NCBI GenBank assembly: GCA_025449735.1
Contig: JANWIV010000004.1
Coordinates: 30,585-94,584 of the forward strand
DNA: 64,000 bases
Source: Candidatus Microgenomates bacterium
GTDB lineage: Bacteria > Patescibacteriota > Microgenomatia > UBA1406 > HO2-37-13b
Direction of reading: 5' to 3'
The notes below the pieces were generated by a model. It saw nothing but the letters and a program-made list of their open reading frames with translations, did not search any database and had not been told where the DNA came from. Within the stretch, counting starts at the first letter, position 1. The number at the start of each line of letters is the position of its first letter. Positions 1 to 64,000 of this stretch are shown piece after piece. The position numbers and the translations under genes were made by a program.

Positions 1-404
1 ATTTTGAGGATGCTGTCTTTAAGCAATTGCTCAATTGTCTTTGAAGTGTCTTTTATGAATTCTTGCTTGAGCAAGTCTGCGGCATTTTCCGGATCAGTGG
101 AGGCAATTTGAAGAGCGATGTCTCGGCCTAAAGACTGGAAACTGTCATTTTTGGCGACAAAATCAGTCTCACATAAAAGCTCTAACAACACTCCAACTTT
201 TAGGTTGTGGTGTATATAAGAGAATATTGCTCCTTCGTTTGTGGCGCGGCCAGCTTTTTTTCCAGCCAAATCCTCACCCCAAGAGGAAAGCAATTTTTTG
301 GCCTCGTCAATGTCACCTTTGGACTGGTCAAGCGCTTTCTTGCAAAGTGCAATTGATATACCGGTTTCTTCTCTTAGTTTTTTAAGATTATCAAGATTTG
401 ACAT
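1..404 (-). CDS. tsf: Elongation factor Ts, N-terminal part (runs off window)
   Basis: Reverse translation begins [39 protein letters not shown] (UBA plus EF-Ts); located directly downstream of rpsB. Confidence 0.93.
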
Positions 405-415
405 TTTATAAAAGT

Positions 416-1150
416 TTAAACAATTATTGTTTTTGTTTCTTTTTTGACTTTTGCTCGCTCAATCTCCCCTTTTTTGCGACCATCAACATAGGCATTGACA
501 ATTCGCTCGGTTATGAATTTGATGCTGGTTACCGCATCATCATTGCCAGGAATCGGAAAGTCGACAAGAGTGGGATCGGTGTTGGTGTCGGTGATGGCGA
601 TGGTTTCAATTTTGACGGTTCGGGCTTCTTCAATTGCAGTGGCTTCTTTGCGAATATCGATGACAAAAAGGGCATCAGGAATTTTTTCGAGCGTCGAGAC
701 ACCGCTATAAATTGAAGCAATCCGGGCCAGTTTTTTGTCAAGAGCAATTGACTCATGCTTAGGCAATTTAGCCCACTCACCGGTTTCTTTGTTCACTCTC
801 ATTTCAGTCATTGTCTTGATGTTTTTTTCTATTTGCTCAAAGTTTGTCAAAAACCCACCGACCCATTTGCTTGCTAGGTGGACGAGTTCATTGTCTTGAG
901 TCAAATCAAGGAGCACCTCACGAGCGGATTTTTTAGTACCGACAAACATCAGCACTTTGCCCTCATGACCCAGTTTATAAGCCGCTTCCTCAGCACGAGC
1001 AAGCAAATCAACAGTTTGGAATAGATCAATTATCGAAGCGCCCCCTTCAACGGCGTAAATATAGGGTTTGGATTTAGGATGCACTCGAGTGCGTTTGTGA
1101 CCTAAGTGGACACCATGAGCTAAAAGCTCCTCAGGTAGAGTTTTTTTCAT
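416..1150 (-). CDS. rpsB: 30S ribosomal protein S2
   Basis: Protein [37 protein letters not shown]...; followed by tsf. Confidence 0.96.
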
Positions 1151-1157
1151 ATTTTTA

Positions 1158-1216
1158 CCTTCTTAAACTACTGCTTTTAGCCCCGCCTTGTTGGGGGAGA
1201 AGGAATTTAAAAGCAG
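1158..1216 (-). promoter_or_regulatory. Candidate structured rpsB leader: CTGCTTTTA/TAAAAGCAG stem, with CCTTCT complementary to the AGAAGG Shine-Dalgarno
   Basis: Arms at 1171-1179 and 1208-1216 (+ coordinates); SD at 1158-1163; anti-SD at 1198-1203. Confidence 0.5.
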
Positions 1217-1277
1217 GATTGCTATATAAATACAATAATTGAGAGCATTATATCAGAGGGAGCATGAAAATACAAGA

Positions 1278-2153
1278 TTACAGGACTAGGTTTTTTAGAT
1301 AGTCGCGGAACTTGGCGCCAATGCCAGGGTGAAGCAGTGCCAGGTCAACCGCAGTCTTCATATATTCCAATTTATTGCCCGTGTCATAATACTTCGCTTC
1401 TTTAATTTCACAAGCATAAATCGGAATTCCTTGGTCACGGAGCACATTTATGGCATCTACCAACCAAATTTCTCCTCCTTTGCCAGGAGTCAAACCTTTG
1501 AGCGCCGGAAAGATTTCTGGAGGCAAAATGTAGGCACCATGCGTCGCTAGATTTGAGGGTGCTGAGTCCGGATCGGGTTTCTCAACAATTCCTTTGATTT
1601 TATACACTTGTCCTTCGACTGGCTCTAAATCAGCAATACCATATCTTGAGAGACTTTTTTTGTCTTCAATCCTCACTCCAGAGATCATCACACCGCCATA
1701 TTTTTCCCAAGCCTCAATCATTTGTGATAGTCGTGGCGGGGTTGACCGAATAAACTCATCTCCCCACATGACTGCAAATGGCTCATTGCCAACTATTGGC
1801 TCTGCTGACAGTACCGGCGTGCCATTGCCATAAGGGCCTTTTTGCCTGATATAAATAAAATTAGCCATATCAGCGATTCGCTCAATATTTCTCAATATTT
1901 CATCTTTACCGCCATTTTTTAGATTATTGATAAGGTCGGCATTCGGGAGGTCAAAGTGGTCCTCAATGGTTCGTTTGCTGTAGCCGGTGACAATAACGAC
2001 ATCCTCAATCCCCGACTCCACTGCCTCTTCAACCACATATTGGATGACTGGTTTATCAACGATTGGCAACATTTCTTTAGGCATCGCCTTGGTTTGAGGA
2101 AGAAAACGGGTGCCAAAACCGGCTGCAGGAATGACAACTTTTTTTATTTTCAT
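1278..2153 (-). CDS. galU: UTP--glucose-1-phosphate uridylyltransferase
   Basis: MKIKKVVIPAAGFGTRFLPQTKAMPKEMLPIVDKPVIQYVVEEA signature. Confidence 0.96.
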   Translation of the reverse strand: MKIKKVVIPAAGFGTRFLPQTKAMPKEMLPIVDKPVIQYVVEEAVESGIEDVVIVTGYSKRTIEDHFDLPNADLINNLKNGGKDEILRNIERIADMANFIYIRQKGPYGNGTPVLSAEPIVGNEPFAVMWGDEFIRSTPPRLSQMIEAWEKYGGVMISGVRIEDKKSLSRYGIADLEPVEGQVYKIKGIVEKPDPDSAPSNLATHGAYILPPEIFPALKGLTPGKGGEIWLVDAINVLRDQGIPIYACEIKEAKYYDTGNKLEYMKTAVDLALLHPGIGAKFRDYLKNLVL

Positions 2154-2164
2154 ATTATTCTGTT

Positions 2165-2224
2165 GGTCATCCTGAGTAATAACGAAGGATCTATTTGAGA
2201 TTCTTCACATTCGTTCAGAATGAC
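2165..2224. repeat. REP-like GTCATCCTGAG...TTCAGAATGACA palindromic element, copy 1
   Basis: Inverted repeat; similar elements at 5694-5762, 8129-8183 and 61043-61101. Confidence 0.7.
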
Positions 2225-2319
2225 ACATGCTCACCAAAAAAAATAAAAATAACCTACTTTATTAGTTTGAATTATTAATTCTCTTGTATTACATATTACA
2301 TGTATCGTGTTACATGTAG

Positions 2320-2715
2320 TTAATTAAACTGACAGGTGACTGATTTACCGATTGATATCGTATTGTTGACAACGGCCGTCACCTCAGCCGTCCCGGCACT
2401 ATTTGATGTTAGTTTAAAAGTAGCAATACCACTGGCATCAGTTTTATCGCACGCTGGTGAAACCGTACCAAAATTAGTCTGAGGACAGATTGTAGACTCG
2501 GCGACACCATGATTTTCATCATCATTGGAGACAATACTAATTTCACAAGTGCCGCCAACATTGGTCGTCAAAGGCACGCTGAAAATCAAAAATTGAGTAG
2601 GTGGTTTTGGGGCCGCGGCACGAATAAGCTGAGTACGATCAAGTATTACCGTTGTTACGAAGGCGCCAAAAACAAAGATAAAAACAAGCACTAGAAAAAC
2701 AAATTTTCTATCCAT
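2320..2715 (-). CDS. Secreted or membrane-anchored protein with probable Ig-like domain
   Basis: Start MDRKFVFLVLVFIFVFGAFVTTVIL (signal/TM) followed by a beta-rich segment. Confidence 0.6.
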   Translation of the reverse strand: MDRKFVFLVLVFIFVFGAFVTTVILDRTQLIRAAAPKPPTQFLIFSVPLTTNVGGTCEISIVSNDDENHGVAESTICPQTNFGTVSPACDKTDASGIATFKLTSNSAGTAEVTAVVNNTISIGKSVTCQFN

Positions 2716-2761
2716 ATATTCTAGCTTACCACAAAAATAAACAGTGTCAAATGAGCGAGTT

Positions 2762-3442
2762 TTATAATATATGCGTAAGAATCTTATTTGTTGCTGATTC
2801 AAGCACCTCCGGAAATGGCATGCTAACGTTTATAAGTTCAAAAAGTCGATCTTCGCCATTTCTTTTAGCCACTTGAATTATTTTAAAGTAATTTTCTTGT
2901 CGTAACTTCATTTTTTGAAAATTACTCTCATGCCATATCGAGACGTTTTTTTCATTTTTTCTTTTTTCAATTGTTGATTGACGTCTACGTTCTAGCTCTT
3001 GCTCAAAATTATTGTTGTTAAAATAACAAATTAGCGTCAGATCTGGCAAGAGATCACCTAAGAATTGACGCTCAATGGCAAATATTTTCGCCATTTCAAT
3101 GTCATGGGTCAGACCTATGTAGACCCGTGTTGAATCTAAGAAACGATCACAAATAAAAATCGCTTTTTTATTACTCCGATGCTGAGATAAAAACGGTTTA
3201 ATAACTTCATTACTTAAGTCAGATCTAGCCTCCATATAAAGCTTGGTAATAGTCATTATATCTGCACCTTCACGAGTCTTTTGAAATACATCGAGTCGAA
3301 TTTGCTCCGCCCGCGCTGTCGTACCTGGGTCGTGCGCCGTCGCAACGACGAATCCCAATTGTCTCAAATTATCTGAAAGACCTTTGGTGAGGGTGCTTTT
3401 ACCAGTAAATTCAATACCTTCAAGGGAAATAAATTTTGCCAT
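2762..3442 (-). CDS. tmk: Thymidylate kinase-like protein
   Basis: FISLEGIEFTGKSTLTKGLSDNLRQLGF P-loop; ICDRFLDSTRVY. Confidence 0.8.
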   Translation of the reverse strand: MAKFISLEGIEFTGKSTLTKGLSDNLRQLGFVVATAHDPGTTARAEQIRLDVFQKTREGADIMTITKLYMEARSDLSNEVIKPFLSQHRSNKKAIFICDRFLDSTRVYIGLTHDIEMAKIFAIERQFLGDLLPDLTLICYFNNNNFEQELERRRQSTIEKRKNEKNVSIWHESNFQKMKLRQENYFKIIQVAKRNGEDRLFELINVSMPFPEVLESATNKILTHIL

Positions 3443-3445
3443 TTT

Positions 3446-5680
3446 TTAAAAGGTAATCGTTTGTCCGCGACTTATTTTTTGAGATAAGATTTGAGCGGCG
3501 ATTTTATCTTCAATTTCTGTTTCAATGATGCGCTGCATGTTGCGCGCTCCAAAGCGATCATCATAGCTCTTATCGATTAAGGATTGCAGAAATGAGTCGC
3601 CTACTTGAAGAGTGATACCTTGATTTTGTTGTAGTTTGGAAGCTACTGATTTTATAATTCGATGAGCAATCTTAACTATTGCTTCCTTGCCCAGTGGGGA
3701 ATAGACAATCACGCCGTCAAATCTATTTAAAAGTTCTGGACTATAGATCTTTTGGGCGACAATATTGTTGATCAATTCATCACTAATGGTTTGATAATTA
3801 GTGTTGAATGAGTCACTTTTTTGAAATAAATAATCAGCGCCCGCGTTTGAGGTGGCGACAATAATCAAATGTGAGCAGTCAACTCGCTCTCCGCCTGCAC
3901 TCATGAAATATCCCTCATCAAGAATAGTAAGAAAAATGTTCAGCAGGTCAGGATTGCTTTTTTCAAATTCATCCAAAAGCAAAACGCCAAAATTACGCTC
4001 TCGAATTTGAGCAGTCAACTGTCCTGGTTCGCCACTATTCTCATTGCCGACAAGTCGAGCAATGTCGGCACTGTTTTGATAGAGCGACATATCAAATCTA
4101 ATAAGAGTACTCTCATCATCAAAAAGAATAGCGGCTAAGGTTTTAGCAGTTTCGGTCTTGCCCACTCCAGTGGGGCCGAGAAGCAAGAATGAAGATATAG
4201 GTCGCGGTCGGTCTGATTCCAATATAAATGATTTAGAGAGAGTGGCAGCGATTTTCTCTGTCGCTCCTGACTGCCCAATTACTCGAGTTGACATTGATTC
4301 TTTAAGTGCCGTCAATTTATTTTTAAAATCTTGATCAGGGGAGATGGCCACGTGGGTTTTCTGCTCAACGAGCGCGCTGACCATTTCCGGTGTAATTAGT
4401 TTAGCTTGTTGTTTTGTCCCGGCGACGCAAGCTTCATCGAGCAAATCAATTGCCGACTCGGGTAGTGGTCGATCTTTCATATAGCGGTGAGCTAGAGTCA
4501 CCGAAGTGGTGACCGCTTCAAGACTAATGGTGACTTGATGACGCTCTTCAAGAGTAAGGGCGGTATGAAGCATGATCTCAATTGCCCCGGCTTGATCAAT
4601 TTCCTTGACCTCAACTCGCTCAAAAGTATCAGTTAATGCCTTATTAGGGTAGATAAATTTTTGATAGTCATGAGGGGTGGTGGTGGCAATAAATTGAAGT
4701 GTTGGTAGAGCGGCGTATTCAGCAATGGGACTGGAAAAATCGGTACGGCCTGATTCGGCATTGATATAATCCTCTATTTGAGGAATATAAAGAATTATAT
4801 TTTGGGCTAGTTTGGCTTCATTGAAGATTGTGGACAACAGCTCAGTACGAGCCATCACATCAGTTTTTTCGGCGACGAGCTTGTCAATATCTAGCTTTAG
4901 AATTCGCTTATAGGCCAAAGTAGCATTGGTTTTACCTTCATAGAGACGTTTGCCAAAGGCACGAACGATTATGTCGCGACCAATCCCTTCCGGTCCGACA
5001 ATTATAACATTGGCATCTTGAGACTTGGACAATGCCGATTCAACCTGAGACAGTTCTGAGACTCGATCAATAAAATTCCTGGTTTCAGCCATAGTTTGTG
5101 GAATCGGTACTGAAAACTGATCCAATGTCGGTGTGTAACCCGCATTCCAATCACGACCAATCGGCGGCACCGCAAAAAGTCTTTCCTTTTGCCACCAATT
5201 AACCTGATGTCGAGCTTGCCAATAAATCTCAAACCATTTTTCGACAATTGGTAGATTGGCAGGATCGCTACTTCTTGTTTTGAGGAAGTGCTGATGGAGC
5301 TGTTCTTTTTTCTGCTCTGGCTTAAGCAAACTCTGGTGCAAGATGTAGTCCAGTGGCAAAAAAATAATTACAAAAACAATAATCAGCGGTAGCATGATGA
5401 CAAGCAGGGTTTGCAATACCAAATAAGCCAAAATCACCGATAGCCGCAGCATAAATCCCATGCCTCTGGAGACCAGATTGTCGCCCAGACGCGTCATCGC
5501 CTCATCAATTGCAGTGCCTTTTTTAGTTTTATAGGTGACGATTTGTTTCCAAGGGGCAAAAAGAGTTCGAATTAGCTCTTCAATTGAGAAAAAATAAGGC
5601 AAAAAGATAAAAATATTGACAACGGCAATCTTCAATTCATGTATGCGTCGAGCGATGAATACGTTAAAGTCTTCATTCAT
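3446..5680 (-). CDS. Membrane-anchored Clp/ClpC-type AAA+ ATPase with degenerate first ATPase module
   Basis: N-terminal hydrophobic segments; D1 P-loop GPEGIGRD (degenerate); D2 LLLGPTGVGKTETAK and VLLLDEFEKS intact; C-terminal ClpB-D2-like domain. Confidence 0.88.
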   Translation of the reverse strand: MNEDFNVFIARRIHELKIAVVNIFIFLPYFFSIEELIRTLFAPWKQIVTYKTKKGTAIDEAMTRLGDNLVSRGMGFMLRLSVILAYLVLQTLLVIMLPLIIVFVIIFLPLDYILHQSLLKPEQKKEQLHQHFLKTRSSDPANLPIVEKWFEIYWQARHQVNWWQKERLFAVPPIGRDWNAGYTPTLDQFSVPIPQTMAETRNFIDRVSELSQVESALSKSQDANVIIVGPEGIGRDIIVRAFGKRLYEGKTNATLAYKRILKLDIDKLVAEKTDVMARTELLSTIFNEAKLAQNIILYIPQIEDYINAESGRTDFSSPIAEYAALPTLQFIATTTPHDYQKFIYPNKALTDTFERVEVKEIDQAGAIEIMLHTALTLEERHQVTISLEAVTTSVTLAHRYMKDRPLPESAIDLLDEACVAGTKQQAKLITPEMVSALVEQKTHVAISPDQDFKNKLTALKESMSTRVIGQSGATEKIAATLSKSFILESDRPRPISSFLLLGPTGVGKTETAKTLAAILFDDESTLIRFDMSLYQNSADIARLVGNENSGEPGQLTAQIRERNFGVLLLDEFEKSNPDLLNIFLTILDEGYFMSAGGERVDCSHLIIVATSNAGADYLFQKSDSFNTNYQTISDELINNIVAQKIYSPELLNRFDGVIVYSPLGKEAIVKIAHRIIKSVASKLQQNQGITLQVGDSFLQSLIDKSYDDRFGARNMQRIIETEIEDKIAAQILSQKISRGQTITF

Positions 5681-5693
5681 TTTTGATTATGTC

Positions 5694-5762
5694 TGTCATC
5701 CCGTACTTGATACGGGATCTATAATAATTAAAATAGATTCCTGGTCAAGCCAGGAATGACAT
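5694..5762. repeat. REP-like GTCAT palindromic element, copy 2
   Basis: gtcatcccgtacttgatacgggatct...tcctggtcaagccaggaatgac. Confidence 0.65.
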
Positions 5763-5823
5763 AGTAATATCAGTATGCAGTATGAAGTATTTAGAGTCAA
5801 GCAAGACATGTTATACTGTTGCA

Positions 5824-7098
5824 ATGGGAATAAATTCGTATAATCAAGCTCTAAAGTTTTTGTTTTCTCACATTCCGGGTAAGGAAACCAGAGTTTATTC
5901 AGGAGAATTGGGACTGAAGCGGATGAAGCATTTAGCGAGTCTAATTGGGTATCTTCAAGAGTCGATTCCGGTGATTCACATCGCTGGCACCAGTGGCAAG
6001 GGATCAACCGCGACGATGATAACTGAGATATTGATGGCTCATGGGCTCAAAGTGGGTCTTCATGTCAGTCCTCATCTAGTTGATATAAGGGAGCGATTTC
6101 AGATAAATAGAAAATTAGTTTCAAAAGAGTTTTTTATCGAAACATTAAATGAAGTCATTCCCTATGTTACTCAAATGCATCAAAGTAAATTTGGGGCACC
6201 AACTTATTTTGAAATCAATACCGCGCTCGCCTACTTAATATTTAAGAAAAAAAAAGTTGATGTCGCGGTAATTGAAACGGGTTTAGGAGGCCTTCTTGAT
6301 GGCACCAATATCGTAAGCAACTCCAAAAAACTTTGCGTCATTACTCGCATTGGACTCGATCATACCGAAATATTAGGGACTACATTACCTGAAATTGCCA
6401 GTCAAAAGGCCGGAATAATACAAGTTGGTAATACCGTAGTCGCACTTAAGCAAGAAGAATCAGTTCAACAGGTCATTAAAAAGGTGGCCAAACTAAAACA
6501 GGCTAAGCTCACTTTTGTCGAAACAGATAAGCATTTAAAGCTCGGAGTTCGCGGTGATTTTCAACTGGAAAATGCCAGCCTGGCGATTGAGGCGAGTCGC
6601 CAGTGGTTAGAAAATTTCGGAAAAATATATGATGAAAAAAAGGCTTCGAGCGTCTTAAAAAACATCTCGATAACCGGTCGATTTGACGTGCGCCAAGTCC
6701 ATGGTAAGACCGTGATTATTGATGGCGCTCACAATCCAGAGAAAATGACGGCTTTTATATCAAGCTTGAAAAAATATTATCCCGGGCGCAAATTCAAATT
6801 TATCATCGCCTTTAAAAAAGGCAAAAATTATCAAGACATGTTGCCAATAATAATGCCACTGGCCGACACTTTAGTTTTAACCAAGTTTTCCTCGAGCCAA
6901 CAAGAGGCAATCGATATGTCAGAGGATCCAAAAGTTATACTGGAAGTAGCAAAAAACTTAGGAGCGAGAAATGTCTCCCTCTCCCCGGCTCCTAAATTAG
7001 CTCTAAAAGAAGCGCTTGATGGGAACGATGAAATTATTGTTATTACTGGATCGATTTATCTTCAAGAAGAGATTCTTCGCTATTTGAGAGTGTCTTGA
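5824..7098 (+). CDS. folC: Folylpolyglutamate synthase / dihydrofolate synthase family
   Basis: IHIAGTSGKGSTATMITEILMAHGLKVGLHVSPHLVDIRERFQIN; start at MGINSYNQALKFL 6 nt after TATACT. Confidence 0.92.
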   Translation: MGINSYNQALKFLFSHIPGKETRVYSGELGLKRMKHLASLIGYLQESIPVIHIAGTSGKGSTATMITEILMAHGLKVGLHVSPHLVDIRERFQINRKLVSKEFFIETLNEVIPYVTQMHQSKFGAPTYFEINTALAYLIFKKKKVDVAVIETGLGGLLDGTNIVSNSKKLCVITRIGLDHTEILGTTLPEIASQKAGIIQVGNTVVALKQEESVQQVIKKVAKLKQAKLTFVETDKHLKLGVRGDFQLENASLAIEASRQWLENFGKIYDEKKASSVLKNISITGRFDVRQVHGKTVIIDGAHNPEKMTAFISSLKKYYPGRKFKFIIAFKKGKNYQDMLPIIMPLADTLVLTKFSSSQQEAIDMSEDPKVILEVAKNLGARNVSLSPAPKLALKEALDGNDEIIVITGSIYLQEEILRYLRVS

Positions 7099-7537
7099 GC
7101 CGCCTGATGCCATATAAGGATTGATAGCGTCGATGTGCGCTAAATTTATCAAGTGACCAGATTCCAACGCCTTGATCAATATAGTTAGCATGCACTATTT
7201 TTGGTGCCCCCGTTTGCTCATCAACCTCGCCACTATGAATTCCTATATGGAGCCTACGAAAGTCTACCAAGTTTTCTGTCCCAAAGAAAAAAAGATCACC
7301 CCTTCGGGTCATTGCGATATCAAAAATCTCGTCGAGCAATACATTATCTTCGAACATTTCTTTTGACTTCATTTCCTTTGGCAGTTCGATCCCAAATTGA
7401 TCTAGAATTGCCCGGTGGACGAATAATTGACAATTCATTCCCTTGGTCATCATTTCCTCATCGCTGTGACCGCAGTCAGGACCACTTTCAAAGCGATATG
7501 GCAAGCCTTGATATTTTAAGTATTCTGATATTGACAT
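7043..7537 (-). CDS. NlpC/P60-like hydrolase
   Basis: MNCQLFVHRAI, RRGDLFFFG and HIGIHSGE resemble the Cys...His arrangement of the family. Confidence 0.6.
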   Translation of the reverse strand: MSISEYLKYQGLPYRFESGPDCGHSDEEMMTKGMNCQLFVHRAILDQFGIELPKEMKSKEMFEDNVLLDEIFDIAMTRRGDLFFFGTENLVDFRRLHIGIHSGEVDEQTGAPKIVHANYIDQGVGIWSLDKFSAHRRYQSLYGIRRLKTLSNSEESLLEDKSIQ

Positions 7538-7599
7538 AAGTTATAGGAACGAAATGATAGTTTATAAAGAATTTATTTTCAAGCTAAATTGATGAGTTA

Positions 7600-8133
7600 T
7601 TACCTTGTCAATGTCAGCCAAGTAAAGGCGGGATTGCTTTCGGGATGATCTTCCCGAAAGACTTCCTTGTCAAAATCGGTATATTCCGGGAAGAAGGTAT
7701 CACAGGCAAAGTCGCCACTGACTAGCGTGAGATATAGATTATCTGTGATGCTGATTGCTTGATCAAAAATCTGTGCCCCTCCAATTATAAAAATTTCATC
7801 AGTTTCAGTTTGTTTTGCTTTGTTGAGCGCTTTTTCAATTGAATCCACTATCGCCACCTCACCTCCGATCCTGGATCGGTTTGAGTACACCGTTCCGGGA
7901 TTTCTGGTTATAACAATATTTTTGCGTCCGGGAAGTGGCTTTTTCAGATATTCCAAAATAGATTCAAAAGTTTTTCGCCCCATAATCACCGGGTGGCCCA
8001 TGGTCAATTCCTTAAATCTTTTGAGGTCCTCAGGAATATGCCAAGGTAATTTATTGTCGCGGCCGATTCCTCGCTTTTCATCAAGCGCGGCAATGATTGA
8101 GATTTTGGATTTCATAAGGTTGATTTTTGTCAT
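7600..8133 (-). CDS. folA: Dihydrofolate reductase
   Basis: ISIIAALDEKRGIGRDNKLPWHIPEDLKRFKELTMGHPVIMGRKTFESI. Confidence 0.96.
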   Translation of the reverse strand: MTKINLMKSKISIIAALDEKRGIGRDNKLPWHIPEDLKRFKELTMGHPVIMGRKTFESILEYLKKPLPGRKNIVITRNPGTVYSNRSRIGGEVAIVDSIEKALNKAKQTETDEIFIIGGAQIFDQAISITDNLYLTLVSGDFACDTFFPEYTDFDKEVFREDHPESNPAFTWLTLTR

Positions 8134-8183
8134 GCTGAATTAATTTCAGCATCTCAGAGATCCTGAAACAAGTTCAGGATGAC
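8129..8183. repeat. REP-like GTCAT element, copy 3
   Basis: gtcatgctgaa...ttcagcat and atcctgaaacaagttcaggatgac inverted repeats. Confidence 0.65.
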
Positions 8184-8225
8184 GGTCAGTATAGTATAGC
8201 AAGTTCTATTTGATAGAATAGAGCG

Positions 8226-8984
8226 ATGATAGAAAAGAAGGTAACGACAAAAAACAAATACGGCGAAATTTTGGTTGGGATAGAATCAACACCCGACGAA
8301 CTCAAAGATAAATATCCAACGGTAATTCTTGTACATGGGTTTGCTGATAACAAACATGAACATGGTATGTTTGATGAGTTGACAAATGTGTTATGTCAGT
8401 CGGGATTTTTAGTTTATCGATTTGATTTTTCTGGATGTGGGGAAAGCCAAGGGGATTATGCGATAACTTCGCTAACTAAGCTCAGGGAAGATTTGCATTC
8501 AATTTTTGATTTTGTCAAGCAAAAATCTAGTGTCGACGAAAATCGTATCGGGATTCATGCACAATCCTTCGGTACCTCGGTTACAATCGCTGCTCAATTG
8601 CCAATTAAATCGATTGTGCTAACCGGCTCTTTTACCGATATACAACGAGTTTTTAAAAGGCATTTTGGAAATGGCTATGATCCACAAGGAATTTCAAAAA
8701 GGCATAGTGAGTCGCAAAAACAATATGTGTCAATTGAACCGCAGTTTTGGATTGACATAAAGTCCTACAAACTTCAGGAATTAGTCAAAAAAATTCACTG
8801 TCCGATTCTTTTTATTCAGGGTGAAAAAGATGAGACCTGTCCTGTTGCTGAGATGGAGATGTTGTTTGAAGCCGCCAATGAACCAAAAGGAAAAGTAATT
8901 CTTGAAGGGGTCGGTCATGGCTTAGAACCTAAGCGAGAAGAAATGTACAAAATTGCTGCTAATTGGTTTATGAAAACACTATAA
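8226..8984 (+). CDS. Alpha/beta hydrolase
   Basis: VILVHGFADNKHEHGMF, IGIHAQSFGTSVTIAAQLP, PILFIQGEKDETCPV. Confidence 0.88.
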   Translation: MIEKKVTTKNKYGEILVGIESTPDELKDKYPTVILVHGFADNKHEHGMFDELTNVLCQSGFLVYRFDFSGCGESQGDYAITSLTKLREDLHSIFDFVKQKSSVDENRIGIHAQSFGTSVTIAAQLPIKSIVLTGSFTDIQRVFKRHFGNGYDPQGISKRHSESQKQYVSIEPQFWIDIKSYKLQELVKKIHCPILFIQGEKDETCPVAEMEMLFEAANEPKGKVILEGVGHGLEPKREEMYKIAANWFMKTL

Positions 8985-8989
8985 AGATT

Positions 8990-9967
8990 ATGAATTTAAA
9001 AGATTTCCAGGCAAGAATTGATTATAAAGGTGACATTGTAGATCTTCTTTCTTCGGTCGTTTCAGAATTTGGTTTAGGTGAGTATATTGGGTATTCGCCA
9101 ATTCTAGTTGGATATGAAGATTTCAATATTATGCTCGATACGTCATCAGGAAAATATTTCGTAAAACTTTTTGCTAACTTCAGGACAACTCAAGACATAG
9201 AAAGATATATTGCAATTATGCAATCGGCAATTTCTGTCGGAGTAAATCATCCTCAGCTGTACGAAGTAAAAAATAGGGGGTCTTTATTTGATAATGAGAT
9301 AGCTGGTAAGAGAGTTCGACTCGCTGTCATGGAATTTATCGAAGGAGAATCATTCTATGACTTAGGAAGTAAGCCCACTGAAGAAGAAATAAGCCAAATT
9401 GTAGATCAAGTAGCGAAGATTAGTAAAATTTCTATTGAACCGCGAGAATACTACGATGAGTGGGCAATAACTCACTTTCTTTCGGCGTGGAAGGATAAAT
9501 CAAATTCAATCACTAATGAAGATAGAGCGCTTATTGAACCATTAATTGAGCCATATCAGGAGCTTGAGATAGATTCGTTGCCTAAAGGATTTGTACATGG
9601 TGATATTATCATGACAAATGTAATCAAGGGAATAGACGGTAAAATCTATCTCATAGATTTTTCTGTAGCCAATCGATATCCACGAATTCAAGAACTGGCT
9701 GTGCTGCTTTGTAATTTATTGTGGGATGATGAACCTACAAAATTTAAACGAAACTACAACCTAACTCTTCTCCGATATGAAAAACAGGTACCACTTTCCG
9801 AACACGAAAAAAAGGCGTTGCCTCTTTTGATAAGAGTCGCACACGCAATGCATGTATTGTGCGCTTCATATGAGCGTGAAGTAAAAGGAAATACTACTGC
9901 TGAAAATGAATACTGGATTGATTGTGGGCAGAGGGGTCTTAATGGAATGGTTTATTTTGATCAATAG
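8990..9967 (+). CDS. Aminoglycoside phosphotransferase-like / choline kinase-like protein
   Basis: GFVHGDIIMTNVIKGIDGKIYLIDFSVANRYPRIQELAVLL (Brenner-type motif). Confidence 0.8.
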   Translation: MNLKDFQARIDYKGDIVDLLSSVVSEFGLGEYIGYSPILVGYEDFNIMLDTSSGKYFVKLFANFRTTQDIERYIAIMQSAISVGVNHPQLYEVKNRGSLFDNEIAGKRVRLAVMEFIEGESFYDLGSKPTEEEISQIVDQVAKISKISIEPREYYDEWAITHFLSAWKDKSNSITNEDRALIEPLIEPYQELEIDSLPKGFVHGDIIMTNVIKGIDGKIYLIDFSVANRYPRIQELAVLLCNLLWDDEPTKFKRNYNLTLLRYEKQVPLSEHEKKALPLLIRVAHAMHVLCASYEREVKGNTTAENEYWIDCGQRGLNGMVYFDQ

Positions 9968-10097
9968 AATTAATTTTTAGTTTCGTTAAGTATTTAGGTT
10001 TTAGTATATTAGTATAATTATTGTGCAACGATGCTTGCATGGAACTACCTGTTGAGACAGTGTAAATAATCATAAAAATAATGATATAATAATTGTT

Positions 10098-10409
10098 ATG
10101 CCAATTGAATTTTCAATCAAAGCTAAAGGAATGACTAATTTTATCGGTACTTATCCATCGGACCAACCAACCCATCCATTCAAAGATTATTCAACCGTTC
10201 CACCGACGATAATTCAGGCTCAATCTCAACCCAATAATGGGGGCATAGTCGCTCGCGTGTCTGCTCCAACTCGCGATTTGCATGGTGCTGAGTTTGTCGA
10301 TCACGAGCGTTATCTAGATACTGATGAGAGATTTGAACAAACAATTCTTACTCAAACAGGTGAAGAAATGACACTAATCTTTCAACACCGCGCTAGTCAA
10401 GATTCATAA
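10098..10409 (+). CDS. Hypothetical protein
   Basis: 103-aa ORF; TATAAT ends 7 nt before ATG. Confidence 0.55.
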   Translation: MPIEFSIKAKGMTNFIGTYPSDQPTHPFKDYSTVPPTIIQAQSQPNNGGIVARVSAPTRDLHGAEFVDHERYLDTDERFEQTILTQTGEEMTLIFQHRASQDS

Positions 10410-11353
10410 AGCCCGCCGGCGACGGTAAGATCTCCTTTTAGAATCGGATGGGGATCGTAGCCTATCAACTCTACTTTATCGGGCGTAAAGTCATCTATCT
10501 CCTTGATTGATTTATCGAGTTTTATCTTAGGAAAAGGCTTAGGCGCTCGCTTCAGCTCCTCTTTGACCTGAGTGATATGGTTTTCATAAATATGAGCATC
10601 TCCAAAGGTATGGACAAATTCACCGGGCTTGACTTTTAGTATTTGAGCCAAAATTATCGTCAGCAAGGCATAGCTCGCAATATTAAAGGGTACCCCTAAG
10701 AAAAGGTCAGCGGAGCGTTGATAAAGTTGAAGATAGAGTTTGCCGTCTTTAATGCTGACCTGATACATATTGTGACAAATTGGGAAACGACTCGCCTCTT
10801 CATATTTAGCCATAGTGTAGAGATATTCTGGGTTCCAAGAATTGACAATGGCGTTTCTGGCATATTTATCTTCGCGCAACTCAGTCACTACCCATTTAAG
10901 CTGATCAATTGTCCGACTTCCTCGAGTCGGCCAACTGCGCCATAATTCGCCATAGATTTTTGGCAGCACTCCCCACTTCATTGCAAATTGTTTGTTTGTT
11001 TTAATCTTTTCTATAAATTCTTCCTTTGTTGATATGTTTTCATTTTTAATTTTTCCTTTTTCATTTTTCATTTTGTATATCTTATATGGATAATCATCCC
11101 AGATATGGACGTTATTGTCGACTAAATACTTGATGTTATTATTACCTGACATGAACCAATAAAGCTCATGCAAGACTCCATTCCAATAGATGCGCTTGGT
11201 GGTCAGCAGTGGGAAGCCGGCAGACAAATCGAACCTAAGCTGCCTGCCGAAGACGCTCAAAGATTTGACTTTAGTACCTCGGTCGATGTTCACTGAGCCA
11301 TTTTTAAGGACATCTTTCAGCAAATCGAGGTATTGATATTCGGGATGTTTCAT
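10397..11353 (-). CDS. thyA: Thymidylate synthase with internal repeat-derived insert
   Basis: TKRIYWNGVLHELYWFMSGNNNIKYL, ASRFPICHNMYQVSIKDGKLYLQLYQRSADLFLGVPFNIASYALL. Confidence 0.95.
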   Translation of the reverse strand: MKHPEYQYLDLLKDVLKNGSVNIDRGTKVKSLSVFGRQLRFDLSAGFPLLTTKRIYWNGVLHELYWFMSGNNNIKYLVDNNVHIWDDYPYKIYKMKNEKGKIKNENISTKEEFIEKIKTNKQFAMKWGVLPKIYGELWRSWPTRGSRTIDQLKWVVTELREDKYARNAIVNSWNPEYLYTMAKYEEASRFPICHNMYQVSIKDGKLYLQLYQRSADLFLGVPFNIASYALLTIILAQILKVKPGEFVHTFGDAHIYENHITQVKEELKRAPKPFPKIKLDKSIKEIDDFTPDKVELIGYDPHPILKGDLTVAGGLYES

Positions 11354-11375
11354 AGCGACATTTTAAAGATATACT

Positions 11376-12182
11376 ATGAGTTTTGCAAGCATTTGTGATA
11401 AAATGGCTCCACATATGGAAAGAACCTATGCCAGCCTAGCAAATATAAGGCCTGATCACCCCGAGGCCGCAGGACCGCTAGTTGAGGATCAGAAATATTG
11501 GTCGCTGTTGACAGAAAGTCAACGCGATGATTTGCTTGATATGGCAGACAGGTTAATTGCCAGAGATCAGATTTTTTTCGAGAGTGGAATATGTGGTATT
11601 TATGCGATAAAACCAGGTGCCGACAAGCACTATCCCCGACTGCAACCTCAAAATGGGAGCCACACTGATGAACTGCGTCATTTAATCCTCTCAAATCCGG
11701 CGTGTGAGTTGAAATCGCTTTTTGAGATTCCAATGGTCATGACACATAGTGACGTTCGAGATTTTTATTCAGGAGCCCCTTGGAAAAAGATGGAAAGAAA
11801 TATAGTTGCTTCTTATGGAGTAACTGAGGCGGATTTATTTATTGCCTATATGACATCTGATGTGATTCGATTTGGGGTCGCTTGTGATGCCAAAATTGAC
11901 GAAAGACTTGATAAAAGGGAACGCCTAAAAAATATAATTGAGCCGACAAGAGCTTATCTTGGATCTACTTCTTCAAAAAAAGCCTATGATAGTGAAAATA
12001 TTGATTCACCAAGAAATCATTCAATTAGAGGAATGCTGGGTAGCCCATATTTTTCCGAAAATCCGGCCAGAAAATTCATCTTTCTAAATTGTGTCCACTT
12101 CAGCTCCAGTCTCAAAGAAGCGTCAAGAGAAGCAAGCGTCGTTGGAGCCGCGATTCTAAACAGACTTACACTTTCTTATTAG
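11376..12182 (+). CDS. Hypothetical protein
   Basis: 268-aa ORF; upstream TATACT; no family recognised. Confidence 0.6.
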   Translation: MSFASICDKMAPHMERTYASLANIRPDHPEAAGPLVEDQKYWSLLTESQRDDLLDMADRLIARDQIFFESGICGIYAIKPGADKHYPRLQPQNGSHTDELRHLILSNPACELKSLFEIPMVMTHSDVRDFYSGAPWKKMERNIVASYGVTEADLFIAYMTSDVIRFGVACDAKIDERLDKRERLKNIIEPTRAYLGSTSSKKAYDSENIDSPRNHSIRGMLGSPYFSENPARKFIFLNCVHFSSSLKEASREASVVGAAILNRLTLSY

Positions 12183-12721
12183 ACTTGAACTTCTCGTTTG
12201 TCAGTGGTCATTCGTCCACCTTGCCATTGACCACGATACTGCTCGCCACCGCCATCAACCCAATGAAATTGGACGAATACAATTCGACACCCCATCTCAA
12301 GCTCAATATCGATATTGCCTTCATTTTTCATGCCAAAAGTCAGCTTGCCGTGATAACCAGGTTGTGCCGTGCCGGTCCTGATAACAAGACCGGATCTAAA
12401 AGTGGTCGTGCGCGGTTTGAAATTGGCACAAATATCAATCGGTAGATTAACTTCTTCAATAGTGGTCATCAGATAATAAATACCGGGGCGGACAATAAAT
12501 GAAGATTTCTTTTTGAGGTTATATTTGGCAATACGTTTGATATTAGGAGTCTCACGCTCGGTCACTCCCAAAAAAGCTTTGCCACCACTTATTTCATGTA
12601 TTTCGCCGAGCCTCAAGTCAAAACCAGCCCCTTCTGGGTTTTTTAGCTCTCGCTCATCAAGCTTTTTGACTAGTTTTTGTTTCTTGACCAGTTCGAGGAG
12701 TTTTTTTGGGCCAATAATCAT
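12179..12721 (-). CDS. dcd: dCTP deaminase / dUTPase family
   Basis: GAGFDLRLGEIHEI, FRSGLVIRTGTAQPGYHGKLTFGMKNEG. Confidence 0.85.
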   Translation of the reverse strand: MIIGPKKLLELVKKQKLVKKLDERELKNPEGAGFDLRLGEIHEISGGKAFLGVTERETPNIKRIAKYNLKKKSSFIVRPGIYYLMTTIEEVNLPIDICANFKPRTTTFRSGLVIRTGTAQPGYHGKLTFGMKNEGNIDIELEMGCRIVFVQFHWVDGGGEQYRGQWQGGRMTTDKREVQV

Positions 12722-12824
12722 AAAATTACAAAACACGAAACATATAACACGAAATATTCAAATTCAAAAGATTTTACTAGTACGATTGCAAAAGGTCAAG
12801 TCAGGATTTATAATATAATGTCAT

Positions 12825-13382
12825 ATGAAAGTTGAGAAGGAAAAAAATGAAGGTCCAAATCCATTTAGCAAGGTGGAAGAGGGGGATCAATCTGATCGGG
12901 GTCACCGTGGTGAGCAATTTACAATCGCCGCCAAAGATAGACAGTCTCGATTTGCAAAAGAGCGCGGTCCAGCAATGTTTACCGTACCAGAAGCAGAAGC
13001 TCGAAAAAATCAGATTGAATCAGCAATTGATTTTGGAATACCCGGGCCAAATAACGAATTGGGACTTGATTTAGCCTCTGCTTATGTAAGTGCGAACATT
13101 GACTATTGTCAAGCAGTGCTTGAGACTAATAAAGACGAAAGGGCTCAACTTAGTGCACGAGATCGAATGTCTGAATTTGTTGAATTTATTACCGATGCCA
13201 AAAAATTAAGACAACACTTGACGTTAATTGCAAATAAATATAGAAAAGACGTATCAAGCTTAAGAAGTCGAGAACTAATTGATGAGGATGTTGAATTTCG
13301 GATTCAGCAAACCGATCGCAAAGCGTCTAATTGGTCGGCTCTTGCTAATCTGGTGCCGGACCAATGGGAGAGTCAAGAGTAA
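12825..13382 (+). CDS. Hypothetical protein
   Basis: 185-aa ORF; TATAAT 5 nt before ATG. Confidence 0.55.
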   Translation: MKVEKEKNEGPNPFSKVEEGDQSDRGHRGEQFTIAAKDRQSRFAKERGPAMFTVPEAEARKNQIESAIDFGIPGPNNELGLDLASAYVSANIDYCQAVLETNKDERAQLSARDRMSEFVEFITDAKKLRQHLTLIANKYRKDVSSLRSRELIDEDVEFRIQQTDRKASNWSALANLVPDQWESQE

Positions 13383-13389
13383 GATTTTT

Positions 13390-13440
13390 GGGCGCATGGC
13401 TCCCCGACGATGTTGGGCATGTCGGGGCAAGCAGTGGTAG
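13390..13440 (+). pseudogene. tRNA-Ile 5' half with hairpin insert in D-arm (copy a), followed by T-run
   Basis: GGGCGCATGGCTC identical to the intact tRNA-Ile 5' end, then CCCCGAC...GTCGGGG hairpin, then AGTGGTAG. Confidence 0.8.
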
Positions 13441-13447
13441 TTTTTTT

Positions 13448-13508
13448 GGGTGCGTGGCTCCCGCCTCCGCCAAGGCTACGGTGGGCAAGCAGTGGTAGAA
13501 CGCGTTCC
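13448..13508 (+). pseudogene. tRNA-Ile-like 5' half with hairpin insert in D-arm (copy b; outer tRNA 5' exon)
   Basis: GGGTGCGTGGCTC + CCGCCTCCGCCAAGGCTACGGTGGGCAAGC + AGTGGTAGAACGCGTTCC. Confidence 0.8.
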
Positions 13509-13526
13509 AAAGTACAAAGTGAGTGT

Positions 13527-13598
13527 GGGCGCATGGCTCAGTGGTAGAGCGCGTTCCTGATAAGAACGAGGTCCCAGGTTCGATCCCTGGTGCGCCCA
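13527..13598 (+). tRNA. tRNA-Ile(GAT)
   Basis: Full cloverleaf by hand: GGGCGCA/TGCGCCC acceptor, CGTTC CTGATAA GAACG anticodon arm, CCAGG TTCGATC CCTGG T-arm; CCA not encoded. Confidence 0.97.
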
Positions 13599-13619
13599 CA
13601 CTTTGTACACAGTCAAGTT

Positions 13620-13675
13620 AGAACGAGGTACGAGGCTGAAAGACCCCATAGGGGATTCGATTCTTGGCACAACCA
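13620..13675 (+). pseudogene. tRNA-Ile-like 3' half with 20-nt insert between T-stem and T-loop (outer tRNA 3' exon)
   Basis: AGAACGAGGTACGAGG + CTGAAAGACCCCATAGGGGA + TTCGATTCTTGGCACAACCA. Confidence 0.75.
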
Positions 13676-13682
13676 CATAGTT

Positions 13683-14063
13683 ATGGTAGAAATAATAAAA
13701 CCAATTGATATTATCGAAGCGATTAACCGGGAAAAATTTGCGAATGACCGCTTCTTCGCTGGTAAATTTGTTCGTGTCGGAAATCATATTGCGATGGATG
13801 GAAACTTGACGCATGAGTTGATAGCAAAAAAGGATTTAAGTATTTCAGCAGAATACGTTGCCGAGGCGCTAAAAGATGGGTCGGCTGATGTCGGGTTATT
13901 TCGCTATCTAGTTAACGACGATGAAAGTGTCGAGCTTTCGCTACGAGGTTACTCAATTGGTTTTAAATATAAAGCTCATGGTGACGATCCTGCCCGTATT
14001 GATTCTATAAACTTACTTCAGGAAATATTCCCCGAAGCAGATGTATCTCACTACGAAATTTAA
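13683..14063 (+). CDS. Hypothetical protein
   Basis: ORF from ATG at 13683, MVEIIKPIDIIEAINREKFAND. Confidence 0.55.
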   Translation: MVEIIKPIDIIEAINREKFANDRFFAGKFVRVGNHIAMDGNLTHELIAKKDLSISAEYVAEALKDGSADVGLFRYLVNDDESVELSLRGYSIGFKYKAHGDDPARIDSINLLQEIFPEADVSHYEI

Positions 14064-14078
14064 AGATGCTGGAGTGCT

Positions 14079-14999
14079 TTACAAATAATCTTTTTTCACA
14101 AAAATCCAAAGCATGAGGAGACAGAGGCCGAGTGTGATCCCATTCATTGCCCAAAAGACCCAAGGCTCATGTTGAAATGGCAAGGCAATGTTCATACTAT
14201 AAATACCGAAAGTGACACTAGGAACAGTCAAAAGCACCGTTAAGGTGGTAAAAAGCTTAATGACTCGGTTCAAATTGTTTGTCATAATGGTGGTATAAGC
14301 GTCGCGGACATTGACAATAGTGCGCAAGTTATCATCGGCAATTTCAATTAACTGTTTATTAAGCAGCACGACGTCTTCAGCAAGCTCACTTTCTGGTTGA
14401 GATAATTGAAGACTTCTAATTTTCAAAAAATCCTCAAGCACAGTGTTATTGCGAAGTAGCGCGGGCCTAAAATCGCCGACGATGCCTTCAAAAGCGACAA
14501 AGCGAATGATATCGCGATTATGTATTCTCTCTAATTTGATTTCAATAGCCTGAATTTGCTTGCTGATTCGATTTAAGAAATAGTTGTAGGCACGACTGGT
14601 ATATAGCAAGATATAGAGCAATAATCGAATTTTGTCATCGGTGGTATAGTCTGGTTCAATATTGCGAAAACGGTCCAAGAATTTTGCTGTCATTGGGCTC
14701 ATCGTCACCAAGAACTTATCTGCCATGACAATTAGAATGGGCGCCGTGACAATGCTTTCGGTGTCTCCTAGAGGATAGCGGGTAAAAATGTAAAGAGTGC
14801 CATTTTCACGCTCCAACCTTGGCACCTCATACATGTCAAGACCGTCGCGAAGGTGACCTGGGTCGAGCTTATAAGTGGTTTTTAAAAGCTCCAGCTCGCT
14901 TTCTGTTGGATCAACTACATGAATCCAGCAATTATTTTTGAACCCCTTAAGCTCAATTGTCTTATTATTTTTCTTACTACGACTGAAATATTTAATCAT
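14079..14999 (-). CDS. corA: CorA-family divalent cation transporter (YSMN instead of YGMN)
   Basis: Two C-terminal TM segments; VPSVTFGIYSMNIALPFQHEPWVFW. Confidence 0.88.
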   Translation of the reverse strand: MIKYFSRSKKNNKTIELKGFKNNCWIHVVDPTESELELLKTTYKLDPGHLRDGLDMYEVPRLERENGTLYIFTRYPLGDTESIVTAPILIVMADKFLVTMSPMTAKFLDRFRNIEPDYTTDDKIRLLLYILLYTSRAYNYFLNRISKQIQAIEIKLERIHNRDIIRFVAFEGIVGDFRPALLRNNTVLEDFLKIRSLQLSQPESELAEDVVLLNKQLIEIADDNLRTIVNVRDAYTTIMTNNLNRVIKLFTTLTVLLTVPSVTFGIYSMNIALPFQHEPWVFWAMNGITLGLCLLMLWIFVKKDYL

Positions 15000-15075
15000 A
15001 AGGGTATTATACCCTGAAATTGCCACAAAAACGACCTAAATATAATCATTTGAATATCATTCGTTCGGATTGTGG

Positions 15076-15834
15076 TTAGATTCGACTGGCAATGAGATTT
15101 AAATAATGGTCATATTCCTCAGAAGAAATAGGCAGATTAGTGACAATACCCCCGGATTGTATAAACGTCAGTTTTTTGCCAGCAGGCGGTATCTCCGGTT
15201 CATCCTTAAGCTTCATAACAACAAAAGCGACCGGGGTATATATTTTTCGATCCATTTCATATAAAGGTAATATTTTTTTTTGTAAATTAGGCAAAGCGAA
15301 GGTAGCGTTAATTCTTTTATTGGTTTGTGTACCGTAGCTAATTTTGGATTCAATAATAATTGGAGTCTTGTGATGATTCAGTAGCGCATCGTATTCAGTA
15401 AAATTTTTGCCTCCTCGAAGATAAGACGCGACCACTGACATTCTACCTGGCACCCGACGAAAGACGAATTCCTCGGTAGCATAAAAACCATTAACAGCTT
15501 CACTAATAAATTGACTCGTCAAGTCATCATTTTCAATAATGCCATCGATGACATCAGTCATTATTAATTCTCTAATTAGGCCTCTTAAAATATTTAAATG
15601 ATTATCAGTAAATTCTTTACCATTGCGACGAAAGTATTCAAAGCAACGTTCTTGGATATAGTCCCAATCAGCGACAGCCATGTTAAAGCCACTAACGAGT
15701 TCATTTATTTCTTGGCTTGCTACAAGGGCATCCTCAAGTCTTATATTTTCAAATGGGACGACTTCAGACTGAGGTGAATAACGGTCTGGCTGTTTGATTT
15801 TTTGTGTTTTGACTTTTCTACGATAATATTCCAT
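15076..15834 (-). CDS. Hypothetical protein with possible PD-(D/E)XK nuclease-like core
   Basis: YDALLNHHKTPIIIESKISYG resembles D-x(n)-ExK; downstream of the tRNA-Ala cluster and a 135-aa partner. Confidence 0.5.
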   Translation of the reverse strand: MEYYRRKVKTQKIKQPDRYSPQSEVVPFENIRLEDALVASQEINELVSGFNMAVADWDYIQERCFEYFRRNGKEFTDNHLNILRGLIRELIMTDVIDGIIENDDLTSQFISEAVNGFYATEEFVFRRVPGRMSVVASYLRGGKNFTEYDALLNHHKTPIIIESKISYGTQTNKRINATFALPNLQKKILPLYEMDRKIYTPVAFVVMKLKDEPEIPPAGKKLTFIQSGGIVTNLPISSEEYDHYLNLIASRI

Positions 15835-15853
15835 TTTTTATTTACATAATAAG

Positions 15854-16261
15854 TTAACTTTTCAAATAATCATCTCTTTCCTTCCTCTTGAGATCCTCTT
15901 CTTCGGCAATAGTATCGATTAAAGTTTCAATCTCCTGTTGTTTCTCAGGTGGCAATTCAAACGGCATTACCTCAGCGATGTATTTTTTTACTGTGGCTAG
16001 CTTTTCATCTCTTTCAGCTGAAAAGTTTTTAGTCACGGCAATTTGCCACAGTTCATCCATTCTTCGTCTAAAATTATCATCAGTAGGTATGGTCCGATTA
16101 GGAAGATTTGCGAGTGAGAGGCATAATTCATTGGTTTTTCTTCGCAATTCTAGGTTAATTTTATCAAATTCAACATCGTAAGCCGCCAAACCATCGAACA
16201 ATATAATAGCTGCTTGGTGACCTCGTTTCAATTGTTCAGTTCGATTAATTTCTTCATCCAT
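15854..16261 (-). CDS. Hypothetical helical protein
   Basis: 135-aa ORF rich in charged helices, 20 bp upstream of 15076-15834. Confidence 0.55.
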   Translation of the reverse strand: MDEEINRTEQLKRGHQAAIILFDGLAAYDVEFDKINLELRRKTNELCLSLANLPNRTIPTDDNFRRRMDELWQIAVTKNFSAERDEKLATVKKYIAEVMPFELPPEKQQEIETLIDTIAEEEDLKRKERDDYLKS

Positions 16262-16274
16262 ATTTCAAAATAGG

Positions 16275-16349
16275 TGGACTAGAGGGAGAATCGTCGACCT
16301 TCGCTCTTAGCTTCGGCCGATAAAAACTCCCGTCTCGTCAACCTGCATG
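16275..16349 (-). pseudogene. Degenerate tRNA 3' half with ~34-nt insert in T-loop
   Basis: Minus strand GCAGGTTGACGAGACGGGAG...TTCTCCCTCTAGTCCA resembles the adjacent Ala 3' half. Confidence 0.55.
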
Positions 16350-16359
16350 TCGTACTTAG

Positions 16360-16395
16360 TGGACTCGAGGGGAGTCGAACCCCTGACCCCTGCAA
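16360..16395 (-). tRNA. Outer split tRNA-Ala(CGC), 3' exon (36 nt)
   Basis: T TGCAG GGGTC AGGGG TTCGACT CCCCT CGAGTCC A; pairs with the 5' exon at 16504-16539. Confidence 0.75.
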
Positions 16396-16410
16396 CCTGC
16401 CCGCCGCTTG

Positions 16411-16481
16411 TGGACCTAGCCAGAATCGAACTGGCGACTGTGCAATGCGAATGCACCGGTATACCACTTACCTATAGGCCC
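16411..16481 (-). tRNA. tRNA-Ala(CGC), inner intact copy
   Basis: GGGCCTA TA GGTA AGTGGTA TACC G GTGCA TTCGCAT TGCAC AGTC GCCAG TTCGATT CTGGC TAGGTCC A; carries G3:U70. Confidence 0.9.
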
Positions 16482-16503
16482 AGAGATAGCTTTGGCAGGC
16501 GGG

Positions 16504-16539
16504 TGCGAATGCAGTGCTCTACCACTGAGCTACGTGCCC
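16504..16539 (-). tRNA. Outer split tRNA-Ala(CGC), 5' exon (36 nt)
   Basis: GGGCACG TA GCTC AGTGGTA GAGC A CTGCA TTCGCA; interrupted after position 37. Confidence 0.75.
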
Positions 16540-16562
16540 TTGCCTATACTAAAGCAGGCGGG

Positions 16563-16635
16563 TATGTGAAGTCGTTTGCCCGAACAAATTTTGTTTTGCA
16601 AAATTTGCGCGGGTGAACCACTAGACCATAGGCCC
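16563..16635 (-). pseudogene. 5' half of a Glu-like tRNA with hairpin in D-loop
   Basis: GGGCCTATGGTCTAGTGGTT + CACCCGCGCAAATTTTGCAAAACAAAATTTGTTCGGGCA + AACGACTTCACATA, then CCCGCCTGC. Confidence 0.6.
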
Positions 16636-16704
16636 ATACGCTAATTATAACACGGGTCCAAACGCTACAAACTAAGATCACAAGTAGTTCAAAGTATTTA
16701 AATA

Positions 16705-17457
16705 TTATGAGGTTTTTTTAAATAACGTCATGTTGGTGGGCATTTTGGCATTTTGATAACAAAATTGCGCCATGTCACTGCTTGTTTCATCCCATTGGGT
16801 GACGAGGTCAAATCCAAATTTATTAAATAGGTCTAATTGATCATTTGTTGATAGAAAATTGTGTCGACCGAATTCATAGTCCTTCTTGCTATCAAATAAA
16901 TTAACAATGACTTCTTCATTTATTGCATTGTTAATAATCCGAAAGCCATAAGGTTCGGAGTCGTGAAAGTATATAGCGTATACATCACCTTGTCGATCGA
17001 CTCTTGAATAGTCTGGGTGATGAGAAATGCGATCAAAATCAAACAACGTCGCCAATAGGTAACCGCCTGGTTTTATCGCGGAATTGCAGCTAAAAATCAA
17101 TTCCTCAAAATTTTTTGGGTCAACTCCTGAATTTAGAGAAAATCCTGTTGAAAACATCGTCATAAGATCAACGCTGTTAGCAAAAGGAAGATCAAAAAAA
17201 TCAGCCTCGATGAAGCTTGATTGGGTCGAACTTCCCTGATGGATAGCCGATTCCAACATCGCAGGATCGATGTCAAGTCCGAATGTATTGGTGTAGCCTA
17301 AACTTCTAAAATAAGCCACCTGTTTGCCTTCACCAGCACCACAATCTAGAATGAAGCTATGTAGCGGTAAATTAGTTCTTCTCAATAACAAATTTATTTG
17401 CTGCTTAGTCGCTTCTTCGTATTGTTTGAGCCATTGATCATTTTCTGATTCAGTCAT
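16705..17457 (-). CDS. Class I SAM-dependent methyltransferase
   Basis: FILDCGAGEGKQVAYFRSLGYTNTFGLDIDPAMLESA. Confidence 0.85.
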   Translation of the reverse strand: MTESENDQWLKQYEEATKQQINLLLRRTNLPLHSFILDCGAGEGKQVAYFRSLGYTNTFGLDIDPAMLESAIHQGSSTQSSFIEADFFDLPFANSVDLMTMFSTGFSLNSGVDPKNFEELIFSCNSAIKPGGYLLATLFDFDRISHHPDYSRVDRQGDVYAIYFHDSEPYGFRIINNAINEEVIVNLFDSKKDYEFGRHNFLSTNDQLDLFNKFGFDLVTQWDETSSDMAQFCYQNAKMPTNMTLFKKTS

Positions 17458-17540
17458 TAATTAGAATTATACTACAGTAGCAATCAATACTGTACTTCGA
17501 TGAAACTAATTATTCTTATAGATACCGCAGGTGTCATACT

Positions 17541-17563
17541 CAAACCACCCCGGGGGTGGTTTG
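17541..17563. repeat. 11-bp perfect inverted repeat CAAACCACCCC-G-GGGGTGGTTTG
   Basis: Direct reading. Confidence 0.8.
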
Positions 17564-17641
17564 GCTTTGAACCTACGGTTTTTTATATTTGTTTTTATAT
17601 TTGATAATTGCTTAATTGTTTTATATGATTATTGCTTCGAT

Positions 17642-18466
17642 ATGAAAAAACTAATTGTCATTGCTGATTATTGTTCCGACACCTTGGTGACGCAGGAGTT
17701 GCGAAGCGCTATTGAGGGCTATTTAAAAGACCCTAGTGGTGTCAATTTGTCATTTGTTGCCTCGTTTCCATCAACTATTCATACCGCCTATCTATTGAAT
17801 CAGGTGATAACGACTGAGGAGAGATATGGTCGACCTCACGAGACAGTCATTTTTGTCAACACCGATCCTCGGCTCGAAAGGCATGAAAAAGCCGATCATG
17901 CTGAAGGATCTCGTGGCTTGATAATTAAATTGAAAAGTGGGCTTATTGTCACCGGTCCTAATGCGGGATATTGTTTCTCGTTAATTATCGACAAAATTGA
18001 GCGGATTTACACCTATTCTGGACTGGAGAAAGGCAGCCAATTTCGTTCGCGAGATAATTATCCACCTTTGCTTGCTAATTTGATGGATTATTTGGAGGAG
18101 GACCTTGATTTACAAGAAGCTTCAGAAAGTCTTATTCCAAACTATAGTAAGCATCATGTTGGGCACATTGATAACTATGGCAACTTAAAAACCACCATTG
18201 CTCAATCTCAACTCAAGGGTAAATTTGAATATGGTGATAATATTGAGATAACCATTTCTGGGGCGAGGCAGAATGCAAAATATGTCGACAATCTATTCGG
18301 TGGCTCTGTTGGTGAGCTCGTAATATATCCTGGTTCCTCAGGAAACCCTGAGGATCGTTTTCTTGAGATTTCTGCCTGGAGTCACTTTGGTAATGATGAG
18401 CTGGAGTCAAAGACTGGTCGCGATTTTTTCCCAAATATAGCGCCTGGTCAAGAAATTACTATTTGA
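17642..18466 (+). CDS. SAM hydroxide adenosyltransferase (DUF62)-like protein
   Basis: KLIVIADYCSDTLVTQEL, RGLIIKLKSGLIVTGPNAGYCFSLI, HVGHIDNYGNLKTTI. Confidence 0.65.
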   Translation: MKKLIVIADYCSDTLVTQELRSAIEGYLKDPSGVNLSFVASFPSTIHTAYLLNQVITTEERYGRPHETVIFVNTDPRLERHEKADHAEGSRGLIIKLKSGLIVTGPNAGYCFSLIIDKIERIYTYSGLEKGSQFRSRDNYPPLLANLMDYLEEDLDLQEASESLIPNYSKHHVGHIDNYGNLKTTIAQSQLKGKFEYGDNIEITISGARQNAKYVDNLFGGSVGELVIYPGSSGNPEDRFLEISAWSHFGNDELESKTGRDFFPNIAPGQEITI

Positions 18467-18674
18467 GGTTGAAATCTTTCAAACACTTCCCAGATTCAAA
18501 TGCGCGGCGATAACGATCGTAAATGCTTTGGTTGATAGCTTTGAAAGTATCTAACTTTGCATGCAAATCACTTGCTGCAATAGTTTGTATTGAATTTTCG
18601 AATAAACAATAATCATTATCTTCACGGCTTCTTCGAAGTTGACAGCTTTCAATTTTGCACTCTGGATTAGACAT
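18459..18674 (-). CDS. Small hypothetical protein
   Basis: 71-aa ORF MSNPECKIESCQLRRSREDNDYCLF. Confidence 0.4.
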   Translation of the reverse strand: MSNPECKIESCQLRRSREDNDYCLFENSIQTIAASDLHAKLDTFKAINQSIYDRYRRAFESGKCLKDFNLK

Positions 18675-18944
18675 AATAATTTAATAAGCTCAGAGTTCTT
18701 TTCCCGTGGGCGTTTTGACAATATGGATGTGGTGGCCATCAACGAAAAGCGCTGATTAAGACCCTTTTTTAAGAGAAATTTGTTTTTATTTATACTCAAG
18801 GTTTCTCTTGAGTCTCTATTAATTATTAATTTTTGCTATGCATCTTGTAAGCCCTCCAATTCTTCCCATTTGCCTTAGCATATTATTGCTGCGGCTCATG
18901 GAGCGAATTTTGGTGGGCTATTTTTTTGCTTCGCAAAAAAAATA

Positions 18945-20600
18945 GAAAGGAGGTGATTCACCGACTCCTTCCAGAACCGGTACCTTGTTACGACTTAGCC
19001 CCCATCGCCGACCTTACCCTCTCCTGATATAATCGGGATTCGGGTACTGACGACTTTGTTGGCTTGACGGGCAGTGTGTGCAAGAGACAAGAACGTATTC
19101 ACCGCGGTATAGCTGACCCGCGATTACTACTAATTCCGCGTTCATGAGGGCGAGTTTCAGCCCTCAATCCCCACTGAGAACTGGTTTTTGAGATTGGCTT
19201 GACGTTACCGTTTTGCAACCCTTTGTCCAGCTCATTGTAGCATGTGTGTAGCCCAAGGTATAAGCGCCATGCTGACTTGACGTCTGCTCCTCCTTCCTCC
19301 CCGACGTATGTCAGGGCAGTCCCTCGAGACACTTGTAACTCAAGGTAGAGGTTGCGTTCGTTGTCCCACTTAAGGGCACTCCTCACGGAACGAACTGACG
19401 ACAGCCATGCAGCAGCTGTCTTATTGTCAATAAATAAATACTGAAAATTATATTTCTATAACGGTCAAAAAGATGTCAAACCTTGGTGAGGTTTTTCGTT
19501 TTGTATCGAATTAAACCACATGCTCCACTAGTTGTGTGTCTCCCCGCCAATTCCTTTGAGTTTCAACCTTGCGATCGTAATCCCCAGGCGGCTCGCTTAA
19601 CGCGTTTGCTTCGCCACACCTCCACCAAAAAGGAGAAGATGCAACCAGCGAGCATTGTTTACAGCTAGGACTACCCGGGTCTCTAATCCGGTTCGCTCCC
19701 CTAGCTTTCGTTTCTCAGCGTCAGTTATCTTCCAGAAATCTGCCTTCGCCATTGGTGTTCTTGATGGTATCAACGCATTTCACTACTCCTCCATCAATTC
19801 CGATTTCCCTAAAGAAAACTCAATTCCGCCAGTTTCCTGCCCCTTCTCTCGCGTGAGGCGAGATCTTTAAAGCAAGACTTGGCGGAACGCCTACAAACTC
19901 TTTACGCCTAGTCACACCGGATAACGCTTGTGGCCCTCGTATTACCGACGCTTCTGGCACGAAGTTAGCGGCCACTTTCTTGAGAGGTACCGTCAATCCG
20001 ACAATTGCCGGACTTCTTCCCTCTCCACAGTAGTTTACACTAAATAATAGCGTCTTCCTACACGCGGTGTCGCGTGGTCAGGCTTTCGCCCATTGCCAAC
20101 GATTCCTGATTGCTGCCGCCCGTAGGCGTGGAGCCCGTGTCTCAGTGCTCCTCTGGCTGACCACCCTTATTAAAGTCAGCTAACCGTCATAGGCTTGGTA
20201 GGCTTTTACCCTACCAACTACCTGATGGTACGCAGGCCCCTCCCAAAACGAGCAGTTAAGCCCTTTACCCTTGCGGGACTATGGAGTATTACCCCCGATT
20301 TCTCGGAGCTATCCTCTATTTTGGGGTAGGTTCCTACGCGTTACTCAGCCGTCTGCCGCTACACTCGTGCAAAGCACGAGAACCTCCAAGAGACAAGATA
20401 CAACTCACAAGTAACAAACAAATTTCAACTAACAACTTACAAATAATTAGTTTGTAGATTGAATATTGGTTATTGTTTGTATCTTGGTTATTGTTCTTGT
20501 TACTTGAATGTCCTTGTGCTTCGCAAAAGCGACGCTCGACTTGCATATCTTAAGCACACCGCTAGCGTTCATCCTGAGCCAGGATCAAACTCTTAAAAAA
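18945..20600 (-). rRNA. rrs: 16S ribosomal RNA (with V1 insertion)
   Basis: Minus strand AGAGTTTGATCCTGGCTCAGGATGAACGC near 20593 to AAGTCGTAACAAGG...GAATCACCTCCTTT near 18945; conserved 907 and 1492 regions present. Confidence 0.97.
20394..20505. repeat. Repeat E (copy 1), inserted in 16S V1/helix 6
   Basis: First 86 nt match 52941-53026 with one mismatch. Confidence 0.92.
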
Positions 20601-20709
20601 ATTGAAGTATTAGAATACTTCGCAGGGAATTCCAACATTTCGGTTTTAAGGCCGAAAGTCAGAATATGCATTCATCTTCTGATTTTTAGTCCAGAATAAA
20701 AATGCTATT

Positions 20710-20757
20710 AACCCGTTCAAATTTCGAGCCTAAGCCTGAAATTTGTTCGGGTAAACC
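20710..20757. repeat. Palindrome family P (GGTTTACCCGAACAAATTTC...GAAATTTGAACGGGT), copy upstream of 16S
   Basis: Close match to 56629-56676; related hairpin at 16579-16617. Confidence 0.85.
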
Positions 20758-20921
20758 ACCACATCCTTATTGTCAAAGAGCGTGTGAACAAAAAATTATC
20801 AAAAATGTGTATTAGGGAGGCAGGATAATGAAGAGGTTACACAACTTGCAGAGCTCTTCAAGCTGACACCCGACGATGCATCATATTTGTTACGGTATTA
20901 TAAAGGGAGTTGACACTAAAA

Positions 20922-21998
20922 TCAAGAAGCGGATTTTATCTCAATACGAGTTAGATCCTCCGTGCTACTCATAAGTTTAGCTAGACCCCTGATAGTCGCA
21001 TCTTGAGGCACATTGGCTTTAATGATCGGCAGTTTCGTCTCACGAGTAATATAGGCGTCAAGACCAGGAATATTGGCCAAGTCCCCAGTCAGCACTGCGC
21101 CGCGTCTCACTAAGCCATCAACAATCTCTGGCGGAATGGTTTCGAGAAGCTCCTTAACACCATCTATAATTTGATTAATGACGCTAACCAAGGCTTCTTG
21201 AACATCGCTTGATGTCACCCTAGCTGATTTGGGTAAGCCAGTTTCAAGAGATTTTCCCCTGACGGTGAGTACCTTCTTTTCACCATCAAAGCTCAAGAGC
21301 TCTTCTTTGATGTGTTCGGCAGTGACGTCGCCGATAATAATTCCATATTTAAGATGAAGATAATTCTTAAGGATTCTATCCATATGCAGTCCACCTAGAT
21401 TAAGACTTTTTGAGCCGACTATGCCCCCCATAATAATTACTGCCATTTCAACCATACCGGCACCAAAATCAAGGACAAAAGTGGGATCCTTTGAAAATAT
21501 TGGTTGATCGGCGCCATAGGCGGCGGCCAAGGGTTTTTCAAACAGTCGGACGTTTGCAAATAAAGCCCGCTCTAATACCTCCTGGGTAGCCCGTGATTCA
21601 ACCTCGGTTGACGAGACAGGCACTGCAGTATAAGCCTCAAAAATAGGGCGAAGGAAGATGATGTTTTGATAATAAGGCAAGACACTTTTCTGAACCAACT
21701 TATTCATCAGGTAGACGCCAGCATCAAAATCAGAAATTATCCCCTGTTCAATCGGGCGAATCACATCTATAAAATTGGGCGACTTACCAAAAATTTCCTT
21801 AGCTTCCTTGCCATGGAATAAATATTCTTTGCTTCTGGTACTGTACCCCACATAGGCGGGTTCTCGGAGCACTATCCCCTTCTTATTTATAGCGATTCTA
21901 GCCATACTGGTGCCAAAATCGATCGCGACTTTTTCTTTTCGCATTAGCATGCCCGCGAAGCTATAAATTTTTGGTACAATTTCTTTTAGATTACGCAT
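20922..21998 (-). CDS. mreB: MreB/Mbl-like rod-shape protein
   Basis: VAIDFGTSMARIAINKKGIVLREPAYV, FEKPLAAAYGAD, FVLDFGAGMVEMAVI, GAVLTGDLANIPGLD. Confidence 0.9.
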   Translation of the reverse strand: MRNLKEIVPKIYSFAGMLMRKEKVAIDFGTSMARIAINKKGIVLREPAYVGYSTRSKEYLFHGKEAKEIFGKSPNFIDVIRPIEQGIISDFDAGVYLMNKLVQKSVLPYYQNIIFLRPIFEAYTAVPVSSTEVESRATQEVLERALFANVRLFEKPLAAAYGADQPIFSKDPTFVLDFGAGMVEMAVIIMGGIVGSKSLNLGGLHMDRILKNYLHLKYGIIIGDVTAEHIKEELLSFDGEKKVLTVRGKSLETGLPKSARVTSSDVQEALVSVINQIIDGVKELLETIPPEIVDGLVRRGAVLTGDLANIPGLDAYITRETKLPIIKANVPQDATIRGLAKLMSSTEDLTRIEIKSAS

Positions 21999-22004
21999 AA
22001 ATCA

Positions 22005-24137
22005 ATGATTTTGAAACAATTGAAATCTCACATAATAACCGGTCGTCTCATCGAGCAACTTTATTTGCTAATCTTTTTACTGACTCCTTTGCTAATGTTC
22101 CATAAAACAAGCGAGCTTTTTGAGTTTAATAAAATGCTTTTTATTTATACGATCTCTCTTTTAATACTTGTTGCCTGGATTCTTCGAGCCAGCTATACAG
22201 GCTCCATTATAGTACAAAGGACAGTTTTTAATCGGGCCTTTTTTCTATTACTGTTGTGGACTTTGGTATCCACTTTTACCTCAATTGATCCTCACACTTC
22301 CCTTTATGGTTATTACGGTCGATTTAATGGTGGCTTATTATCGGGCTTCGCCTATTCAATTCTTTTTTTTGGCTTTGTCTCAAATTTAACAAAGGATCAG
22401 GCAGTAAGAACCTCCTTAAAAATATTCCATGTGACATTTATAACGAGCGTAATTGTAATAATTTGGGGCCTTTTTGGTTTTATCGGTTACGACCTCTCCT
22501 GCCTAATATTTACCGGAAGCTTAAATAATAATTGTTGGACTGCTGAGTTTCTTCCTTCGGTCAGAATGTTTTCGACGCTTGGGCAACCCAATTGGTTAGC
22601 GGCATACCTTTCTGTCTCGATGTTGATCGTTACTGGCTTATTCATGACCAGTCGAGTAAAAAAAGAAACATGGCATTTTTGGAGTCACCGGGTCTATGGC
22701 CTATTAAGTCTATTTCTTTTCTCGGGAGTATTATTGACTCGATCCCGCTCAGGATTACTAGCGACTGGCGTCGCTCTTGCCATTGGCATGTTGACTGCTT
22801 GGCGATATCGTAGGCAAACTTTAAAAGAAGATAGCACGAAAATTTTCTTTATGGTGTTATTTCTCTTAGTGATTTTTTTAAGAACTGGTAGTAATCAGAT
22901 TGATCGTTTGCTTTCACCTCCTAGACCGCATAAGGCTATTCCTCAACAAAACCTATCAATTGAGGCGCCTACTGAATCATTTCAAATTCGTAAAATTGTC
23001 TGGAAAGGGGCACTTGATATTGGTAAAAAACATCCCATCTTTGGAACTGGTCCAGAAACATTTGGTTATGCTTACTTTACTAGTCGACCAATAGAACATA
23101 ATAATACCAGCGAATGGGATTTTCTTTATAACAAGGCGCATAATGAATATCTAAACACTCTTGCCACAATGGGGATAACAGGACTACTGATCTACATTTT
23201 TTTCATTGTTAATATTCTTATTTGGGCAGTACGAATAATTGGTCACAAGCATGGCGATGACCGAATTTTTTTCACATTTTTAATAAGTGCTTGGTGCAGT
23301 ATCTTGATTTCCAACTTTTTCGGTTTTTCAACCTCAGTTACCTCCTTATATTTTTATTTACTACCCGCTTTTATGATCGCGTTTACTGGCAAACAAAAGT
23401 TTACGGAAAAAAGTATTAAGAATCTTAAGCTATGGCGACTTCTTGGAATATTTATTTTGATATTCGGTGCTATTTTCTTATTAAAATATTTTCTGGCTGA
23501 TCTGGCATATGCTCGTGCTGATAGCTTAATAAAGTCAAATAAGATAAATGAAGCTCGAATTGAGCTAGAGAATGCCTTAAAATTAAAACAGGAGCATATT
23601 TATGAAGATAGACTTTCTCAGGTCATTGCACAGGAGGCTTTTACGTTGTCTCTGTCAGGCGACAAAAATTATCAAGATCTAATATCAGATTTAATTACTC
23701 AATCAGAACTACATAATGAGAAAAGTATCAGTAGTAGCAAAAAGAATGTGCTTTATTTGAAAACGAAAGCGCGAAATAATTATATTTTCTATCAAATTGA
23801 TAAAGACTCATCACACCTTATTTTAGCTATTTCGACTTTGGATGAAGCAAAAAAATTATCTCCCACCGATCCCAAAATTCCTTATACGATGGCTCTTTTT
23901 TACTCGACTTTATATGAAGCTCCAGGGGTCGACAAAGCTAAATATGCTGAAGCGTCGCTAAGGTCAATCGATGCCGCGATTAAACTAAAGCCAAATTATA
24001 AAGAGGCTTATGTGCTGAAGAGCAATTTATACGCTAAATTTAAGCAAAAAGATAAAGCCCGCCAAGTTTTGATGGATTATCTTGAGATAGTAGATCCAAA
24101 TGATACTGAGATTAAAGAAGCGGCAAATGAATTATAA
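22005..24137 (+). CDS. O-antigen ligase/polymerase-like membrane protein with C-terminal TPRs
   Basis: Multi-TM; LTRSRSGLLATGVALAIG; HPIFGTGPETFGYAY; NKAHNEYLNTLATMGITGLLIY. Confidence 0.82.
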   Translation: MILKQLKSHIITGRLIEQLYLLIFLLTPLLMFHKTSELFEFNKMLFIYTISLLILVAWILRASYTGSIIVQRTVFNRAFFLLLLWTLVSTFTSIDPHTSLYGYYGRFNGGLLSGFAYSILFFGFVSNLTKDQAVRTSLKIFHVTFITSVIVIIWGLFGFIGYDLSCLIFTGSLNNNCWTAEFLPSVRMFSTLGQPNWLAAYLSVSMLIVTGLFMTSRVKKETWHFWSHRVYGLLSLFLFSGVLLTRSRSGLLATGVALAIGMLTAWRYRRQTLKEDSTKIFFMVLFLLVIFLRTGSNQIDRLLSPPRPHKAIPQQNLSIEAPTESFQIRKIVWKGALDIGKKHPIFGTGPETFGYAYFTSRPIEHNNTSEWDFLYNKAHNEYLNTLATMGITGLLIYIFFIVNILIWAVRIIGHKHGDDRIFFTFLISAWCSILISNFFGFSTSVTSLYFYLLPAFMIAFTGKQKFTEKSIKNLKLWRLLGIFILIFGAIFLLKYFLADLAYARADSLIKSNKINEARIELENALKLKQEHIYEDRLSQVIAQEAFTLSLSGDKNYQDLISDLITQSELHNEKSISSSKKNVLYLKTKARNNYIFYQIDKDSSHLILAISTLDEAKKLSPTDPKIPYTMALFYSTLYEAPGVDKAKYAEASLRSIDAAIKLKPNYKEAYVLKSNLYAKFKQKDKARQVLMDYLEIVDPNDTEIKEAANEL

Positions 24138-24143
24138 TAAACT

Positions 24144-25049
24144 ATGATTTCAATCTTAATTCCCTTTCATAATGAGGAGGCCAATCTCCGACCCCTGGTT
24201 GAAGCAATAAAAAAATCCTTGCCATTGACTAAATTTGAGTTAGTGCTTATTAATGATGGCTCTACTGATTCTTCTTATGCAATTGCTAAACAATTAACCC
24301 AAAAGAAACTAGGTTCGGTTACAATCAAACTGGTTAGTCGCGCCCTGCGACAGGGTAAAGGTCGAGCCCTGACGCAAGGATTCAAGATCTCAACTGGCAC
24401 AATAATTATTTTTATGGATGCTGATCTTCAGGATGATCCGGAAGATTTAACAAAATTTGTTAAAAAAATTGAAAATGGACTCGATGTGGTTAATGGTTGG
24501 CGCAAGCACAGGCTCGATGGGCAAGACAAGACTTTGCCATCCAAAATTGCCAACAAACTGATCTGGCGGGCGCTATTTGGTTCGAGCTTCCACGATATGA
24601 ATTGTGGTTTTAAGGCTTTTAGGCGCGAGGTCCTCGAAGAGATTCCACTATATGGTGATAATTATCGTTTTCTGCCATATCTGGCGGAACAGAGAGGTTT
24701 TGAGGTTGGTGAGGTTATTGTCAATCATCGTCCACGGACTTGGGGACGCTCTAAATACAATGCAGTGAGAATGCTATTTGGGTTGATTGACAGTCTGTCG
24801 ACATATGTCATCGTTCGCTTTAGTGAAAAGCCACTCCATTTCTTTGCCCCGATTGGTGGTAGTATATTTATACTTGGTTTTATAATTGCCTCCAGATTAT
24901 CATTTGAGTGGCTTTTTTTCAATTTGGTTTTATCAACACGACCGTTATTCTTAGTTTCCATCTTCTTGATGATTGTTGGGCTGCAAATTATAATGACAGG
25001 AATCTTAGCAGAAATAGTCGTTTATATGAATCTAAAAAATAATGAATAA
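24144..25049 (+). CDS. Family 2 glycosyltransferase with C-terminal TM segments
   Basis: ISILIPFHNEEANLRPLVEAI, LINDGSTDSS, IIFMDADLQDDPEDL. Confidence 0.9.
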   Translation: MISILIPFHNEEANLRPLVEAIKKSLPLTKFELVLINDGSTDSSYAIAKQLTQKKLGSVTIKLVSRALRQGKGRALTQGFKISTGTIIIFMDADLQDDPEDLTKFVKKIENGLDVVNGWRKHRLDGQDKTLPSKIANKLIWRALFGSSFHDMNCGFKAFRREVLEEIPLYGDNYRFLPYLAEQRGFEVGEVIVNHRPRTWGRSKYNAVRMLFGLIDSLSTYVIVRFSEKPLHFFAPIGGSIFILGFIIASRLSFEWLFFNLVLSTRPLFLVSIFLMIVGLQIIMTGILAEIVVYMNLKNNE

Positions 25050-25650
25050 AAGTAGTAACTTCGAAAAATATACCCGAAACAGCAAACTGAAAAATCACTG
25101 GGTCGGGCAATTTTTGAGTATTGTCAGCAATCTTTGCGTCGGCACTGAGGCTGAATCGGTTCTTGATGTCGGCTGTGGTGAAGGTTTTGTCGTTGAGTCG
25201 ATCTTAGAAAAAAAATCGCTCACTAGGATTGTTGGCATTGATATTTCTACTGAGGCGATTGAGGTTGCTCAAAAAATGAAGCTTGATGCCAGCTTTTTGG
25301 TTGGCTCTGCCTACGAGTTGCCATTTAAAGACAGCGAATTTGACATGGTTATTTGCACTGAAGTGCTTGAGCATTTAGAGAATCCCTTGGTAGCACTTAA
25401 AGAAGTCCACCGGGTAAGCAAAAAGTATGCCATTTTATCGGTTCCTAACGAGCCATTTTTTATGATGGGAAACTTAGCAGTTGGCAAGAACTGGAGTAGA
25501 TTCGGCAATGATATTGAGCATATCAACCATTGGATCTGGTTTCTTTTTATGCGATTTGTTCAAAAAAACGGCTTCAGGGTGATCAAAAGAGTCATGCCTT
25601 TCCCCTACATTGCTTTTCCCTGGACAATTCTTTTGTGTGAAAAAAAATAA
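25042..25650 (+). CDS. Class I SAM-dependent methyltransferase
   Basis: SVLDVGCGEGFVVESILEKK, DMVICTEVLEHLENPLVALKEVHRV. Confidence 0.9.
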   Translation: MNKSSNFEKYTRNSKLKNHWVGQFLSIVSNLCVGTEAESVLDVGCGEGFVVESILEKKSLTRIVGIDISTEAIEVAQKMKLDASFLVGSAYELPFKDSEFDMVICTEVLEHLENPLVALKEVHRVSKKYAILSVPNEPFFMMGNLAVGKNWSRFGNDIEHINHWIWFLFMRFVQKNGFRVIKRVMPFPYIAFPWTILLCEKK

Positions 25651-25670
25651 ACTGATTTATACTTAGCTCT

Positions 25671-27872
25671 ATGAAAAAACTGCTAAAGAGTAACTCTAGC
25701 TTGATAATACCACTAGTGCTTCTTGTTATTTCAGTACTCTATTTTAGTCGTTTGTTTTACCCCACACTGTCAGTATTTACGACTCCTGACTTTGGACTTA
25801 GTGAGCCTTTTGCCTATACTTATCCGATGAAAAAACTTTTGGTCGAGAGTTATGCAAATGGGACAGTGCCTTTGTGGAGTCCCTATTTTGGTTCGGGCTC
25901 ACCGATTTATTCAGAGGGTTATTACTTTTTGTTTAATCAAATTCTCTTCCGCCTGTTCGACACTATAGCCGCAATCAATTTAAGCTTTATCGTAAGCTTT
26001 TTTATAGCTTCTTTTGGTAGCTACCTATTTTTACGACAGCAAAAATTGAGCCGGCTGGCTAGTGCTTATGGAGGTTTAACTTTTGCATTTTCTGGGCCAC
26101 TCGTAATGCAAATAACACATTTCAGTGTGGTTCAGTCAATAGCCATTCTTCCGTGGTTGCTTGTTTTCGTACATGAGTTTATCAAAGGTGGCAGACTTCT
26201 GGTTTGGTTGTTTTTGGTGGTCATTGTCTCTCAACAAATTTTTCTTGGTTTTCCTCAGGTAGTACTGATTTCGATGTTTGTAGCCCTCGGATACGCTACA
26301 TATCTGAACCTGTACTCAAAAAAATTCTTCTTGCTTATTAAAATTATTGCTGCATTTGCCCTGGGCGCTGTTCTGAGCTCGGTTCAACTATTGCCTTCAA
26401 TTGAACTTCTCAATTTCTCGAATAGGCAAGGAGGCTTGGGGAATAGCGCGACTGCCTTTTCATATCCATGGATTCATCTTAAGACATTGCTTTGGCCATT
26501 TAGTCTTGGTGACCCGCGCCTAGGAACATATCCTTTTTTTGCCAATTTTGATGGCAGTATTTTTTGGGAAAACACCGGCTATATTGGGGCTTTTTCATTA
26601 GCTTTGGCTATATTTGGAGCTATTTATCGACCTATGCGTCAAAAAGCAAACTTTTTTATTATTCTTGCAGTGATGAGTCTGTTATTAATGACTGGCAAAC
26701 ATTCGCCACTTTATTTTCTTTTTAATTTCCCCCCTTTTGATTTTTTTAGAGTACCCTCGCGGTTTATTATTTTGTTTGTGTTCGCCCTTTCAACTCTGGC
26801 TGGTTTTGGGTTAGATCATCTTATAGCCCTGCTTTCTTCACATCTATCCAAAACTCGTCTTCAATACTTTAGCCTATTTATTACGGGTCTAAGTTTCTGC
26901 CAACTTTTCTTTTTTAGCTTTAACTATCATCCAGTTGGTCCGGCAAAAGTTTGGCTTCCTTCACGTTCTCACGTAGCCTCTTTGAAACAAACGACAGCTC
27001 GTTATCTGACATATGGGGCGGGCGAAGTATGGAACCGGGAGTATAACCAATCCGGCTGGAAAGAAATGGATCATTACCGATTGCTTTTGAACTTTATGCA
27101 ACCCAATTTCAATTTATGGTATAAATTCGCTTCATTTGATTTTTATCATGCACTGCCTACCCGGAGGCAACTTTTACTCGATTCGTTGGTTAAATCAGGT
27201 ATTAGGCAAAGCAATAATTCAATTGAGATAACAGGCCAATCTCGCAAGTTGTTGGCATTGTATAGCGTAGACACGATATTGGCAAGCTCCCCTGTCAGTG
27301 GGGCCAAGATAGAAAAAATACCACTCTATGGGGATAACGAGTTAATTATTTCGAAATTAGATTCATTACCCGAGGCCCGATTGGTGTATGAAGTCAAAAT
27401 TGCCCATTCTATCGACCAGCTCCTTAAACTAATCGGTGAAACTAATTTAGAAAAAACGGCGATAGTTGAAGAATTTCTGTTTATTAACCAAAATCAAAAT
27501 AATAAGGGCATAGTAAAAGAAATTAGTCACAAGGATCAGTCGGCACTATTTGAAGTAGAGACAAGTGCCCAAACTCTTTTGGTATGGAATCAGTCATTTT
27601 ACCCCGGGTGGCAGGCGACAATCAATGGAAAGAAGGCTGAGATAATACCGGCAAATATAAATTCTCAAGCTATTTTGCTCCCAAAGGGTCAGTCGAAAGT
27701 GGAATTCCAATACCAGCCGAAAAGTTTTGCATTAGGCGCTCGAATCAGCCTAATTTCTCATCTCATAGTTCTTTCAGTGATGTTTCTTGGGCTTTTTCAA
27801 GCTCGAGCTGCTTTTTTTTCCAAATATTTGCCTTTATCTCGTCGTCAAAACAAACTTCATAAAGATCGATAA
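25671..27872 (+). CDS. YfhO-like multi-TM membrane protein
   Basis: PLWSPYFGSGSPIYSEG; C-terminal LLVWNQSFYPGWQATINGKKAEI. Confidence 0.78.
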   Translation: MKKLLKSNSSLIIPLVLLVISVLYFSRLFYPTLSVFTTPDFGLSEPFAYTYPMKKLLVESYANGTVPLWSPYFGSGSPIYSEGYYFLFNQILFRLFDTIAAINLSFIVSFFIASFGSYLFLRQQKLSRLASAYGGLTFAFSGPLVMQITHFSVVQSIAILPWLLVFVHEFIKGGRLLVWLFLVVIVSQQIFLGFPQVVLISMFVALGYATYLNLYSKKFFLLIKIIAAFALGAVLSSVQLLPSIELLNFSNRQGGLGNSATAFSYPWIHLKTLLWPFSLGDPRLGTYPFFANFDGSIFWENTGYIGAFSLALAIFGAIYRPMRQKANFFIILAVMSLLLMTGKHSPLYFLFNFPPFDFFRVPSRFIILFVFALSTLAGFGLDHLIALLSSHLSKTRLQYFSLFITGLSFCQLFFFSFNYHPVGPAKVWLPSRSHVASLKQTTARYLTYGAGEVWNREYNQSGWKEMDHYRLLLNFMQPNFNLWYKFASFDFYHALPTRRQLLLDSLVKSGIRQSNNSIEITGQSRKLLALYSVDTILASSPVSGAKIEKIPLYGDNELIISKLDSLPEARLVYEVKIAHSIDQLLKLIGETNLEKTAIVEEFLFINQNQNNKGIVKEISHKDQSALFEVETSAQTLLVWNQSFYPGWQATINGKKAEIIPANINSQAILLPKGQSKVEFQYQPKSFALGARISLISHLIVLSVMFLGLFQARAAFFSKYLPLSRRQNKLHKDR

Positions 27873-29763
27873 AAGCATTGTGATAGTCAGACAAATCGCT
27901 TTTTAATTTAAGACCAATACTTAAACTAGTTTTTGCCTTATCGCATTGTTTTAATTCTATTTCTGTTTTCCCGATATACAAATATACCCGCGGATTTTCA
28001 GAGTCATATTTAAGGGCGGATTTAAAATAGGACAATGCTTTCTCTGAGTCGTTAGTTTCTAAGAAAAAAATACCAGTTTCAAGTCTAGATATCGCATAAA
28101 AATTTAGTATTCCCGATAGCATTAAATTCCGATATTCCTTCAGACTGCCGTCCAGAGGATCATAATAAGACTGCCAAAGTATGTCATTCTTATTTTTGAC
28201 TTTTTGTGGATCAGGCAAGTCCGCCTTTTGATAGAGTCGATATAGGAGACCATTAGGTAACCAATAGTAATCAGTAGTTGCCATCGGAATAACCGATTCT
28301 GAAAAAATTGGATAGTGTTCATAGTTTTTTTTCAAAAAATCGTCAACATATTTAGTCCCAGATGAGCTAGGGATAAATACTTTTGAATAATATTTATTAA
28401 ATATTTCATTTAGTTGTTTTGAAACTAGTTTTTGGCTGTGGATTAAGATTATATCGCTCCGATAATTATTCGTGTAATGAAGATATTGAGTATCAAAGAG
28501 ATTGTTGTCACGCTCAAGAATCAAAATACCGTTTTTATCAACGGTATCGAGAATATTTTTCGCATGTTGTTCTGCGGTTGAATCGTGCTTCAGAATACTT
28601 AACTTCGGATAATTTGAGATAAAAAGAATCATCGGAAGAGTAAGTAAGATTAAACCAATGTTGACTCTAAACTCTTTCAACCGATTTGCTACCATTCTAA
28701 TTATAAGTGATGTCCCACAACCTATGAAAATAGCGACAATAAGATAAGAGGGTAATAAGAAGCGTTCAAATATTGCCAAAGCAAAACTATCAGTGATAAT
28801 ATAGGCAGCATAAAAAAAATAAATTGGTCCGGTAAATAAGAATAAAAGCATAAAAAAAATGACTAATGTACTCGATGGCTTACTACGAGACAATGCATAT
28901 ACTCCCAAAATAGCCAGCAAGACGCCAATAATCATGAAATCATCGAGCATAAATGAAAAATAGGTCGGAAGCTGAAGGAAGCGCGAAGCAATACTACCGC
29001 CGATAATGGCTCCAGATTGAAAAGTGCCATAATCTGCTCTTGTTACCAAGCGCCAAAAATTACTCAGATTACTAGGATCTGCCCAATTAATTAAGGGATT
29101 TTTTACAGCGGCGAGATAAACATAAAAATAAGGTATTAGTCCTGCTGAAAGTAATAAAACGTTTTTTAAAACAAAACTCAGTTCCTTTTTAACAATAGAT
29201 TTTTTAAGAGGGCCTCTTTCGGTATATATTAGATAAGCAAAAGCGGGTAGACAAGTAATTATTAAGTGGTGATGAGCCAAAGATAACCCTAAGATCAAAG
29301 AGAACAGATATAACAATCGAGCTTGATGTGTGTCTCGCCAAAGTAGCAAAATATAAATAAGAGCACTCATAAACAAAAGGTTCAACATGAATACTTCAGG
29401 CACAATGGCATAAAGCCAAAAAATGTAGGTTGACCCCAAGGTTAGACTAGCGATTAAAGCAGACAATCGGCTATTCGTCAATTTACTCACAATCAAATAG
29501 ACTAGAGTTAAGGCAGACGCTGCCGGAATTGAAGAGAGTAGACTGACTCTCCAGGCGACGGTTAATACGGGTAATTTTATTAAAACTGAAGCAATAAAGG
29601 TATAAAGTGGAAATCCCGGTGGATGCGCCACACCGCCGACAAATGCGGCGCTTACCAAATCTCCGGCGTCACCGCCATAGATGCTAATCGATTGAAAATA
29701 GAGATAAAAAGATAAAAAAAAACTTGCTAGAATTAATGCCATTTTGCAATTATACCATTGCAT
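27763..29763 (-). CDS. DUF2723-like membrane glycosyltransferase with TPR tail
   Basis: YGGDAGDLVSAAFVGGVAHPPGFPLYTFIA; multi-TM. Confidence 0.75.
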   Translation of the reverse strand: MQWYNCKMALILASFFLSFYLYFQSISIYGGDAGDLVSAAFVGGVAHPPGFPLYTFIASVLIKLPVLTVAWRVSLLSSIPAASALTLVYLIVSKLTNSRLSALIASLTLGSTYIFWLYAIVPEVFMLNLLFMSALIYILLLWRDTHQARLLYLFSLILGLSLAHHHLIITCLPAFAYLIYTERGPLKKSIVKKELSFVLKNVLLLSAGLIPYFYVYLAAVKNPLINWADPSNLSNFWRLVTRADYGTFQSGAIIGGSIASRFLQLPTYFSFMLDDFMIIGVLLAILGVYALSRSKPSSTLVIFFMLLFLFTGPIYFFYAAYIITDSFALAIFERFLLPSYLIVAIFIGCGTSLIIRMVANRLKEFRVNIGLILLTLPMILFISNYPKLSILKHDSTAEQHAKNILDTVDKNGILILERDNNLFDTQYLHYTNNYRSDIILIHSQKLVSKQLNEIFNKYYSKVFIPSSSGTKYVDDFLKKNYEHYPIFSESVIPMATTDYYWLPNGLLYRLYQKADLPDPQKVKNKNDILWQSYYDPLDGSLKEYRNLMLSGILNFYAISRLETGIFFLETNDSEKALSYFKSALKYDSENPRVYLYIGKTEIELKQCDKAKTSLSIGLKLKSDLSDYHNAFIDLYEVCFDDEIKANIWKKKQLELEKAQETSLKEL

Positions 29764-29766
29764 TTC

Positions 29767-30309
29767 TTATGGAATAGTACATGTTGGAGCATTGGTACTA
29801 TTGTAGATCTCATAGAAGTTGTTGCTGAGACCATCTGATACCAGTCTTCCAGCATTAGCTCTTGCTTCTAGTCGAGTACAAATACGGTAGCCAGAGGCAT
29901 TCAGTAGGACCTGATATTGAAGCCCTCCAGTGCCAGCTGCAGTGGCGCTAGTTATATAGACTCCGCCGGAACCAACATTTCTTGGGTCAACCACAAGAGT
30001 ATTAACATAATTACACATGTCAATACCAAGCCATCCACCAACTCCACATGCGTTAGAGGCGGCATTAGCGGTACTGGCGGCCGTGAATACGGCAGCACTA
30101 GGATTATCCGCAAGGTACTGCTCCATGACCTTTTGAAGGTCGCCAGCTTGTTTCAATCTTTGAGTGTCTCTGGCCTTTTTCTGTGCTTCAGCGGGATTGA
30201 TGGCCACAAGAGCGACAACAGCAAGTACGGCGAGAAGAGCTACGACTATAAGTACCTCTATTAAAGTGAATCCTTTATTTAAATATAGCGATTGATAATT
30301 TTTATTCAT
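29767..30309 (-). CDS. Type IV major pilin-like protein, paralogue 1
   Basis: GFTLIEVLIVVALLAVLAVVALVAINPAEAQKKARDTQRL. Confidence 0.9.
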   Translation of the reverse strand: MNKNYQSLYLNKGFTLIEVLIVVALLAVLAVVALVAINPAEAQKKARDTQRLKQAGDLQKVMEQYLADNPSAAVFTAASTANAASNACGVGGWLGIDMCNYVNTLVVDPRNVGSGGVYITSATAAGTGGLQYQVLLNASGYRICTRLEARANAGRLVSDGLSNNFYEIYNSTNAPTCTIP

Positions 30310-30366
30310 AGTTTCATCTTAAAAGAGCCAAAATTATTTGTCAAGTCTATTTATACGTTTAACGTA

Positions 30367-30398
30367 AAAAAACCCCCACTTGGTAGCGGGGGTTTTTA
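30367..30398 (-). terminator. Intrinsic terminator downstream of pilin paralogue 2
   Basis: Minus strand AACCCCCGCTACCAAGTGGGGGTTTTTTTA. Confidence 0.85.
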
Positions 30399-30419
30399 AA
30401 TAACTTACCTTTAGCTTAA

Positions 30420-30971
30420 CTATGGAATAGTACAAGTTGGTGCGCTAGTACTATTGTAAATTTCATAGAAGTTATTAGCATTACCGTCAGACGATAGTCT
30501 CGCGGAGTTAGCTTTCGCTTCTAATCGAGTACAAATGCGGTATCCAGCAGCGTTTAGGAGCACTTGGTATTGTAGTCCTCCAGTACTCGCCGTACCAGCC
30601 GTAGTGATGTAGACTCCACCAGATCCGGTGTTTCTTGGGTCAATCACAAGAGTATTGACATAATTACACATGTCAATACCAAGCCAACCAGCAGTGCCAC
30701 AGGCGTTAGAGGCCGCATTAGCAGTACTAGCAGCGGTGAATGCCGCGGCGCTAGGTGTGTCGGCGGTGTATTGCTCCATTACCTTTTGAAGGTCACCAGC
30801 TTCTTTAAGACGCTGTGTGTCTCGAGCCTTCTTCTGTGCTTCAGCAGGATTGATGGCAACCAAGGCCACAACGGCTAATATCGCGAGCAGGGCAACAACA
30901 ATCAGGACCTCTATCAGGGTGAATCCTTTCTGTTTTCTTATTGCTTGAGTTATCATAAGTGTATCAAACAA
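30420..30971 (-). CDS. Type IV major pilin-like protein, paralogue 2
   Basis: KGFTLIEVLIVVALLAILAVVALVAINPAEAQKKARDTQRL; near-identical to 29767-30309. Confidence 0.9.
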   Translation of the reverse strand: MFDTLMITQAIRKQKGFTLIEVLIVVALLAILAVVALVAINPAEAQKKARDTQRLKEAGDLQKVMEQYTADTPSAAAFTAASTANAASNACGTAGWLGIDMCNYVNTLVIDPRNTGSGGVYITTAGTASTGGLQYQVLLNAAGYRICTRLEAKANSARLSSDGNANNFYEIYNSTSAPTCTIP

Positions 30972-31141
30972 GCATGAAACTATTAATTATGCTTCAAAAT
31001 TAATCATAAGCTAACTTCAAAAGCAATGTCAAGGGGTATTTTAAATATCTAATTATAAATGACACGATGGATTCAATTATCTTAGTTTAATTTCATAGGC
31101 TCGGACATTTTAATTGCAAAGTAATATGTTAAAATAGAGCT

Positions 31142-31861
31142 ATGGAAAAGGTTATAACTCATAAGGTGCTTTCTTGGGAAGAGCAGGAAGCAAGCTTTAT
31201 GTCAGTTCAAGATTTAGAAAGTTATTTATTGATGTGCGAGCAATTTTTTACTGATCGCTCGGTAAATATTTGGCCAAACAGAGTCAGGGATGAATTAAAA
31301 GATACTCGCTTTAAATTCACAGAAGGTGACTACTTTCGTTTTATCGGACTGGTAGCAATCTTATTTGCCCAGTTTGGTTTCCCTTCTCTTGAGGGTCAAT
31401 TAAATCGACATGATAAGTACCAGTGGAAGCGATCTGTACTCAGCCCAAAACATCAACTAGCCTTAGCTTGTTATGCTGGCAATCTTAATGTTCAATCCTA
31501 TCCTCATAAAAGAGCTCAATTTGAGGATCTTGAAAAAATTGATCCCGTAATCTCACTTGGAGTTTGGGGAATATCAATGCCAGTAACTGGAGGTAGGGTC
31601 AACTTAGAACCTTTAAGTCAAGAGAGGCGCTTTGAACAGGCAAGAAAGAGATTTGAGGATGATAAGCGTCTGATCTGCCTTCCTAATTTAGAGCTGAACC
31701 AATCGCTGTCCGCTCTTGAATTTAGCGGCGATCAAGCAGATTCAATGACTGAAAAGGAATTTGATGAGCAAATCTTGCCGTCGGTAATCGAAATGTTTGA
31801 TCCATATTTTAATGCAGATATAGTCTTTCATAAGCACAGAAGGCTTCGTCGTTTTCGATAA
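31142..31861 (+). CDS. Hypothetical protein
   Basis: 239-aa ORF; TAAAAT 6 nt before ATG. Confidence 0.6.
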   Translation: MEKVITHKVLSWEEQEASFMSVQDLESYLLMCEQFFTDRSVNIWPNRVRDELKDTRFKFTEGDYFRFIGLVAILFAQFGFPSLEGQLNRHDKYQWKRSVLSPKHQLALACYAGNLNVQSYPHKRAQFEDLEKIDPVISLGVWGISMPVTGGRVNLEPLSQERRFEQARKRFEDDKRLICLPNLELNQSLSALEFSGDQADSMTEKEFDEQILPSVIEMFDPYFNADIVFHKHRRLRRFR

Positions 31862-31914
31862 TCAGTCTTTTTATTTTTATTTTTTTTGTGATTATAGTAG
31901 GATTATTTAATACG

Positions 31915-33288
31915 ATGAAAAAAGTGTTATCCGGATTTGTTTTAATTGAAATACTTATTGTGTTGGGTATAATTTCAAGTCTTTCAGTATTAAGCTTTTT
32001 AGGCATAGCCGGCGCCTCAACAAAGGTTAAAAATAGTGCCAAGAAAAGAGATGTAAATATTATTGCTCAAGTTTATGAAGCTAATTTTGATGATAATAAT
32101 CTACTATATCGACCACTGGCTGCTGACGATTTTAATGCATTCGTGGTTCCAATTGCTGATGATGGGACCTTATATTCTGGGATGCTGTCTGATTTCGCCT
32201 CTGCTTTTAGAGTATGTGCAGTTCTTAACGGTAGAAGTCCTACTTCATGCAACGAACCTTCAGATGACTGCTATTGCCTTGCCTCACAAAAAGGAGTCTA
32301 TATTGCGACAGATCCTGGAAGTGAGTCGCCAACACCTACCGGTGGAGGGTCAGGGGTGACCACCGAACCGACACCAACAACTAGTAGCAGTTGTACAATC
32401 GCCAGCGCGTCGTGGGGAGTGAATAATGCAGTTGAAAATGATCCAGTGTCGCTTCTTGTTGTCGGCAGCGGAATTTGTGAAGGCGAATCGGTGACATTCG
32501 CGGTATTTGAAGAAGACGATGTCTCTGAAGGAGGTTTAGATGATAGTGCCAACATAAATCCTGTAAGTACTGTTTTTGCGTCAGATAATTCTGCTCTTAC
32601 CACTTGGTTTGCTGAATTTGAAAATGACTGCCTTGGGCTTTGTTTACCACCAGAATATTATTATAATGCGAGTGTTGGCGCGAGTAGCCCGACCAGAAGC
32701 AGCAATCCGCTTCTTACTGTTTCGCAATCAGGTGGGGGAACTCCAACTCCCATACCAAGCGACACCCCAGTGCCAACTTCATTGCCGACCGATACCCCAA
32801 TACCCACACCGACACCGCTGGCAAAGCGGGTTTTTGCCACTGCCAATCTGTATAATGGAAACCTTGGCGGTTTAGCAGGAGCGGATACAAAATGTCAGGA
32901 TTCTGCAAACGCCGCTTCATTGGGTGGAACTTGGAAGGCGTGGCTTTCAACGACGATAACTTCGGCGGTGTCGCGTTTAAGCCATTCGTCAGATCCTTAT
33001 AAACTCGTAGATGGAACCATTATTGCCAATAATTGGACCGATTTAACTGATGGTATATTGACAAATTCCATAAGCAAGGATGAATTAGGAAATGTGGTCG
33101 GTGGAAATGTTTGGACTATGACTCAAACTAATGGCACAGCGGTAGGACAACAATGTTCTAATTGGACTAGTGAAGCATCATCTATTCTTGGCCGGCAGGG
33201 AATCGTAACCTATACGACCAGTCTTTGGACGAATTCAGCAAACGTTGCGTGTAATTTAACTAAACATCTATATTGCTTTGAGCAGTAA
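31915..33288 (+). CDS. Prepilin-like protein with Pro/Thr linkers and DUF1554-like C-terminal domain
   Basis: MKKVLSGFVLIEILIVLGIISSLSVLSFL; PTPIPSDTPVPTSLPTDTPIPTPTP; KRVFATANLYNGNLGGLAGADTKCQDSANAASLGGTWKAWLS. Confidence 0.8.
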   Translation: MKKVLSGFVLIEILIVLGIISSLSVLSFLGIAGASTKVKNSAKKRDVNIIAQVYEANFDDNNLLYRPLAADDFNAFVVPIADDGTLYSGMLSDFASAFRVCAVLNGRSPTSCNEPSDDCYCLASQKGVYIATDPGSESPTPTGGGSGVTTEPTPTTSSSCTIASASWGVNNAVENDPVSLLVVGSGICEGESVTFAVFEEDDVSEGGLDDSANINPVSTVFASDNSALTTWFAEFENDCLGLCLPPEYYYNASVGASSPTRSSNPLLTVSQSGGGTPTPIPSDTPVPTSLPTDTPIPTPTPLAKRVFATANLYNGNLGGLAGADTKCQDSANAASLGGTWKAWLSTTITSAVSRLSHSSDPYKLVDGTIIANNWTDLTDGILTNSISKDELGNVVGGNVWTMTQTNGTAVGQQCSNWTSEASSILGRQGIVTYTTSLWTNSANVACNLTKHLYCFEQ

Positions 33289-33311
33289 TAATAGGTGTTA
33301 TAATCGTAATT

Positions 33312-34055
33312 ATGACGACAGAACGAGATAAAATTCTTACATCACAATACCCAGAAAATTGGGAACAATTTGAAAATCTATTTATTAAACATTATCCTTT
33401 ATTTACCCCAGGATGGACCATGATTAGTAATGCCTATCGGCTAGCAAAATATGCCCATCGTGAACAGGTTCGAGCCGGCGGCGAGAAATATTTTAGTCAT
33501 CCACGCGCAGTGGCCTCAATGCCGATGACTATGTATGAGATTTACTCCCCCGTCATGATCGCAGGACTACTGCTTCATGATGCCCCTGAGGATTCAGAGC
33601 TACCATTTCCTCGGGTGCAATATCGTCATGATGAAAGGGACATAATGTATCCCTACTCGATTTGGGCCCGTGAAGCGCATCGATTTCTAAGCCGGCTGGT
33701 TGGTAGCGAGTCATCAAATTTTGCCATTACCTTAACAAAACCTCACATTGAAGGAATTGAAATTAAAAGTGAAACCGAAGCGCTTGGACGATATTTAGAG
33801 AAATTAAAAAAAGCCAATGACGAAATTAAATTGGGAAAAATGTTTGACAACCTTCATAACATGAGATCATTAAAGGCGCTTTCTGAATCTTCCCAAAGGA
33901 AACAAATCAATAAAAGTCGTGAATTATACCGTCCAATATTTGAATCTATCATCGAGGACCCGAAATATGGGGAGTTCGCTGCCGATTTGCTCGATCAAAT
34001 TGATGAGTCAATAAAAACGACGATGTCAAGCTGGAATCATATTAAACATTTTTAA
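33312..34055 (+). CDS. HD-domain protein (RelA/SpoT-type HD)
   Basis: AHREQVRAGGEKYFSHPRAVAS and VMIAGLLLHDAPED. Confidence 0.75.
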   Translation: MTTERDKILTSQYPENWEQFENLFIKHYPLFTPGWTMISNAYRLAKYAHREQVRAGGEKYFSHPRAVASMPMTMYEIYSPVMIAGLLLHDAPEDSELPFPRVQYRHDERDIMYPYSIWAREAHRFLSRLVGSESSNFAITLTKPHIEGIEIKSETEALGRYLEKLKKANDEIKLGKMFDNLHNMRSLKALSESSQRKQINKSRELYRPIFESIIEDPKYGEFAADLLDQIDESIKTTMSSWNHIKHF

Positions 34056-34066
34056 GTAATCTACGA

Positions 34067-35266
34067 TCAAAAGGCGTTCGATAGACTAAAGATTGGGGTG
34101 ATGACGGCAATAACGACAAAACCAACGCTGAGACCAAGAAATACTAGCACGGTCGGCTCAATCAAGACTGTCAAGGCTTTAGTGGCTGTCTCTGATTCAT
34201 TTTCAAAATAATTAGACAAATGCATCAAGGTATCGTCTAGATGGCCAGTCTGCTCTCCTACCGATGCCATCTGCACCAAAATCGGTGGAAAGATCCCCTC
34301 TTGTTCTAAGGCTCGACCGAGGGTATCGCCCTTTTCAATTTTCTGGTGGATATTTTCAAACGCTCGTTGGTAAACGATATTACTAGTAGTCTCTTTGGCA
34401 ATATCAAGTGCTTCAAGTATTGCAACACCTGCGCTAATTAGGGTCGATAAGGTTCGCGTCAAGTCAACAAGGACACTAACTTTAATTACTTGACTCACAA
34501 GTGGTAGACGAAGAAAAATTGCATCAATCGACTGTCGACCCTTTTTAGAACGATAATAACGATGAAACAAAAAGATGAAAGTAGCGAGTCCAATTAGGAT
34601 TAGCACCCAATAAGCGCTAAAAAAGTTTGACATAGCGATTAAGAATCTCGTTGCCACTGGAAGCTCAATATCAAAATCTTGGTAAATCGTCAAAAGCTGA
34701 GGAATGACAAAAGTAATCATAATAAACATAACCGTCAACATTGCCACTATAATTATAGCTGGGTAGATGAGTGCCCCCTTTATCTTGTTACGAAATTGAC
34801 GTTGTCTTTCTAAATCCTCGGCCAATTTCATCAGGATTGAGTCGAGTTTGCCTGAAGCCTCTCCAGCTCTGACAAGCGCAATATATAAATGTGAAAAAAG
34901 ATCTTCTCTTTTTTTCAAACTTGATGATAAGCTATTGCCACCCTTAACATCTTCCTCAATTTGAGTTAATAATTTGACAAATCCTGGCTTTTTTGCCTGT
35001 TTTTTTAGAATGCTCAATGAATCGGCAATGGTTAATCCTGACGATAACATGATCGCAAATTGGCGAGTCAGGTCGACAATATCAGAAAAACCGACTTTGC
35101 TGAAAAAGCTATTTATAAATGAGGTTGGTGATTGACTATTTTTTTTAATTTCTATAATGACTAAATTATGGCTTTTTAAATAAGTAGTTACTTGATCTAT
35201 ATTTTCGGCATCGAGGTTCCCCTTGACTTGCTTTTGCCCATCATAGGCTTTGTAGATAAATCGCAT
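34067..35266 (-). CDS. pilC: Type IV pilus inner membrane platform protein PilC
   Basis: FTRQFAIMLSSGLTIADSLSIL-type GspF repeats; LVRAGEASGKLDSIL. Confidence 0.93.
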   Translation of the reverse strand: MRFIYKAYDGQKQVKGNLDAENIDQVTTYLKSHNLVIIEIKKNSQSPTSFINSFFSKVGFSDIVDLTRQFAIMLSSGLTIADSLSILKKQAKKPGFVKLLTQIEEDVKGGNSLSSSLKKREDLFSHLYIALVRAGEASGKLDSILMKLAEDLERQRQFRNKIKGALIYPAIIIVAMLTVMFIMITFVIPQLLTIYQDFDIELPVATRFLIAMSNFFSAYWVLILIGLATFIFLFHRYYRSKKGRQSIDAIFLRLPLVSQVIKVSVLVDLTRTLSTLISAGVAILEALDIAKETTSNIVYQRAFENIHQKIEKGDTLGRALEQEGIFPPILVQMASVGEQTGHLDDTLMHLSNYFENESETATKALTVLIEPTVLVFLGLSVGFVVIAVITPIFSLSNAF

Positions 35267-35271
35267 ATGAT

Positions 35272-36345
35272 TTAACCTTCAATAAGCTTCTCCATAGTGG
35301 AGTGGCGAATAGCGTATTGATAGGCGGCTTCTTTTGTAATTTTTCCACTTTTAAGAAGCATGAAAAGATATTTTTCAAGAAGAATCATATCAGCGTCCGA
35401 TCCGGTTTCTATAATATTATCAATAAGGTGGGTTTTTCCCTCTCTGATGACTGATGCGGTCGCGGTGGTATTAGTGAGCACTTCACAAGCCGGTATGCGA
35501 CCATTGCCTTCCTTAGTTGGCACCAGGCGTTGAGTAATAATTGCGGAAAGTACCGATGAAAGTTGCAATCGGACTTGATTTTGCTGTGACGAAGGAAAAA
35601 CGTCAACTATTCTATCAATTGTTTGCGCTGCTGAATTGGTATGGAGCGTGGAGAAAACTAAATGTCCGGTTTCAGCAATAGTTAAGGCCGCCGTGATGGT
35701 TTCAAAGTCACGCATCTCACCGATGACAACAACATCAGGATCTTCACGAAGGGCGGCACGTAGAGCCACTGGCCAGTTCCTCGTATCACGATGAAGCTCT
35801 CGCTGTGAGATAAGAGACGCGGCTTTAGGATAGACATATTCAATCGGATCCTCAATCGTTATAATATGCCGGGCTGATTTTAAATTTATCTCATTGACGA
35901 TCGCGGCTATAGTTGTAGACTTTCCTTCTCCGGTAGGTCCAGTGACCAAAATAAATCCTTGTCGAAGTTTTGCTAGATTGTAAAAGGAATTTGGCATGTT
36001 AAGTTCTGCTAAATTACTAATACGCTCTGGAATTAGCCTAAAAGAGGCCGACAGCTTTTGCTCGGCGAGGTATATATTGACTCGGAAACGAGTATTGTCA
36101 ACTGCATATGAAAAATCAAGTTCATGATGCTTGGTCAGTTCTACCTTCTGTTCCGCATTAAGCATAGGCATCAGGATATTCTCACTGATTGCACCGGTAA
36201 GTACTGGATATTCTGACAGTATTAGCAGGGCACCATGAACTCTAATTGTCGGCGCATAACCAGACACAATATGCAGATCTGATGCTGAATTCTGAATAGT
36301 TTTTTTAAGTAGCTCATCAATTGTCATATTTTTAAGCCTCGGCAA
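35272..36345 (-). CDS. pilT: Type IV pilus twitching ATPase PilT
   Basis: ASDLHIVSGYAPTIRVHG, GFILVTGPTGEGKSTTIAAIV, IGEMRDFETITAALTIAETGHLVFSTLHTNSA. Confidence 0.95.
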   Translation of the reverse strand: MPRLKNMTIDELLKKTIQNSASDLHIVSGYAPTIRVHGALLILSEYPVLTGAISENILMPMLNAEQKVELTKHHELDFSYAVDNTRFRVNIYLAEQKLSASFRLIPERISNLAELNMPNSFYNLAKLRQGFILVTGPTGEGKSTTIAAIVNEINLKSARHIITIEDPIEYVYPKAASLISQRELHRDTRNWPVALRAALREDPDVVVIGEMRDFETITAALTIAETGHLVFSTLHTNSAAQTIDRIVDVFPSSQQNQVRLQLSSVLSAIITQRLVPTKEGNGRIPACEVLTNTTATASVIREGKTHLIDNIIETGSDADMILLEKYLFMLLKSGKITKEAAYQYAIRHSTMEKLIEG

Positions 36346-38038
36346 CTCTTAATACTTCCTCTATAGTAGTGATTCCATCGATCGCTTTCAAGTAGCCATC
36401 TTGTTTCATGGCAATTAGACCTTCACTAAGCGCCTGTGTATGTATATCCCTGGCGGTAGTATGCTGAATTATCATTTTATTTACTCCTGGGGTAATGGCT
36501 AGTGCTTCAAACATGCCGATTCTTCCAAAATAACCGCTGCCACTACATTCATCACAACCAACTGGTTTATACAAAGTGAGACCAGCGCTGAGTTTTGATT
36601 CAGGTAGAAGTGGTCCGAGTACTGATTTTAAGTTATCGACTAATTCTGGTGACGGTGAATAAGGGGCGCGACAGTGTTCACAAAGTTTTCTCGCTATTCT
36701 TTGGGCCAGTACCGCATTTAATACTGAAGCGATCAAAAAAGGCTCGCCACCCAAATCAATTAATCTGGGAATGGCTGTGGCGGCATCATTGGTATGAAGC
36801 GTAGAGAAAACTAAGTGACCGGTTAGCGCCGCTTGTAAGGCAAGACTGGTGGTTTCTTTATCTCTGATTTCACCGACGAGGATAATATTAGGATCCTGTC
36901 TTAAGAAGGCACGGAGTCCGGTGGCAAAAGTTAGACCGGCTTGAGGGTTAATCTGAACCTGATTAACTCCTTTTAATTGGTATTCAACCGGATCCTCAAG
37001 GGTGACGATATTCACGGCCGGTTTATTCAATTTAGAAAGTACTGAGTAAAGGGTGGTTGATTTACCACTTCCAGTAGGGCCGGTGACGAGAATAATGCCA
37101 TATGGTTTGGAAATGGCATCTTCGATCGTTTTTAGTTGCGGTCCCCTAAGGCCTAATTCGGTTAGCGCCGGGATACCTCCTGTTTTTTTAAGCAATCTCA
37201 TAACTACTTTCTCTCCGTGAACTGTCGGCAAGGTTGAGACTCTTAAATCAACTTCGTCATCTCCCATTTTAAAATTAAAACGACCATCCTGAGGAATTCT
37301 TTTTTCATCTATTTTGAGGTCGGAAATAATCTTAATACGTGATACAAGTGAATCGTGAATGCTTTTTGGCAATATTAATTTTTCCTGCAAAATTCCATCG
37401 ATTCGATATCGGACTCTGGTCTTGAGTTCATGTGGCTCGATATGAATGTCCGACGCCCGTCCCTTGACGGCGAATTCGAGTAAAGTCGTGACTATTTTAG
37501 CAATCGGCGCCTCCTTCACGCTGGCTGCTAGGTCTTGGGAGTTGACTGTTTTTACTTGTGGCTCAACATCCTTTAGTGCCTCGGAGATGTCAGGTGTCAG
37601 TCCTTGCGCATAAAACATCTCAATTGTGGCTTCAATATCGTCTTTCAATCCTAATGTAGGTACGATACGTTTACCGGTTTTTTTAGCTAGAAATTCAATT
37701 GTTTCAACATCAAATGGGTTAGACATGACAATTTTTAAAGTTTCGTCATGATCAGTGAGCTCACAAGGAATGAGAATGTGTTTTCTGGCAATCGATTCAG
37801 GCACAAATGAAAGCGCTTGAGGGGAAACAGGAACATGTATAATATCCGTACCTTCAATATTTAGGATCTGCGCCTTTGCCGAAAGAACCGCATTTCTTGC
37901 CACACCCGCAGTGAGGAGATATTCATCAATCGGAATACTTTTTTGTAGGGCATCTATTTCGTATTTTACTGCGGTTTCAGGACTGATAGTATTGTTTTGG
38001 GTCAGAATTGAAAGAAACTGTTTGGTCGGCATTATCAT
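36332..38038 (-). CDS. pilB: Type IV pilus assembly ATPase PilB
   Basis: GIILVTGPTGSGKSTTLYSVLSKLN, zinc motif CEHCRAPY...CDECSGSGYFGR. Confidence 0.95.
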   Translation of the reverse strand: MIMPTKQFLSILTQNNTISPETAVKYEIDALQKSIPIDEYLLTAGVARNAVLSAKAQILNIEGTDIIHVPVSPQALSFVPESIARKHILIPCELTDHDETLKIVMSNPFDVETIEFLAKKTGKRIVPTLGLKDDIEATIEMFYAQGLTPDISEALKDVEPQVKTVNSQDLAASVKEAPIAKIVTTLLEFAVKGRASDIHIEPHELKTRVRYRIDGILQEKLILPKSIHDSLVSRIKIISDLKIDEKRIPQDGRFNFKMGDDEVDLRVSTLPTVHGEKVVMRLLKKTGGIPALTELGLRGPQLKTIEDAISKPYGIILVTGPTGSGKSTTLYSVLSKLNKPAVNIVTLEDPVEYQLKGVNQVQINPQAGLTFATGLRAFLRQDPNIILVGEIRDKETTSLALQAALTGHLVFSTLHTNDAATAIPRLIDLGGEPFLIASVLNAVLAQRIARKLCEHCRAPYSPSPELVDNLKSVLGPLLPESKLSAGLTLYKPVGCDECSGSGYFGRIGMFEALAITPGVNKMIIQHTTARDIHTQALSEGLIAMKQDGYLKAIDGITTIEEVLRVAEA

Positions 38039-38077
38039 ACCTTTTACTATAATTAAACCAATGGTAAAATGCAATAT

Positions 38078-38719
38078 ATGCAACCAACACTTATATATGG
38101 TCGGTCAAGTTCCAAAGTCCGCGACAAAGTAATGTCACTTTTATCCTTAAATGAGATTCCACCAGCTCAAATATTTACCATCACTCCTGTTCTAAAAATA
38201 ATTACTATTGAGCAAGTAAGAGAGATAAACGAAATTGCTGCTACCATGAAAGGAAAAATTGCAATTATCATCCAAGATTTTGACACGGCTCGAATTGAGA
38301 CACAAAATGCTTTCTTAAAAACTCTCGAGGAAGGTGGTGACGATGTTTATTTTATATTGACTGCAAAAAGTCCTTATCGACTGCTCTCAACGGTCCTTTC
38401 AAGAGTCCGATTGTTCAAGGCAGAAGGCGGTGAAAAGGAAAATCTAGAAGAAGCGACTTTCTTTTTAAATGCTGAGACTGATTTATCAATAAAGCTGGCA
38501 AAGACAGATACCTACACATTTGAGACAGCGAAGAAGCTCTGTGATAGCATGATTGCCTTGCTTCAAAAAGCGCCAGTTGCAGGCACCCTGGGTTATAACA
38601 AGGAGCAAATTGCGCATACAATGTCAGAAATATTGCATACCAGAAATCTTATTGACACTGTAAATTTGAGGCCTAGCACTGCGCTTGATCATCTAATCAT
38701 CAGCCTATATAAGAAATAA
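38078..38719 (+). CDS. holB: DNA polymerase III delta-prime-like protein
   Basis: IAIIIQDFDTARIETQNAFLKTLEEGGDDVYFILTAKSPYRLLSTVLSRVR. Confidence 0.75.
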   Translation: MQPTLIYGRSSSKVRDKVMSLLSLNEIPPAQIFTITPVLKIITIEQVREINEIAATMKGKIAIIIQDFDTARIETQNAFLKTLEEGGDDVYFILTAKSPYRLLSTVLSRVRLFKAEGGEKENLEEATFFLNAETDLSIKLAKTDTYTFETAKKLCDSMIALLQKAPVAGTLGYNKEQIAHTMSEILHTRNLIDTVNLRPSTALDHLIISLYKK

Positions 38720-38761
38720 CCACTATTGACTTATTAATACCCGACATGCTAAGCTGAATTA

Positions 38762-39295
38762 ATGGGTTTAAGATATAAATCAAGATTAGGCTTCACTTTT
38801 ATTGAAATATTGGTTTCAATTAGCATTATTGCGATACTCGTTGCTATTTCTACCTCCGGACTGTCTAACATACAAGGTAAATCTAGAGATGGTAAACGTA
38901 AAACTGACCTTGGTCAAATACAAGTTGCCATTGAATCATATCGTGATGGTTCGACTGCCTCTACATATCCAGCTGACATCCCCGAACAGTGCGCTGGTAC
39001 TGGTGGTATTACTGCTGGTAGCAACACCTATTTAGCAACTGTACCGCATGATCCCAAATGCAACACATTAAGCTATTATTACTATCCATTTAGCAATAAC
39101 ACAGCAAGTTGTACTACATATATGGGGGTGCCGGCCCCTTGTGCTTGCAATGGAACGACGGTTTTGTGTGATGACTATACGCTCGGCGTTCGTTTGGAGC
39201 GTGAGACTGGTAGTGTTTGCGCTGGTAACCCAGGTAGTAATCTTTGTGTTGGTGGTGATTGCAATTATTGTGTTGGACCTTACGGTAAAAAATGA
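38762..39295 (+). CDS. Prepilin-type protein
   Basis: LGFTFIEILVSISIIAILVAISTSGL. Confidence 0.85.
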   Translation: MGLRYKSRLGFTFIEILVSISIIAILVAISTSGLSNIQGKSRDGKRKTDLGQIQVAIESYRDGSTASTYPADIPEQCAGTGGITAGSNTYLATVPHDPKCNTLSYYYYPFSNNTASCTTYMGVPAPCACNGTTVLCDDYTLGVRLERETGSVCAGNPGSNLCVGGDCNYCVGPYGKK

Positions 39296-39771
39296 AACAA
39301 GTTGGTTTTACACTACTTGAGCTATTAATAATTATTGCCATAGTCTCTACTTTGTCAGTTTTGTCTGTAGCCTCATACAGCACTCTTAATAAAAGTAAGG
39401 CCCTTCAAGCACAGACTGAGCAATTCATAGAAATTCTTGAACTGGCTAAAAAGAAAGTCAATGCGGGGGAGAAACTTCGTTGTAATAGTCTGATTAATTA
39501 TTCAGTTAATATCTTAACTAGCACCAGTTATTCACTTATTGCTGGTTGTGCCAGTGGGGATATTACTTTAGCTACCTATCAATTACCGTCAACGAGCTCA
39601 TTATCAATCAGTGCCTATACTAATGCCGAAACAGCCTTTACTCCGCTTGCTGGAGGGGCAACTACAAATTGTATTGTCATAACTGATAGCAAGCTCAATG
39701 AATGTAGAAAGATTCTCGTTAATACTCAAGGGCTAATTAGCGAAGTGAGCGCATCATGTAGTTGTCCATGA
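39292..39771 (+). CDS. Prepilin-type protein
   Basis: VGFTLLELLIIIAIVSTLSVLSVASY. Confidence 0.85.
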   Translation: MKQVGFTLLELLIIIAIVSTLSVLSVASYSTLNKSKALQAQTEQFIEILELAKKKVNAGEKLRCNSLINYSVNILTSTSYSLIAGCASGDITLATYQLPSTSSLSISAYTNAETAFTPLAGGATTNCIVITDSKLNECRKILVNTQGLISEVSASCSCP

Positions 39772-40232
39772 ATAAGCGATATAAACAAAATCAATCTGGT
39801 TTCACTTTACTCGAAGCGCTTTTTTTTATTTTGTTCATCTCTATTATAGTTGTTTCGGTAATTTATTCCTCAAGTCTAGTAATCCGTAAAAATACTGTTA
39901 GTGAGCAAAAAATTCTTGCTTCACATTTCTCAGAGGAAGTTAGAGAATGGTTGCGGGGAGAGAAAGAGGCTGATTGGCCAGCGCTATTTGCCAAAAGTAG
40001 TGTTGTTGGTATTACCTACTGTTTTAACGCTTCCGTCGTCAGTTGGCCGAGCGCCGGCAATTGTCAAGGTTCTTACTCACTCTCTGGACAATATCTTCGT
40101 GAAGTGACTCTAACTCGAGTGGTTGACGCTGCTGGCAACAGCCAAATTAGAGCCATCATTACCGTTTCATTTAAGGATGGGGTTAATGTAATTTCAGCTC
40201 GGGATAATACCCTTTTTGCCCCATGGGAGTGA
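39762..40232 (+). CDS. Prepilin-type protein (PilV-like)
   Basis: SGFTLLEALFFILFISIIVVSVIYSSSLVIRKN. Confidence 0.8.
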   Translation: MSMNKRYKQNQSGFTLLEALFFILFISIIVVSVIYSSSLVIRKNTVSEQKILASHFSEEVREWLRGEKEADWPALFAKSSVVGITYCFNASVVSWPSAGNCQGSYSLSGQYLREVTLTRVVDAAGNSQIRAIITVSFKDGVNVISARDNTLFAPWE

Positions 40233-40264
40233 AAATATGGAGTGTGAATTATGAAACCTAATTT

Positions 40265-40816
40265 ATGAAAAACAAATTTGGCTACACTTTAATCGAGCTA
40301 ATTATCGTCGTTGGGATTATTTCACTAATTTTGCCTGGAGTCGTATCAGTGCTTTTCAGTACTATTCGCTCCTATACTGAAGTACTCATCATTCAGGAAG
40401 TCAAACGCTCAGGCGACAACATAATCGATATTCTCGATAACAAAATTCGTTCACAAGTATGGGGTATTTATAGCGATTCGGCGGCGCTAAATGAGGTTTG
40501 TACTACAAGGAGTGGTTCGACAACCGATGATGAATCAGCTCCTGGAATACTCTACTTTAGGGCTGCCAATGGAAATATTTTCTTTTTTGTCGTCAATAAT
40601 GGAGTTTTGCAGTTTAGTGATAATGGCACTTTGGTTGATTTGACAAATAATAAAGTCGCAGTAACTAGTTTTGCACTTTCTTGCTTTCGTCGTTCACAAT
40701 ATAATCCACCGCTAGTTAGCATCTTATTTACTGTCTCACAACAAGGCTCACCCACTCGCGCTGAAGAGAAATCCACTATGACCTATTCAACTAAGATTAA
40801 ACTTCGACAATACTGA
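40265..40816 (+). CDS. Prepilin-type protein (PilW-like)
   Basis: FGYTLIELIIVVGIISLILPGVVSVLFSTI. Confidence 0.82.
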   Translation: MKNKFGYTLIELIIVVGIISLILPGVVSVLFSTIRSYTEVLIIQEVKRSGDNIIDILDNKIRSQVWGIYSDSAALNEVCTTRSGSTTDDESAPGILYFRAANGNIFFFVVNNGVLQFSDNGTLVDLTNNKVAVTSFALSCFRRSQYNPPLVSILFTVSQQGSPTRAEEKSTMTYSTKIKLRQY

Positions 40817-40873
40817 CAAGCTCGTTCCCGGTCTCTCTTGACAAAAGAGCTCATTCTCAGTCATACTGGATGT

Positions 40874-41908
40874 ATGGCAAATTCGTACTTTACATTAAGT
40901 CTCGGTGAGGAATACATTAGAGTCATTGATGGCGAAGTAAAAGGAGCAAATATATTAATTTCTGCCGCTGCATTTGACACGGTTGTCTCTAATTTATATG
41001 AGGATGAGACCGATATAACGATTAAAAAAACGGCTGAACTAATAGGTAAGCTGGCAAAAGATTCTGGGATAAAAAAAAGAGAGGTTTCAATTGTTGTCCC
41101 TGATGGTCAGAGTTATTCACGAATAATTGAGATGCCAATGATCACCGAGCGCGAGCTAATTTCGGCAATTCGCTATCAAGCAGACCAATTTATTCCAATA
41201 CCAATTGATAAAGTCAATTTAGATGTCCAAACAATAGTTAATGATAAGAAAAACAAGCGAATGCTTATTTTACTAGTGGCCTGTGCCAGTGCGGTAATTG
41301 AAAAGGTAGTAACTATTGTTGAATCGAGCGGTTTTATCCCCAGTAGTATCGAATCGGAGACCTCCTCGACAATTAGATTTTTTAATCATCTATATGCCAC
41401 AAAATATTTAGTACCGACTGAGAATATTGAATTGTTTATCAATTTTGGCAATTCCTCAACCTCGCTATATGTTTTTGATGCAAGCAGTGGTCTACCACTA
41501 CAGACGCATAATTTTGCTATTGGCAGCTCCATGATGAAGAAAGATATCAAAGCAAATTTTAGAATTGAGGACGCTAAAATATCAGAAATTTTGAGCAATG
41601 TTGGATTTGAAGAAAGCAGCAATTATCATCTCGCTAACATTTTACAAGCGCCTTTATCAGCCCTGACTGATGAAATAACTAGATTCGTCTTATCAGTCAA
41701 GGAAAAGCAGCAAAAAAATATAGGCAATGTTTTTTTGTTTGGTGAAGGGAGCAGAATCGTCAACTTTGATAAGCAACTAACTACTCTACTTAAAACTCAG
41801 GTACTCCCCTTTCCAACTGAACAGTTGTTATTGAAAAACACGGTTACAGATTTTTTTAAAAACGATTGGGGATTATTTTTACCCAGTTTGGGAGGAATTA
41901 TTAAATGA
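40874..41908 (+). CDS. pilM: PilM-like actin-fold pilus assembly protein
   Basis: EMPMITERELISAIRYQADQFIPIPIDKVNLDVQTI; precedes PilN/PilO-like genes. Confidence 0.88.
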   Translation: MANSYFTLSLGEEYIRVIDGEVKGANILISAAAFDTVVSNLYEDETDITIKKTAELIGKLAKDSGIKKREVSIVVPDGQSYSRIIEMPMITERELISAIRYQADQFIPIPIDKVNLDVQTIVNDKKNKRMLILLVACASAVIEKVVTIVESSGFIPSSIESETSSTIRFFNHLYATKYLVPTENIELFINFGNSSTSLYVFDASSGLPLQTHNFAIGSSMMKKDIKANFRIEDAKISEILSNVGFEESSNYHLANILQAPLSALTDEITRFVLSVKEKQQKNIGNVFLFGEGSRIVNFDKQLTTLLKTQVLPFPTEQLLLKNTVTDFFKNDWGLFLPSLGGIIK

Positions 41909-42459
41909 GTGCCAGAATTAACCTTCTAACTGTAGATCATCATTATCGGCAGAGAGTACAATATTTTACTCGGTTTCGTTTTTTTAGTATTATCCTGGGT
42001 TTGATAACGTTGACTTTAATTGTGTCGAGTTTTTTTATCGCCGAATATTTAAGACAACAGATAAAGGCAGTCGATGGCGAGATAGAGACATTTGAATCGG
42101 AAAATGAACTGCTGCAAAAACAAAACATCGTAAGTAGCCGTATTGCTTCTGCTGAAAAAATAATTGCCGCGAGCACCAATTACCTGCCGCTTTATAGTGC
42201 TATAATTGACAGTGGCCAATTTGCCAGTTCTCAAGCACAGCTGCAAAAAATAGAAATAGATGCTAATCGTGATTTAAACCTTAGCGTGCATTTTCAAACT
42301 AAAGACGCGCTCGTATCTTTTCTTTCCTTTATTGAAAGCGCTAATTTTGAAGATCAATTTAAATCAATCGTGGTTAATGATATTAACGTGGCCGCGCTTC
42401 AGACTGGCCCGACCGAGCTCTTGCTTGAGGCTCTATTCAACAATGAAAATATACAATGA
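41905..42459 (+). CDS. pilN: PilN-like protein
   Basis: INLLTVDHHYRQR + single TM; position. Confidence 0.75.
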   Translation: MSARINLLTVDHHYRQRVQYFTRFRFFSIILGLITLTLIVSSFFIAEYLRQQIKAVDGEIETFESENELLQKQNIVSSRIASAEKIIAASTNYLPLYSAIIDSGQFASSQAQLQKIEIDANRDLNLSVHFQTKDALVSFLSFIESANFEDQFKSIVVNDINVAALQTGPTELLLEALFNNENIQ

Positions 42460-43108
42460 TCGATTTGTTTTGAAATTACTGAAGGAAAATATAATTTATA
42501 TTATTGGGGTAGTTCTTTTTATTATGCTATTGATTATATTTTTACCTCCACAACTGCAGTCAATCGCTGAATTGAAATCAACGCTTAACAATAAAAATGA
42601 ACAGCTTGAAGCGAGAAAGGATTTATTCGAAATAGCTCGCGCTAGTCTTTCTTTTGATGTTAAATCAATGGATGTTATAACCAAGAGTATGTTTCCAGCT
42701 GATGAGGATTATTTCTCTATATTTCGTGCCCTTGAGCTCTTGGCAGCACGTAGCGGGATTTTTATTGAAACCTTTTCTTCTCCTTTTGGAAATAAACAAG
42801 GAGCCGCAGTAAAAATCGAAGTCTCAGCGCTCGGTAATTCTGAGGCAGTGACAAGGTTGTTGACTAATTATCAATTAAAAAGCTCACGGCTCGTGACGAT
42901 TGATCGGATTGGTTTTGATGCCGTCGCTTCCAAGATAACCTTTAGTATCAATTTCTTTACCATACCTGTCCCAGCGCCGGCAACTACCCAAATTCCAAAA
43001 ATAAAGCAATCGACACTGGATTCAATATTAAGCTTCACCGATACACAGTCAAATGCAGTAGTCGTCAGTAGCGACTATATAATCAAAAGTAATCCTTTTG
43101 CTCCTTAA
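42443..43108 (+). CDS. pilO: PilO-like protein
   Basis: Single N-terminal TM, coiled coil, position after PilN. Confidence 0.7.
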   Translation: MKIYNDRFVLKLLKENIIYIIGVVLFIMLLIIFLPPQLQSIAELKSTLNNKNEQLEARKDLFEIARASLSFDVKSMDVITKSMFPADEDYFSIFRALELLAARSGIFIETFSSPFGNKQGAAVKIEVSALGNSEAVTRLLTNYQLKSSRLVTIDRIGFDAVASKITFSINFFTIPVPAPATTQIPKIKQSTLDSILSFTDTQSNAVVVSSDYIIKSNPFAP

Positions 43109-43122
43109 ATTGATCAGACCTG

Positions 43123-43362
43123 TTAATCTATGTTAACGTAGATGCGTCGCTCCGTCTCAGGGTTATGAAGCTTTGAGTAGGTAATTAATATATCTTGAAT
43201 TGCTTTTATCGTTGAGCCTGATTTGCCAATGACGGTGGCATAATCCGATTCGTCGAGTTTAACATGAAAACGAAGTAGGTCTGGTAATTCTTCTGTTTCA
43301 ATATTGATACTGTCGGGATTACTGACGAGTTTACTTAAGAGAAATTGCAATAGCGCTTCCAT
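43123..43362 (-). CDS. khpA: KH-domain RNA-binding protein (KhpA-like)
   Basis: ATVIGKSGSTIKAIQDIL KH motif; next to rpsP. Confidence 0.88.
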   Translation of the reverse strand: MEALLQFLLSKLVSNPDSINIETEELPDLLRFHVKLDESDYATVIGKSGSTIKAIQDILITYSKLHNPETERRIYVNID

Positions 43363-43364
43363 AA

Positions 43365-43613
43365 TTATTTTTTAGTTTCCTCAAGTCGGTGTCCAATTAA
43401 GCGGTATAAACCCTTAGAAAAAGCAGCGCCACGGCTACGCCAATGATCTATTTTAACCTTATCAAATTTTAATTCCGCCGGTTCCTTGGTTGGGTCATAA
43501 AAACCCAGCTTATCGATATATCGAGAATCTCTTGGCTTTTTGGCCTCAATAACAACAATACGATATTTAGGGTCATTTTTCCTGCCTTGCCGACTTAGTC
43601 TAATTTTTAGCAT
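43365..43613 (-). CDS. rpsP: 30S ribosomal protein S16
   Basis: MLKIRLSRQGRKNDPKYRIVVIEAKKPRDSRYIDKLGFYDP. Confidence 0.96.
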   Translation of the reverse strand: MLKIRLSRQGRKNDPKYRIVVIEAKKPRDSRYIDKLGFYDPTKEPAELKFDKVKIDHWRSRGAAFSKGLYRLIGHRLEETKK

Positions 43614-43620
43614 GAAGATA

Positions 43621-44319
43621 TTATATCACGAGTGAAAGTTTTTTTAAAGCCATACTCGCCGCCTGTTCCTCGGCCCTTTTTTTTGATTTTCCAATTCCCT
43701 CCCCAATTTTGCGAGTGCCATCATAGACTGCTACGGTATAGATCTTGTCATGTTGGGGTCCTTCCTCACTAACAATTTCATAACGAGGTAAATTTTTGTA
43801 TTTTTCTTGCCAATATTCCTGAAGCAGGTTTTTCGAAGGAATATAAGTTTTGCTTGCAATAATGTGGGCTAAAATATCCTTAAATAGGAAACGTTCAACG
43901 AATTTCTGTGCCGTTATATAACCCCGATCGATGAAAATTACAGCCAGAAGTGCCTCGAAGCAATCGGCTAAAATTGAATTATTGCTTCTACCGCCACTGT
44001 CTTCTTCACCTCGAGATAGATATAAAAATTGACCAAGGGTTAAATCATGTGCCGCTTTGGCCAAACTCTCAGTGCGGACTATTGATGCTTTTATGTCGGT
44101 ATATTGCCCCTCATGGAATGAGGGATAATTTTTAAACAAATAGACTGAGGTAATGAGTGATAACACGCTATCGCCTAAAAATTCTAGTTTCTCATTCGTT
44201 GCTCGGTCGCTATCCTTATGTTCATTAATATAGGAACGATGAATAAAGGCATTTTCAAGAAGTTGTTTATTTTTAAAGGTAATGCCAATTTTAGCCTCCA
44301 AGCTAGATAGTTTTGTCAT
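43621..44319 (-). CDS. rnc: Ribonuclease III
   Basis: NEKLEFLGDSVLSLITSVYLF; C-terminal dsRBD. Confidence 0.96.
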   Translation of the reverse strand: MTKLSSLEAKIGITFKNKQLLENAFIHRSYINEHKDSDRATNEKLEFLGDSVLSLITSVYLFKNYPSFHEGQYTDIKASIVRTESLAKAAHDLTLGQFLYLSRGEEDSGGRSNNSILADCFEALLAVIFIDRGYITAQKFVERFLFKDILAHIIASKTYIPSKNLLQEYWQEKYKNLPRYEIVSEEGPQHDKIYTVAVYDGTRKIGEGIGKSKKRAEEQAASMALKKLSLVI

Positions 44320-44666
44320 AAATTATCTTTATTGTCAAATATTTTACCAAGAACCGCATTAATAAAGGCAGCAGACTTCTCGGCGCCAAGCTCCTTACCA
44401 AGTTCAACCGCCTCATTGATAACTACCTTGGGAGGTACCTTCTTTTCAATCAATAGTTCATATAAAGCTAGACGCAATATTGCCAAATCAACCTTAGCAA
44501 CCTTTTCCAGGCGATATTTTGGGGCGACTTTAACGATTTGTGGATCTAGCGTGCTGATATTTTTAAGTACCAAAGTAGCTTTTTCAGAGGTTTTAGCACT
44601 AGGTTGATAGGTGGCGGCAAATAGTTCCTGGACTATCTTGATGCGCCGATTGTGGCGTTTATCCAT
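44316..44666 (-). CDS. nusB: Transcription antitermination factor NusB
   Basis: LAILRLALYELLIEKKVPPKVVINEAVELGKELGAEKSAAFINAVLGKI. Confidence 0.93.
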   Translation of the reverse strand: MDKRHNRRIKIVQELFAATYQPSAKTSEKATLVLKNISTLDPQIVKVAPKYRLEKVAKVDLAILRLALYELLIEKKVPPKVVINEAVELGKELGAEKSAAFINAVLGKIFDNKDNL

Positions 44667-44668
44667 GA

Positions 44669-44818
44669 TTATTTTCCACAATGCACGCACAAACGGTGCG
44701 GAATTTTTTTCTTACCACAAAATTTACAGATGATAGTCATTGGCAAGGTCCTGGCCCGACTGGCACGACGCTTTCCGGTACGTCTGGTTGAATGTTTTCT
44801 TTTTGGTAATGCCGCCAT
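44669..44818 (-). CDS. rpmF: 50S ribosomal protein L32
   Basis: MAALPKRKHSTRRTGKRRASRA...CKFCGKKKIPHRLCVHCGK. Confidence 0.92.
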   Translation of the reverse strand: MAALPKRKHSTRRTGKRRASRARTLPMTIICKFCGKKKIPHRLCVHCGK

Positions 44819-44905
44819 GATTAAATGAAAAATTTGAAATGACAAAATAAAAATTAGGAAACGGGACTTAACTATTTTACAGGGAGAGTGCTCATTTTGC
44901 AAATG

Positions 44906-46972
44906 TTAGTCTCGGGCAATCTGAATATTATGATATTTGTCAATTCTTTCTTTAAGGATTGGATATTCTGAATCAAGGGAATATTTGTTTCTGACAAATT
45001 CTTGCGCCAGTTTCTGGGTTTTGTTAATTAGCTCAACATCAGTTAAGGTCGATAGGGCGAGCTCAGAAATGCCATGTTGTTCGATACCATGCAGGCTACC
45101 TCCGCCACGATGTTCAAGGTCATATTGAGCCAAAACAAAGCCATCGTTTACTTTAGAAAAGAAATTGAGCCTTTGAGTAATCGGAATCGCTTGTTGTTCG
45201 GTAAATAGCAGACAATAGGATTGTTTATTATCGCGTCCCACTCGACCTCGAAGTTGATGAAGTTGAGCCATACCAAACCGCTCTGCTCCTTCAATGACGA
45301 TAATTGTCGCTCTTGGAATGTCAATACCAACCTCAACCACTGGAGTTGATACGAGTATATCTAGCTTGCCTTCCTTAAAATCAAGAAGGACCTTGTCTTT
45401 CTCTGCCGATTTCATTCTGCCATGAAGGAGGCCAATTTTTAGATTAGGAAATATTTCTTTACTTAGTTTCTCATATTCATTATTGGCTGCTTTGATATTT
45501 TTCATACTCTCATGGGTTGATTCATCAATTAGCGGGACGACAATAAATATCTGAGCCTGATTTGCCTGCGCTTGAGTATTGATCCAAGTATAGGCTGCCT
45601 GCCTTTTCTCCTGAGTCACCAGATGAGTTTTCACTGGCAATCTCCCCAGCGGCATCTCATCAAGGATAGAGATATCGAGTTCACCATATAAGGTCAACAT
45701 GACCGTTCTTGGTATTGGTGTCGCTGTCATTGAGAGTAAATGAGGGTTAGTCCCCTGCTCCTTTAGTTTTGCTCGCTGTACCACTCCAAATTTTTGCTGC
45801 TCATCAACAATCACTAAACCAACATTGTCAAATTTCCTTTTACCAGCAATTATGGCATGAGTACCAACGATTATGTTCGCGGAGGCAATTTCTTCGTTGG
45901 AGGACTTTTTGTTTGAGGTGATTATTGCTATACTGGGAGAAGAGGCGCCATTCGAAGAAAAAATGCTTATTAGGCTTTGAAAGTGTTGTGAGGCGAGGAT
46001 TTCAGTCGGTGCCATAAGAAGAACCTTGAAACCATTGAGATGAGTTAAATAGGCAGCAAAAGCGGCAACGATGGTTTTACCACTACCAACGTCTCCCTGA
46101 AGCAACCGATTCATTGGTTTAGGAGTTGATATATCCTTCAAAATCTCATCAATACTTCTTTTTTGAGCTTTTGTGAGCTTAAATGGTAGGTTTATTTCGA
46201 AATCATTGAGAGTCTTTTCGAACTTGTTTCTATTTAGTACTGTACCTACCTTCTCATGTTGCCAACTTTCACGAACCAGCGCTGAGGAAAGTTGAATAGT
46301 AAACAATTCATCAAAAGCTAATCTGTCTCTTGCTTGCTCTGCAAGAGCAAGGTTGTCAGGAAAGTGAATTTGTCGATAGGCAATGTTGCTCTCAACCAGA
46401 TTGTTTGCTTTCAGAATTTTGTCGCTTAACATCTCCTGAAACTGGTTGACCCGTTGCAACAGGTAATAAATTTTCTCCCTCAACAATCTTGAGGATAAGC
46501 CACGCTTCGCCGGATAGATTGGTACTAATCTTGCCGTATGAACGGGCTCAGGTGAATCGATTTCGTAATGTTGGGCGCGGATAACTGTCCCAAAATCAAG
46601 TCTTTCGAGACTCCCGGCGACGGAGACTATTTGACCGGTGCGAAAAATTTGTCTTAAGAAAGGTTGATTAAACCAAGTCACAGTCGTACTAGCCTTGTCA
46701 TCTACTAATTTCACCTTTTGAATTTGCATATGTCGGCGTGTATAGATATTTTCAAAGTCACTGACAGTGGCTTTAATTGTCACGTGCTCAATTCCGGAGT
46801 CATAGGCAGCACCCATTTCCTTTATCGTGATGATACAACTATAATCTTCATATCGAGTTGGAAAATAGGAGATTAGGTCAAAATAAGTATTTATTGAAAT
46901 CGATTTGAGACGATTCTTGGTAAGCGGCGCCGTTTTTGGTAGCGTTTCAATTGGAGTCTGTAGAAGCTCCAT
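44906..46972 (-). CDS. recG: ATP-dependent DNA helicase RecG
   Basis: RLLQGDVGSGKTIVAAFAAYL, VIVDEQQKFGVVQRAKL, RFGMAQLHQLRGRVGR. Confidence 0.96.
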   Translation of the reverse strand: MELLQTPIETLPKTAPLTKNRLKSISINTYFDLISYFPTRYEDYSCIITIKEMGAAYDSGIEHVTIKATVSDFENIYTRRHMQIQKVKLVDDKASTTVTWFNQPFLRQIFRTGQIVSVAGSLERLDFGTVIRAQHYEIDSPEPVHTARLVPIYPAKRGLSSRLLREKIYYLLQRVNQFQEMLSDKILKANNLVESNIAYRQIHFPDNLALAEQARDRLAFDELFTIQLSSALVRESWQHEKVGTVLNRNKFEKTLNDFEINLPFKLTKAQKRSIDEILKDISTPKPMNRLLQGDVGSGKTIVAAFAAYLTHLNGFKVLLMAPTEILASQHFQSLISIFSSNGASSPSIAIITSNKKSSNEEIASANIIVGTHAIIAGKRKFDNVGLVIVDEQQKFGVVQRAKLKEQGTNPHLLSMTATPIPRTVMLTLYGELDISILDEMPLGRLPVKTHLVTQEKRQAAYTWINTQAQANQAQIFIVVPLIDESTHESMKNIKAANNEYEKLSKEIFPNLKIGLLHGRMKSAEKDKVLLDFKEGKLDILVSTPVVEVGIDIPRATIIVIEGAERFGMAQLHQLRGRVGRDNKQSYCLLFTEQQAIPITQRLNFFSKVNDGFVLAQYDLEHRGGGSLHGIEQHGISELALSTLTDVELINKTQKLAQEFVRNKYSLDSEYPILKERIDKYHNIQIARD

Positions 46973-47115
46973 AATTGTGCTTAAATAAGAAATATCGGTG
47001 CAATTGAAGTCATTATCAAAATAATCGTGGCTAATAGAATGAAAAATTTAAGAATAATTTTTCTTTTTTTCCTTAATTTGTGTATGATCATTAATGTATT
47101 ATAATAGATGGATAA

Positions 47116-49665
47116 ATGTTAAATCAATCAAATCGACTTCGACGAACTGGTGGGCTTAGGGATGCCTTTACTAGACAGTCACTAATGAAGAAATTATTGA
47201 TACTAGCCAGTATTTCCTTAATCTTACTTTTTGCGATTGTGATTATCGTTGCTCGTGACTTGCCCTCACCAGGCAAAGTCGAGCGAGACAAGGGCTTTTC
47301 TACAACCTTTCTTGATCGAGATGGCGAGGTGCTATTTGAAATGTACCAGGATAAAAATCGCATTCCGGTCAATATCGAGAATGTCCCTGATCATTTAAAG
47401 CAAGCGACCATCGCCATTGAGGATAAAGATTTTTATTCTCATCAAGGTTTTTCTGTTCTTGGTATGGGGAGAGCGGCGATAAAAACTATTTTTTTTGGCA
47501 AACTAGAGGGTGGATCAACGCTCACTCAGCAGTTAGTCAAAAACGTTCTCCTAACTAGAGAGCGTACGGTAACGAGAAAAATAAAGGAATTTATTTTAGC
47601 ACTTGAGATTGAGCGAAGATATGATAAAGACACTATTCTGGAGCTTTATCTTAATGAAGCGCCATATGGTGGTCAATTCTGGGGTATTGAATCAGCTGCC
47701 AAAGGTTATTTTGGAAAGCCAGCTTCAGAATTAACTATTGTTGAATCGGCCTTTTTGGCTGGTCTGCCACAGCGACCGAGCTATTACTCGCCTTTTATTG
47801 GTGAGAAAGACGCTTATATTCCAAGAACTAAGGCGGTGTTGCGTCGTTTGAGAGAGGATGATTACATTAGTTCCAATGAAGAAAAAGAGGCCCTTAAAAA
47901 GCTTGAGACAATTAAATTTGAGAAACCCTCATCGGCACTCGCCGCACCTCACTTTGTCTATTATGTCAGGGAGTTGGTGGCAAAAGAGTTTGGACAATCG
48001 GTGCTTGATCAAGGAATTACCATTAAAACCACCCTGTCAAAAAAGCTGCAGGAAAAAGCGCAACTAATAGTAAAGTCTGAAATTGAAAAAACAAAAGCAC
48101 TTCATGCCACCAATGGGGCGGCCGTCATTATTGAAAATAAAACCGGTCAGATCCTATCAATGATCGGTTCCTATGATTATAGTGACGCCGACTATGGCGC
48201 TTATAATACGGCGATTGCGCTTCGTCAACCGGGATCAGCAGTCAAACCAATTACCTATGCGACTGCATTTAAACAAGGTTATACTCCGTCAACTGTCGTC
48301 ATGGATGTAGCCACTGAGTTTCCTGATCAAGGTGGTAAATCTTACAATCCTGTCAACTACGATGGTAAATTTCGAGGGCCAATGCAGATGCGTTTTGCCT
48401 TGGGAAACTCAATTAACATTGTCGCCGTGAAGACTCTGGCCATGGTTGGGATCAAACCATTCCTCGAGACAGCCAATGATCTTGGTCTAACCACATTTGC
48501 GCCAACAAAGAAAAACCTCGATCGTTTCGGTCTCGCGATTACTCTAGGTGGTGGCGAGGTGAAATTGCTTGATCTAACTAGCGCCTATTCGGTATTTGGC
48601 CGCGGTGGCGAGCGAATTGAGCCTAGTGCAATTCTAGAGATTAAGGACTACAAAGGCCATACCCTTTTTAAAGCAAAAAAAGTAAGTAAGAAGCGCGTTT
48701 TGTCTGAGGAGATCAGCTTTCTAATTAGTCATATTTTGGCTGATAACAATGCCCGCGTTGAGGCATTTGGCGCTTCCAGTCAGTTGGTTGTTCCTGGCAA
48801 GACCGTGGCAGTCAAAACCGGTACCACCAATGACAAGCGTGATAACTGGACTGTTGGCTATACCCGTGAGGTGACGACAGGCGTCTGGGTGGGAAATAAT
48901 GACAATAGCCCAATGAGTGCTGGCGTTGCTTCTGGACTCACCGGAGCTAGCTCAATTTGGAATAAAATCATGCGTGAGGTCCTCAAGGATTATAAGGATG
49001 GTATAGCGAGCGTCCCTGGTAAAGTCAAAGCGCTTGAAGTTGACGCTCTTTTTGGCGGACTGCCCAAGGATGGTAGCAACAAAAGATCAGAATATTTCCT
49101 GAGCGGTACTGAACCCAAAAGCATTTCTTCTTATTACAAGAAAATCAAGCTTTCAAGAGCAGATAATAGTCGCCTCGCCAATGAGATTGAGATTAAAAAG
49201 GGTGAATATGAAGAGCGAGAATACTTTGTACCGACAGAAGCTGATCCGATCTCTCGTGACGGCAAGAATCGTTGGCAAGAAGGCATAAACGCTTGGGTGG
49301 CGGGACAAGGTGACAGTCGATATAAAGTGCCCACTGATCTTTCTGGCGCTCAGTCAGATGATGTCATTGTGACGATTCAGGAGCCAAAAAATGAGGAGCG
49401 AGTAAATCACAATGATATAAAGGTGCGCATTCGAGTCTCATCCGTCAAATCAATTCGCAATGTCAAGATATTTATCAATGATTCTCAGGTCAAATCAATA
49501 GATGGTGACAATCACGAAATCACCGAAATGTTTAATTTGTCTGATGGCACATACAACATCGGAGTCAAAGCGGAAAATACCGATGGCAAGACCGGTGAAG
49601 CTGGGGCACGAATTGGAGTGAATAGAGATTGGTTTGAAGGTCTAACTCTCACGATTACTCCCTAA
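47116..49665 (+). CDS. Class A penicillin-binding protein (PBP1A-like)
   Basis: AIEDKDFYSHQGFSVLGMGRAAIK, GGSTLTQQLVKN, RQPGSAVKPITYATAF, KTGTTNDKRDNWTVGYT. Confidence 0.95.
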   Translation: MLNQSNRLRRTGGLRDAFTRQSLMKKLLILASISLILLFAIVIIVARDLPSPGKVERDKGFSTTFLDRDGEVLFEMYQDKNRIPVNIENVPDHLKQATIAIEDKDFYSHQGFSVLGMGRAAIKTIFFGKLEGGSTLTQQLVKNVLLTRERTVTRKIKEFILALEIERRYDKDTILELYLNEAPYGGQFWGIESAAKGYFGKPASELTIVESAFLAGLPQRPSYYSPFIGEKDAYIPRTKAVLRRLREDDYISSNEEKEALKKLETIKFEKPSSALAAPHFVYYVRELVAKEFGQSVLDQGITIKTTLSKKLQEKAQLIVKSEIEKTKALHATNGAAVIIENKTGQILSMIGSYDYSDADYGAYNTAIALRQPGSAVKPITYATAFKQGYTPSTVVMDVATEFPDQGGKSYNPVNYDGKFRGPMQMRFALGNSINIVAVKTLAMVGIKPFLETANDLGLTTFAPTKKNLDRFGLAITLGGGEVKLLDLTSAYSVFGRGGERIEPSAILEIKDYKGHTLFKAKKVSKKRVLSEEISFLISHILADNNARVEAFGASSQLVVPGKTVAVKTGTTNDKRDNWTVGYTREVTTGVWVGNNDNSPMSAGVASGLTGASSIWNKIMREVLKDYKDGIASVPGKVKALEVDALFGGLPKDGSNKRSEYFLSGTEPKSISSYYKKIKLSRADNSRLANEIEIKKGEYEEREYFVPTEADPISRDGKNRWQEGINAWVAGQGDSRYKVPTDLSGAQSDDVIVTIQEPKNEERVNHNDIKVRIRVSSVKSIRNVKIFINDSQVKSIDGDNHEITEMFNLSDGTYNIGVKAENTDGKTGEAGARIGVNRDWFEGLTLTITP

Positions 49666-49668
49666 GTA

Positions 49669-51558
49669 TTATTTTCTTACTCTGGCTGAGAATTTACTTT
49701 CAAGGAGACTGACGATATCTTTTCTCACTGGCTCAACATCCTCATTGCTAATATTGACATTATTATTGCTATTGCTAAATGCGATATGAATGAAGACTGA
49801 TTTAGTCCCTCCCTTAAGCATCTTCGGCATCTCTCCTAGGGTGACTTGATATACCAGTGGGCTTATTGATTTCAATGCATCGATGATCGCTCCTACTGCC
49901 TGATCCTGAGAAACAATAAAGGAAAAATCATGGAATATTTGTTGTGGTGGCTCGGTTAACACTTCCCTGCCGTCCACGGTCTCTGCATTAATTAATGCTT
50001 CAATATCGAACTCTAGGTAGAAGGCATTTTTATCAATTTTCACTATTGAATAAAGTGAGTCATCGGGTCTTCGCTTCAGTTTTTCAAAAAGAACTTCAAC
50101 GACACCTTTTAAATCAAAATATGAACCGGACTTATGATGAAGTATAACTCCAAGAGTTCGCCTTTCCTTATATTCATCATTACTTTGGTAATATATTTTT
50201 CCAACCTCAAACAGGGCAATTCTAGGATAACCATATTTAAGCCAATTCTTGTCCGATTGCTCAAGACCGTGGCGTAGCGTCGTCCTGAGCATATCTTTAG
50301 TCTTTGTCAAGGAGTTTTCTAGTCTAATTGGCAATAGCGCTGAGCTATTTTCTTGTACTAGCGGTGCGGTGATCTGCTCACTATAACCACAAGCCGTCAT
50401 AAAATTTCTGATTGTCATCTCAAAATCAACATAAGGAAATTGAATATTTTTTGGCGGGGCCATATTTGGCAAAATGGCAGGAATATTTTCATAGCCATGG
50501 ATTCGCAACACCTCTTCAATAAGATCTTCTTCAATGGTCAGATCAGTGCGAAAGTATGGGATCGATACCTCAATTAATTGAGCGCTTTTCTTCTTTGCCT
50601 TGAGCTCCAGACGGTTTAAAATACTGACTATTTCATTTATTGAGAGCTTGACTCCTCCTATTTTGAGAACTTGCGAAGTCGAGAAAGACAGCTTAAGCTC
50701 CTTTGCCTCGTTGTAATATAGATCAGTGCTTCCTACTGCTTTACCACTACAAAACTGTGAATATAGATTTAGAGCACGAGATAAAGCAACTTCAGTCCCT
50801 TTGGGATGAAGGAATTTTTCAAGTCTTGTTGAAGCCTCTGTTCGAATGCCATGTCTGGCGCTAGTGCGTCTGATTGAAGCCTGATTATAAACCGCCGCTT
50901 CAAGTAGAATATCGGTTGTCTTATTATCAACTTTAGCTCTCTCCCCGCCGATAATTCCGGCGAGCGCCAAAACTCCCCTATTGTCGGCAATGACAATATC
51001 GTCTGGAGTCAATTTCAATTTCTTACCTCCCAAAGCAGTAAACTCCTCGTCATGAGTGGCGGCTCTAACAACGAGCGTACCCTCAATGGAGTCTAGGTTA
51101 AAAGCATGTAGCGGTTGCCCGAGTTCAATCATTACATAATTGCTTATATCAACAATCGGATTAATTGACGGCATACCATAAGCAGTAAGAAGCGCGACCA
51201 TTTGGACCGGCAACGGATTTGAGCTTAAATTCTTGATGACAAGAGTATTGAAGCGATAACAACTTTGGAAACTTTCTACCTCAATTTTTATCTCATTAGC
51301 TTTTGCTTTTGGAAGGTCAGAGAGGTCTGGATATTTCAGTTTAGTTTGGACTATAGCTGAAAGCTCACGAGCGACTCCAATAATAGACAAGACATCAGGC
51401 CGATTCTGACGGACTTCTAAGTCCATGACAGTAATGCCTTCTTTATTATCAATTTTTCCATCCTGCATGTGTCCGATTTCAGTCAGTTTGACTCCAATTT
51501 CATCCGCCTCAAGACTGGTATCGACATATTGTTTTAGCCATTCTATTGGGACTTTCAT
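49669..51558 (-). CDS. pheT: Phenylalanyl-tRNA synthetase beta subunit (short form)
   Basis: B3/B4, B5 and FDX-ACB regions present; no N-terminal tRNA-binding (EMAP) domain. Confidence 0.94.
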   Translation of the reverse strand: MKVPIEWLKQYVDTSLEADEIGVKLTEIGHMQDGKIDNKEGITVMDLEVRQNRPDVLSIIGVARELSAIVQTKLKYPDLSDLPKAKANEIKIEVESFQSCYRFNTLVIKNLSSNPLPVQMVALLTAYGMPSINPIVDISNYVMIELGQPLHAFNLDSIEGTLVVRAATHDEEFTALGGKKLKLTPDDIVIADNRGVLALAGIIGGERAKVDNKTTDILLEAAVYNQASIRRTSARHGIRTEASTRLEKFLHPKGTEVALSRALNLYSQFCSGKAVGSTDLYYNEAKELKLSFSTSQVLKIGGVKLSINEIVSILNRLELKAKKKSAQLIEVSIPYFRTDLTIEEDLIEEVLRIHGYENIPAILPNMAPPKNIQFPYVDFEMTIRNFMTACGYSEQITAPLVQENSSALLPIRLENSLTKTKDMLRTTLRHGLEQSDKNWLKYGYPRIALFEVGKIYYQSNDEYKERRTLGVILHHKSGSYFDLKGVVEVLFEKLKRRPDDSLYSIVKIDKNAFYLEFDIEALINAETVDGREVLTEPPQQIFHDFSFIVSQDQAVGAIIDALKSISPLVYQVTLGEMPKMLKGGTKSVFIHIAFSNSNNNVNISNEDVEPVRKDIVSLLESKFSARVRK

Positions 51559-52541
51559 AAAGTGACTAGTTCGCCGTTATATAATTTTCTAATATCGGCA
51601 ATTTCATATTTAGTCATCACGAGGCGATCCAAACCCATGCCAAAAGCAAACCCAGAATATTTAGTATGATCAATACCACAGCTTTTAAGCATATTAGGAT
51701 GTACCATTCCTGCGCCAAGAATCTCAATGAAGCCACGATATTTGCAAACCATGCAACCAACAGATAAGCAAAATGGGCATTCGATGTCAAGCCCGACTCC
51801 AGGTTCGACTTGAGGGTAATACTTACAACGAAATCGGGTCTTTACATCTTCCCCATAAAGATATTTGACAAAGGCAATTAAAGTCCCCTTGAGATGGCTC
51901 ATATTGACGCCATGATCAACAAGTAAACCTTCATATTGGTAAAACATGGAATTATTGGTAGTGTTTTCGGTTTCATTGCGATATACCTTGCCAGGGACGA
52001 CGATTCTAATAGGTAACGCTTCATTGGTGAGCGCTCGGGCCTCGACGCTTGAGGTGTGAGTTCGCAGAAGATACTCGGGCTGTTTGATATACAAGGTATC
52101 CATAAGTTCTCGTGCCGGGTGATCCGATGGCAAGTTCAATTTTCCAAAGTTATTTTCCTCAGTCTCAATTTCTGGCCCTTCGTATACCGAATAGCCCTGA
52201 TAAATAAAAAATTGATTAATAAGGTTGATGACCTTGGTTGTTGGGTGAAGTGAGCCAACCTGTGGTTTATTGCCTGGCAGAGTTGGGTCAAAATCCTCAG
52301 ATGGTTGAGAATTATCGGAGAGCGATTCCAGTGAATCAAGTTGGGTCTCAATATACTTTTTAAGTTTGTTGATACTGCTGCCGGTGGCTTTTTTTTGTGC
52401 GTCAGATAGAGTGGCCAGTTCATGCAAAAGGCCATTTAACTCGCTATGACGACCCAAGTACTTTATTCTTAGTTCTGGAGGGCTGATTTTGCCCTCCTCT
52501 TTCTCGAAGTTTTGCTTAATTTTTGATATCTTATCTTCCAT
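51555..52541 (-). CDS. pheS: Phenylalanyl-tRNA synthetase alpha subunit
   Basis: RTHTSSVEARAL, CKYYPQVEPGVGLDIECPFC, SGFAFGMGLDRLVMTKYEI. Confidence 0.95.
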   Translation of the reverse strand: MEDKISKIKQNFEKEEGKISPPELRIKYLGRHSELNGLLHELATLSDAQKKATGSSINKLKKYIETQLDSLESLSDNSQPSEDFDPTLPGNKPQVGSLHPTTKVINLINQFFIYQGYSVYEGPEIETEENNFGKLNLPSDHPARELMDTLYIKQPEYLLRTHTSSVEARALTNEALPIRIVVPGKVYRNETENTTNNSMFYQYEGLLVDHGVNMSHLKGTLIAFVKYLYGEDVKTRFRCKYYPQVEPGVGLDIECPFCLSVGCMVCKYRGFIEILGAGMVHPNMLKSCGIDHTKYSGFAFGMGLDRLVMTKYEIADIRKLYNGELVTL

Positions 52542-52580
52542 GAGAAGTATTGTAGCACAAGTACTCGAGGTGAAAAAGAG

Positions 52581-52925
52581 TTACTTCTTGATTTGAGTCA
52601 CAATATTTTCAAACACTTCTGGATGTTCCACTGCAATTTGGGAGAGAATTTTTCGATCGATCTCGACATTCTTGTCTTTTAGCGCCTTAATAAACAGGCT
52701 GTATGACAAACCATGAGGTCTAACCGCGGCATTGATTCGGGTAATCCAAAGGCTTCTGAAATCACGCTTGCGGTCTTTGCGACCGGCAAAAGCGTATTCG
52801 CCAGCATGTAGCACTGCCTCATGGGCTTTTCTAATAAGCCGATTTCGACTCATTCGATAACCTTTAACCATTGATAGCAGTTTCTTATGTTTCTGATGTC
52901 TTGCAATTCCTGTTTTTACTCTCAT
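52581..52925 (-). CDS. rplT: 50S ribosomal protein L20
   Basis: MRVKTGIARHQKHKKLLSMVKGYRMSRNRLIRKAHEAVLHAGEYAFAGRKDRKRDFRSLWITRINAA. Confidence 0.96.
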   Translation of the reverse strand: MRVKTGIARHQKHKKLLSMVKGYRMSRNRLIRKAHEAVLHAGEYAFAGRKDRKRDFRSLWITRINAAVRPHGLSYSLFIKALKDKNVEIDRKILSQIAVEHPEVFENIVTQIKK

Positions 52926-52940
52926 AATATATGAAGTATC

Positions 52941-53073
52941 CAAGATACAACTCACAAGTAACAAACAAATTTCAACTAACAACTTACAAATAATTAGTTT
53001 GTAGATTGAATATTGATTATTGTTTGCCTGCCTGTCGGCAGACAGGTGTCTTGGTTATTGTTTCTTGTTACTT
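52941..53073. repeat. Repeat E (copy 2) between rpmI and rplT, interrupted by a 20-bp palindrome
   Basis: Matches 20394-20505; extra CCTGCCTGTCGGCAGACAGG at 53027-53046. Confidence 0.92.
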
Positions 53074-53091
53074 ATTTTAATTTTTAACAAA

Positions 53092-53289
53092 TTAAACTCC
53101 CAGCATTTTTTGCACGTTTCTTCGATATTTACCCAGCACTTCCTTGGTCTGCTTCATCGCTCGCAATCTTCGCTTGGATTTCACTGATTTCAAATGACGA
53201 CTGGCATGGGCACGATGCAAGATCTTGCCAGTACCAGTGACCTTAAACCGTCGAACTGCTGATTTCTTCACTTTCAATTTGTTTTTCAT
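53092..53289 (-). CDS. rpmI: 50S ribosomal protein L35
   Basis: MKNKLKVKKSAVRRFKVTGTGKILHRAHASRHLKSVKSKRRLR. Confidence 0.94.
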   Translation of the reverse strand: MKNKLKVKKSAVRRFKVTGTGKILHRAHASRHLKSVKSKRRLRAMKQTKEVLGKYRRNVQKMLGV

Positions 53290-53821
53290 TTTTTTTCTTA
53301 ATTAATACGGCACTTAAAACTTTGCCTTGAAATTTTGGTTCTGAGCTAACTTCGGCATTTTCGACTCCCTTTATGAAACTGTTAATATGAGTAAAAGCCA
53401 TTTCACGCTTGCCAAGCTGACGGCCCCAGAGCACTAATTTTAAGCGAACCTGATGACCTTCATTTAAAAATTCGATTGCTTTCTTTTGCAAACGGTTCAG
53501 ATCCGCCTCATGAGCAAAAAGGGTAATCTTCACATCTTTGATCTGGCTTTTCTTTGCCCCCTTCTTACCATCTTTAAGCTTCTTTTGTTCTTGATATTCA
53601 AATTTATGGATATCAATTGCTTTGACGACCGGAGGTCTTGATCCCGGTGCAATGAGCACCAAATCTGTCCCCTTTTCCCGAGCGTAATCTAGCGCTTGCT
53701 GTCGGCTCAAGATGTCAATTTGTTTGCCATCTTCACCAATTAGTCGAAATTGATCACCAACGATACTCTCGTTGATTATATATCTGACTCTTTTCGTTCT
53801 CCCTTGATTATTTCTGTTCAA
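53243..53821 (-). CDS. infC: Translation initiation factor IF-3
   Basis: INESIVGDQFRLIGEDGKQIDILSRQQAL; KITLFAHEADLNRLQKKAIEFLNEGHQVRLKLVLWGRQ. Confidence 0.95.
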   Translation of the reverse strand: MNRNNQGRTKRVRYIINESIVGDQFRLIGEDGKQIDILSRQQALDYAREKGTDLVLIAPGSRPPVVKAIDIHKFEYQEQKKLKDGKKGAKKSQIKDVKITLFAHEADLNRLQKKAIEFLNEGHQVRLKLVLWGRQLGKREMAFTHINSFIKGVENAEVSSEPKFQGKVLSAVLIKKKNEKQIESEEISSSTV

Positions 53822-55046
53822 TTTCTGTGCTTAATTTATTTACAAAATTACTAACGCTGAAACTGCCTAAATCCTTGCCATCTAAAGCTCTTACGCTAAC
53901 CTGTGGCTCTGACTCTTTTATTCCCAGTTCAACTTCTTTGTCCCCAATTATACAAATATAAGGCACTTTTTGCAACGTGTAGTCGCGTATCTTATTGCCG
54001 AGCGTTTTATTGTCTGTATCGACTATAGTTCTTAAGCCAGCCTGATGCAATAATTTGACTGTTTGGTCAGCTAAATCATTAGCGCGGTCTGATACAGTTA
54101 GCACCGCGACCTGCACTGGCGCAAGCCAGAGAGGAAAGGCGCCTTGGTATTCCTCAATTAGTATGCCCATAAAGCGTTCGATGCTACCGGTTAAGGCTCG
54201 ATGTAGCATGACGGCATATTCCTTGTTCCCCTCACTATTGGTATATTGTACCTCAAGGGAGCGAGGCATTTGAAAGTCAGTTTGAATCGTTGCCAATTGC
54301 CAATCACGACCTTGAGAGTCAGTCATATGGAAGTCAATTTTTGGGCCATAAAAAGCGCCATCCCCTTCTTTGATGCCATATTTGATCCCAGCCTTATCGA
54401 GAGCTTTCTTAAGCCCTTCTTCAGCCTTTTTCCATAGATTCGGTTGGCCTTCAATTTCAAGCGCTTTTTCTGGTTTGGTCGATAAGAAGAAACTAAGCTT
54501 AAAATTAAACTTCTTGTAGAAGTCTTGAATCATTGTCAACAACTCCATGACGTTCTCTTCAATTTGATCCTGACGGACATACAAATGGGCATCATCAATG
54601 GTAAATTCGCGGACTCGAAAAAGTCCTCCTAAGACTCCTGAGAGCTCATTTCGATGTAGAATGCCAAATTCAGCAAACTTAAGCGGTAAATCTCGATAAG
54701 ATCGAGGGAGACTATTATAAACCAAGGTCGATTCCGGGCAATTCATTGGTTTGAGACTATAGAGAGAGCTAGCATTTTCATCATCCTTGACCTGAAGATT
54801 AAACATATTAGTGTCACCAAAGTGAGCCCAATGACCAGACTTTTTAAAAAGGTCAGATTTGACCATTACTGGGGTTTTTATCTCTTGATAGCCTAGGGGA
54901 GCAAGCATGGAGCGAATGAGTTTGATTATTTCCTGGTATAAGAACCATCCCTTAGGGTGCCAAAAAACCGCTCCAGGTGCATATTCACTAAAAGAAAAAA
55001 GGTCTAACTCACGTCCCAATTGTCGATGATCCTTCAAATCTGCCAT
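53808..55046 (-). CDS. thrS: Threonyl-tRNA synthetase lacking N-terminal TGS and editing domains
   Basis: Starts DHRQLGRELDLFSFSEYAPGAVFWHPKGWFLYQEI; MNCPESTLVYNS; in-frame TAG just upstream. Confidence 0.95.
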   Translation of the reverse strand: MADLKDHRQLGRELDLFSFSEYAPGAVFWHPKGWFLYQEIIKLIRSMLAPLGYQEIKTPVMVKSDLFKKSGHWAHFGDTNMFNLQVKDDENASSLYSLKPMNCPESTLVYNSLPRSYRDLPLKFAEFGILHRNELSGVLGGLFRVREFTIDDAHLYVRQDQIEENVMELLTMIQDFYKKFNFKLSFFLSTKPEKALEIEGQPNLWKKAEEGLKKALDKAGIKYGIKEGDGAFYGPKIDFHMTDSQGRDWQLATIQTDFQMPRSLEVQYTNSEGNKEYAVMLHRALTGSIERFMGILIEEYQGAFPLWLAPVQVAVLTVSDRANDLADQTVKLLHQAGLRTIVDTDNKTLGNKIRDYTLQKVPYICIIGDKEVELGIKESEPQVSVRALDGKDLGSFSVSNFVNKLSTEIEQK

Positions 55047-55095
55047 GGAGTAATTATACTAGAAAAATTCTATTTGAAGTTAAATCTAATAAATG

Positions 55096-55563
55096 TTATT
55101 CCGCTTCTTCCTGTTGGTAGTAATCACCATTTACCATACGACTAATCATACCCTTCATTAATAAAGCACTGTCGAGGTCGGCGGTTAGATAACCTTGACC
55201 TATTGGTCCTTCCCCAAACCTGTTTCTGATTTCATCAACGAGAATTTCAAGCACAACATCCATGGAATCGATATCTCCATCTACGCGGCGATAGAGTCTG
55301 CCAAGAGTTTCATAGCTAACAAAATCCCGTCTTGTTCTCTCTCCTATACGCTCAAGTTCTCCTGCTTTGCCATAGTCAATAATACGTCCTCTTGAATCTA
55401 GAATTGGAGAATGAGTTTCACGAAGTTCTATGATATCAGTGATGCGTTCTGGCTTTACCCCCATTGCCAAGAGTTTACGAACAACTGTCGTCTTTGTTTC
55501 ACACGATTTTGCTATCTCTGTAATTTCCTCGTCAAGTAGCGTCAATGCCTCAAATCTTGCCAT
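55096..55563 (-). CDS. Hypothetical protein
   Basis: 155-aa ORF MARFEALTLLDEEITEIAKSCETK. Confidence 0.6.
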   Translation of the reverse strand: MARFEALTLLDEEITEIAKSCETKTTVVRKLLAMGVKPERITDIIELRETHSPILDSRGRIIDYGKAGELERIGERTRRDFVSYETLGRLYRRVDGDIDSMDVVLEILVDEIRNRFGEGPIGQGYLTADLDSALLMKGMISRMVNGDYYQQEEAE

Positions 55564-55603
55564 ATTTGAAGATATTATACTAAAATTTTATTGAATCGAA
55601 TTA

Positions 55604-56221
55604 TCATCGAAGAGCGTCAAGAACATGGGCATAATTATTATCAATCGCTCCTCTCGCGTCTATTTGGTGAAATTCAAACTGATCCGGATTTTTTATTAGG
55701 CTAGCACGCAGGCCTAGCTCATGGTAATAAGAAGATAGTCGGCTCAATACTCCTTCTTCAGTGTCATCATCTCTTCTTAAATGATCTGGTTGGGAAAGGC
55801 GCCTCTCGACCGCTTGCCACACTGGAATACGCAGATAAATCACCGTCATGGGAAATTGGCGGTCAACCGACTCAAGCATACTCCCAAATAACTGGGTCTC
55901 GAGCACGGTTCTTAAGCCGCCATCAAGAATAAAGCCGTTCTCGTACTCTGTTTTAGTAATTTCTTCTGAGATGATTTTAAGTATTACTAAAGGATCTAAA
56001 TAATCCTTATCGCGAAACATTCGCCGACATTCATCGCCGATAGCGGTAAAGTCATTTTCGGCCCGATAACGTATTAAAGTACTGGTACTGACATAAGGGT
56101 GCTCTGCCTGCTTAGATAGTTTTTTAGCATGAGTAGTTTTTCCGGATCCTTCAGGACCAATGAAGACAATATTTCTTTTAGAGAGATTTAGTCGCTCTTC
56201 AATAGGTGGTATTTCTGACAT
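55604..56221 (-). CDS. Adenylate kinase-like P-loop kinase
   Basis: IVFIGPEGSGKTTHAKKLSKQAEHPYVSTSTLIRYRA; GFILDGGLRTVLETQLF. Confidence 0.8.
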   Translation of the reverse strand: MSEIPPIEERLNLSKRNIVFIGPEGSGKTTHAKKLSKQAEHPYVSTSTLIRYRAENDFTAIGDECRRMFRDKDYLDPLVILKIISEEITKTEYENGFILDGGLRTVLETQLFGSMLESVDRQFPMTVIYLRIPVWQAVERRLSQPDHLRRDDDTEEGVLSRLSSYYHELGLRASLIKNPDQFEFHQIDARGAIDNNYAHVLDALR

Positions 56222-56276
56222 TTATGATGAGAAATTATAGCAGAAAAAATTGATAGAACAGTCTAAATTATGTTGG

Positions 56277-56348
56277 TGGACGACGTTGGGATTGAACCAA
56301 CGACCTCTGCAATGTCAATGCAGCGCTCTACCACTGAGCTAGTCGTCC
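56277..56348 (-). tRNA. tRNA-Val(GAC), CCA encoded at 56274-56276
   Basis: GGACGAC TA GCTC AGTGGTA GAGC G CTGCA TTGACAT TGCAG AGGTC GTTGG TTCAATC CCAAC GTCGTCC A. Confidence 0.97.
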
Positions 56349-56605
56349 TTTATACCCGTCCAATAATTCTTCAAAACTTTTTTTAAATAGCTTCTTCCCC
56401 ATTGTGTCTTAAAGAACTTCTCTCTTGCAGTTGCGTCCTGTTGATGTAAATATGCCTCATAATAAATTAATTTAAAAGGTCTTCGATGTCTAGTTACACT
56501 TATCTTACCTGTGTTGTGATCATTAACTCGCTTCTTCAAATCAGACGAATACCCATTATACAATCTGTTATCAACTAAACTCTGCAAAACATATACATAG
56601 TACAT
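56339..56605 (-). CDS. GIY-YIG nuclease-domain protein; stop codon lies inside the tRNA-Val gene
   Basis: MYYVYVLQSLVDNRLYNGYSSDLKKRVNDHNTGK...; C-terminal KDD-stop read from GGACGACTAG of the tRNA. Confidence 0.9.
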   Translation of the reverse strand: MYYVYVLQSLVDNRLYNGYSSDLKKRVNDHNTGKISVTRHRRPFKLIYYEAYLHQQDATAREKFFKTQWGRSYLKKVLKNYWTGIKDD

Positions 56606-56691
56606 ATTTTATAAAACAGCGCTCTTAACCCGTTCAAATTTCAGGCAACTGCCCGAAATTTGTTCGGGTAAACCAACTGAGCTAGTCGTCC
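56602..56691 (-). pseudogene. tRNA 5' half (Val-like acceptor) with palindrome P in the D-loop
   Basis: GGACGACTAGCTCAGTTGGTT + TACCCGAACAAATTTCGGGCAGTTGCCTGAAATTTGAACGGG + TTAAGAGCGCTGTTTTATAAAAT. Confidence 0.82.
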
Positions 56692-56738
56692 AAAAAAAGC
56701 ACTTAATAATTATATCATAGGAAGCGTTACTAGGAGTT

Positions 56739-57290
56739 TTACATTACGTTTCTGGCGGTCTGTAGTTCTTGACTCATTGAATATTGGGTGCCTTTTCTCT
56801 TTGATCTCACCGAAAAAGCGGAGCCGCGCTTGGCTCGCTTGCTTTGCATCGCCTCAAGCCAGGTGTTGGCCTCTCCAACCTTTTGTTTTAGGCCGCGCAA
56901 GAATAGCAAGATCATCTCAAGGAAATGGACATGATAGGTACCTGGTTTTTCCGGCATTGATTGCAATGTGTGGCGCTCTACCTCTTCAACTTCAGAAATG
57001 ACGGCTTGATTGCGTGCCTTGATGTCGGCAACTTCGCGCCTGACTTCTGTCATTAGTTGCTGGATTTCTTGAGGTCGGACTGACGATTCATAGTGCTCAT
57101 TTTGGGAAAAGACGGTAAATTCCTGTCTTTTAGGGGCCTTTTGCGTTGATTGAAGCCTTTCTTGATAGGCTTGTTGCAGACTAAGCAAGTCAAAATCCTC
57201 TCGGCTCATCGGTCGACTCGCCGGAGATTTCACCGTTTCAATAGGGTTTTGATAAGGAGTCTTATGTTTCGGCTTTTGAGTGCTGTTCAT
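56739..57290 (-). CDS. Hypothetical protein
   Basis: 183-aa ORF, charged and helical. Confidence 0.55.
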   Translation of the reverse strand: MNSTQKPKHKTPYQNPIETVKSPASRPMSREDFDLLSLQQAYQERLQSTQKAPKRQEFTVFSQNEHYESSVRPQEIQQLMTEVRREVADIKARNQAVISEVEEVERHTLQSMPEKPGTYHVHFLEMILLFLRGLKQKVGEANTWLEAMQSKRAKRGSAFSVRSKRKGTQYSMSQELQTARNVM

Positions 57291-57304
57291 ACAACTCGAT
57301 TATA

Positions 57305-58177
57305 TTACAGGCCGCTCAAGAATTCAAGTAGCTTTTGGCGACGCAGAATAATAGCGTACATATAGGTGTTGTGTTCAATTTCATGGATTGCATTCGGATT
57401 CTCACTCTTAAGCTTATCTATAGTACTTTTAAGCTCATCGTCAGAGACGACAATAGATTCCTTATCAGCAAGGGAATCTAGTACTAACTCTAATCGATAG
57501 GCGGCCTCAATTTCAGCTCTAAACTCCGACTTAAGCGCCTCAAGAGTTTGGGATTTGGAGGCAAGATAGCTTTCGATGGTGAGACCGACCTTGCGGACAT
57601 CATCAAGTAGATGGGTCAATCGCTTATTGAGCTCTGTTTCCACTAAAAGCTCGGGAATCTCAATTTTAGCTTGGCTGGCAATAGTGCTGATTATTTCATC
57701 AAGTGCTTGCTGACGGACCTTTTCGTTATCTTCATTTCCTTTTACCTTGACTTGACCCGGCACCCAAATATCCGCTATCTTGGATTTGGCTTTGATATCA
57801 GCGACAATCTTTTTGTAGTCGGGTAGGGTGATTTCAGGGCGGACGGCAATAGTTACCTCTAGCTCCCAATCCTCACCCGGCTTGACTTTTTTAAAGTCAA
57901 TTTTGGGATCAAGTAGCGGTGAGAGTTTATTTTCAGTGACAATTTTTCGATAGATCTCAGGCAAAATTGAATTAGCTACGGCTTCAATAATTGAATCTGG
58001 TTTTATGTGCTTTTTAGCTACAGACTCAGGCGCTTTGCTACGACGAAAACCTTCTACCTCAAGATTTGAAGTCAAACTAGCAAAAGCCTTTTTTTCCTCA
58101 GCCTCAATTTCGGATTTTTCAATCACTACTGAGAAGACATAGGTATTTTTTTGAAAAGATAGTTGGGTATATTTCAT
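57305..58177 (-). CDS. tig: Trigger factor lacking the PPIase domain
   Basis: MKYTQLSFQKNTYVFSVVIEKSEIEAEEKKAFASLTSNLEVEGFRRSKAPESVAKKHI plus C-terminal helical domain. Confidence 0.85.
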   Translation of the reverse strand: MKYTQLSFQKNTYVFSVVIEKSEIEAEEKKAFASLTSNLEVEGFRRSKAPESVAKKHIKPDSIIEAVANSILPEIYRKIVTENKLSPLLDPKIDFKKVKPGEDWELEVTIAVRPEITLPDYKKIVADIKAKSKIADIWVPGQVKVKGNEDNEKVRQQALDEIISTIASQAKIEIPELLVETELNKRLTHLLDDVRKVGLTIESYLASKSQTLEALKSEFRAEIEAAYRLELVLDSLADKESIVVSDDELKSTIDKLKSENPNAIHEIEHNTYMYAIILRRQKLLEFLSGL

Positions 58178-58206
58178 ATTAGTATCTATTCCGGTTTTGT
58201 TAAATG

Positions 58207-58287
58207 TGCCGGAGAGAGGAGTCGAACCTCCACGGGTTTCCCCATACGGTTCTAAACCGTACGCGTATGCCATTTCGCCACTCCGGC
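58207..58287 (-). tRNA. tRNA-Leu(TAG)
   Basis: GCCGGAG ... TACGG TTTAGAA CCGTA, long variable arm, GGAGG TTCGACT CCTCT CTCCGGC A. Confidence 0.95.
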
Positions 58288-58363
58288 TGGCTGGGTCTGC
58301 CAGTTTCCCGCCTGCCAAAGCTTACGCTTAGGCGTGTGCGGGCAGGCAGCACCGCGGCGCTAC
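58288..58363 (-). pseudogene. tRNA-Leu-like 5' half with hairpin insert in D-loop
   Basis: GCGCCGCGGTGCTG + CCTGCCCGCACACGCCTAAGCGTAAGCTTTGGCAGGCGGG + AAACTGGCAGACCCAG. Confidence 0.6.
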
Positions 58364-58389
58364 TTTGGCATTATACCATCTAAAAGGTA

Positions 58390-58929
58390 TTAGAGTACCT
58401 CAAATGCACTACGGATTTTAGCCTCTTCAGTATAGAATTGACCCATAAAACCCTCAACTCTTACCGCCCAGGTAGGTGACTCAGCATATTTAGAACCCAC
58501 ATCATAGATGTTTTGGGCACCTTGATCATAATAGTTTTCACGCAACGCTTGCGAGATAGTTTCAATACCATCATCCCAAGAGTCAAAATATACCCAACCA
58601 CCGCCCCATCCATAGGCGTTATAAGAGCCATCAACCATCATTGAGCCGAAATAAGACTCAAGGCCCGAGATAGACACCAAAAGATAAGGGTCAATGTTAT
58701 GTTTATAAGCTGAGGTCACGAAGGAGTCAGCCTCACCAGTGATCGGTGAATCATAACGATTAAGTACCGATTTAATGGTCATTTGTTTAAGTAGGACCTC
58801 ATCTCCGGCAAGCTCAGATTCAAGCTTAGCTGAGGAGACCGCGACCGAGTCGCTGGCATGTACGGCATCAGCCGACATTAGGCTAAAAAGCGCGATTAAT
58901 ATGTAGATTAGTGTCAGTTTGATTTTCAT
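58390..58929 (-). CDS. Secreted glucosaminidase/transglycosylase-like wall hydrolase
   Basis: Signal peptide; DPYLLVSISGLESYFGSMMVDGSYNAYGWGGGWVYFDSWDDGIETISQAL. Confidence 0.65.
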   Translation of the reverse strand: MKIKLTLIYILIALFSLMSADAVHASDSVAVSSAKLESELAGDEVLLKQMTIKSVLNRYDSPITGEADSFVTSAYKHNIDPYLLVSISGLESYFGSMMVDGSYNAYGWGGGWVYFDSWDDGIETISQALRENYYDQGAQNIYDVGSKYAESPTWAVRVEGFMGQFYTEEAKIRSAFEVL

Positions 58930-58986
58930 ATATTTATCCTATAAATTTCACTAATAACTTGTATTAATTAACTATTGGTATTTTCT

Positions 58987-59074
58987 AAAAAAAGATCCCA
59001 GAGCATTTCGATAGCAAGTAGCGAAAAACCCTAGGATCTGACAATAATTATATCACAAACTATAGGTTTGTCAA
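58987..59074 (-). promoter_or_regulatory. Consensus promoter (TTGACA-N16-TATAAT) followed by terminator-like hairpin in the 5' leader
   Basis: -35 at 59069-59074, -10 at 59047-59052; AGATCCTAGGG...CTCTGGGATCT then T7. Confidence 0.7.
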
Positions 59075-59103
59075 GGGGGTAAATAAAATAGTATATAGAT
59101 TTA

Positions 59104-59721
59104 TCAAGAAGGTTCCTCAATTCGCTGGAAAAAGTGCCTAATCGCATTGGCCCAGCTTCCATTTGAGCTCGGTGTATAGACCTTCATGATATCTCCCGGG
59201 GTAATTAGACCTCGGTCGACATAGTTTTTCTTGAGGCCGGCGGCAACGGTACGAATCCCCTCCTCCCAAGAGTCAAATCGAAGTACCTGGTCGCCATATA
59301 TGCCCCAACCCCAGGCATTATAGGAGTTTTCGGGTATATACCGGCCAAAGGTCGATTCCTGGCCGGCAATCGCCACCAACAAGCGATAGTCGAGGTTATA
59401 TTCATCTGACACCTGCACAATAAGCTCAGCGTGGTCATACAATGGTGAATTGAGGCGGCGAAGGTATCGCTGCAGATTAGCCGCTCGGGCATCGACTAGG
59501 CTAATTTTGGGTCTGATACCCCTAAGCTCAGCCTCACCGGTACCAGTGGCGAGGCCAGCATTAGTCTCTGCCTCAAGCGCCTCAAGATCTGCCAAAATTC
59601 GCTCTCTCCTGGCGGCTCGTTCATAACCATCATGATAGGCAAATATGAGCGTAGCATTGATAGCAAAAAGGACAAAAAAAAGGATAAATAAAGCGATTTT
59701 CTTTTTAATTTTCATCACCAC
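59104..59721 (-). CDS. Secreted wall hydrolase-like protein, paralogue of 58390-58929
   Basis: DYRLLVAIAGQESTFGRYIPENSYNAWGWGIYGDQVLRFDSWEEGIRTVAAGL. Confidence 0.65.
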   Translation of the reverse strand: MVMKIKKKIALFILFFVLFAINATLIFAYHDGYERAARRERILADLEALEAETNAGLATGTGEAELRGIRPKISLVDARAANLQRYLRRLNSPLYDHAELIVQVSDEYNLDYRLLVAIAGQESTFGRYIPENSYNAWGWGIYGDQVLRFDSWEEGIRTVAAGLKKNYVDRGLITPGDIMKVYTPSSNGSWANAIRHFFQRIEEPS

Positions 59722-59788
59722 TAATACTAGAAGAAAACATACTCAGTGTCAACATTAGCGAGCATCATGACCCAAGCCACAGTTTGAC

Positions 59789-60265
59789 CTATTTCGGTTT
59801 TAAAATTCCACCTATCGCTCGGTGCCAGAAAATTTTCTCACCTTGATGACTAATTTCTTCGTAGCCATAAAAATCAGTGATATCGCCGTCTTGGGTATAT
59901 GTGTAGTTCCATTCTTCTTCTGAATATTCATGCGGACCCCTCAGTGATTCAAATCCTTCTTCATCTTGAGATAATGCCCTTTTTAGAAACTCAAACGTGT
60001 CGTGAGCCATTCCTTCCTTCCCCTCAATCATCCCGCCGCCATATCCAGACCACCAGATCGGCACGTTATTTAATCGAACAACCTCTTGACCACCCGATCT
60101 TGAATGCCCACTATAGCTATCTCTGTAATGCCAAGGAGATTCTTTGTCATAAACGAGCTCGAGGAAGTCCAGTCTTTCTGGACGTTTCTCATACTTTCCG
60201 CCACCTGCGTAGGTCGCCTTTCCAGCCCTATCGATAAAATCAAATAATTCTCTATTTTCTACCAT
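59789..60265 (-). CDS. Conserved hypothetical protein (possibly DUF5680-like)
   Basis: HYRDSYSGHSRSGGQEVVRLNNVPIWWSGYGGGMIEG; TATAAT 6 nt before ATG. Confidence 0.55.
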   Translation of the reverse strand: MVENRELFDFIDRAGKATYAGGGKYEKRPERLDFLELVYDKESPWHYRDSYSGHSRSGGQEVVRLNNVPIWWSGYGGGMIEGKEGMAHDTFEFLKRALSQDEEGFESLRGPHEYSEEEWNYTYTQDGDITDFYGYEEISHQGEKIFWHRAIGGILKPK

Positions 60266-60429
60266 GTTCTCATTATAACAAGGTAATATGGGCATTTACG
60301 ATGAAAAGTTCACCTGCAGTCAACTACGAAGAATCTATTATTTTTGCGAACGAATCCATATCTTCTATAATTTACATATCATATAATTACTAATATAAAT
60401 TAGTAAGTTTAGATTGTTATAATAGATCT

Positions 60430-60927
60430 ATGCCAAAACTTATTCTTTTTAGTGGTCCTCCTGGGGTTGGAAAAAGCACATTAAGTTATCGTTTAGCCAA
60501 AGATAAGCACTTTACTCTACTCACTCGGGATCAAATAGATAGATCACTCGAAAGGCTCGGTATAGAGAATAAAGATGCAGGTTACGAGGTGATAATGGAT
60601 CTAGCAAAACTCAACCTGCAAAACAATATTTCTGTCGTTCTAGATGCCACTTTTACTATTAATGAGGCGCGATCAAGCGCAATACAGACAGCGGCAGAAA
60701 CAAAGGCAATGCTTTACATCATCGTCTGTATTTGTTCAGATATCGATTTATGGAAACAGCGAATTGAGTCCCGGCCAGAAGTTGTTGAAGGATGGACACC
60801 TGCGGATTGGATAGAGGCTCAGAGAGTACTTGGAAATTATGAAAAGTGGGACAATGAACATCTTGTACTTGATAGCGTTGATCCAATTGAGAAGAATTAT
60901 CAAAAATTACTCAAATATATACTGTGA
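60430..60927 (+). CDS. AAA/zeta-like P-loop kinase
   Basis: LILFSGPPGVGKSTLSYRLAKD; VVLDATFTINEARSSAI. Confidence 0.8.
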   Translation: MPKLILFSGPPGVGKSTLSYRLAKDKHFTLLTRDQIDRSLERLGIENKDAGYEVIMDLAKLNLQNNISVVLDATFTINEARSSAIQTAAETKAMLYIIVCICSDIDLWKQRIESRPEVVEGWTPADWIEAQRVLGNYEKWDNEHLVLDSVDPIEKNYQKLLKYIL

Positions 60928-60996
60928 GCCGGGAGGGATTCGAACCCACGACCAATTCCTTAAGAGGGAACTGCTCTACCACTGAGCTACCGGCCC
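60925..60996 (-). tRNA. tRNA-Lys(CTT)
   Basis: GGGCCGG TA GCTC AGTGGTA GAGC A GTTCC CTCTTAA GGAAT TGGTC GTGGG TTCGAAT CCCTC CCGGCTC A. Confidence 0.94.
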
Positions 60997-61042
60997 GATT
61001 ATATACTCGTGTCATTCCACTGTAAAGGGGAATCCAGCTGAC

Positions 61043-61101
61043 TGTCATCCTGAGTGTAAACGAAGGATCTATTGAGATTCTTCACTTTGTTCAGAATGAC
61101 A
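61043..61101. repeat. REP-like GTCATCCTGAG...TTCAGAATGAC element, copy 4
   Basis: Nearly the same text as 2165-2224. Confidence 0.7.
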
Positions 61102-61238
61102 AAACAAGGTAACAGATACATTTGACATATATATTATATCATGCCCTGCAGGTCATCTCATCGTCCGTGGAGAATTATATCTGGCGCAGGGGTGACGGGG
61201 TGAGCGCATTTCGAGCTCGTGTAAATAAATTAGGTTAG

Positions 61239-62660
61239 TTAAACTCTGGAAAATAAAAGTGACTTCATCACTTCTGAACTCAATTTATCTCTCTGTATGG
61301 CGCTTTCTATTCCGTCTATTTGTATTTGGCTATCAGAATATTGTTTCGACTTAGCAAGATAGGTATCCTGAATCTTTTCAAAGAGACCTTCGGGATATGA
61401 AGCAGTAACTAAACGTAACATGCAAGCAACTGATAAAACCATTTCCTGAAAATCCTTAGTAATATAAACTTCCGCTCCGTCCTCTAAAAGACGCACCGTA
61501 TCAAGATCTAATACTACACCGTTATATGTCACATTTCGACTAATCAGAGATCCGCCAGTCTCAAGATCGGGAGGGGAAAAAGTATATCCAGCTGCATGTC
61601 CAAGCGCAGCAACCTCGGTCACTCTATCGATGAATTTATCTAAGACCAAAGTAGCTATACCATTTTTTTGAGCCAATTGAGGAATTTTTTGTATTGTTTT
61701 TAAATAATTGGTTTCTGTAATTTGATCCTGTGGTAAAACCAAGGTTGGGTCAAATCCATAAGCTCTTCCTAGAATTTGATAGACAGCACGAATTGTGTCA
61801 TCAAATCCTTTTCCTTCATGAGCCAAAATTACACCATATTTAGAAATACCTGATTCGTTTCTAGCAAGTGGATCATCCCCGAGATAATCATTTGCTTGAC
61901 CGAAGTATGGCAAGCTTGCTAATTCATTGCAGCGAATATTTAAACCCTCAATTACATACAAGTATTCACTCGGGTGCAATCCATATTCTCCAATTAATAA
62001 ATCTCCCAATGGTATTCCTTGAGGGATTTTCCAATTTCCTCTCATGTCTGGAGATATATCTGGATATTCCGCAGAATTCATAAAATCCTTAACACTTACG
62101 AATCCACCCTTGCTATTGGGCACCTGATCAATCGATCTTACATCAATTGGGTATGCTGTGAACGTGAGCCTACCCAATTTCTTCAATGCCAACAATTGGA
62201 GTGCAGCTGTTGCATCAAACTCTGTTTCACTTTCTCCTAAATGGCATGCTCCAGGAATTTGTTTTCGTGATATCCGTCTCAAACTTTGCTTGACCCCATC
62301 TAAGTTAAATAGATCACCGCCCTTGATAGTAAGGGTATAGTCTTTTTCATCATATGAATCTATGTTTCTACTGAAAGCCCTATTATGAAATATCCCTCTA
62401 TAATTAGCCTTCTCACCTATAAAAATTGGATGGGCTGTTACATAAGGAGTTAGCAAGACTAATTGCGGTCTACGTATTAATGAAGAAACATCAACACTCT
62501 GCTTCACTGCATCAAAGAGAATGGTCGTTTTTTCAATAGTTTTTACCCGTTCACCAAGGCCAATTCTACACCCTGTTGTTAATTTATCTCTTTTATTTTT
62601 TGGTTCAGTATCGGTTTCGTCTTGGATCCGACTATTTTCTATCAAATCTTTATCGATCAT
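61239..62660 (-). CDS. Hypothetical protein
   Basis: 473-aa ORF; no family recognised. Confidence 0.65.
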   Translation of the reverse strand: MIDKDLIENSRIQDETDTEPKNKRDKLTTGCRIGLGERVKTIEKTTILFDAVKQSVDVSSLIRRPQLVLLTPYVTAHPIFIGEKANYRGIFHNRAFSRNIDSYDEKDYTLTIKGGDLFNLDGVKQSLRRISRKQIPGACHLGESETEFDATAALQLLALKKLGRLTFTAYPIDVRSIDQVPNSKGGFVSVKDFMNSAEYPDISPDMRGNWKIPQGIPLGDLLIGEYGLHPSEYLYVIEGLNIRCNELASLPYFGQANDYLGDDPLARNESGISKYGVILAHEGKGFDDTIRAVYQILGRAYGFDPTLVLPQDQITETNYLKTIQKIPQLAQKNGIATLVLDKFIDRVTEVAALGHAAGYTFSPPDLETGGSLISRNVTYNGVVLDLDTVRLLEDGAEVYITKDFQEMVLSVACMLRLVTASYPEGLFEKIQDTYLAKSKQYSDSQIQIDGIESAIQRDKLSSEVMKSLLFSRV

Positions 62661-62779
62661 TGTGTAATATTATCATATAGTCAGATAAGTTATCCCGTCG
62701 CGACTAGGCAGAAAGGCTCTAAAAAAGCCCAAAGTCTATATTTTGTGACTGGGCGGACTCCATTCGAACCCAAATGAAC

Positions 62780-63361
62780 TCAGTTCATGCTTAATTTACT
62801 TGAGATCCTCGGCCTTATAACTAAAAGTACTTCTACCAAATTGATTAAGAGGATATATATCGGGTAAGAAATTTGCTCAGGTGTCCACGCCTTAACTGCC
62901 ATAAGACTAAATAATCCCGCAAAAGTATCCATGAGAAAAAACATATATATCTCTGTATGAGGAAGTTTGTATGTTTTTATGAGAGTAGGAACAAATCCCG
63001 TGAAATTAGCTAGTATTGCAAAATATAATGCAACTACAGGGTTTTTTGTTACCTGCCATAAGACAATACCAATAAGGGCAATAACAAGCGATGTAATATC
63101 GACCTTTGAAAAGCCCCCCATACCGTACTTTAGGCTTAAGGTGAAGATTATGATTGATTGGACTGTTGAAACCCCTGCAAGCCAAATCGCAACTGTATCA
63201 TGTGTGCGAAAAGAGAAGCTGTAGTGAGAGCAGTAATAATAAGCAGGACAAGTCTGGTTGTTCTATGCGGTCTAGCTTCACCTTTGAATATGGCCCTTGC
63301 GTATATTATTGGTGATATAAGAGCTAATACACTGCTGATAAAATGAAATTGTTTGGCATTG
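62780..63361 (-). pseudogene. Multi-TM membrane protein interrupted by frameshifts
   Basis: LALISPIIYARAIFKGEARPHRTTRLVLLIITALTTASLFAH and TVAIWLAGVSTVQSIIIFTLSLKYGMGGFSKVDI lie in different frames. Confidence 0.7.
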
Positions 63362-63521
63362 CTTTGATTATAGCAGGTTCAATCGTCCCGTCAGTCATTT
63401 ATTTCTAGCTTACTGTGAAGCTTCGTTTCATCGGGGGTCATCTAGCACATGATGTCCGCACTTATTATTCTCAAATATCTTTACAGGAAATAGTTTTTTA
63501 CCAAAAATCATTCTCTATTAT

Positions 63522-64000
63522 TTAAATAGATATTGTTTTAACTTCTCCGTCACGTTTGTAGTATGCAATAATAACACCACTTGGGGAAATTTTAGATTTA
63601 ACAACTTTGAAAGCGGCAGGTATTGTTCCTTTATCAAATAATCGTTTACCACTACCAAGGGTGATAGGGAATATCTTAAGCCAATATTCATCTACCATAT
63701 CATGTTCCATTAGTGTTTGAACCAGATTAGCACTCCCATAAACCTGTAAATCTGAACCATCTGAGTTCTTCAGTTTTTTTAACCCTTCAACGTCATTTAT
63801 CACTTCGGTATTTATCCATGTAGGATCCTTTAAGGTCTTTGAGACAACATATTTAGAAATTCTGTTGATTTGGGGCCATGGTTCTGCGTGTTCTGGCCAA
63901 TATCCTGCAAATATGTCGTAGGTTTTTCTTCCAAGAAGAAGTCCGGATGTCTCTTTCATTTGCTTTTCCATCTCTTTGCCTAAGACACTATCTTTATCAA
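63522..64000 (-). CDS. DHFR-like / RibD C-terminal domain protein (runs off window)
   Basis: DSVLGKEMEKQMKETSGLLLGRKTYDIFAGYWP...QVYGSANLVQTLMEHDMVDEYWLKIFPITLGSGKRLF. Confidence 0.85.
   Translation of the reverse strand, partial: DKDSVLGKEMEKQMKETSGLLLGRKTYDIFAGYWPEHAEPWPQINRISKYVVSKTLKDPTWINTEVINDVEGLKKLKNSDGSDLQVYGSANLVQTLMEHDMVDEYWLKIFPITLGSGKRLFDKGTIPAAFKVVKSKISPSGVIIAYYKRDGEVKTISI

Follow-up and report, generated by a model that had tools for sequence, protein, structure and literature searches.

The nearest analogues of the locus described here, compared by analogy only, are SegB of phage T4 and the mobile open reading frames (ORFs) of fungal mitochondria. SegB of phages T4 and T6 is a free-standing GIY-YIG homing endonuclease encoded within a tRNA cluster, where it cuts inside tRNA genes (PMC13096335, PMC2988022) and, in phage T6, drives segB + tRNA tandem repeats (PMC13096335). 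The fungal mobile ORFs (of atp6, atp9, cox2 and nad3) carry a substitute gene end. In these systems an endonuclease ORF enters a gene, supplies the replacement end and displaces the native piece (PMC3630166). In CPR bacteria, GIY-YIG ORFs are described in rRNA insertions that are neither group I nor group II introns; these ORFs were judged to be outside homing spread, and tRNA is absent from the main text of that study (PMC11270868).

The Patescibacteria gene shares features with each of these systems. Like SegB, it is a free-standing GIY-YIG gene among tRNA genes and is associated with tandem repeats. By contrast, SegB is a phage gene located, according to a T4 review, between two tRNA genes and not in a split-and-restored tRNA, and cutting is demonstrated for SegB but not for the Patescibacteria protein. 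The hallmarks of the fungal mobile ORFs (an endonuclease ORF, a substitute end and a displaced native end) are all present. The fungal ORFs are mostly LAGLIDADG, reside in protein-coding genes of organelles and act on the C-terminal side, whereas the tRNA nuclease genes occupy bacterial tRNA genes, are found at either end and have hairpins in the relic. Thus, with bacterial tRNA genes as the host site, the present elements are analogous to the fungal mobile ORFs and are not members of that group. The CPR rRNA ORFs share the phylum and the use of structured RNA genes; however, they reside in rRNA, are rare and are not described to restore the gene.

The window (the whole stretch of 64,000 nucleotides that was analysed) includes on its minus strand, from 56691 to 56274, a tRNA-Val 5' half with a D-loop hairpin, an 88-residue GIY-YIG ORF and an intact tRNA-Val(GAC), in the order that the original prediction had claimed. 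The features, listed in the direction of transcription, are:

56739 to 57290, minus strand: DUF5660 gene, which flanks the locus upstream and is the marker for orthologous empty sites (annotation; comparison of relatives).
56709 to 56714, minus strand: probable -10 box (TATAAT) of the native tRNA-Val promoter, now before the displaced half (sequence; similar placement in the empty relatives L225 and L227).
56673 to 56691, minus strand: displaced tRNA-Val 5' half, nt 1-19, GGACGACTAGCTCAGTTGG (sequence comparison).
56625 to 56672, minus strand: palindrome/hairpin of about 48 nt within the D-loop of the displaced half, TTTACCCG...CGGGTTAA (sequence; alignment).
56613 to 56624, minus strand: remainder of the displaced half, GAGCGCTGTTTT, to about tRNA nt 33 (sequence; empty-site tRNAs).
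56339 to 56605, minus strand: GIY-YIG nuclease ORF, ATG start, 88 aa (PF01541 match, E 1.3e-14).
56274 to 56348, minus strand: intact tRNA-Val(GAC) (ARAGORN; Rfam tRNA, 71.2 bits).

The displaced half and the intact tRNA-Val are identical at 16 of their first 16 nt, and GAGCGCTGTTTT is partly diverged from the tRNA and ends, by comparison with empty-site tRNAs, just 5' of the anticodon position. The ORF stop (TAG) forms nt 8-10 of the intact tRNA-Val; thus, the last codons (AAG GAC GAC) extend into the tRNA. As the promoter of the window locus precedes the displaced half, this half is the old 5' end of the gene; that the native promoter belongs to it, not to the intact copy, goes beyond the first reading of the sequence. 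No displaced 3' half is found behind the intact tRNA-Val, where the downstream flank is like that of the empty relative G005. The anticodon of tRNA-Val(GAC) is present once among the 34 tRNAs of the same genome that were checked. A group I intron in the tRNA was considered and rejected, since no Rfam intron match is detected in the window and a complete tRNA follows the ORF, making splicing unnecessary. The locus is best read as a free-standing nuclease gene of the homing type, directed at tRNA genes, that brings along or duplicates the part it displaces. The probability that it is such a minimal mobile nuclease gene, living in tRNA genes and restoring the gene part it displaces, is estimated at roughly 0.75.

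Homologues of the GIY-YIG gene are found in 7 of 9 genomes in a search of the GTDB family, 55 of 59 at the order level and 258 of 381 at the phylum level. The named hosts include Roizmanbacteria, Levybacteria, Gottesmanbacteria, Moranbacteria, Kazan, Omnitrophota, Verrucomicrobia, WOR-3, Neomarinimicrobiota and Sphingobacteriales. Among 182 distinct loci, 105 are within 150 bp of a tRNA, where about 4 are expected (chance about 2.5%); on the strand of the tRNA, 70 of these copies immediately precede it and 34 immediately follow it, which leaves one on the opposite strand. The strand is shared with the tRNA in 117 of the 118 loci within 500 bp. This 182-copy set comes from the searches that gave rise to the idea; a later sample from across the phylum gave 34 matches, of which 14 are tRNA-adjacent (14/14 on the same strand). 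For two single-contig genomes, 12 copies are listed, and 8 of these have a tRNA no more than 150 bp away (P 5e-11). Twelve copies with no nearby tRNA are near tmRNA, 11 of them on the same strand, 115-208 bp away (L054, L088, L091, L105, L109, L124, L135, L142, L143, L151 and L214); the GIY-YIG gene is 3' of the tmRNA in 10 of these 11. About a third of the sampled copies have no nearby tRNA or tmRNA, some being at contig ends. The original prediction called for a search for GIY-YIG genes abutting tRNA 5' ends; these are present in dozens of genera, and the refuting outcome, genes of relatives lacking any association with tRNAs, did not occur. The mirror class 3' of the tRNA and the flanking of tmRNA were not foreseen. 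Recurrence of the same arrangement in many genomes rules out chance as the source of the window arrangement.

Displaced tRNA pieces are observed at many of these loci. A 5' fragment of the same tRNA precedes the ORF in 50 of the 70 upstream-type loci (score above all 50 shuffles), with a median relic score of 12.25 for the own tRNA vs 7.5 for tRNAs of other isotypes, and 39 of the 49 strong 5' relics begin exactly at tRNA nt 1. The downstream class has a displaced 3' piece in 13 of 40 cases, and each of the 13 strong 3' relics extends exactly as far as the 3' end of the tRNA. Relics are found at none of 29 tRNAs in GIY-free genomes, compared to 11 of 59 elsewhere (P 0.014). No displaced tmRNA piece is detected at the 11 adjacent tmRNA loci. 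Perfect hairpins are frequent in the relics, where they break into the D, anticodon or T arm or take its place (e.g., L116, L119, L120 and L203). The D-loop hairpin of the first reading is usual and not universal. The window hairpin is common to eight aligned elements of the window GIY clade; conservation of this hairpin and its flank (TTTACCCG...CGGGTGAAGAGCG) across the hosts of the clade indicates that they travel with the gene. More copies of the palindrome family are present in the same genome at window 20704-20758, G000:C3:314789 and G000:C2:269996. Terminal inverted repeats around the ORF occur in only 7/69 and 7/40 cases and, thus, are not a defining feature. A generic native 3' half is found downstream, where acceptor stems differ, in 2 of 20 cases, with L145 convincing; together with the tRNA-Val(TAC) locus of G000 (L012), this suggests that a whole tRNA is sometimes cargo. 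At L012 (G000:C2:269897-270051), tRNA-Val(TAC) is split at the anticodon, and a different complete tRNA-Val(TAC) resides between the halves without a nuclease gene.

Empty and occupied orthologous sites are observed among relatives, as in homing endonuclease systems. The order of tRNA-Leu, trigger factor, DUF5660 and tRNA-Val is common to relatives, and the tRNA-Val site has no insert in G005, G008 and G007, where the promoter is directly before the tRNA. A tRNA-Glu site, which adjoins a conserved membrane-protein gene, is filled upstream (G002, G011, G056 and G035), downstream (G024 and G006) or on both sides (G000) and is empty in 12 other relatives. Within genus g17, this site is filled downstream in G024, filled upstream in G056 and empty in six others; the tRNA-Glu sequences of filled G024 and empty G067 are identical. 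Thus, occupied and empty alleles coexist at both the tRNA-Val and tRNA-Glu sites, providing the empty sites that were to be sought. These sites and the genes that abut tRNAs in dozens of genera support the proposed footprint of a nuclease-linked insertion.

The gene lineages are isotype-specific. Isotypes cluster on the GIY tree, with 50 changes vs 83 in shuffles and none of 200 shuffles as low; the tree has few columns and many weak forks, and the clustering may derive in part from vertical inheritance at the same site. The window copy belongs to a supported clade of nine, of which seven are at tRNA-Val, while the two tRNA-Glu copies of G000 are of different lineages, each with same-side Glu relatives in other families. 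The gene is under purifying selection (dN/dS <1 in 48/48 finite pairs, median 0.16), and Y5, Y16, G18, R26, H30 and E62 are invariant or nearly invariant; the intact catalytic residues under selection that mark a homing endonuclease are, thus, present. AlphaFold2 predicts a confident lone GIY-YIG domain (pLDDT 91), and no DNA-binding domain or extension is visible in this 88-aa model. The protein therefore does not have the make-up of the I-TevI/Seg type, in which a catalytic domain is joined to a separate DNA-binding region. A match to TIGR01453 is weak and below the cut-off, and a PHROGs search gave no match. The closest solved structures are UPF0213 proteins, SLX1 and the I-TevI catalytic domain. 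UPF0213 (BH0048, 1zg2), the nearest of these to the small lone GIY-YIG domain, has a profile match of E 2e-16 over the domain and is the top Foldseek match (1.8e-4). UPF0213 proteins are not known to have a tRNA association or displaced gene fragments, and the relation is taken as structural kinship only.

With UPF0213 and the branched-DNA nuclease SLX1 as its top structural neighbors and no DNA-binding extension, the protein may instead be guided by structure, recognizing not the sequence but the shape of its target (folded tRNA-gene DNA, or the hairpins as cruciforms), with relics and arrays generated by error-prone break repair. Perfect hairpins are indeed found in 45 of 69 leaders vs 7% of shuffles, and tandem arrays of a tRNA piece and a GIY-YIG ORF occur at L099, L288 (G044:C2) and L202. 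At a contig end of G044, a tRNA-Ser 5' piece, hairpins and the ORF make up a 357-bp unit that is present in at least 12 identical copies; in a Sphingobacteriales genome, the unit is 369 bp long, occurs 3.7 times and includes copies of tRNA-Pro that bear hairpins. Hairpins are, however, also common elsewhere in these genomes, and the isotype-specific lineages point to sequence recognition; a structure-guided nuclease is considered unlikely, though not negligible.

The gene could also belong to the host and not to a parasite, as a conserved GIY-YIG nuclease co-transcribed with tRNAs for tRNA processing, turnover or regulation. The purifying selection and same-strand placement are compatible with this role, as is the overlap of the stop codon with the tRNA, which is observed in 33 of 70 upstream-type loci (18 of the 33 at nt 8-10); another 25 of the 70 have the stop within 10 nt before the tRNA. 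By contrast, presence of the gene is patchy even within one genus, many isotypes and either side of the tRNA are occupied, displaced tRNA relics are present, some copies are broken by stop codons and some genomes have no copy; a host function is, at best, a slim prospect.

Classic attachment sites include tRNA and tmRNA genes, and a displaced piece of tRNA is the classic footprint of their use. A passenger at such hotspots, left over from larger integrase-dependent elements that use the tRNA as attachment site, is nonetheless highly doubtful, as the insert measures only about 300-400 bp in total and has no integrase, and in nearly every case the ORF directly adjoins the end of a tRNA encoded on the same strand. 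Tyrosine-integrase elements share the restored tRNA and the displaced piece but are of kilobase size and encode an integrase; the window insert does not qualify as integrase-dependent, having the 88-aa GIY-YIG nuclease as its sole gene.

In the mobile nuclease gene reading, the element would insert into a tRNA gene, near the anticodon in the window lineage, and the native half next to the promoter would persist as a non-functional relic. The end of the element would duplicate the tRNA part that it displaces, or sometimes supply a whole tRNA, so that a complete tRNA could again be made from the native promoter. Release of the intact tRNA from the read-through transcript is inferred and would probably be by RNase P. 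As RNase P trimming at tRNA nt 1 would remove the stop codon of the mRNA, a transcript is inferred to yield either tRNA or protein, with the caveat that a conserved TAG at tRNA nt 8-10 would serve one frame of three by chance. The GIY-YIG protein is inferred to nick or cut empty tRNA alleles of its own isotype, and recombinational repair from the occupied copy would then spread the gene, as with free-standing homing endonucleases. The relic hairpins, whose role is likewise inferred, would probably block tRNA function of the relic or recombination with the intact copy. Several points count against this reading. No cleavage or transfer has been shown for the protein, which is predicted to be a lone catalytic domain without a visible DNA-binding domain. 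The displaced piece is found in only 13/40 downstream-type and 0/11 adjacent tmRNA cases. Where the relic is identical to the intact tRNA, the intact copy would still resemble a target, such that self-protection is unexplained.

A broader proposal, with the odds for and against it about even, is that these genes form an undescribed autonomous mobile class of about 350 bp with one nuclease of about 90 aa. Its members would home in an isotype-specific manner through the tRNA/tmRNA genes of Patescibacteria and other phyla, come with a replacement for part or all of the tRNA, and rewrite host tRNA genes over time. No prior description was found in searches of an open-access library; subscription papers were outside this coverage and, thus, the novelty is provisional. 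If the reading is right, these would be among the smallest mobile genes known, finding a safe harbor in the single-copy, essential tRNA genes of bacteria with reduced genomes. Such genes would exemplify a homing nuclease able to inhabit an RNA gene with no need of an intron, provide a route for swapping tRNA gene ends between species and be a source of many natural compact tRNA-directed nucleases.

Palindromes and displaced pieces are also noted apart from GIY-YIG genes. On the minus strand at window 16410-16640, two hairpin-bearing displaced tRNA 5' pieces precede tRNA-Ala(CGC) without a GIY-YIG ORF and are probably relics of two earlier insertions. In L001 (1340-1560), two palindrome copies interrupt a cobalamin riboswitch-like sequence, an assignment that is unconfirmed (no Rfam match). 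The palindrome of the displaced tRNA half recurs at window 20704-20758 within the leader of the 16S rRNA, immediately internal to the presumed processing stem, whose arms are at 20756-20777 and 18714-18735. An 86-nt repeat, with 99% identical copies at window 20394-20479 and 52941-53026, belongs to an insertion that occupies a loop close to the 5' end of the 16S rRNA gene.
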